In this document: piece by piece, positions 1-23,148 of the stretch
How positions within the stretch are numbered: position 1 is the stretch's first letter
How the letters are laid out: each line of letters begins with the position of its first letter
The notes under the pieces: generated by a model
Database searches by the model: none
Told to the model about the DNA's origin: nothing
The model's input: only the letters and a program-made list of their open reading frames with translations
From: a virus
Length of the DNA: 23,148 nucleotides
Reading direction: 5' to 3' (one strand)
IMG/VR virus record: IMGVR_UViG_3300044996_000832
Span: 1 to 23,148 of that record
Position numbers and translations under genes: made by a program

Positions 1-585
1 ATGTTGCGACAAGTGGTGCGTCAAGAAAAAAGCATCGGCTTTGATATCGGCCGGCTCAAGCGTCGGATGGGCTATACGCTGGCGAAGAAGCTCGCCGACC
101 AGCTCGTGGAGGAGCTAAGCCCATACTGCACGCGCATCGAGATCGCCGGCAGCCTACGGCGCAAGATGGCAGACGTCGGCGACATCGAGATCGTCGCCAT
201 GCCGGGGGATTTTGCCGAAGGAATGCTTGGTTGCATCTTACCGGAGGCGAAATTCATCAAGAACGGACCGCGCTACAAGCAGATCGCATTACCGGAGGAA
301 ATCAACTTGGATCTCTTCCTTGTCCGCCCGCCGGCGCAATGGGGCGTGATCTTCCTACTGCGCACCGGCCCGGCGGATTTCTCGCGCCTGGCAGTGACGA
401 GGCGAATTCAAGGTGGATTGCTGCCTTCGGATTGTGCAGTCAGGTTTGGGGGGGTCCAACGGAACGGAATCACGATGGTCATGCCGGAGGAGGAAGATTT
501 CCTGAACCTGATCGGGCTGCCAGGGCTGGCGCCAGAAAAACGAGCGGATGTGGCGCACCGGCTATTCGAGGAGCGGAAGTGGTAA
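1..585 (+). CDS. DNA polymerase X-like nucleotidyltransferase, possibly 5'-partial
   Basis: This looks like a phage nucleotidyltransferase of the DNA polymerase beta (family X) type, which adds nucleotides at gaps or ends. The motif GSLRRKMADVGDIEIV (about residues 50-65) matches the family-X GSxRR...GDxD block, with D and E as likely metal ligands. INLDLFLV (about 101-108) supplies the third acidic residue. The following RTGPADFSRL and the late PEEEDFLNLIGLP...PEKR match the family-X thumb end. At 194 aa it lacks the N-terminal 8-kDa lyase domain, so it is a minimal catalytic version. The ATG sits at base 1, so the true start could lie upstream, or at the internal ATG at 67, where family similarity begins. 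The stop overlaps the next gene's GTG. Function is inferred from motifs; repair, end-processing or a non-polymerase nucleotidyl transfer are all possible. Confidence 0.75.
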   Translation: MLRQVVRQEKSIGFDIGRLKRRMGYTLAKKLADQLVEELSPYCTRIEIAGSLRRKMADVGDIEIVAMPGDFAEGMLGCILPEAKFIKNGPRYKQIALPEEINLDLFLVRPPAQWGVIFLLRTGPADFSRLAVTRRIQGGLLPSDCAVRFGGVQRNGITMVMPEEEDFLNLIGLPGLAPEKRADVAHRLFEERKW

Positions 586-851
586 AGGTGCTGGAAACCT
601 GGCAGGTGGTCTATCGCTTCATCGTGAGCTACAAATTCACTCATGACGGCAACTCGCCGACGCTAAGACAGATCATGGCCGGGTCATTTCTTGGCTCACC
701 GAGCGCCGTGGAGTATCAACTGAAAAAGTTGGAGGCGATGAAATTGATCAAGCGCAGGAAAGAGCGAAGCAGCAAGCGTCAGGCCGCGGGCATCGAGATA
801 AGCGGCGGGCGCTGGATGTGCATACGCCAAGAAACAAAGGAGGCGCAATGA
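579..851 (+). CDS. LexA-like winged-helix DNA-binding protein
   Basis: A 90-aa protein starting at GTG 579, overlapping the previous stop and preceded by GAGGAGCGG. The open frame extends upstream to 231, but that part lies inside the polymerase-like gene and has no good ribosome site. Residues about 5-65 (WQVVYRFIVSYKFTHDGNSPTLRQIM...SPSAVEYQLKKLEAMKLIKRR) resemble the LexA N-terminal winged helix, including the SPTLREI-like turn and the recognition helix before a basic wing. There is no LexA autoprotease domain. It probably binds DNA as a phage regulator. Its stop overlaps the next ATG in an ATGA junction, suggesting translational coupling. The fold call is reasonably sure; the target is unknown. 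Confidence 0.72.
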   Translation: MVKVLETWQVVYRFIVSYKFTHDGNSPTLRQIMAGSFLGSPSAVEYQLKKLEAMKLIKRRKERSSKRQAAGIEISGGRWMCIRQETKEAQ

Positions 852-1240
852 AAAACCTGGAACTCTGTTTTCTTGCAATTGTCTTATCGGCCGCGAAAGA
901 TGCGGCGATCCACGTACTCAAAACCGCGGGGCCTGGTGAATATCCCATAACCGACGAGGCGGCGGACTTCCTGGCCGGGATGCTAGAGGAGCACCCCGAT
1001 TACTCGGTCAGGCGATATTTTATCGCGGAGCTGCTGGAAGGCAGGAGCCAGGCGCAAACGCATCGGCTGCCGCCGGAGGCTGCCGTGGATTTTTTGAAGG
1101 CGGTGATGGAGGCAATCGAAGCCTCCAAATTGGAGGAAATCCCGATACCGGACGCGGTCTATGCGTTCATGCGGGAATGGATCAACCGGCACCCGGAAGA
1201 TGAAGTTGGTAAGGTGCTGGGGAAGCTATTAACTGAATAG
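848..1240 (+). CDS. Hypothetical helical protein with internal repeat
   Basis: A 130-aa protein starting at ATG 848 with AAAGGAGGC upstream, coupled by ATGA overlap to the winged-helix gene. I do not recognise the family. It is acidic and mostly helical. Two segments look related: ITDEAADFLAGMLEEHPD...VRRYFIAELLE (about 35-65) and IPDAVYAFMREWINRHPEDEVGKVLGKLLTE near the C-terminus, sharing an I-x-D start, a Phe, an HP turn, a Val and a terminal LLxE. A third weaker copy may be PPEAAVDFLKAVMEAIEAS. The repeat suggests a small helical-hairpin scaffold, perhaps for protein binding. The N-terminus (LCFLAIVLSAA) is hydrophobic but short, so a membrane anchor is uncertain. Confidence 0.65.
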   Translation: MKNLELCFLAIVLSAAKDAAIHVLKTAGPGEYPITDEAADFLAGMLEEHPDYSVRRYFIAELLEGRSQAQTHRLPPEAAVDFLKAVMEAIEASKLEEIPIPDAVYAFMREWINRHPEDEVGKVLGKLLTE

Positions 1241-1249
1241 GAGGTTGGA

Positions 1250-1621
1250 ATGGTTCTATCACGCCCGGATTACCTGCTCATATTTCTCTTACTGGCGGCG
1301 ATCATCGTTGCCTTGGTCGCGGTTGCCATCCCCGCGCCGCAGGAACTGCCGAGGCTGCCGCAAAGCGACCACGCCAAGAAGGGGCACCTTGGGCAGGCCT
1401 GGACAGCGACCACAATCGCCAGTTATATGGCGACCAGTTGCCAGCCGCGCATTTTCTCTTGCGGCGATGCGCTGCATTACTATTGTCCCGATCCCGACCA
1501 TGCTGGAAATCTGCTTGGGCTGCTTATCGGAGCCAACCAGCACATAGTCATTACCGGCTTTACCGCGCGCACGACCTACTGGCTGGACAAGGTAGTGGGT
1601 TGCCACGAAATGGGATATTGA
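1250..1621 (+). CDS. Membrane-anchored or exported Cys-containing hypothetical protein
   Basis: A 123-aa protein starting at ATG 1250 with TAGGAGGTTGG placed at a normal distance. Residues about 7-28 (DYLLIFLLLAAIIVALVAVAIP) form one strong hydrophobic segment, either a signal anchor or an uncleaved signal peptide. The remainder is a small domain with four to five cysteines (ATSCQPRIFSCGDALHYYCPD and VVGCHEMGY). Cysteines in a probably extracytoplasmic domain suggest disulfides or metal binding. The family is not recognised. It starts a run of three small membrane proteins. Possible roles are superinfection exclusion or a lysis accessory, but nothing in the sequence decides this. Confidence 0.6.
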   Translation: MVLSRPDYLLIFLLLAAIIVALVAVAIPAPQELPRLPQSDHAKKGHLGQAWTATTIASYMATSCQPRIFSCGDALHYYCPDPDHAGNLLGLLIGANQHIVITGFTARTTYWLDKVVGCHEMGY

Positions 1622-1634
1622 TAAAGGTGCAAAA

Positions 1635-1817
1635 ATGAACCTGAAATATATCCTTCTCTTTGCAATAATCCTAGGGCTGTTCTGGGGCGTGATCGTCGGT
1701 TTGATTGCCTGGGCAATTTGGGGGCCGGTCTGTGCGGCAAATGCGGCGGCAATCGCCTTCGTTGTCATATTCATGGTGGGTATATTCACCTTGGGCTTAT
1801 GCACAGGTTCAGCATAG
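1635..1817 (+). CDS. Small two-TM membrane protein
   Basis: A 60-aa protein starting at ATG 1635 behind AAAGGTGCAAAA, 13 bp after the previous stop. It is almost entirely hydrophobic: about residues 5-27 (ILLFAIILGLFWGVIVGLIAWAIW) and 33-56 (ANAAAIAFVVIFMVGIFTLGLCTG) form two membrane segments with a very short loop. Size and topology suit a holin-like or other small membrane protein, but no family signature is visible and no endolysin lies nearby in the window. The call rests on composition, start context and operon position. Confidence 0.6.
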   Translation: MNLKYILLFAIILGLFWGVIVGLIAWAIWGPVCAANAAAIAFVVIFMVGIFTLGLCTGSA

Positions 1818-1833
1818 CATAAATGGAGACCAA

Positions 1834-2172
1834 GTGATTAAATCGCCGGAATTTAGCCTCGAAATAGCCCTGATCTATTTGTTCCTATTCGTTTTTGGTT
1901 GGGGATACAACGCCGTGGTAGCCTGGGCGGAGCGTAAAGGGTATGCCGAGGGCTACATGAGCCTGATCGTCAGCCTGGGGGTGGCGGTAACGATCATTCC
2001 CTTAGTGATCATTGATTGGCAATTTTCTTTTCTTATGTTAGGCGCGTTCATGTGCAGTGGGATGCCGATGATCCTGGGGAGCATCTACCGCCACGTGACA
2101 GCACGCCGGCAGGAGCAAGAGCTTGAGCGACAAGCCGCGCGAATGGCCGAACAAGGCAAAGATGGCGCGTGA
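1834..2172 (+). CDS. Membrane protein with cytoplasmic coiled tail
   Basis: The frame is open from 1705, but the plausible start is GTG 1834, preceded by TGGAGACC and clear of the previous gene. The resulting 112-aa protein has hydrophobic segments at about residues 8-30 (SLEIALIYLFLFVFGWGYNAVVAW) and 42-75 (a double stretch around SLIVSLGVAVTIIPLVIIDW and FLMLGAFMCSGMPMI). A charged C-terminal helix follows (ARRQEQELERQAARMAEQ). This is a two- or three-pass membrane protein with a cytoplasmic coiled tail. It is the third consecutive small membrane gene. A holin or antiholin role is conceivable, but the family is not recognised. Confidence 0.58.
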   Translation: MIKSPEFSLEIALIYLFLFVFGWGYNAVVAWAERKGYAEGYMSLIVSLGVAVTIIPLVIIDWQFSFLMLGAFMCSGMPMILGSIYRHVTARRQEQELERQAARMAEQGKDGA

Positions 2173-2341
2173 CCTTGCGGCGCTGGAAGCGATGGCCGGC
2201 ATCCGCAGCCTACGCGCCGTGGTGGAAGGCGAGCGGGCATTCACCGAGAGTGAACGCCTGCGGCGCGAGGCGCGGGCGTTGATCAGTTTGCAGGAGATCG
2301 CCCGGCTATTGGCCGAGCAGGGCGCGGCGATAGATCGGTAG
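2123..2341 (+). CDS. Small Arg/Ala-rich helical hypothetical protein
   Basis: A small Arg/Ala/Glu-rich helical protein (ARDLAALEAMAGIRSLRAVVEGERAF...LRREARALISLQEIARLLAEQGAAIDR). A TTG start at 2123 has AGGAG seven bases upstream and gives 72 aa overlapping the membrane gene by 50 bp. An ATG at 2162 would give 59 aa and only an 11-bp overlap, but has a weaker ribosome site. The final ISLQEIARLLAEQG could be part of a helix-turn-helix, though only one helix is evident. The function is unknown. Confidence 0.5.
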   Translation: MSDKPREWPNKAKMARDLAALEAMAGIRSLRAVVEGERAFTESERLRREARALISLQEIARLLAEQGAAIDR

Positions 2342-2350
2342 GCAGGAACG

Positions 2351-2377
2351 AGTAATGAGTAAGAAGTAAGAAGTGAG
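2351..2377 (+). repeat. Degenerate heptad repeat (AGTAATG-type)
   Basis: The short spacer after the preceding gene consists of near-tandem heptads: AGTAATG, AGTAAG, AAGTAAG, AAGTGAG. A closely similar array (AGTAATC AGTGAGC AGTGAG) lies at 21025-21044, also between two genes. The two copies look like members of one dispersed repeat class. They contain no gene and no obvious promoter. Confidence 0.45.
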
Positions 2378-2430
2378 ACGTATCAATGGCCGCGGATATT
2401 GCGGAGCATGTTTACGAGAGGTGATAAAGC

Positions 2431-2814
2431 ATGAATCACGAATACGATGAGATGATCAGGAACATGCCAATGGGGCTGGATCGAGCCATGCTGCAAGTGC
2501 TTTCGTACCGGATGGGTCGGGGGAGGGCGATCGGGCGCGCGGAGCTGGTGGATGCGGTGCGGTTGATCGGCTACGATTCGCCGGAGCGGATGGTGCGGCA
2601 CTGCATCCGCGAGCTGCGGCGGGAGGGGCGCCTGATCTGCTCGGCGCCGGGAGAGGATGGCGGATATTACCTGGCGGAGACGCTGGCCGAGTTCGAGGAG
2701 TTCGCGGAGGCTGAGTTCCGCGCCAAGATCGCCGATATGAGCGAGACACTGGCGGCGATGAAGGCTGCGGCGCGGGCGGCTTTCGGCGAGGGTGTGCAGT
2801 TGGAGTTGATATAG
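2431..2814 (+). CDS. Winged-helix protein with C-terminal coiled coil
   Basis: A 127-aa protein starting at ATG 2431, preceded by GAGAGGTGATAAAGC. Residues about 14-75 (DRAMLQVLSYRMGRGRAIGRAELVDAV...DSPERMVRHCIRELRREGRLICS) read as a winged helix: helix 1, a RAELV turn, a recognition helix RMVRHCIREL, and a wing ending in GGYYLAET. Residues about 80-115 are an acidic/alanine helix likely to be a coiled coil. This is a common architecture for small phage DNA-binding proteins in replication or regulation modules. The target cannot be read from the sequence. Confidence 0.68.
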   Translation: MNHEYDEMIRNMPMGLDRAMLQVLSYRMGRGRAIGRAELVDAVRLIGYDSPERMVRHCIRELRREGRLICSAPGEDGGYYLAETLAEFEEFAEAEFRAKIADMSETLAAMKAAARAAFGEGVQLELI

Positions 2815-2827
2815 ACGGAGGAACAAC

Positions 2828-3022
2828 ATGGAATTCCCCAATGCCAAGGTGAGTGCGGTCAAGGCCAATTTCGTTACAGGGGTGATCAGCTTCACCATCC
2901 AGGTGGCGATCAGCGACGAGATGCAGTCCAGCGCCGAGGACCTGGCGCATTATGTGGATAAGGACGCCGGCAAGGTCGAGGTGCGGATCATCCCGCGGCA
3001 GCCGGCCTTGATCGGGAGCTGA
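2828..3022 (+). CDS. Conserved-looking small hypothetical protein
   Basis: A 64-aa protein with ATG 2828 behind ACGGAGGAACAAC. It alternates beta-prone stretches (AKVSAVKANFVTGVISFTIQVAI and GKVEVRIIPRQ) around an acidic central helix (SDEMQSSAEDLAHYV). I do not recognise it. The pattern would suit a small beta-alpha-beta fold. It follows the winged-helix gene by 13 bp and precedes the next gene by one base, so the three are probably co-transcribed. Confidence 0.6.
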   Translation: MEFPNAKVSAVKANFVTGVISFTIQVAISDEMQSSAEDLAHYVDKDAGKVEVRIIPRQPALIGS

Positions 3023-3023
3023 T

Positions 3024-3209
3024 ATGGCTGAACCGGAATCGATCGAGTTGCCGCGCTTGAAGGACCTGCCCGGGGCGGAGTGCTACAAAAGCATCGCTCC
3101 GATAGAAAAAGAGGATGTCTGCGCCTGGGCGAAGGAGCTCAAGGCAGATGTGGTGTACTGGTGGCGCGGAACGAAGATGGCATTCATTCCAATTGGAATG
3201 AAAAGCTAA
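3024..3209 (+). CDS. Small hypothetical protein overlying a palindrome
   Basis: A 61-aa protein beginning one base after the preceding stop, with GGGAGCTGAT as its ribosome site. It is acidic at the start and has a Trp/Tyr-rich end (CAWAKELKADVVYWWRGTKMAFIPIG). It is not a recognised family. Its last codons carry a perfect 20-bp DNA palindrome at 3183-3202, so this end may be shaped by a DNA- or RNA-level signal as well as by coding. Confidence 0.55.
   Translation: MAEPESIELPRLKDLPGAECYKSIAPIEKEDVCAWAKELKADVVYWWRGTKMAFIPIGMKS
3183..3202. promoter_or_regulatory. 20-bp perfect palindrome, candidate operator
   Basis: The 20 bases TTCATTCCAATTGGAATGAA read the same on both strands with no spacer. 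They overlap the last codons of a 61-aa gene, just before the only gene-free patch of this early region. The symmetry suits a dimeric repressor site; two winged-helix proteins are encoded upstream. No promoter was confidently placed beside it, so the role is inferred. Confidence 0.4.
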
Positions 3210-3223
3210 CATCATGTTTAAGG

Positions 3224-3247
3224 GTCGGCGCGCGAGCGAGCGCTGAC
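3224..3247 (+). promoter_or_regulatory. RNA hairpin 1 in leader region
   Basis: GTCGGCGC pairs with GCGCTGAC (8 bp with one G-U) around the loop GCGAGCGA. The following bases (ATATCTCTCTTTCT) are pyrimidine-rich but not a run of T, so this is at best a weak terminator. With the larger hairpin downstream it forms a structured untranslated segment. Confidence 0.4.
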
Positions 3248-3257
3248 ATATCTCTCT

Positions 3258-3308
3258 TTCTCCCCAAGCCGGTGGCCGCCTTTGGAAGAGGCGGCCACCC
3301 AGGGAGAA
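3258..3308 (+). promoter_or_regulatory. Large two-tier RNA hairpin before a ribosome site
   Basis: GGTGGCCGCCT (3271-3281) pairs perfectly with AGGCGGCCACC (3289-3299) around a 7-base loop. Outside an internal loop, TTCTCCC (3258-3264) pairs with GGGAGAA (3302-3308). No T-run follows; the ribosome site of the next gene (AAAGGAAGGAAG) starts a few bases later. It could protect the RNA end, attenuate transcription or control translation of the next gene. Confidence 0.5.
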
Positions 3309-3326
3309 GACGAAAGGAAGGAAGAA

Positions 3327-3539
3327 ATGTCCAAAAGAATTGTGAAATTGCAAGGTAATGAAAGCCAGAAGTCATTATCGGCGATGATCAATATGCTCAG
3401 CCGGATCATCGGGGATGAGGTCTATATCCGACCTGTCCTTGAGGTGGAAAGCAGCGAAGGAGTGCTTAAGGCGCTGGACGCTGTATTGGAAGGGGCCAGG
3501 ACAAAATTAAATAAAGAACAGACCAAGGAAGGGAATTGA
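3327..3539 (+). CDS. Small hypothetical protein after structured leader
   Basis: The frame is open from 3282, but the ATG at 3327 has an ideal AAAGGAAGGAAG site, giving 70 aa. The upstream extension would run through the large hairpin. The sequence (KRIVKLQGNESQKSLSAMINMLSRIIGDEVYIRPV...) suggests one amphipathic helix, a short beta pair and a second helix ending in a charged KLNKEQTKEGN tail. There is no recognised family. It is the first gene after the hairpin patch and is therefore the candidate target of any leader control. Confidence 0.55.
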   Translation: MSKRIVKLQGNESQKSLSAMINMLSRIIGDEVYIRPVLEVESSEGVLKALDAVLEGARTKLNKEQTKEGN

Positions 3540-3600
3540 TGCTCCTTCGGAGTGCGGGCGACTGGCGCGAATGCAAAAAGCAGGAGGCAGGAGGCGAGAC

Positions 3601-3918
3601 ATGAAACGCATCAATCAAGTGATCGCCAGGATGAGCTTCAAGGATTTCGTCGCGGCGGCGGAGAAATCGGACAGGGAACGACGAGCGACTGCCCTCGATG
3701 CTCGCGACGCGACGCGGAAAGCGGAAATCGAAAGAGAGAGGCAAGCGCGCGCCGAAAGGGAGCGTCGGGAGATCCAAAGCTTAGGCTACCTGGAATATTA
3801 CTCGTTGAGACATGCGCAATGGAAGGCAGAGAGATACCAAAGGCATCTTGCCTTTATCGAATATGAGCGAAAGGAAAGAGAGAAGCGATCAAGGAATAGG
3901 AGAAATGGAACCGGGTAA
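3601..3918 (+). CDS. Highly charged coiled-coil protein
   Basis: A 105-aa protein with ATG 3601 behind a duplicated AGGAGGCAGGAGGCGAGAC. Residues about 25-60 (DRERRATALDARDATRKAEIERERQARAERERREIQ) form a long, highly charged helix expected to be a coiled coil. A Tyr-rich stretch (YLEYYSLRHAQWKAERYQRHLAFIEYE) and a basic tail follow. The composition suggests nucleic-acid or protein binding, but no family is recognised. The C-terminal codons overlap the start of the next gene by 14 bp. Confidence 0.55.
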   Translation: MKRINQVIARMSFKDFVAAAEKSDRERRATALDARDATRKAEIERERQARAERERREIQSLGYLEYYSLRHAQWKAERYQRHLAFIEYERKEREKRSRNRRNGTG

Positions 3919-4609
3919 TGGTAGATATGCCGGCAGGATTAAATACTATGATCGTCGCGGGAATAAGGTTTATGTCCCGGCGATTAATCTTGGTTTCGGC
4001 CACATTCACTACTTGCGAAGGCGGTATTTCCGTACAGCAACGGCTTGCGAGGAATACGGCAAGCGCGTCGCGAAACGGTATCAAAAGCCTGGCCTCGAAG
4101 GTTGTTCGGGAACCTATCCCGAAAAGCGTTTGCCAAACGCTCCTAGAATGGCTTGGAAGACTGCTTGTAAGGTTTACAAGGCGAGAAAAATGCAAAGTGC
4201 TGCAACGATACGGTTAGCGGATAAACTGCGCCAGGAATACGCCCTATTGAATTCTTGGTCTAGGGCTTCAAGGGCTTGTGGGGTATTGACGCCGGCAGGA
4301 AAGCCCAATCCGCGGCTGGCTCAGATGATCGTCAACGGGTATGAGCCGAAGCTGGAGGAGACACGTCAGCGGTTGGGATTGCCGCCGATCTGCCCGAGCT
4401 GCAACCGGAGGTTGCCGCGTCCGCCGCGCGAGCTCCCGGAATGGCCGAAACAAGCGGTGCAGTTCCTGGCCGAGCGGGAAGAGGCTGTGGGTGCGCTAGA
4501 CCATCTGCGGGTCTATGGAAGGAACGGAAAGCGGGCACGGCTTCCGGTCCGTGAAACATCGCGAAAAAGTGAGCTTGAGCGAAATGCGTTGCAAATCATC
4601 GAATCATAA
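3905..4609 (+). CDS. Putative DNA-binding protein with arm-like and HTH-like regions
   Basis: A 234-aa basic protein; ATG 3905 follows AATAGGAGAA, and the open frame upstream lies inside the previous gene. The N-terminal part (GRYAGRIKYYDRRGNKVYVPAINLG...YFRTATACEEYGKRVAKRY) resembles the three-stranded arm or AP2-like DNA-binding domains of integrases and homing proteins. The centre (LLNSWSRASRACGVLTPAGKPNPRLAQMIVNGYEP) reads like a helix-turn-helix. ICPSCNRRLPR is a single Cys-x2-Cys knuckle without a partner pair. No catalytic domain is visible. The domain assignments are by eye and tentative. It ends the early cluster before the AT-rich gap. Confidence 0.6.
   Translation: MEPGNGRYAGRIKYYDRRGNKVYVPAINLGFGHIHYLRRRYFRTATACEEYGKRVAKRYQKPGLEGCSGTYPEKRLPNAPRMAWKTACKVYKARKMQSAATIRLADKLRQEYALLNSWSRASRACGVLTPAGKPNPRLAQMIVNGYEPKLEETRQRLGLPPICPSCNRRLPRPPRELPEWPKQAVQFLAEREEAVGALDHLRVYGRNGKRARLPVRETSRKSELERNALQIIES
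4548..4559 (+). repeat. 12-bp direct repeat, copy 1
   Basis: TCCGTGAAACAT occurs here near the end of the preceding gene and again, identical, at 4691-4702, 143 bp downstream. The pair brackets the AT-rich gap with the TG microsatellite. It could be a protein-binding iteron or a remnant duplication. Confidence 0.35.
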
Positions 4610-4650
4610 TGCAACCATTTTACGAGTAATTTCGAGTTACTTCTATTAAG

Positions 4651-4680
4651 TATGTGTATGTGTGTGTGTGTGTGTGTGTG
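4651..4680. repeat. TG dinucleotide microsatellite
   Basis: Eleven uninterrupted TG units run from 4659 to 4680, preceded by TATGTGTA that extends the imperfect tract to 4651. It lies in the 114-bp gene-free, AT-rich gap (4610-4723) upstream of the next gene. Such tracts are uncommon in phage DNA, are prone to slippage and can adopt Z-form DNA. No confident promoter is visible in this gap. Confidence 0.8.
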
Positions 4681-4690
4681 AGTCAATAAA

Positions 4691-4702
4691 TCCGTGAAAC
4701 AT
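4691..4702 (+). repeat. 12-bp direct repeat, copy 2
   Basis: Identical to the TCCGTGAAACAT at 4548-4559. It lies 22 bp before the ATG at 4724, just upstream of the AAAAGGACG ribosome site, where a bound protein could affect expression of that gene. Confidence 0.35.
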
Positions 4703-4723
4703 TAATCAAAAGGACGAACTCGG

Positions 4724-5092
4724 ATGAGCGAACAAAATGTTCTAAAAACGCAGCGAAAGGCAGTCAGAGAATACCATGCAGGAAAGTCCCCGAAGACATC
4801 GGCGAGCAAGGCGATGGTGCGCAAGAAGCAAGTGGTTGCGCCCGGCCAGGGTTTGAAGCAAACCGACCTGGTGGCGTTTAACCATAAGGCGGAGAAAGCG
4901 GCGGTGGATTACCTGCGTGAGTACATCCTCGCCGCGGACGCGCCCTCGTTCAACACGGCTTGCAACCTGATCGCTTTGCAGCTTGACGTTTCCGTAGAAA
5001 CGGCAAAGCGTTACCTGCGGAAATATTCGGTGGACCATCCCAAAGCCCCGTTTAGCATCCAGGACGGGTATGTGAGATTGAGGACGAGATGA
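4724..5092 (+). CDS. Putative helix-turn-helix protein
   Basis: A 122-aa protein with ATG 4724 behind AAAAGGACGAACTCGG. The basic N-terminus (KTQRKAVREYHAGKSPKTSASKAMVRKKQ) is probably disordered and DNA-contacting. The second half (YLREYILAADAPSFNTACNLIALQLDVSVETAKRYLRKYSVDH) reads as helices with a turn, LDVSVETAKRYLRKY resembling a recognition helix of a winged or homeodomain-like HTH. It is likely a DNA-binding regulator of the adjacent late genes, given its place before the HNH/terminase block; this role is inferred. It is coupled to the next gene by ATGA. Confidence 0.6.
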   Translation: MSEQNVLKTQRKAVREYHAGKSPKTSASKAMVRKKQVVAPGQGLKQTDLVAFNHKAEKAAVDYLREYILAADAPSFNTACNLIALQLDVSVETAKRYLRKYSVDHPKAPFSIQDGYVRLRTR

Positions 5093-5337
5093 CAGAAATG
5101 CAGTATTGCTTGTGCGGGAATGAGCTGGGGCGAATGGTGCTTGTCAAGAATGTGATCTATCTGGATGTCGGCGGGATGCTGCTCGACACGGCGCATGGCG
5201 TATGCAAGCAATGCGGGCGAGGTGTGCATCACACCATCTCGACCCGTGCGTTCAAGCGGCTGCTGAAGACCATCACTCCAAACACGGAGGGTGATCAGCC
5301 ATACCTGGAATTCTCGGAGCCGAGCCATGCCCAATAG
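5089..5337 (+). CDS. Zinc-ribbon protein
   Basis: An 82-aa protein overlapping the previous stop by ATGA. Two cysteine pairs, CLCG near residue 7 and CKQC near residue 43, are spaced by about 35 residues with beta-prone sequence between them (MVLVKNVIYLDVGGMLLDTAHGV), as expected for a zinc ribbon. The C-terminus is a basic helix (RAFKRLLKTI) and an acidic tail. Zinc ribbons of this size in phages may bind nucleic acid or a polymerase; no specific function can be read. It overlaps the HNH gene by 11 bp. Confidence 0.65.
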   Translation: MTEMQYCLCGNELGRMVLVKNVIYLDVGGMLLDTAHGVCKQCGRGVHHTISTRAFKRLLKTITPNTEGDQPYLEFSEPSHAQ

Positions 5338-5701
5338 AATTCCCCACCCGTGTGCCTCCCCTGGCTGCCCGAACCTGACCAATCAGCGTTACTGTTTCTC
5401 GTGCGAGGGCAAGGCAAGAGAACGTCAGCTCCAGGCGCAGCGCGCACAGGAAAGCAAACGCCTGTCTCCCTTTCGGCGTGGTTACGATGCCGAGTGGCGC
5501 AAATTACGCCTCAAGTTCCTGCGCTCGAATCCCTACTGTTGGGATCCATTCCGCCTGCATGGGACCATCACCCTAGCAACTACAGTGGATCACATCCTGG
5601 CCAAGGCAAAAGGCGGCACCGACGCCTGGGAGAACCTCCAAGCCCTCTGTCACTCCTGCCATAGCCGCAAGACTGCCATCGAGGATGGCCGCTGGGGGTA
5701 G
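5327..5701 (+). CDS. HNH endonuclease
   Basis: A 124-aa protein; ATG 5327 follows GGAGCCGAGCC, with the upstream in-frame sequence lying inside the zinc-ribbon gene. The C-terminal half carries the HNH core: TVDHILAKAKGGTDAWENLQALCHSCHSRKT, shown here only as its key parts VDHI, N of ENLQALC, and CHSCHSRKT. HNH nucleases next to terminase genes are known in several phages to assist genome-end cutting. An N-terminal cysteine cluster (CASPGCPN...YCFSC) looks like a separate zinc knuckle. Oddly, the first structural CxxC of the HNH is only NPYCWDPF, missing its second Cys. It is probably active in cos-type packaging; the terminase that follows supports this. Confidence 0.85.
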   Translation: MPNRIPHPCASPGCPNLTNQRYCFSCEGKARERQLQAQRAQESKRLSPFRRGYDAEWRKLRLKFLRSNPYCWDPFRLHGTITLATTVDHILAKAKGGTDAWENLQALCHSCHSRKTAIEDGRWG

Positions 5702-5793
5702 GGGGGGGCAAATCTCTATGGCCTTTACGATATACCGGTTGTCTTCCCCCGGAACGAAAAATAATTTCAACTTGAGAAATTCCAGGTAAGAAA

Positions 5794-6381
5794 ATGCCCG
5801 CAAAAAAACCAGTTGATTTGATCATTAGAGCCGAGACGAAAGCGACACGCTCTGCCCGCCGCGCTCACGAAAGCGCACTGCGACCAAAGACGAAACTGCC
5901 GCTCGCGCCTCCCCGCGCGCTGACCGGCCACGCCGCCGCTTCGAAGGTATGGCGCCAGATGCTCGCGCTGTATGAGGAGCTGGAGGCCGTGATCGTGACG
6001 GCGCTCGACCAGGATATTCTGGTTGAGTATTGTTTGCTCATGGAGCAGGTCCAGGAGATTGACAAGCTGCGTACCTCGGCGTTGAAGGCAGCCAAGAATG
6101 CCCAAGATGCTTATCGGGCCATGCGGCGGAAGCGGAAAGAGCCACGCGATCTGGCAAAGTTTCAAGACGCTCTCAATGAGACCTACGAGCTGATCGCTAA
6201 GTTGGATGCCCGCTCGGATGCCAAGCGCAAACTGCTCTTGACCTTGCGGCAGTCACTTTACCTTACCCCGCGCTCGCGCGCCGGCGTCGAGCCGCAAGAG
6301 AAAAAAAAGCCCAAGGCCAAAAGCCAGATCGCCGAGTTGCTCGACGAAGTAACTGAGTTTGTGAACGAGCCGAAAAGTTAG
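5794..6381 (+). CDS. terS: Terminase small subunit, P27-like
   Basis: A 195-aa basic/helical protein directly between the HNH gene and the large terminase region. The order and the sequence pattern (LTGHAAASKVWRQMLALYEELEAVIVTALDQDILVEYCLLMEQVQEIDKLR) match P27-family small terminase subunits, which recognise phage DNA and load the motor. Residues about 1-45 are a basic tail; about 50-150 are helices; the last 50 are charged with AKSQIAELLDEVTEFVNE. The start at 5794 has CCAGGTAAG upstream. The 92-bp gap before it begins with a G-rich run and has no confident promoter. Confidence 0.78.
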   Translation: MPAKKPVDLIIRAETKATRSARRAHESALRPKTKLPLAPPRALTGHAAASKVWRQMLALYEELEAVIVTALDQDILVEYCLLMEQVQEIDKLRTSALKAAKNAQDAYRAMRRKRKEPRDLAKFQDALNETYELIAKLDARSDAKRKLLLTLRQSLYLTPRSRAGVEPQEKKKPKAKSQIAELLDEVTEFVNEPKS

Positions 6382-6422
6382 TAAATTGGGCTACTCCTCA
6401 CTTTGAGAAAGGATTGTAAAAT

Positions 6423-6827
6423 ATGTCTGAAAATAATGAATGTTGGGCCGTAGTTGATCTAATGGGGCACATCACCATTGCAGGACGTGTCACTAAGCCT
6501 GGTGAATATGGTGGCCTATGGCAGATTGACATCCCAAAGGAAGAAAGTTATTGCACAGAATTTTTTAGCAGCCAATCGGTTTATCGTATCCGAATTGTCT
6601 CAGAAGAAATCGCCCGCGCTTATGCTCTCCAACAGCATGAAGTGATTGAATATAATGCGCCAATTGTGACACGAGCTGAATATGAAAACGCAATAGCCCT
6701 GGTACAGGAGAAATACATACAGCTCAAGCAACAGAATGAAATATTGAAAGAGCGCCTTATTGCCATCAATGCCTTACCAGCTCCCAGCGAGGATGGGGAA
6801 GGAGTCTATATTCGTCCTGATGTTTGA
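6423..6827 (+). CDS. AT-rich accessory protein of a conserved phage type
   Basis: A 134-aa protein with ATG 6423 after AAAGGATTG. The N-terminus (CWAVVDLMGHITIAGRVTKPGEYGGLWQIDIP) and SVYRIRIVSEEIARAYA resemble a small beta-rich protein often seen in phage and bacterial genomes without assigned function, as recalled from general experience and not checked. The second half is a helix likely to form a coiled coil (YENAIALVQEKYIQLKQQNEILKERL). The gene is clearly more AT-rich than its terminase neighbours, suggesting later acquisition. It overlaps the large terminase start by 8 bp. Confidence 0.6.
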   Translation: MSENNECWAVVDLMGHITIAGRVTKPGEYGGLWQIDIPKEESYCTEFFSSQSVYRIRIVSEEIARAYALQQHEVIEYNAPIVTRAEYENAIALVQEKYIQLKQQNEILKERLIAINALPAPSEDGEGVYIRPDV

Positions 6828-8412
6828 TATACGCGCGGCGGACCGCGTCACCCGCTTTATCGAATTGCTCAAGCTGACCGGCGACTTCTACGGCCAGCCG
6901 TTCCAGTTGATGGACTGGCAGCGGAAGATCGTTCGGGATGTTTACGGTACGCTGCTGCCGCGCGGGGTGCGGCAATACCGCTACGTGTACGTAGAGACGG
7001 CCAAGAAGAACGCCAAGAGCCAGCTCGGAAGTGCGGTGGGGCTGAAGCATCTTTACGATAAGACCGAACCGCATGGGCAGATTGTGCTGTGCGCCGGGGA
7101 CCGCGAGCAGGCAAGGGTGGACATCTATGAGCCGCTGGTCGCGATGATCGAGCAGGATGAGGAGCTGCGTGCCCGTGTCAAGATCCGCGATAGTCTGCGC
7201 GAGATCGAAAACAGGGAAACCGGAACGCTCTTGAAGGTGGTCTCTGCCGAAGCCTACACCAAACATGGCTGGAATATCTCCTGCTGCATCTTCGACGAGC
7301 TGCACGTCCAGCCCAACCGCGCCTTATATGACACAATGATAAAAGGCGCGGGACTGGCACGCCGGCAACCGATCTGGTGGTTTCTAACCACATCCGGCGA
7401 TGACCCAGATCGTGTCTCAATCTGCTGGGAGGTGCATAGTAAAGCCGAGGCGGTGCTAAAGGCGCGCGCCGCGGGCGACACGGCCAAGGATATTCCCACG
7501 TGGTACCCTGTCATCTACGCTTACAACGGGGAGGACATCTGGAACGAGGCCAATTGGTACGCGGCGAATCCATCACTAGATATTTCCCTACGCATTGAAG
7601 ACCTGCGTGACCTGGCGAAGGAAGCTAAACTTGCGCCTGAGGATGAGCGCCTGTTTCGATGGCTGCACCTAAGCCAATGGCCAACCACCAAGTTGACCTC
7701 CTGGCTGCCACTCGATCTCTTTGATGCCACGGTGGGGACGTGGACCCGGAAAGACATGGCCGGAGAGGATTGCTATCTGGGCGGCGACTTTTCCACCACA
7801 ACAGACCTTTCGGCGATCTGCCTGATTTTTCCACCGCAGCGGGAGCATGACGACTGGCGGGTGTGCTGGGATTGCTGGATCCCGGAACAGGACATGCAGG
7901 CGCGGATCAAAGAAGATCGAGTGCCTTACGACAAGTGGGCGCAGGATGGCTGGATCATGCCGACCGAGGGCGACATGATCGATTACACCTCGATCGAGGA
8001 GCACATCCTTGAATTGAAAGCGCAATTCAACATCAAAGAAATGGGCAGCGACCGCAGCTTTGCCGCCATGCTGCTCCAGCGGTTGACCCAAACCGGCATC
8101 GCCTGCGTGGATGTGCCGCAGCGGGTGGCGGAGCTGACGGACCCGATGAATGAGATCGAGATCCAACTGCGTTCGAAGAAGGTTACGCATGAGAATAACC
8201 CCTTGGTGCGCTGGGCCTTCGGCAACACCAGTATATTTGTCAACGGCAACCACCAAAAGAAGTACGTCAAGCAACACCACGGCAAAACGGAGCTGCGTGC
8301 GAAAAGGATTGATCCGATCGCAGCCTGGGTGTGCGGCATGGCGCGCGCCAAGTTCTACGAGGCCGGTTCTGGGCCTTCGGTGTATGAGGATCGGGGAATA
8401 CTAAAGTTGTGA
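6820..8412 (+). CDS. terL: Terminase large subunit
   Basis: The ATP-driven DNA packaging motor and nuclease, 530 aa from ATG 6820. The frame is open from 6760, but MFDIRAADRVTRFIELLK is the usual family beginning. An alternative ATG is at 6793; AAGGAG lies rather far upstream of 6820. The Walker A variant is TAKKNAKSQ (about 60-68), with Ala where many relatives have Gly. Walker B is CCIFDE (about 155-160), and TTSGDD is the coupling motif. The nuclease domain has GGDFSTTTDLSA (D323, D329), MGSDRS and RIDPIAAW (D498), giving the acidic set for two-metal cleavage. The length is normal for Terminase_1-type proteins. Confidence 0.95.
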   Translation: MFDIRAADRVTRFIELLKLTGDFYGQPFQLMDWQRKIVRDVYGTLLPRGVRQYRYVYVETAKKNAKSQLGSAVGLKHLYDKTEPHGQIVLCAGDREQARVDIYEPLVAMIEQDEELRARVKIRDSLREIENRETGTLLKVVSAEAYTKHGWNISCCIFDELHVQPNRALYDTMIKGAGLARRQPIWWFLTTSGDDPDRVSICWEVHSKAEAVLKARAAGDTAKDIPTWYPVIYAYNGEDIWNEANWYAANPSLDISLRIEDLRDLAKEAKLAPEDERLFRWLHLSQWPTTKLTSWLPLDLFDATVGTWTRKDMAGEDCYLGGDFSTTTDLSAICLIFPPQREHDDWRVCWDCWIPEQDMQARIKEDRVPYDKWAQDGWIMPTEGDMIDYTSIEEHILELKAQFNIKEMGSDRSFAAMLLQRLTQTGIACVDVPQRVAELTDPMNEIEIQLRSKKVTHENNPLVRWAFGNTSIFVNGNHQKKYVKQHHGKTELRAKRIDPIAAWVCGMARAKFYEAGSGPSVYEDRGILKL

Positions 8413-8423
8413 GACGGCGAGAA

Positions 8424-9623
8424 ATGAGACAACAGCAAACTCTTTTTGAGAATTCGCGATTAACGCTTGCGGAAGCGATTGATATTACTGTTGCATCACT
8501 TAATACCTATGCAGCAAAGTACCGGCATTGGGCCATTGCATATAGTGGCGGTAAAGATAGCAGCGCTCTGGTCTCGGTCGTTTTATGGTTGATTGCCCAG
8601 GGCAGAATCATTGCCCCCGAATCGCTTACTGTTTTATATTCCGATACACGTCAGGAAATCCCCCCTCTTGAAATTGGCGCTAAAAAAACACTCGAAACTG
8701 TGCTCCAGAAGGGATATATAGCACGGATTGTTTTGCCTGATTTGGATAACCGTTATTTTGTCTATATGCTTGGGCGAGGTGTCCCGCCACCCAATAATAA
8801 TACACTCCGCTGGTGTACAGCAAAGATCAAGATTGAGCCAATGATAAACGCCTTGAAAACATTGCGAGATGAACATGGGGAAAAGTTTCTTATGCTTACC
8901 GGGGTGCGTATTGGAGAAAGCGTCATTCGGGATACCAGGATCGCTTTGAGTTGTAACCGTAATGCCGCTGAATGTGGACAAGGATGGTTTCAGAAAACTA
9001 CACCGAAAAGCGTCGCCGATACACTCGCCCCATTGCTCCACTGGCGAGTATGCCATATCTGGGACTGGCTACTATTTGAAGCGCCTGCAATTATTCCATC
9101 CGTAATGTTTGTGGCACAGGTTTATGGAGGGGAAGCGGCCGAAGAAATCCACGCCCGGACAGGTTGTATTGGATGTCCACTGGCAAGTAAAGATTTAGCG
9201 TTGGATCATGTATTATCAATCCCGGAATGGTCCTATCTGCAACCACTAAAACGAATGCGGCCACTCTATATTGAACTTCGCAGTTTCAGACATCGGAAAC
9301 AAAAAGACGGAGAACGCAATAAGAACGGCAACTATTCTAGCCATCCGAGCCGCAAGGGGCCGTTAATTTTGGAGGCCCGCGAATGGGCACTTGGTGAAGT
9401 TTTGGGAGTGCAGAATGAAATCAATGCCAGGGCCGATAAACTTGGCAAGCCAATGATCGACTTGATCAATGCTGAGGAAGAAAGAAGAATTAGAGAATTG
9501 ATCACATTGCGAACTTATCCACAAAGGTGGAGCGACGCCGATCCAAACGCTGACATATTGATTCCGCAAACTTATCGAAACGGAGATATTCAGGCCATAT
9601 TACCGTTGGAGTTCGCAAGATGA
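8424..9623 (+). CDS. DndC/PAPS-reductase-like sulfurtransferase
   Basis: A 399-aa PP-loop ATPase of the phosphoadenosine-phosphosulfate reductase superfamily, closest by motif to DndC, the enzyme that activates the DNA backbone for phosphorothioation. Visible motifs: YSGGKDSS (40-47, adenylating P-loop), VLYSDTRQEIPP (70-81), LRWCTAKIKIEP (128-139), LTGVRIGESVIR (158-169), CGQGWF (184-189) and TGCIGCPL (246-253). C131, C177, C184, C248 and C251 are candidate Fe-S ligands. The ATG at 8424 is preferred; GTG 8409 is possible. It is wedged between large terminase and portal and is AT-rich (about 40% GC in 8461-8520 versus 60% in 7681-7740, hand-counted). No DndD/E, cysteine desulfurase or restriction partner is visible. 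It could modify phage DNA or another substrate; tRNA thiolation is less likely from the motifs. Confidence 0.82.
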   Translation: MRQQQTLFENSRLTLAEAIDITVASLNTYAAKYRHWAIAYSGGKDSSALVSVVLWLIAQGRIIAPESLTVLYSDTRQEIPPLEIGAKKTLETVLQKGYIARIVLPDLDNRYFVYMLGRGVPPPNNNTLRWCTAKIKIEPMINALKTLRDEHGEKFLMLTGVRIGESVIRDTRIALSCNRNAAECGQGWFQKTTPKSVADTLAPLLHWRVCHIWDWLLFEAPAIIPSVMFVAQVYGGEAAEEIHARTGCIGCPLASKDLALDHVLSIPEWSYLQPLKRMRPLYIELRSFRHRKQKDGERNKNGNYSSHPSRKGPLILEAREWALGEVLGVQNEINARADKLGKPMIDLINAEEERRIRELITLRTYPQRWSDADPNADILIPQTYRNGDIQAILPLEFAR

Positions 9624-9641
9624 GAATGGCGGCGCAACGGG

Positions 9642-9665
9642 TTGAAAAATGTTGAAAATTTTCAA
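9642..9665. promoter_or_regulatory. Operator-like TTGAAAA repeats
   Basis: TTGAAAA occurs at 9642-9648 and 9652-9658, followed by TTTTCAA at 9659-9665, so 9652-9665 is a perfect 14-bp palindrome overlapping the promoter's -35 element. Direct and inverted half-sites at about one helical turn suit cooperative repressor or activator binding. Confidence 0.4.
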
Positions 9666-9679
9666 AATCGTGCTATACT
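9652..9679 (+). promoter_or_regulatory. Sigma70-type promoter
   Basis: TTGAAA (9652-9657), a 16-bp spacer and TATACT (9674-9679), with TGC just before the -10 as an extended element. Each hexamer differs from consensus at one base. The predicted transcript starts near 9686 and runs into a hairpin terminator, then toward the portal and capsid genes. It is the strongest promoter I found in the window. Confidence 0.65.
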
Positions 9680-9685
9680 ATGGTA

Positions 9686-9773
9686 GTAAGCCAACGAAAT
9701 AAGGGAACGGTCGAGTTTACCGCCGACCAGTATCGGAAGCGCGAGCTGCCAAACTGGTCGGCGTTTGTGTTTT
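9686..9773 (+). ncRNA. Candidate short structured RNA
   Basis: The segment from the predicted start near 9686 to the T-rich stretch ending at 9773 would give a transcript of about 88 nt with an unstructured-looking 5' third and a two-tier hairpin 3' end. The inner part of the hairpin is closed by GCGA, a GNRA-type tetraloop. With its own promoter and terminator this could be a phage small RNA, or simply an attenuated leader of the head operon. No known RNA family was recognised. Confidence 0.4.
9721..9773 (+). terminator. Intrinsic terminator-like hairpin
   Basis: CGCCGACCAGT (9721-9731) pairs perfectly with ACTGGTCGGCG (9753-9763), followed by TTTGTGTTTT. Inside the loop, GGAAGC (9735-9740) pairs with GCTGCC (9745-9750) with one A-G mismatch. 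The 11-bp GC-rich stem plus the T-rich tail on the + strand suits Rho-independent termination or partial attenuation. Confidence 0.6.
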
Positions 9774-9783
9774 AAGATAGCTA

Positions 9784-9826
9784 GGAGATTGCTTCGCTCG
9801 ACAAGCAAGCCGATCTCGCAATGACA
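9784..9826. repeat. Palindromic GAGATTGC-type dispersed repeat
   Basis: The sequence begins GGAGATTGCTTCG and ends TCTCGCAATGACA, a form seen as short dispersed palindromic repeats in many bacterial genomes. Inside, GAGAT pairs with ATCTC and TGCTT with AAGCA. It ends only a few bases before the next start codon at 9830, leaving no separate ribosome site. Confidence 0.5.
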
Positions 9827-9829
9827 TAG

Positions 9830-10012
9830 ATGCAAATGAAGCCCGATTGTAATGACTGGTTCTACTATGGCGGCCTGGCGATGCTTTTCGCCGGGCTGTC
9901 TGTGGGTGTATCCATTGCGGTGGCCTTGATTGTCGTTGGGGCGCTCCTGGCGGCGGTGGCCGTGAGCAACAGCTACGTCGCGTTATGGCACAGCAGCCGG
10001 AAGGCGGAGTGA
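9830..10012 (+). CDS. Small membrane protein upstream of portal
   Basis: A 60-aa protein; ATG 9830 or 9836 could start it, and neither has a clear Shine-Dalgarno because the palindromic repeat lies directly upstream. Residues about 11-50 (FYYGGLAMLFAGLSVGVSIAVALIVVGALLAAVAVSNSYVALW) form one long or two short membrane segments, with a charged HSSRKAE end. Its stop overlaps the portal ATG, and its 3' end provides AAGGCGGAG for the portal. The function is unknown; small membrane proteins before portal genes occur in several phages, but a holin role cannot be shown. Confidence 0.62.
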   Translation: MQMKPDCNDWFYYGGLAMLFAGLSVGVSIAVALIVVGALLAAVAVSNSYVALWHSSRKAE

Positions 10013-11646
10013 TGTTACTCAAACCGTCCATGTTCATGCTGGCCAACGCGAATACACCGGTGGATCAAGAAGCCCGGGGGCGCGTGGGCGCGGTGAGGGA
10101 AAAGAGCCAGAGCAATGAGCCTATCACCGTTGAAAACGCCATCACTGTATCGGGCGTGATCGCAATCATTACACTGATCGCCCAGGATACGGCCAGCCTG
10201 CCATTGATCCTTTATGGGCGACAAAGCGGGGGCGGACGGTTTCGATATATTAGCAATCCCTATTACAGCCTGATGCACGACGCGCCAAACCCAGAAATGA
10301 GTGCGCTGAATTTCCGCGAGCTGATCGCAGGGCATTTGATCGCCTGGGGAAACTTCTACGCGCAGATGATCGGGGACAAGAGCGGCGTGGTCCGGGAGCT
10401 ATGGCCGCTGCGCCCGGACCGCATGACTGTGCAACGGGTCAAAGGCGAGAAGCTCTATAAATACATCACATCAAACGGGCAGCCACGCACTTTCTTGCGG
10501 GATGAGATCCTGCATATCCCGGCTTTTGGCTTCGATGGGCTGGTGGGCTATAGCCGAATCAGCCTGGCGCGCAATGCGATCGGCCTGGCGCTGGCGACCG
10601 AGAAATTTGGCTCGAAATTCTTCGCGAAGGATGCAAGGCCGGGCATCGTATTGGAGCATCCGAAGCAACTCAGCACTAAGGCGGCACAAAACCTGAAAAC
10701 CTCGTTCATCGAGGAGCATGAGGGAACAGAGAACTCGCATGGCGTCTTCGTGGCCGAGGAGGGGATGAAAGTGGTAGAGGTCGGCATCCCGCCGGAGGAT
10801 GCGCAGTTCCTGGAAACGCGCAAATTCCAGTTGCAAGAGATCAACCGCATCCTGGGACCGTTGCCGCCGCACATGCTGGGTGACGTGGAGCGCAGCACGA
10901 GCTGGGGCAGCGGGATCGACAGCCAGGAGCAGGGATATGTCAACCATACATTGCGGGCGTATACCGTGCGCATCGAGCAGGCACTTGGGCAGCAATTGCT
11001 GCTAGAGACCGACCGGGCGCGCGGGGCATATTTTGAGCATTTATTCGATGGCTTACTGCGCGGCGATATTGCCACGCGCTACGAGGCATATACCAAGGCT
11101 ATCACGGTGGCGTGCTTCATGAGCCGCAACGAGGCGCGCATACGGGAGAATTTAAACCCCGCGCCGGGGCTGGACGAATTCCTGGTGCCGCAGAACATGG
11201 CGATAGTGGGCAACGGCGCGCCGGCCAACCAATCGGCATTCGATCCACTTTGGCAAGATGTGCTGGGGCGGGTGGTGAAACGCGAGGCCAACGACGTGAG
11301 GGGCGCAGCGCGGCGATTCCTGGCGAAAGGTCAGACTGAAGAGTTCGCTGCCTGGCTGGATGCGTTCTACAGCCAGGAACAACCGGCTTTCATCCGGCGC
11401 CAGGCCGAGCCGTTGCTGGTGTCCATGCGCAACCTGTGGGCCATCGCGGGCGAGGCGGGGCTGCAAGCCTGTTTCGACGCTTATTTGGCAGCGCAACGCG
11501 CGGCGCTAGAAGGCGTGAAGAGCGCCGAAGAGGTAGAGGGGCTTGCCGAGCGTTGGAGCGCCGAAAATCCCGGACGCCTGGCGGAGCAAGTGCGCTTGAT
11601 CCTGCTGGATGAATATCTAAGTCACGCCGGAGGGCAGGATGCCTAA
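10012..11646 (+). CDS. HK97-type portal protein
   Basis: A 544-aa portal subunit, the dodecameric ring at the capsid vertex through which DNA enters. ATG 10012 follows AAGGCGGAG and overlaps the stop of the membrane gene. HK97-type features include ITVENAITVSGVIAIITLIAQDTASLPLILY near the N-terminus, NPYYSLMHDAPNPEMSALNFRELIAGHLIAWGNFYA, LWPLRPDRM, DEILHIPAFGFDGLVGYSRISLARNAIGLA, and GPLPPHMLGDVERSTSWGSGIDSQEQGYVNHTL (fragments; regions about 45-320). The last 130 residues are helical and beyond the core family, perhaps a species-specific C-terminal extension. It overlaps the protease gene by 8 bp. Confidence 0.95.
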   Translation: MLLKPSMFMLANANTPVDQEARGRVGAVREKSQSNEPITVENAITVSGVIAIITLIAQDTASLPLILYGRQSGGGRFRYISNPYYSLMHDAPNPEMSALNFRELIAGHLIAWGNFYAQMIGDKSGVVRELWPLRPDRMTVQRVKGEKLYKYITSNGQPRTFLRDEILHIPAFGFDGLVGYSRISLARNAIGLALATEKFGSKFFAKDARPGIVLEHPKQLSTKAAQNLKTSFIEEHEGTENSHGVFVAEEGMKVVEVGIPPEDAQFLETRKFQLQEINRILGPLPPHMLGDVERSTSWGSGIDSQEQGYVNHTLRAYTVRIEQALGQQLLLETDRARGAYFEHLFDGLLRGDIATRYEAYTKAITVACFMSRNEARIRENLNPAPGLDEFLVPQNMAIVGNGAPANQSAFDPLWQDVLGRVVKREANDVRGAARRFLAKGQTEEFAAWLDAFYSQEQPAFIRRQAEPLLVSMRNLWAIAGEAGLQACFDAYLAAQRAALEGVKSAEEVEGLAERWSAENPGRLAEQVRLILLDEYLSHAGGQDA

Positions 11647-13006
11647 TGTAAACCGGCGTGCGCCGAACAAGACACATACGCAATCGGTGGTCTTCGAGAA
11701 GTCCGCGGGCTGGACGAAGGAGAGGGCGCGCAAATGGGTCAGCGACCACGGTTACTATACCGATGGGATGATCTTGGGATTCCCCAAGAGGAAGGGCAAT
11801 ACAATGGATACGCTGAAACTCGATAAGAAACTCTTACCGGTGCTTTATTCACTGCCGTTGATCGAGACACTGGAACTGCCGCCACGCGCGGAGCTGCTGC
11901 CAAAGATCGAGAGCGGCGAAATAGAGCATTTGGATTTCACGGCGCGGGTCTTTGGCACGGGCAAGAACCGAAACCCGTACCTGTTCAATGACGCCGATCT
12001 GCCAGGATTTGCAGCCAGTTTTGAGAAGAAACCGTTCCTGCGGGACCATGATACCGAGCATGTAGACTCGCGTGATGGAACAATCCTGGCTTCAAAGTCG
12101 GACAGCGGCGTCTTCGTGCAGGATGTACGTTTGACGACGCGGCGCGGCATGACCGATTTTCTGGAAGGGAAGATGGACCGCTTCTCGATCGGGTGGTTTT
12201 ATGACGATGTGATCTGCACCATCTGCAATTCGTCCTTTTTTGGAGCGAATTGCCTGCATTACCCGGGCCGTAAGTACCAGACTGACCAGGGAGAGAAGGT
12301 TTGCCAACTGCTGTTCATCAATCCGCAGGGGCGAGAGACCAGCGCGGTGAACAGCCCAGCGGTCGAGAATACCGATGTGATCGGCGCGCGTTTGCAGGAG
12401 TTCAAGCTATCACTCCTGGGCGCGCCAGTGCAAGAAGAAAGCGGCGAAAAGCCAAACGAGACGGAAGCTGCTAAGCCGGTGCAGCCGGTGGAAGAGGCGG
12501 AGGATGGCGGCCAGGCGGCTGCTAAAATCGCCGTAACCGGCGAAGCGGAGGCGGAGCAGTTAAAAGCCGCGGCGCAGGCGCGCCGGGCTGAACATTTCGA
12601 AAAGTTGGCTGCCGCCGAAAGTATTACCGTTCAAGGAGGAACGATCATGAATATACGAGAAATCCAGGCGCAACGCGCCGCCAAGATCACCCGCGCCCGG
12701 CAGCTTGCCGACCTCGCCGATGGCGAAAGCCGTGACTTCAGCGAAACTGAACGCATCGAGTGGGAAGCCTTGATGGGCAAGGGCGAGGAACCCGGCGAGG
12801 TTGCACGCCTGGCAGAGCAGATCGAGAAGACCCTGGCTGAACGCGAGAAACTACGCGCGGCAGAGACTGACCTTACGGCGCTTTTCGCCGAACCCGAAAA
12901 GCCGGCGCCGGTCGAGGTATTGACCATGAGCCGGAAAGATTTCAACCAATTATCCGCCGCACAAAGCATGAAGTTTATCAAGCATGGCGGCAAGATCACG
13001 GAGTAA
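11639..13006 (+). CDS. Prohead protease with C-terminal scaffold-like domain
   Basis: A 455-aa protein starting at ATG 11639 behind GGAGGGCAGG. An N-terminal segment (SVVFEKSAGWTKERARKWVSDHGYY) is common ahead of phage head proteases. Residues about 95-255 resemble S78/HK97 prohead protease: FLRDHDTEHVDSRDG (H137), RFSIGWFY (S183) and GRETSAVNSPAVENTD fit the catalytic region. A Cys-x2-Cys-x8-Cys-x-His cluster (C193, C196, C205, H207) is inserted just after the catalytic Ser and may bind zinc. Residues about 265-320 are an acidic linker. Residues 337-455 are a charged coiled-coil resembling the HK97 delta or a scaffold, with its own start (see nested feature). It matures the capsid. Confidence 0.85.
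   Translation: MPNVNRRAPNKTHTQSVVFEKSAGWTKERARKWVSDHGYYTDGMILGFPKRKGNTMDTLKLDKKLLPVLYSLPLIETLELPPRAELLPKIESGEIEHLDFTARVFGTGKNRNPYLFNDADLPGFAASFEKKPFLRDHDTEHVDSRDGTILASKSDSGVFVQDVRLTTRRGMTDFLEGKMDRFSIGWFYDDVICTICNSSFFGANCLHYPGRKYQTDQGEKVCQLLFINPQGRETSAVNSPAVENTDVIGARLQEFKLSLLGAPVQEESGEKPNETEAAKPVQPVEEAEDGGQAAAKIAVTGEAEAEQLKAAAQARRAEHFEKLAAAESITVQGGTIMNIREIQAQRAAKITRARQLADLADGESRDFSETERIEWEALMGKGEEPGEVARLAEQIEKTLAEREKLRAAETDLTALFAEPEKPAPVEVLTMSRKDFNQLSAAQSMKFIKHGGKITE
12633..12640 (+). promoter_or_regulatory. Internal ribosome binding site for nested scaffold
   Basis: AAGGAGGA sits six bases before the in-frame ATG at 12647, inside the protease gene. This near-perfect anti-16S match in the middle of a coding region is as good as those of separate genes nearby, so independent initiation is likely. 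Confidence 0.65.
12647..13006 (+). CDS. Nested in-frame scaffold protein (protease C-terminus)
   Basis: An in-frame ATG at codon 337 of the protease, with an excellent ribosome site, would yield a 119-aa protein identical to the protease C-terminus. It is rich in Glu, Arg, Ala and Lys (IREIQAQRAAKITRARQLADL, then EVARLAEQIEKTLAEREKLRAAE) and should form long helices. It ends in a hydrophobic/basic tail (NQLSAAQSMKFIKHGGKITE) like capsid-binding scaffold tails. The arrangement parallels lambda C and Nu3, where the scaffold is the separately started end of the protease gene. The nested product is inferred, not proven. Confidence 0.6.
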   Translation: MNIREIQAQRAAKITRARQLADLADGESRDFSETERIEWEALMGKGEEPGEVARLAEQIEKTLAEREKLRAAETDLTALFAEPEKPAPVEVLTMSRKDFNQLSAAQSMKFIKHGGKITE

Positions 13007-13012
13007 ATTGCA

Positions 13013-14149
13013 ATGCCTAATACCCTTACCAACCTGATTCCCGATGCGTATGCCGCATTGGATGTCGTCTCGCGCGAGCTCGCCGGCTTCATCCCGGCGG
13101 TGATGCGCGATCCAACTGCTGACCGCGTGGCGATCGGGCAGACTTTGCGCGTGGCGCAAGCCCCGGCCAACGCTGCCGGCGGAAACAACACCCCGGCCAT
13201 GTCGCTGCCCTCGGCAGCCGACCAGACCATCGGCAACAAGGACCTGACCATTTCCAAGAGCCGCTTCTTCCCGTTCTCCTGGAGCGGTGAAGAGCAGAAC
13301 GCGGTGGACAAGGGTTCAGGCTATCTGACCATCCAGCAGGACCAGATCGCGCAGGCGATTCGGGCGGCAATTAACGAGATGGAGACTGACCTGGCCACGG
13401 CTATCTACCGCGCCGCCTCGCGTGCCTATGGCACGGCCGGCACAACCCCATTCGCCGGCGACCTGAGCGACCCCGCCAATGTCCTGAAGATCCTGCTCGA
13501 TAACGGCACCCCCAAGACTGACTTGCAGCTCGTCATTGACACTGCGGCGGGCGCGAAGTTGCGCACAATGGGACAGTTGACGAAAGTCAACGAAGCGGGC
13601 ACAGAATCGTTCGCTCGCCAAGGTGTGTTACTGCCCTTGCATGGATTCGATATTCGCGAGAGTGCGCAGATCCAGGTGCATACCAAAGGCACCGGCACGA
13701 GCTGGGTGGTGAATGGCAGCCACGCGATCGGGGCGACGACCATCGCGGCCAAGAGTGGCTCCGGCACGATCCTGGCTGGGGATGTGATCGTGCTTCAGGG
13801 CGACACCAACAAATACATAGTCACCGCAGCCCTGGCGGAAGGTTCGCTCGCGATCGGCGCACCCGGCCTGAAGGTGGCCCATACCGATGGGCAAACGATC
13901 ACGGTAGGCAACAACTACACTGCTAACACCGGCTTCCGGCGCCAGGCCGTGCTTCTGGCAACCCGCCTGCCGGTGACGCCGAAGGAAGGCGATCTGGCCA
14001 CCGATACCCAGATCATCACCGACCCGCTCACCGGCATCTCGTTCGAGCTGGCGTGGTACCCTGGCTTCATGATGGGCGTCTACCACCTGCGTGTTGTCTG
14101 GGGCGTCAAAGTGATCAAGCCGGAGCACGTCGCTAACCTGCTCGGCTAA
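13013..14149 (+). CDS. Major capsid protein, P22 coat-like
   Basis: A 378-aa coat protein. The opening MPNTLTNLIPDAYAALDVV followed by SRELAGFIPAVMRD is characteristic of the P22 coat (gp5-like) family, and TIGNKDLTISKSRFFPFSWSGEE continues the pattern. These proteins adopt the HK97 fold and form the capsid shell. An internal region at about 225-310 (GTSWVVNGSHAIGATTIAAKSGSGTILAGDVIVLQGD...) is beta-rich and probably the family's inserted I-domain-like lobe. The start at 13013 is only six bases after the protease stop. It combines with an HK97-type portal and protease. A strong hairpin lies just after its stop. Confidence 0.92.
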   Translation: MPNTLTNLIPDAYAALDVVSRELAGFIPAVMRDPTADRVAIGQTLRVAQAPANAAGGNNTPAMSLPSAADQTIGNKDLTISKSRFFPFSWSGEEQNAVDKGSGYLTIQQDQIAQAIRAAINEMETDLATAIYRAASRAYGTAGTTPFAGDLSDPANVLKILLDNGTPKTDLQLVIDTAAGAKLRTMGQLTKVNEAGTESFARQGVLLPLHGFDIRESAQIQVHTKGTGTSWVVNGSHAIGATTIAAKSGSGTILAGDVIVLQGDTNKYIVTAALAEGSLAIGAPGLKVAHTDGQTITVGNNYTANTGFRRQAVLLATRLPVTPKEGDLATDTQIITDPLTGISFELAWYPGFMMGVYHLRVVWGVKVIKPEHVANLLG

Positions 14150-14167
14150 CCCTCTCTCCTGCCAATG

Positions 14168-14197
14168 GGTGACAGTCGCCTGCGGGCGGCTGTCACC
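14168..14197 (+). terminator. Hairpin after coat gene, possible attenuator
   Basis: GGTGACAGTCGCC (14168-14180) pairs with GGCGGCTGTCACC (14185-14197), 13 bp with one G-U, around the tetraloop TGCG. Only TTCCT follows instead of a T-run, so it may be a weak terminator or an mRNA stabiliser that sets high coat-protein yield relative to downstream genes. Confidence 0.55.
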
Positions 14198-14217
14198 TTC
14201 CTGAAAGGAAGGGCAAA

Positions 14218-14901
14218 ATGGCAAAAGTAGTCATGCAAAAAAGCGACCTGGATGACATCTACGTGGATGAAACACAGGTCTCAGCGCACGAAGCCCTTGG
14301 CTGGACACGTTCCAGGATCGAAGTCGGCTTCCAAGAAATGACTCTCCCGCCGGATGCCGCGATCAATCGCGGCGGGGTAAGCGCGCTGAGCGTGGTGGAC
14401 TACCGCATCACGCCAGAGGCCGGGGATACCAATACCATCCTGGCCGCTGCCGACCTTGGGGAAGAGCCCCAAGAAATCACGGAAGGCATCACCCAACCGG
14501 ATGTGCCGCGCCTTCTTTCCGTGACCGGAAGCGCATCTGGGATAACGGGCAATGTGACCATCATCGGGCGAAATGTCTTCAAGGAATTGATTAGCGAGAC
14601 GTTTGCTCTGGATGGCACAGATACGATTGAAGGCATATTGGCCTTTGCCGAGGTAGTTGAGATCGATCTACCGGAGCAGGTCCACGAAAGCGGCGACGCA
14701 GTAGAGGTGGGCAGCCTGGACATCTTCGGCCTACCGCAATCCATTGATTACGAGGCTTTTATGCTCAAGATGCTCTTTGATGGCGAAGACGATACTGGCG
14801 GTGTATTGACCCTGGATGCCGATGAGATCGAGAAGAACCTCTACGAACCAGCCGGCACGCCGGATGGCGAAACCGCTCTAGATCTGGTATTCCTGAAATG
14901 A
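14218..14901 (+). CDS. Putative capsid decoration/structural protein
   Basis: A 227-aa acidic, beta-rich protein directly after the coat gene, with GAAAGGAAGGG as ribosome site. The N-terminus (DDIYVDETQVSAHEALGWTRS) shows a short motif also present in the next gene. The central region (LSVTGSASGITGNVTIIGRNVFKELISETFALDGTDTIEGILAFAEVVEIDLP) resembles a beta-sandwich repeat seen in phage head proteins. It probably binds the capsid exterior or vertex. The position supports a decoration role; there is no experimental family name I can give. Confidence 0.6.
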   Translation: MAKVVMQKSDLDDIYVDETQVSAHEALGWTRSRIEVGFQEMTLPPDAAINRGGVSALSVVDYRITPEAGDTNTILAAADLGEEPQEITEGITQPDVPRLLSVTGSASGITGNVTIIGRNVFKELISETFALDGTDTIEGILAFAEVVEIDLPEQVHESGDAVEVGSLDIFGLPQSIDYEAFMLKMLFDGEDDTGGVLTLDADEIEKNLYEPAGTPDGETALDLVFLK

Positions 14902-14909
14902 GGTGAACA

Positions 14910-15101
14910 ATGGCCGATGAATTCGTCAAAATGGAAAAGGATGGTGAGATCATCTACGTCTCACCGTTGTGCGTTCAGGATCACCGGAGGCTGGGCTGGA
15001 AGGTCATCGAGGATGTGTTGATCAACGAAGTACCGCCCGCGCCGGCGCGCAAGAGCATTGAGCCGGAGATGAAAGTCGCCAAGAACAAGCACAACAAGTA
15101 A
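14910..15101 (+). CDS. Small structural-type hypothetical protein
   Basis: A 63-aa protein starting at ATG 14910 after AAATGAGGTGAAC, eight bases past the preceding stop. The segment EIIYVSPLCVQDHRRLGWKVI matches the pattern of the preceding protein's DDIYVDETQVSAHEALGWTRS: a hydrophobic-Tyr-Val strand, a short turn, a Val, a His and a final LGW. The second half is Pro/Lys-rich and probably disordered (PPAPARKSIEPEMKVAKNKHNK). A capsid-surface or assembly partner role is inferred from position. Confidence 0.58.
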   Translation: MADEFVKMEKDGEIIYVSPLCVQDHRRLGWKVIEDVLINEVPPAPARKSIEPEMKVAKNKHNK

Positions 15102-15113
15102 GCGAGGTACGAA

Positions 15114-15767
15114 ATGGCAGATACATACATTGATCTATTTGACCACAATTCGAGCACTTTCAAACGCATCAAGCTAGTGGATGCGGGCGATGGAACCTTT
15201 CGCTTTGCCACTGACACTGTGGTGGATGTCGGCGACATCGAGATCGGCGCGGTGGAAATCAAAGATGCCGTGGCTGACAAGCGCGCGCCAGTAGACAATA
15301 CCTATGGTCTTGGCGTGGATGTCACCCGTTCCGCCTTGCCAACTGGCGCGGCCACCCAAGCTACGTTGGCGGCGATTTTGGCACTCCTGCCAACCGCTTT
15401 GGGTGGCTCTGGTGGCCTAAAAGTCGAACAGACCCGCACGGTATGCGCGTCGGCTGACGTCCATGCCCCCGCAGCCAATGCCGCTGCTGTCGTTACCTAT
15501 GGGGCAGATGCCACTAAGTGCCATGTCGTCACTGGCATCGCATGGAGTTATGTTGGTGGCATTCCGGTTGGCGGCAACTTGCTCATTACAGACGACGGCG
15601 TGACTGTGTTTAGTCTGGATATTGACCAGTCGGGCCCCGGCAGCATCGAGTTTGCCCGACCGAAGAAGCAAGCGGCAGCCAACAAAGCGCTGGTGATTAC
15701 GCTCGCGGCTGGCGGAGCGGGCGTAACAGGAAAGTTGTCAATTACTGGGCACTTTACGGAGGCCTAA
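15114..15767 (+). CDS. Putative fibre/decoration protein
   Basis: A 217-aa, Ala/Gly/Thr-rich protein with ATG 15114 behind AAGCGAGGTACG. The N-terminal half (STFKRIKLVDAGDGTFRFATDTVVDVGDIEIGAVEIKDA) is beta-rich. A middle stretch (SALPTGAATQATLAAILALLP) looks like a helical linker of the type found in phage fibre proteins. The last 110 residues (QTRTVCASADVHAPAANAAAVVTYG...GKLSITGHFTEA) appear to be a compact beta sandwich. There is no recognised family. Its stop directly abuts the adhesin ATG, so the two are translationally coupled and may form one surface structure. Confidence 0.6.
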   Translation: MADTYIDLFDHNSSTFKRIKLVDAGDGTFRFATDTVVDVGDIEIGAVEIKDAVADKRAPVDNTYGLGVDVTRSALPTGAATQATLAAILALLPTALGGSGGLKVEQTRTVCASADVHAPAANAAAVVTYGADATKCHVVTGIAWSYVGGIPVGGNLLITDDGVTVFSLDIDQSGPGSIEFARPKKQAAANKALVITLAAGGAGVTGKLSITGHFTEA

Positions 15768-16832
15768 ATGAGTGGGCTGATTTTGCCAGGTGCTAGAGGA
15801 CGTCCGGTAGCAACGGCACAATTGACCTGCTACGCAATAGGGGACGATGGCGATCAGCGCAAGGGGTTGGCGCAAAAGTATACTGTCCTGTCAACGGGAC
15901 AGTATTCCGGGACGGTCAACTTGGATGTGCCTGAGTATGCGGCGGCCACTTTGTCGTTCACCGCAGCCACAAAGACGATTGCAGATAGCGCGTCTGGGTT
16001 GGCCTCGGTCAAGACCGGCGACACGATCCGTATTGTCGGTTCTGTTTCCAACGATGGTGTATATACGGTGGCAACGGGTGGAGTTGCCGGCGCGGTTGTT
16101 GTCAACGAAAGTTTGGTGGATGAGGTGGCAGGGGCGTACATTACCATTTGTAAGCGGGTGAGCAAATCCAACAACTGTGTGCTTGACCAAAACACGCTCA
16201 AGATGTGGATGCGGTACTCGTCTTATGGCGATTTGGTCGGCGCAGCCTCAGATGGCAAAATGAATTGGTACAATGCTGCCACGTGCTACACTCTCCATCC
16301 TGCTGCGGCGGATTTGGCAATGGTTGCAGGCAACATTCTACGCATTACAGGCACAGATGAGCACACGCGATTTTTCGCTGGCGAGGTTTTATTCTGCTCC
16401 GGTTTTGCCAACGCTGTGAACAACCTGCCAGGATTGCGAGTACTGTCTGTATCCTATGTTGGAGGTAACACTGACATTGTGGTTGACCCTGGCAATCAAG
16501 TGTTAGTGGCGGAAGTGGCTGGCGGCAGTCGGGCAATTAAGGTCGTATGCTCCAACATTTTTGCCTATGCTGCGGCTGCTTGCGCGGCTGCGCTTGGCGG
16601 CTATACTGACTGGCGTGTTCCCAACATCAACGAGGCGAACTCCATTCGAGATTGTGAGCAACCCAACGCTAGGCCAGATGCAGTCGCATTTCCAACTTGG
16701 GTATCCAGTTATTATTGGACGGCCACCACGAAGGCTAATGGGACAACTAGCGCCGAGTTGTGCGCCTATGGCGGTGGTGGCAGCAACGATGTGAAAACAG
16801 CCAACGATTATTTGGTTTTAGTGCGAGGATAA
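15768..16832 (+). CDS. DUF1566/C-type-lectin-like adhesin with inserted beta domain
   Basis: A 354-aa probable surface adhesin with GGAGGCCTAA before ATG 15768. The C-terminus (GGYTDWRVPNINEANSI, then FPTWVSSYYWTATTK, and YLVLVRG) matches the DUF1566 pattern: Gly-Tyr-x-Asp-Trp-Arg-x-Pro, YW[ST][AS]T and a terminal VR. This domain is related to the C-type-lectin fold used in phage receptor binding. The beginning of the same fold (KMNWYNAATCYTL, about 164-175) is separated from its end by about 90 residues resembling an earlier beta domain (62-126). Both copies end with a Glu-x-AGG/AGA motif (DEVAGAYITI; AEVAGGSRAI). Receptor binding is inferred. Confidence 0.7.
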   Translation: MSGLILPGARGRPVATAQLTCYAIGDDGDQRKGLAQKYTVLSTGQYSGTVNLDVPEYAAATLSFTAATKTIADSASGLASVKTGDTIRIVGSVSNDGVYTVATGGVAGAVVVNESLVDEVAGAYITICKRVSKSNNCVLDQNTLKMWMRYSSYGDLVGAASDGKMNWYNAATCYTLHPAAADLAMVAGNILRITGTDEHTRFFAGEVLFCSGFANAVNNLPGLRVLSVSYVGGNTDIVVDPGNQVLVAEVAGGSRAIKVVCSNIFAYAAAACAAALGGYTDWRVPNINEANSIRDCEQPNARPDAVAFPTWVSSYYWTATTKANGTTSAELCAYGGGGSNDVKTANDYLVLVRG

Positions 16833-16836
16833 CTTG

Positions 16837-17118
16837 GTGGCTACTGATTATCAGAAAATGTCTAAGCCGCAACTGATTGCTCTGGTGGAGCAACTTGTGA
16901 GTCAAATACCTGTGCCAGAACCAGAGCCGATACTACTCGAAGCCAAAGATGGTGAGTTCGGTCAGATCAGCCGTGTCTGGAGAAATCCTGACGGCACGGT
17001 TGAACGATGGGACTGGACGTACAAAAAGAATGGTGCGGTAGACACGATTACTTGCACCATTGATGGCAAAATGGTGAAAAGAATCACTCACAATAAGAAC
17101 GGAGAGGCCTCGTGCTAA
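16837..17118 (+). CDS. Small hypothetical protein between adhesin genes
   Basis: A 93-aa protein from GTG 16837, placed eight bases after GCGAGG; a TTG at 16834 is an alternative. The N-terminus is a helix (YQKMSKPQLIALVEQLVSQIP), followed by a proline-rich hinge (PVPEPEPILL) and a beta-hairpin-rich end (GQISRVWRNPDGTVERWDWTYKKNGAVDTITC). No family is recognised. Its position between two adhesin-like genes, overlapping the second by 7 bp, suggests an assembly chaperone or an attachment adaptor for the following protein. Confidence 0.55.
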   Translation: MATDYQKMSKPQLIALVEQLVSQIPVPEPEPILLEAKDGEFGQISRVWRNPDGTVERWDWTYKKNGAVDTITCTIDGKMVKRITHNKNGEASC

Positions 17119-18770
17119 TTCCGCTCATCGGGCAAGCGTCCACGCCAGAGCAAACATATCAGGAAAAAGTTCTGGCAATTCCCGACCTAGTGGCCTATTG
17201 GCCGTTGGACGGGGATTATGCTGACCTGTCTGGTAACGGATTTGACGGCAGTCCATCGTTGTCAGGCTTGTCCTTTGTGGATGGGGTAGGGGATGGCGGA
17301 GAGGCGTGCCACTTTGATGGCGTGGCTGGATGGGTGGACTTGTTTTCATCGGGTTTGGCAAACGCAATTGATAGAGACGAAGGAACAATGCTGCTCCATA
17401 TCCGCATGACACCCGTCGTGTCGGAAGGTGTGGATATGAAGAGAATTTTCTACCTGTCCAACGCGGATGGCTCGCAGCGCATCCTGGTTCAGAAGCATGA
17501 CAACGCACGTGAGGTGCGTGTGTACTATTTGTATGGTGCTAACCCACTTGTGTGGAAATCGGTAAAATACCAGCATATCTCGGCTGAATTTGTAGATTTG
17601 GTAGTGCAGTGGTCGAAAGCAAACGATTACCTGCGAATATACGGCGGCACTACACTCCTGGATGGGGTAAGTACTTTGCCATCCTTGACCGATGTACCAA
17701 CAATCATCGAGTTTGGTAAATATCCGCCCGGAGGCGAGTTCTATTCTGGTGACTTGGCGCACGTTGCTATTTGGTCTCGATTGCTTACGGTTGACGAACG
17801 TACAACCTTAGCATTTCGGGAGTATCCTTGCCGGGATGGGTATCTTGGAGGCTCGATTACCAAAGGCTCCAACGCCTCAGACGATGCACACAAATTCCGT
17901 AACCTTGTTCACAGTTGGTTGGCGGTCACATATCCCTACGCATTCCAGGAAGTGTCTTGGTCGGCGGTAACTGGCAGCCATTCCTGGCAAAACTTGTTTA
18001 GGCTGGCGGCTTTGATAGCTCTCCGACCCCGCACGATTGTCATTGATTCAGCGGTCAACGATGAGGACGATAATTGCAGCCGCTATTCGGCTGAGGCGAT
18101 TATTCGACTCCTACGCGTCGCTTTGCCGAATACCAAGCTCATTGGCTTACTCAATATCCGAGTGGCTGATGTGCATGTGGATGACCCGACTAATACCGAC
18201 CAGCAGATACACGATGATTGGGTAGCGTTGCTCACGCACTACAGCATCCCTTACGCTGATTTCGCCGCAGAAGTGCAGGCCAATGTGCCTGTACCTTATC
18301 ATCTGACGCAATACCTCGCCGATACCGTTCACCCAAACGACTTCGGTCATGCCACGATTGCCACTTTAGTTGAGGCGCAGATGGCGGCTTTTCTGCCTCC
18401 GGTGTCGTTGCCTGCCCGTTTGCGAGCGGACAGTGCGGATTTCGAGGCTACGCCGCAGGTCGTTTATGCCAATACTTGCTCACGTACTGGTACATGGATT
18501 GTGGATGTGAATGGAGCTTACGTGTCCAGTGAGGTTGGGGCTACGATGACACTTCCTGCTCCTGTTGCGTTTCGCAGCCTGGGCATAAGTGATGGCGTGG
18601 AAGGTGATGCGCCTGTACCTCCAAGCGTCGGTGTGTCGTTGAATGGCGGCGCGTATGTAAGCATGTTCCTATGGGAAAATGGTAAAGATTTAGGAAGTGT
18701 TGCTGTGCGTACTGTGTCCGTCAAATTATTGAGTGGCACGGTAAAAATACAATCGTTTTGGTTTATCTGA
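17112..18770 (+). CDS. LamG-like plus SGNH hydrolase surface protein
   Basis: A 552-aa protein from GTG 17112 after GGAGAGG. Residues about 27-225 (LVAYWPLDGDYADLSGNGFDG...FDGVAGWVDL...GDLAHVAIWSRLLTVDERTTL) form a concanavalin/LamG-like carbohydrate-binding domain. Residues about 240-428 form an SGNH/GDSL hydrolase: GGSITKG (nucleophile S248), TGSHSW (G288), SAVND (N316) and DTVHPNDFGH (D404, H407), so the full S-G-N-H set is present. The last 115 residues are beta-rich. Such an enzyme could deacylate or deacetylate a surface polysaccharide during host contact. The gene is AT-richer than the capsid and tail genes, consistent with cassette exchange. The substrate is unknown. Confidence 0.8.
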   Translation: MLIPLIGQASTPEQTYQEKVLAIPDLVAYWPLDGDYADLSGNGFDGSPSLSGLSFVDGVGDGGEACHFDGVAGWVDLFSSGLANAIDRDEGTMLLHIRMTPVVSEGVDMKRIFYLSNADGSQRILVQKHDNAREVRVYYLYGANPLVWKSVKYQHISAEFVDLVVQWSKANDYLRIYGGTTLLDGVSTLPSLTDVPTIIEFGKYPPGGEFYSGDLAHVAIWSRLLTVDERTTLAFREYPCRDGYLGGSITKGSNASDDAHKFRNLVHSWLAVTYPYAFQEVSWSAVTGSHSWQNLFRLAALIALRPRTIVIDSAVNDEDDNCSRYSAEAIIRLLRVALPNTKLIGLLNIRVADVHVDDPTNTDQQIHDDWVALLTHYSIPYADFAAEVQANVPVPYHLTQYLADTVHPNDFGHATIATLVEAQMAAFLPPVSLPARLRADSADFEATPQVVYANTCSRTGTWIVDVNGAYVSSEVGATMTLPAPVAFRSLGISDGVEGDAPVPPSVGVSLNGGAYVSMFLWENGKDLGSVAVRTVSVKLLSGTVKIQSFWFI

Positions 18771-18777
18771 GGCACGC

Positions 18778-19395
18778 ATGGCCGAGAAAATTGTGGCAAT
18801 ATATCAAACAAGTAAAACGCTCTACGCAATTATCGTGGATGCGGAAGGGAGCGCTTGGAACGGCTCCGCTTTCGAGAGTCCTGTTATTGCGAACTGGGCA
18901 ACGTATGCGATTACGCTGACCGAGGCATCCACAACTGGCATTTACAGGGGGGACTTTCCTGCTTTGGATGCAGGCGTGTATGGGGTTGCCGTCTACGTTC
19001 AGGCCGGAGGTTCGCCGTCACCGAGTTCCGATGGTGCGCCAATAGCCAGTCGGGTGGTTCAGTGGGATGGCTCTGCCGAGACGTTTGTGCCCACTAATCC
19101 TTTGCTGGATGACGATTCCCGCCTGGACAACCTCGATGCAAAGATTTCCACCCGCGCCACATTGACCGCAGGCTCAATATCCTGGACGCGCGCGGTGGAT
19201 GACGGTACCAACCCGCTAGACGGCGTGGATGTTTGGATCACAACCGATGAAGCGGGAGAAAACATCGTAGCGCGCAGCTATACCGACGCCTCCGGCCAAG
19301 TCACATTCATGCTCGATGCGGGCGATTATTATCTCTGGAAGCAGCTCGGCGGCTATACCTTTACCAATCCCGAAGAAATCACGGTGAGCGCATGA
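18778..19395 (+). CDS. Beta-rich structural protein with CnaB-like C-terminus
   Basis: A 205-aa protein with ATG 18778 seven bases after the hydrolase stop. The first half (IVAIYQTSKTLYAIIVDAEGSAWNGSAFE...TGIYRGDFPALDAGVYGVAVYVQAGG) is a beta domain seen in fibre-associated proteins. A helical linker DDDSRLDNLDAKISTRATL follows. Residues about 135-205 (LDGVDVWITTDEAGENIVARSYTDASGQVTFMLDAGDYYLW) resemble a CnaB/carboxypeptidase-regulatory Ig-like domain. The linker and Ig-like part are GC-richer than the start of the gene, suggesting a recombination joint near 19080. It overlaps the adaptor gene by ATGA. Confidence 0.62.
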   Translation: MAEKIVAIYQTSKTLYAIIVDAEGSAWNGSAFESPVIANWATYAITLTEASTTGIYRGDFPALDAGVYGVAVYVQAGGSPSPSSDGAPIASRVVQWDGSAETFVPTNPLLDDDSRLDNLDAKISTRATLTAGSISWTRAVDDGTNPLDGVDVWITTDEAGENIVARSYTDASGQVTFMLDAGDYYLWKQLGGYTFTNPEEITVSA

Positions 19396-20483
19396 GCGGA
19401 ACATCGCATGGCACCCCTGTAACCTCCCCTGGCGTGACTGGGACGCCGGCCGCCGGCGTGCTGGCGCGCCAGTATTGCACCGTGGCCGACGTGATCGCGG
19501 ATCTCTCCCCGCTCACCGGCGGGGATGAGGCGGCGATCATGAAGCACATCCGCGCCGCCAACGCCTGGATTGATCAACGCCTTGGCGCGTTTATCCCGTT
19601 TATTGAGACCAAAAAATTTAATGGCGGCGGGCGCGCACGCCTGGCAGTACCACCGCTGTTGGCCGTGACATCCATCGTTAACGACGATGATACCTTGGTG
19701 GCCGGTGATTACATCCTAATGGGCGGAAATGAGCCCGGGCGGATGTGGGAAAATGGCCCTTATACGTCGCTCTTGGTGGATCCTGATGCAACCAATCTTG
19801 GGGCATGGTATGGTGAACCGGAGGGTGTCAGCATTACCGGCCGCTGGGGAAAGTACGAGAAATGCGTGGCAGCCGGCGTGGTGGTGAAAAACAACCCACT
19901 GGCCAGCGATGGCGTGGCGCTATATGTAGCGGACGGCTCGAAGCTCTCGCCCGGTATGGGGCTGCTGATCGGCGATGAGCAGATCCTGGTGGCCGGCGTT
20001 GGCGATCCCAGCGCGGCGATTACTACACTATCCGTGGCGCTGGATAGCGCCAGTGAGACGCTCACCCCCGTGGATGTGCTGGCGGCGAGCGTCGGCGAAG
20101 TCATCCGCGTCGGCTTCGAGAAGATGAAGATCGTGGATAAGAATGCCACCCAATGGTTGGTGCTGCGCGGCTGGAACAATACCAAGAAAGCCGCTCACAG
20201 TATAAGTGACAGCGTGGCTGTCTATCGCACCTTCGCGGTCGAGCGCGGTGTCAACGGCACGACCGCCGCCGCGCATGTCAAAGAGACTGCCATCTCCCGC
20301 TATCTCCCGCCCGATGACATCAACCTGCTGGCGCGCGCCATTGCCAGTCTGATGAAAAAGCTGGCTGATTCCGCTTATGCCGGGCGGGTGGGCAATGCCG
20401 AGTTGGGGCAAGTCTTCTATAACGATGCCTTCCCACGCGATCTGCTGGAGAAGATCGAAGCCAACTACGAGGTGGGCGCATGA
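19392..20483 (+). CDS. Head-tail connector/adaptor protein
   Basis: A 363-aa protein in the position of the head-tail adaptor (HK97 gp6-like) that caps the portal. The N-terminus (YCTVADVIADLSPL...AAIMKHIRAANAWIDQRLG) and C-terminus (DDINLLARAIASLMKKLADSAYAGRVGNAELGQVFY...DLLEKIEANYE) are helical as in adaptors. Between them is a large beta insertion (about 150-305). It contains two related segments: LRGWNNTKKAAHSISDSVAVYR and ERGVNGTTAAAHVKETAISRYL (split around RTFAV), each with RG-x-N-x-T-x2-AAH. The insertion roughly doubles the usual adaptor size. Its stop and the next start overlap. Confidence 0.7.
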   Translation: MSGTSHGTPVTSPGVTGTPAAGVLARQYCTVADVIADLSPLTGGDEAAIMKHIRAANAWIDQRLGAFIPFIETKKFNGGGRARLAVPPLLAVTSIVNDDDTLVAGDYILMGGNEPGRMWENGPYTSLLVDPDATNLGAWYGEPEGVSITGRWGKYEKCVAAGVVVKNNPLASDGVALYVADGSKLSPGMGLLIGDEQILVAGVGDPSAAITTLSVALDSASETLTPVDVLAASVGEVIRVGFEKMKIVDKNATQWLVLRGWNNTKKAAHSISDSVAVYRTFAVERGVNGTTAAAHVKETAISRYLPPDDINLLARAIASLMKKLADSAYAGRVGNAELGQVFYNDAFPRDLLEKIEANYEVGA

Positions 20484-21019
20484 GCATCAAGATTGGCGTT
20501 ATGTCTGAAGACCTGGATAAGCAGATCCTGTTGTTGAAGGTCTACCCCGAGATCGCCGAGAAGCACTTCCGCCCGGCGATGGAGCAGGCCACCGCCCTGG
20601 CCGGCGTGGAAGTGGTCAGCGGTATCCCGGTGCTGACCGGCTATGCCATCAGCAAGTTTCGCACGAAAGTGACGGGCAAAGCTCTCAATATCACCGGTTA
20701 TGCAGGCTGGCCCGCCAGCCGCGGGCAACCATACTACATCAATGTGGTTGAATACGGCGCGCGCGAACACCCGCTTTACGGAGGCAGCACAGTGCGCACC
20801 AAGAAGGGGCAAGCGCATTATCGAAAGGCAATAGCCAAAGACGAAGAAATACCAGGCGTGCATGTTCAAACGCGCGGCGGCTGGCGCACAATCGGCGTTC
20901 ACCCTGGCTTTGCCGCGCGCGGTTTTCTGAAGCGTGCATTTGAGTCGGTCCAGCCGGGCATCAATGTGATCATGGCAGTGGCCAACGAGGCTGTTGTTAA
21001 CGAGCTGGCAGTGCCGTGA
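20480..21019 (+). CDS. Neck protein, HK97 gp10-like
   Basis: A 179-aa protein with ATGA overlap to the adaptor gene. The pattern (KHFRPAMEQATALAGVEVVSGIPVLTGYAISKFRTKV, then INVVEYGAREHP, and GFAARGFLKRAFESVQPGIN) resembles HK97 gp10-type neck or minor tail proteins: an N-terminal helix, a small beta domain, and the late R-x-FL-x-RA helix. The family joins the adaptor to the tail. The assignment rests on position as much as on sequence. Confidence 0.72.
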   Translation: MSIKIGVMSEDLDKQILLLKVYPEIAEKHFRPAMEQATALAGVEVVSGIPVLTGYAISKFRTKVTGKALNITGYAGWPASRGQPYYINVVEYGAREHPLYGGSTVRTKKGQAHYRKAIAKDEEIPGVHVQTRGGWRTIGVHPGFAARGFLKRAFESVQPGINVIMAVANEAVVNELAVP

Positions 21020-21024
21020 GAGAT

Positions 21025-21044
21025 AGTAATCAGTGAGCAGTGAG
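21025..21044 (+). repeat. Degenerate heptad repeat, second copy
   Basis: AGTAATC AGTGAGC AGTGAG lies between the neck gene and the next ATG. It closely resembles the array at 2351-2377. It fills the intergenic spacer and obscures the ribosome site of the following gene. Confidence 0.45.
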
Positions 21045-21512
21045 ATGATCGAGAATTGGCTGGACGCAGTTGCAAAGGTTTTCGAGATGGATAATGGGAA
21101 GGGCGGGACCGTGCACTCATTCCGGCTCTACGAACGCGCCGACATCCCCGGAGCGTTGAGCAGCGATCTTTATCCATGCGCAATCTCTTATTTCACCGAC
21201 TGCAAACCGGAATATTCTGCTGGCGGCGTGGATACGCTGATCTGGCATGGTCTTACCGAGCTGCATATTCTTCCCAACTTGCAAATGGAGGGATTGCCTT
21301 ATCTTTTGTTGTTTGTCGGGCGTGTGCTCAAAGCTGCTGCCGCCCATTACCAGCTTGGCGGCCTGGTGGAGCACTTCATCATCCCGAAGGATAATGGGGC
21401 GATCCAGTTGGTCGAGCTGGGCTGGGGCGAGGATCGGAATGCGCACCGCGGGCTGCTCGTGCATTGGGAAGTCAAGGAAAATATCACCGGCGCGCTGACG
21501 TTTGGTCTGTAA
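21045..21512 (+). CDS. Tail terminator-like protein
   Basis: A 155-aa protein in the tail-terminator position, between neck and tail-tube genes. ATG 21045 gives the natural start MIENWLDAVAKVFE; GTG 21033 is possible, but lies inside the heptad repeat. The protein has an N-terminal helix, then beta-rich sequence (DTLIWHGLTELHILPNLQMEGLPYLLLFVGRVLKAAAAHYQLGG in part) and a final HWEVKENITGALTF strand. This alpha/beta pattern and size suit proteins that cap the tail tube. No strong family motif is visible. Confidence 0.6.
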   Translation: MIENWLDAVAKVFEMDNGKGGTVHSFRLYERADIPGALSSDLYPCAISYFTDCKPEYSAGGVDTLIWHGLTELHILPNLQMEGLPYLLLFVGRVLKAAAAHYQLGGLVEHFIIPKDNGAIQLVELGWGEDRNAHRGLLVHWEVKENITGALTFGL

Positions 21513-21535
21513 GCGCGCCGTGTATGGAGGCATTT

Positions 21536-21730
21536 ATGAACAAGAAAATACAGATCGAACAGATCCAGGTTTACCGCTACTGCGGCGATGGCGATGGCAT
21601 CCCCGGCTTGCCGAAGGATGTAACGGCATCCGATGCCTACGCCCTGGGTCTGGGTGAGCAATTCAAAGCCGCTGTCGAGCACGGCGACTATCAACTGATT
21701 GATATCGAGAAGGAGGCCGCCAATGGGTGA
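21536..21730 (+). CDS. Small hypothetical protein before tail tube gene
   Basis: A 64-aa protein from ATG 21536, with ATGGAGG as ribosome site; an in-frame ATG at 21524 would add four residues but loses that site. The sequence (IQIEQIQVYRYCGDGDGIPGLPKDVTASDAYALGLGEQFKAAVEHGDYQLI) has a short strand, a Gly/Asp-rich turn, an ASDAxALG helix and a final strand. It overlaps the tail tube gene by 8 bp and supplies AAGGAGGCC for it. A minor tail or assembly role is likely from position only. Confidence 0.6.
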   Translation: MNKKIQIEQIQVYRYCGDGDGIPGLPKDVTASDAYALGLGEQFKAAVEHGDYQLIDIEKEAANG

Positions 21731-22739
21731 GCGTGCATTTTACAAGGTGCAATATGGTCTGGAAAATCCGTCTACGCATGGCACGGAGGTGAACGCCACG
21801 CGCATCTGGCTGGGCAGCGTGGACAAAGTGCCGGATGATCACACGCCAGTTTACCCGTCGCACAACCTGGGCATCCGCGCCCGCGCCAACGAAGGCGAAA
21901 TCTACCAGTGGCTGGTGGATGGACTGACGTTGAACGCGCCGGAGAATGGCGCCTACTTCCAGATGTTGCCGCTGATGATGAGCCTGTTCTTTAAGGGCGC
22001 GGTGACAGCCGTGGAACAAACCCCGAGCCAGGGCGATTACAAGTGGACCTTTACGCCCTCGCTGACTGCCGCCAACAATCCCGATTCGGCCACATTGGAA
22101 TACGGCGACAACCAGCAAGCCTATATCACCAAGTTTCTGATGGCCAAACGCTTGGTGCTGGGCGGCTCGATGGGCCAGAATCAGGCGGTGCGCGCCTCGC
22201 TGGAATGCTTCGGCGACAAGGTCGAGAAAACCACATTTACTGCTGCGCTCTCGAAACCTGCTATCACGCCGATGGCTGCCAACCTGACAAAGCTCTACAT
22301 GGACGCACTCTGGGCCAACAAGGGAACGACCCTGAAGACCGGCTGGCTGCGCTCCTGGGAGGTTGAATTCCTGAACGGGGCGCATCCCAAGTTCCACGGC
22401 AATGGCCTGACTTTTGACGCGCATGGCGAAGGCTACCTGGACTTCATGTTAACGCTCGAGCTCGAAGGCAATGCCGATTCGGTGGCGCTTTATGATGCCA
22501 GTAAGACCAACCCCAAAACCCCTTATGCCTTCGAGATCAAAGTACCTGGTCCACAGATCGGATCCGGAGACACGCACCTGCTGAAGCTGGATCTATGGGG
22601 CGTGCCGGAATATGTCACCCCGATGGACTCGGATGCCGAGGGAGATTATCTCTATAAAGCCCTCATTCATGGCCTTTATGATCCCACCGGTGCAGCCATG
22701 CTTGCCGCCGAAGTGACAACCTCCTGGAACGCGGTGTAA
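21723..22739 (+). CDS. Major tail (tube) protein
   Basis: A 338-aa protein from ATG 21723 behind AAGGAGGCC. The sequence is beta-rich with features of siphovirus tube proteins: an N-terminal GLENPSTHGTEVNATRIWLG, a central EIYQWLVDGLTLN...YFQMLPLMMSLFF, a long LTLELEGNADSVALYDASK stretch, and KVPGPQIGSGDTHLLKLDLWG near the end. It is placed directly before the tail assembly chaperone, the normal neighbour. It forms the stacked rings of a non-contractile tail; no sheath gene is present in the window, supporting a siphovirus. Confidence 0.78.
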   Translation: MGERAFYKVQYGLENPSTHGTEVNATRIWLGSVDKVPDDHTPVYPSHNLGIRARANEGEIYQWLVDGLTLNAPENGAYFQMLPLMMSLFFKGAVTAVEQTPSQGDYKWTFTPSLTAANNPDSATLEYGDNQQAYITKFLMAKRLVLGGSMGQNQAVRASLECFGDKVEKTTFTAALSKPAITPMAANLTKLYMDALWANKGTTLKTGWLRSWEVEFLNGAHPKFHGNGLTFDAHGEGYLDFMLTLELEGNADSVALYDASKTNPKTPYAFEIKVPGPQIGSGDTHLLKLDLWGVPEYVTPMDSDAEGDYLYKALIHGLYDPTGAAMLAAEVTTSWNAV

Positions 22740-22743
22740 GCCA

Positions 22744-23148
22744 ATGCCTAGGTTCCCTGTGCCGAAGGTCATCCGGCCGATAAAGCTGGCCGATTATGCG
22801 CCGGAATACGGCGATGCAGCCATCCAGGTATGGGTCAACCCGCCAGAATCGGTGCGCCGCGTGCGCTTCGATCTGCTGGCTGACTTTATGCGCCGCGGGC
22901 AGGAATTCAAGGATGGCGAAAAGACGCAGAAGGTGGTGGAGGAATATGCAGCCTGGCAGCACGCCTGGAAGGCGCGCTGGACTGCCTGGCTCGCGCAGAT
23001 CTGGAGCCAATCGCCTGACCCTGCACAGCATTGGATGCCGGCCGAGCTTGAAGAGCTCGACGCCGCCGATCCATCTCTGGCGCGCTGGCTGACCCAACAA
23101 ACGCTGGAGATGGTAGATAACCCAAAAAAAGCCTCGATGACGGCCTGA
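22744..23148 (+). CDS. Tail assembly chaperone (zero-frame product)
   Basis: A 134-aa acidic/tryptophan-rich helical protein directly after the tail tube gene, where siphoviruses encode the tail assembly chaperone. It begins with a short beta segment (PVPKVIRPIKLADY), then helices (RVRFDLLADFMRRGQEFKDG; VVEEYAAWQHAWKARWTAWLAQIW). Near the end, AACCCAAAAAAAGCC carries two overlapping canonical -1 slippery heptamers. The zero-frame stop is only 15 bases after the slip region, and the -1 frame stays open to the window edge, as expected for a G/GT fusion. The second part lies outside the window. Confidence 0.75.
   Translation: MPRFPVPKVIRPIKLADYAPEYGDAAIQVWVNPPESVRRVRFDLLADFMRRGQEFKDGEKTQKVVEEYAAWQHAWKARWTAWLAQIWSQSPDPAQHWMPAELEELDAADPSLARWLTQQTLEMVDNPKKASMTA
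23121..23130 (+). promoter_or_regulatory. Predicted -1 frameshift slippery site
   Basis: In the reading frame, C_CCA_AAA (23121-23127) and A_AAA_AAA (23124-23130) both match the X_XXY_YYZ rule. The location near the end of the gene after the tail tube protein is exactly where programmed -1 shifts make the long tail chaperone. A downstream stimulatory structure cannot be judged because the window stops at 23148. Confidence 0.7.

Follow-up and report, generated by a model that had tools for sequence, protein, structure and literature searches.

Does a gene resembling PAPS reductases, lodged between the terminase large subunit (TerL) and portal genes of a phage, serve sulfur metabolism or modify DNA, and could its product act alone? 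Phage and virome genes labelled 'PAPS reductase/cysH' are commonly taken as sulfur-metabolism genes. The gene studied here lies in an IMG/VR record of 23,148 bases (a genome fragment, analysed whole and called the window below), and a sequence-only reading had proposed that it encodes a stand-alone, DndC-like enzyme that could act on phage DNA, perhaps at the time of packaging. It belongs to PHROG_12882, a family previously known by name only; our literature search, with preprints and most subscription papers outside its scope, yielded no paper that places the family in dnd islands or describes its distinct cysteine set. Our main new result is that one PHROG_12882 clade resides inside complete dnd islands of filamentous cyanobacteria, beside canonical DndC.

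Family membership, conserved residues and fold

The open reading frame at 8424-9623 is genuine and not a chance one, on the basis of PHROG_12882 and PADLOC matches, at least 86 homologous stretches in IMG/VR, and conserved cysteines and PP-loop (Table 1). The best profile was PHROG_12882 (490.7 bits, E 5.9e-147), matched over its full length (residues 3-393 on profile positions 2-402 of 404). When the profile search proposed for this protein was run against DndC, SspD and CysH, DndC came out best with PADLOC models (111.7 bits, E 1.1e-32), followed by BrxP (56.4 bits) and SspD (33.1 bits), so that SspD is not the best match among the PAPS-reductase families; the match to BrxP, of BREX type 4, covered 150 of 779 positions, short of full length. 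The NCBIfam model of DndC (TIGR03183) gave 106.8 bits (E 1.2e-30), below its curated equivalog cut-off of 290.4 bits, and no CysH equivalog model was among the NCBIfam matches listed at E <= 1. The Pfam match to PF01507 reached 28.3 bits, and a PDB sequence search with the 399-aa protein returned no significant match.

Judged by these profiles, DndC is the closest characterised family, and PHROG_12882 is a sister group of DndC, neither DndC itself nor CysH. The earlier proposal of a DndC-like identity thus stood as regards kinship with DndC rather than CysH (PADLOC, TIGR03183), but a strict "DndC" label is not supported, because the protein scores too low for the equivalog and has no counterpart of the dyad loop of DndC. 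Relatives from isolated phages (Pseudomonas phages Dobby and phiC725A, Rhizobium phage RR1-A and Microcystis phage Mae-JY29; 48-51% identity) are labelled 'PAPS reductase' or 'phosphoadenosine phosphosulfate reductase' in GenBank and PHROG.

Table 1 Coordinates of the PHROG_12882 gene, its conserved elements and its neighbours in the window.
Feature	Position	Strand	Basis or remark
DndC-like PP-loop / Fe-S sulfurtransferase (predicted), PHROG_12882 family, 399 aa	8424..9623	+	ATG 8424, stop 9623
PP-loop SGGKDS, residues 41-46, ATP pyrophosphatase motif	8544..8561	+	each of S41-S46 conserved in 99% of 79 homologues
Loop GRGVPPPNNNTLRWCT, residues 117-132, contains C131, aligned with the proposed DndC DNA-specificity loop	8772..8819	+	alignment, conservation
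Segment GVRIGES..RDTRI..SCNRNAAECGQGWFQ, residues 160-190, with invariant C177 and C184	8901..8993	+	conservation, model pLDDT
Invariant C210 (HWRVC)	9051..9053	+	79/79 homologues
Invariant C248-x-x-C251, aligned with DndC Cys280/Cys283	9165..9176	+	conservation, alignment
TerL (PF20441/PF03354), upstream neighbour	6760..8412	+	Pfam, PHROG
Portal protein (PF04860, E 3.7e-95), downstream neighbour	9985..11646	+	Pfam, PHROG
Promoter-like site TTGAAA-16-TATACT, AT-rich gap 3' of gene	9652..9679	+	consensus match only

The four motifs on which that proposal had been built (YSGGKDSS, LRWCT, LTGVRIGES and TGCIGCPL) are all found in the protein. It has exactly six cysteines (C131, C177, C184, C210, C248 and C251), each of them invariant in the 79 homologues over which conservation was computed. 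C131, C248 and C251 align with Cys146, Cys280 and Cys283 of DndC, which are the Fe-S ligands of that enzyme (PMC12193691). DndC also has a specific cysteine dyad thought to pass sulfur on (PMC10853773), formed by Cys262 and Cys273 (PMC12193691); the loop that holds it (ECPMVIDDSTPSC) is a gap in the PHROG_12882 family alignment, and C177, C184 and C210 are the family's own cysteines, in place of this dyad.

In DndC, the loop between GxGYP and RWC is predicted to read the target sequence via three residues (PMC12193691). The flanks of the equivalent loop (GRGVPPP and RWCT) are nearly invariant across PHROG_12882, and its tip (residues 124-127) differs by subtype, with SNT as the commonest form, NNNT in the window gene and KNR elsewhere. 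Such a variable tip between fixed flanks is, as a correlation, the pattern that a target-specificity loop would be expected to show. On a tentative comparison with DndC loops (PMC12193691), SNT might resemble NQT, which goes with GATC, and KNR might resemble RxK, which goes with GGCC.

The AlphaFold model of the protein (pLDDT 85.6) has a PP-loop fold, with structural matches at Z 12-15 that comprise APS reductases (2goy, 12.6; 4bwv, 13.4), CysD (1zun, 15.3), TtuA (12.9) and NcsA (13.2), and also FAD synthase; DndC was not among the structures listed in this search. The modelled fold points to the PP-loop ATPase superfamily only, a level that cannot choose a substrate. As for the Fe-S site, which had been singled out for structure prediction, invariant C177 and C184 lie in the sole internal segment of the model with pLDDT < 50 (residues 165-186). 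This segment is a candidate mobile catalytic or metal-binding loop, and its low pLDDT may indicate that it depends on a ligand.

The gap between TerL and portal

As had been noticed from the sequence, the gene interrupts the packaging module, with TerL on one side and the portal gene on the other, and is much more AT-rich than both (GC 0.463 versus 0.575 and 0.596, respectively). The difference is larger at third codon positions (GC3 0.427 versus 0.735 for TerL and 0.726 for portal), which fits a recent arrival. A second possible start, GTG at 8409, would share 4 bases (GTGA) with the end of TerL, stop codon included, so that translation of the gene is likely coupled to that of TerL. Matches to the promoter consensus in the region numbered four, with 2.1 expected by chance.

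Five relatives of the window TerL have the portal gene ~110-290 bases past the TerL match, with no PHROG_12882 gene between them, while in a sixth (L180) ~2.7 kb of other genes separate TerL from portal; in the contig that holds a 77% identical copy of the window gene, this copy lies upstream of an HNH-TerL-portal array. Since five relatives lack the insert and the sixth has unrelated cargo, the TerL-portal gap is a cargo site, and a position in the late module is therefore a poor guide to the time at which the enzyme acts. The idea that this placement hints at action during packaging was accordingly rejected, all the more since relatives of the gene lie in DNA-modification modules. The L180 cargo (1734-4194) encodes a 479-aa calcineurin-type phosphoesterase-like protein, a small membrane-like protein and a 181-aa protein, as named from their sequences alone.

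Just 5' of TerL, a 134-aa ORF (WAVVDLMGHITIAGRV..., 6423-6827) is AT-rich like the PHROG_12882 gene (GC3 0.38); homologues of this ORF occur near the PHROG_12882 gene in 6 further viral contigs, and the two may therefore travel together. The structural module of the window encodes an Lcl_C-domain protein (15768-16832) that may belong to the virion surface or a fibre, and a GDSL-lipase-like protein (17112-18770) that may be a host-glycan esterase. Searches of the 23-kb record for DndD, DndE and cysteine desulfurase found none of them, and 10 of its larger ORFs had no PADLOC match. There were no tRNA genes within the window, an Rfam search gave no match, and near-identical phage DNA was not found in GenBank.

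Methyltransferase neighbours in phages and dnd islands in cyanobacteria

Genes around the 79 viral homologues, clustered with a simple ORF caller, recurrently encode a long C5-cytosine methyltransferase, a SNF2 helicase/N6-N4 methyltransferase fusion, DUF5131, DnaB and ASCH-like proteins. Methyltransferases are enriched next to the PHROG_12882 gene (21/157 positions at ±1 versus 21/594 at ±4-8, p 1.5e-5), they lie within 26 bp of it in 12/79 loci (touching or overlapping it in 11 of these), and DNA methyltransferases recognised by Pfam make up ~20 of 86 adjacent same-strand genes. A methyltransferase gene also overlaps the PHROG_12882 gene in RR1-A, Dobby and Mae-JY29, a C5 methyltransferase gene lies directly 3' of it in phiC725A, and the order helicase-methyltransferase, C5 methyltransferase, PAPS reductase-like gene is repeated in Hymenobacter and Desertivirga prophages (L147, L117). 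The viral relatives are thus usually found in DNA-modification modules, often with an overlapping methyltransferase gene.

The stand-alone character first noted in the window extends to 55 phage records, most of which may be fragments: no DndD above cut-off, no DndE and no Aminotran_5 desulfurase was found in them. Moreover, DndD above cut-off is missing from 12 of 13 non-cyanobacterial host genomes that carry the gene; the enzyme therefore does not need DndD there and cannot generally borrow it. Two side observations concern these loci. DUF5131, with a CDHCYAE-type cysteine motif, occurs near the PHROG_12882 gene in 17/79 viral loci (e.g. L003, L067 and L068) and is a possible functional partner, and in L054 (7158-9740) an intein, with matches to Hint and LAGLIDADG, apparently interrupts the C5-cytosine methyltransferase beside the PHROG_12882 gene.

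A genome scan for PHROG_12882 returned mostly filamentous cyanobacteria, in which the gene is divergent from a ~700-aa gene and lies beside dnd genes. In one such island (L097), NCBIfam identified DndE, DndD, DndC, DndB and TIGR04096 (dnd_rel_methyl, a DNA-phosphorothioation-associated methyltransferase), all above cut-off; here the PHROG_12882 member scores 138.9 on TIGR03183 and the neighbouring DndC 678.6. These islands thus hold canonical DndC with the PHROG_12882 protein as a second enzyme. Among the 65 genomes of one cyanobacterial order (that of G061), DndE is present in 20 and the PHROG_12882 gene in 21, including all 20 with DndE, and 44 have neither (Fisher p 7e-16, shared descent ignored); the single positive genome without DndE has a 93-residue partial match only. 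PHROG_12882 copies are intact in 14/15 genomes with full DndD versus 5/11 with broken DndD (p 0.02), showing that reading-frame decay of the gene accompanies DndD decay.

This association is confined to a lineage. In an even draw across Cyanobacteria, only 2 of 96 DndE-bearing genomes carry the gene, which is therefore a lineage-specific accessory of dnd islands; its absence from the other 94 led us to reject the idea that it partners Dnd throughout the phylum. In the tree the copies from islands group together (SH-aLRT 95), and the sister of their clade is a copy from a virus contig. The free tree places this clade nested inside phages and suggests that cyanobacteria took the gene from them; in an AU test, a basal position of the cyanobacterial clade (with L072) was also compatible with the data (p 0.62). 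In 12 cyanobacterial loci a HARE-HTH single-domain protein of ~84 aa is encoded, mostly just 3' of the PHROG_12882 gene (L097, 5508-5762; L107, L115 and L109). HARE domains occur in restriction-linked proteins.

Proposed function and comparison with known systems

Gene context and the DndC-like loop both suggest DNA as the target, and the evidence points to a role of PHROG_12882 in DNA modification, not metabolism; with methyltransferase operons in phages and dnd islands in cyanobacteria, the role on DNA that had been suggested from the window looks likely. We propose that the gene is a moron and that its product, from a sister family of DndC, is an orphan DNA sulfurtransferase. By analogy with DndC, for which activation by ATP, a host source of sulfur and sulfur transfer onto DNA are established, the PP-loop would activate the target with ATP, and a [4Fe-4S] centre on C131, C248, C251 and probably one of C177, C184 and C210 would be supplied with sulfur by a cysteine desulfurase of the host (IscS/SufS). 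With the GxGVPPP..RWCT loop docked on DNA, the sulfur would be placed there, a phosphorothioate in the backbone being the most likely product. The enzyme of most phages would act jointly with their DNA methyltransferases and hide the phage genome from the nucleases of the host, and in the window phage the gene would have moved into the TerL-portal cargo site, to be translated probably together with TerL.

That the window gene is an orphan DNA sulfurtransferase used as an anti-restriction modification is a reading to which we give an even chance, its chemistry and target being deduced from context and homology. To our knowledge, known phosphorothioation requires DndD and DndE, SspB and SspC, or BREX partners, and the absence of DndD and DndE from the phage records, the missing dyad loop and the islands already equipped with canonical DndC all count against it, as do the lineage-specific occurrence among Cyanobacteria and a fold match no closer than the PP-loop superfamily. 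A broader proposal, which we advance tentatively and consider more doubtful, is single-enzyme DNA sulfuration: phages would sulfurate their own DNA with none of these partners, using a six-cysteine centre and target loops that differ by subtype (SNT, NNNT, KNR), in concert with DNA methyltransferases, and the enzyme would have been exchanged between phages and cyanobacterial dnd islands, there to serve as a second sulfurating enzyme.

Alternatively, the enzyme could thiolate RNA or a small molecule (like TtcA, TtuA, NcsA or LarE), for example to protect tRNA during infection. The C plus CxxC arrangement of PHROG_12882 is known in TtcA and TtuA, and the fold matches include the [4Fe-4S] enzymes TtuA and NcsA, but the sequence profiles strongly favour DndC and the gene is found next to genes for DNA methyltransferases and helicases and to dnd genes, with no tRNA genes in the window, which makes this alternative unlikely. 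A protein that mimics DndC and so blocks or diverts the phosphorothioation complexes of the host as a counter-defence, catalysing no modification alone, would fit both the location within cyanobacterial dnd islands and a DndC-like loop without the dyad; we see a slim likelihood in it, given a PP-loop and six cysteines whose (near) invariance suggests catalysis, and non-cyanobacterial hosts that, lacking DndD in 12 of 13 cases, would usually offer no target. Just as slim is the likelihood of a base-thiolating enzyme that, together with the C5 or N6/N4 methyltransferase encoded next to it, puts sulfur on a base and leaves the backbone unaltered: recurrent methyltransferase overlaps and an invariant cysteine set distinct from that of DndC speak for it, but many members, the window gene included, have no adjacent methyltransferase, and we know of no precedent for such a product. 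The least likely rival, an assimilatory PAPS/APS reductase (CysH) acting as an auxiliary metabolic gene for sulfur supply, was rejected as very improbable despite the PF01507 match, the database labels and published readings of such phage genes as cysH or sulfur metabolism (PMC11309003, PMC5463345), since no CysH equivalog was listed while DndC matched at 1.2e-30, the last cysteine is C251 of 399, so that there is no equivalent of the catalytic cysteine near the C terminus of CysH, and the neighbours are not sulfur-assimilation genes.

For PHROG_12882, despite the 'PAPS reductase/cysH' label, the evidence points to DNA modification instead of sulfur metabolism. If the orphan enzyme does sulfurate DNA alone, it breaks the rule that phosphorothioation takes a multi-protein complex, and phages would have for sulfur what their orphan methyltransferases are for methylation. 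Concrete systems for deletion and assay are the branch in dnd islands and the isolated phages Dobby, RR1-A and phiC725A.

Compared with known systems, DndC (TIGR03183) shares with PHROG_12882, by alignment, the PP-loop, the GxG[VY]P..RWCT loop, the equivalents of Cys146, Cys280 and Cys283 and a related C-terminal region, whereas it is longer (~530 versus ~400 aa), has the dyad loop and does not have the invariant C177, C184 and C210 of the family, which in phages stands alone. BrxP and SspD, other PAPS-reductase-like phosphorothioation enzymes, have a PP-loop domain homologous to the 399-aa protein but match it much more weakly than DndC does, and the window protein has no DUF4007 fusion and no visible Brx or Ssp partners. 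In Dobby, phiC725A, RR1-A and Mae-JY29 the gene is part of early regions or regions for DNA modification and mostly has a DNA methyltransferase as its neighbour, in contrast to its place between TerL and portal in the window. Phage DndC-like genes have been noted, without tests, as possible anti-restriction factors (PMC13299392, PMC12429752); among them, the 'DndC' of Sinorhizobium phage AP-20-A (PHROG_424, PMC13299392) is likewise phage-borne, DndC-like and suspected of anti-restriction, but belongs to a different, more distant family, on which the window protein scores 53.8 bits.
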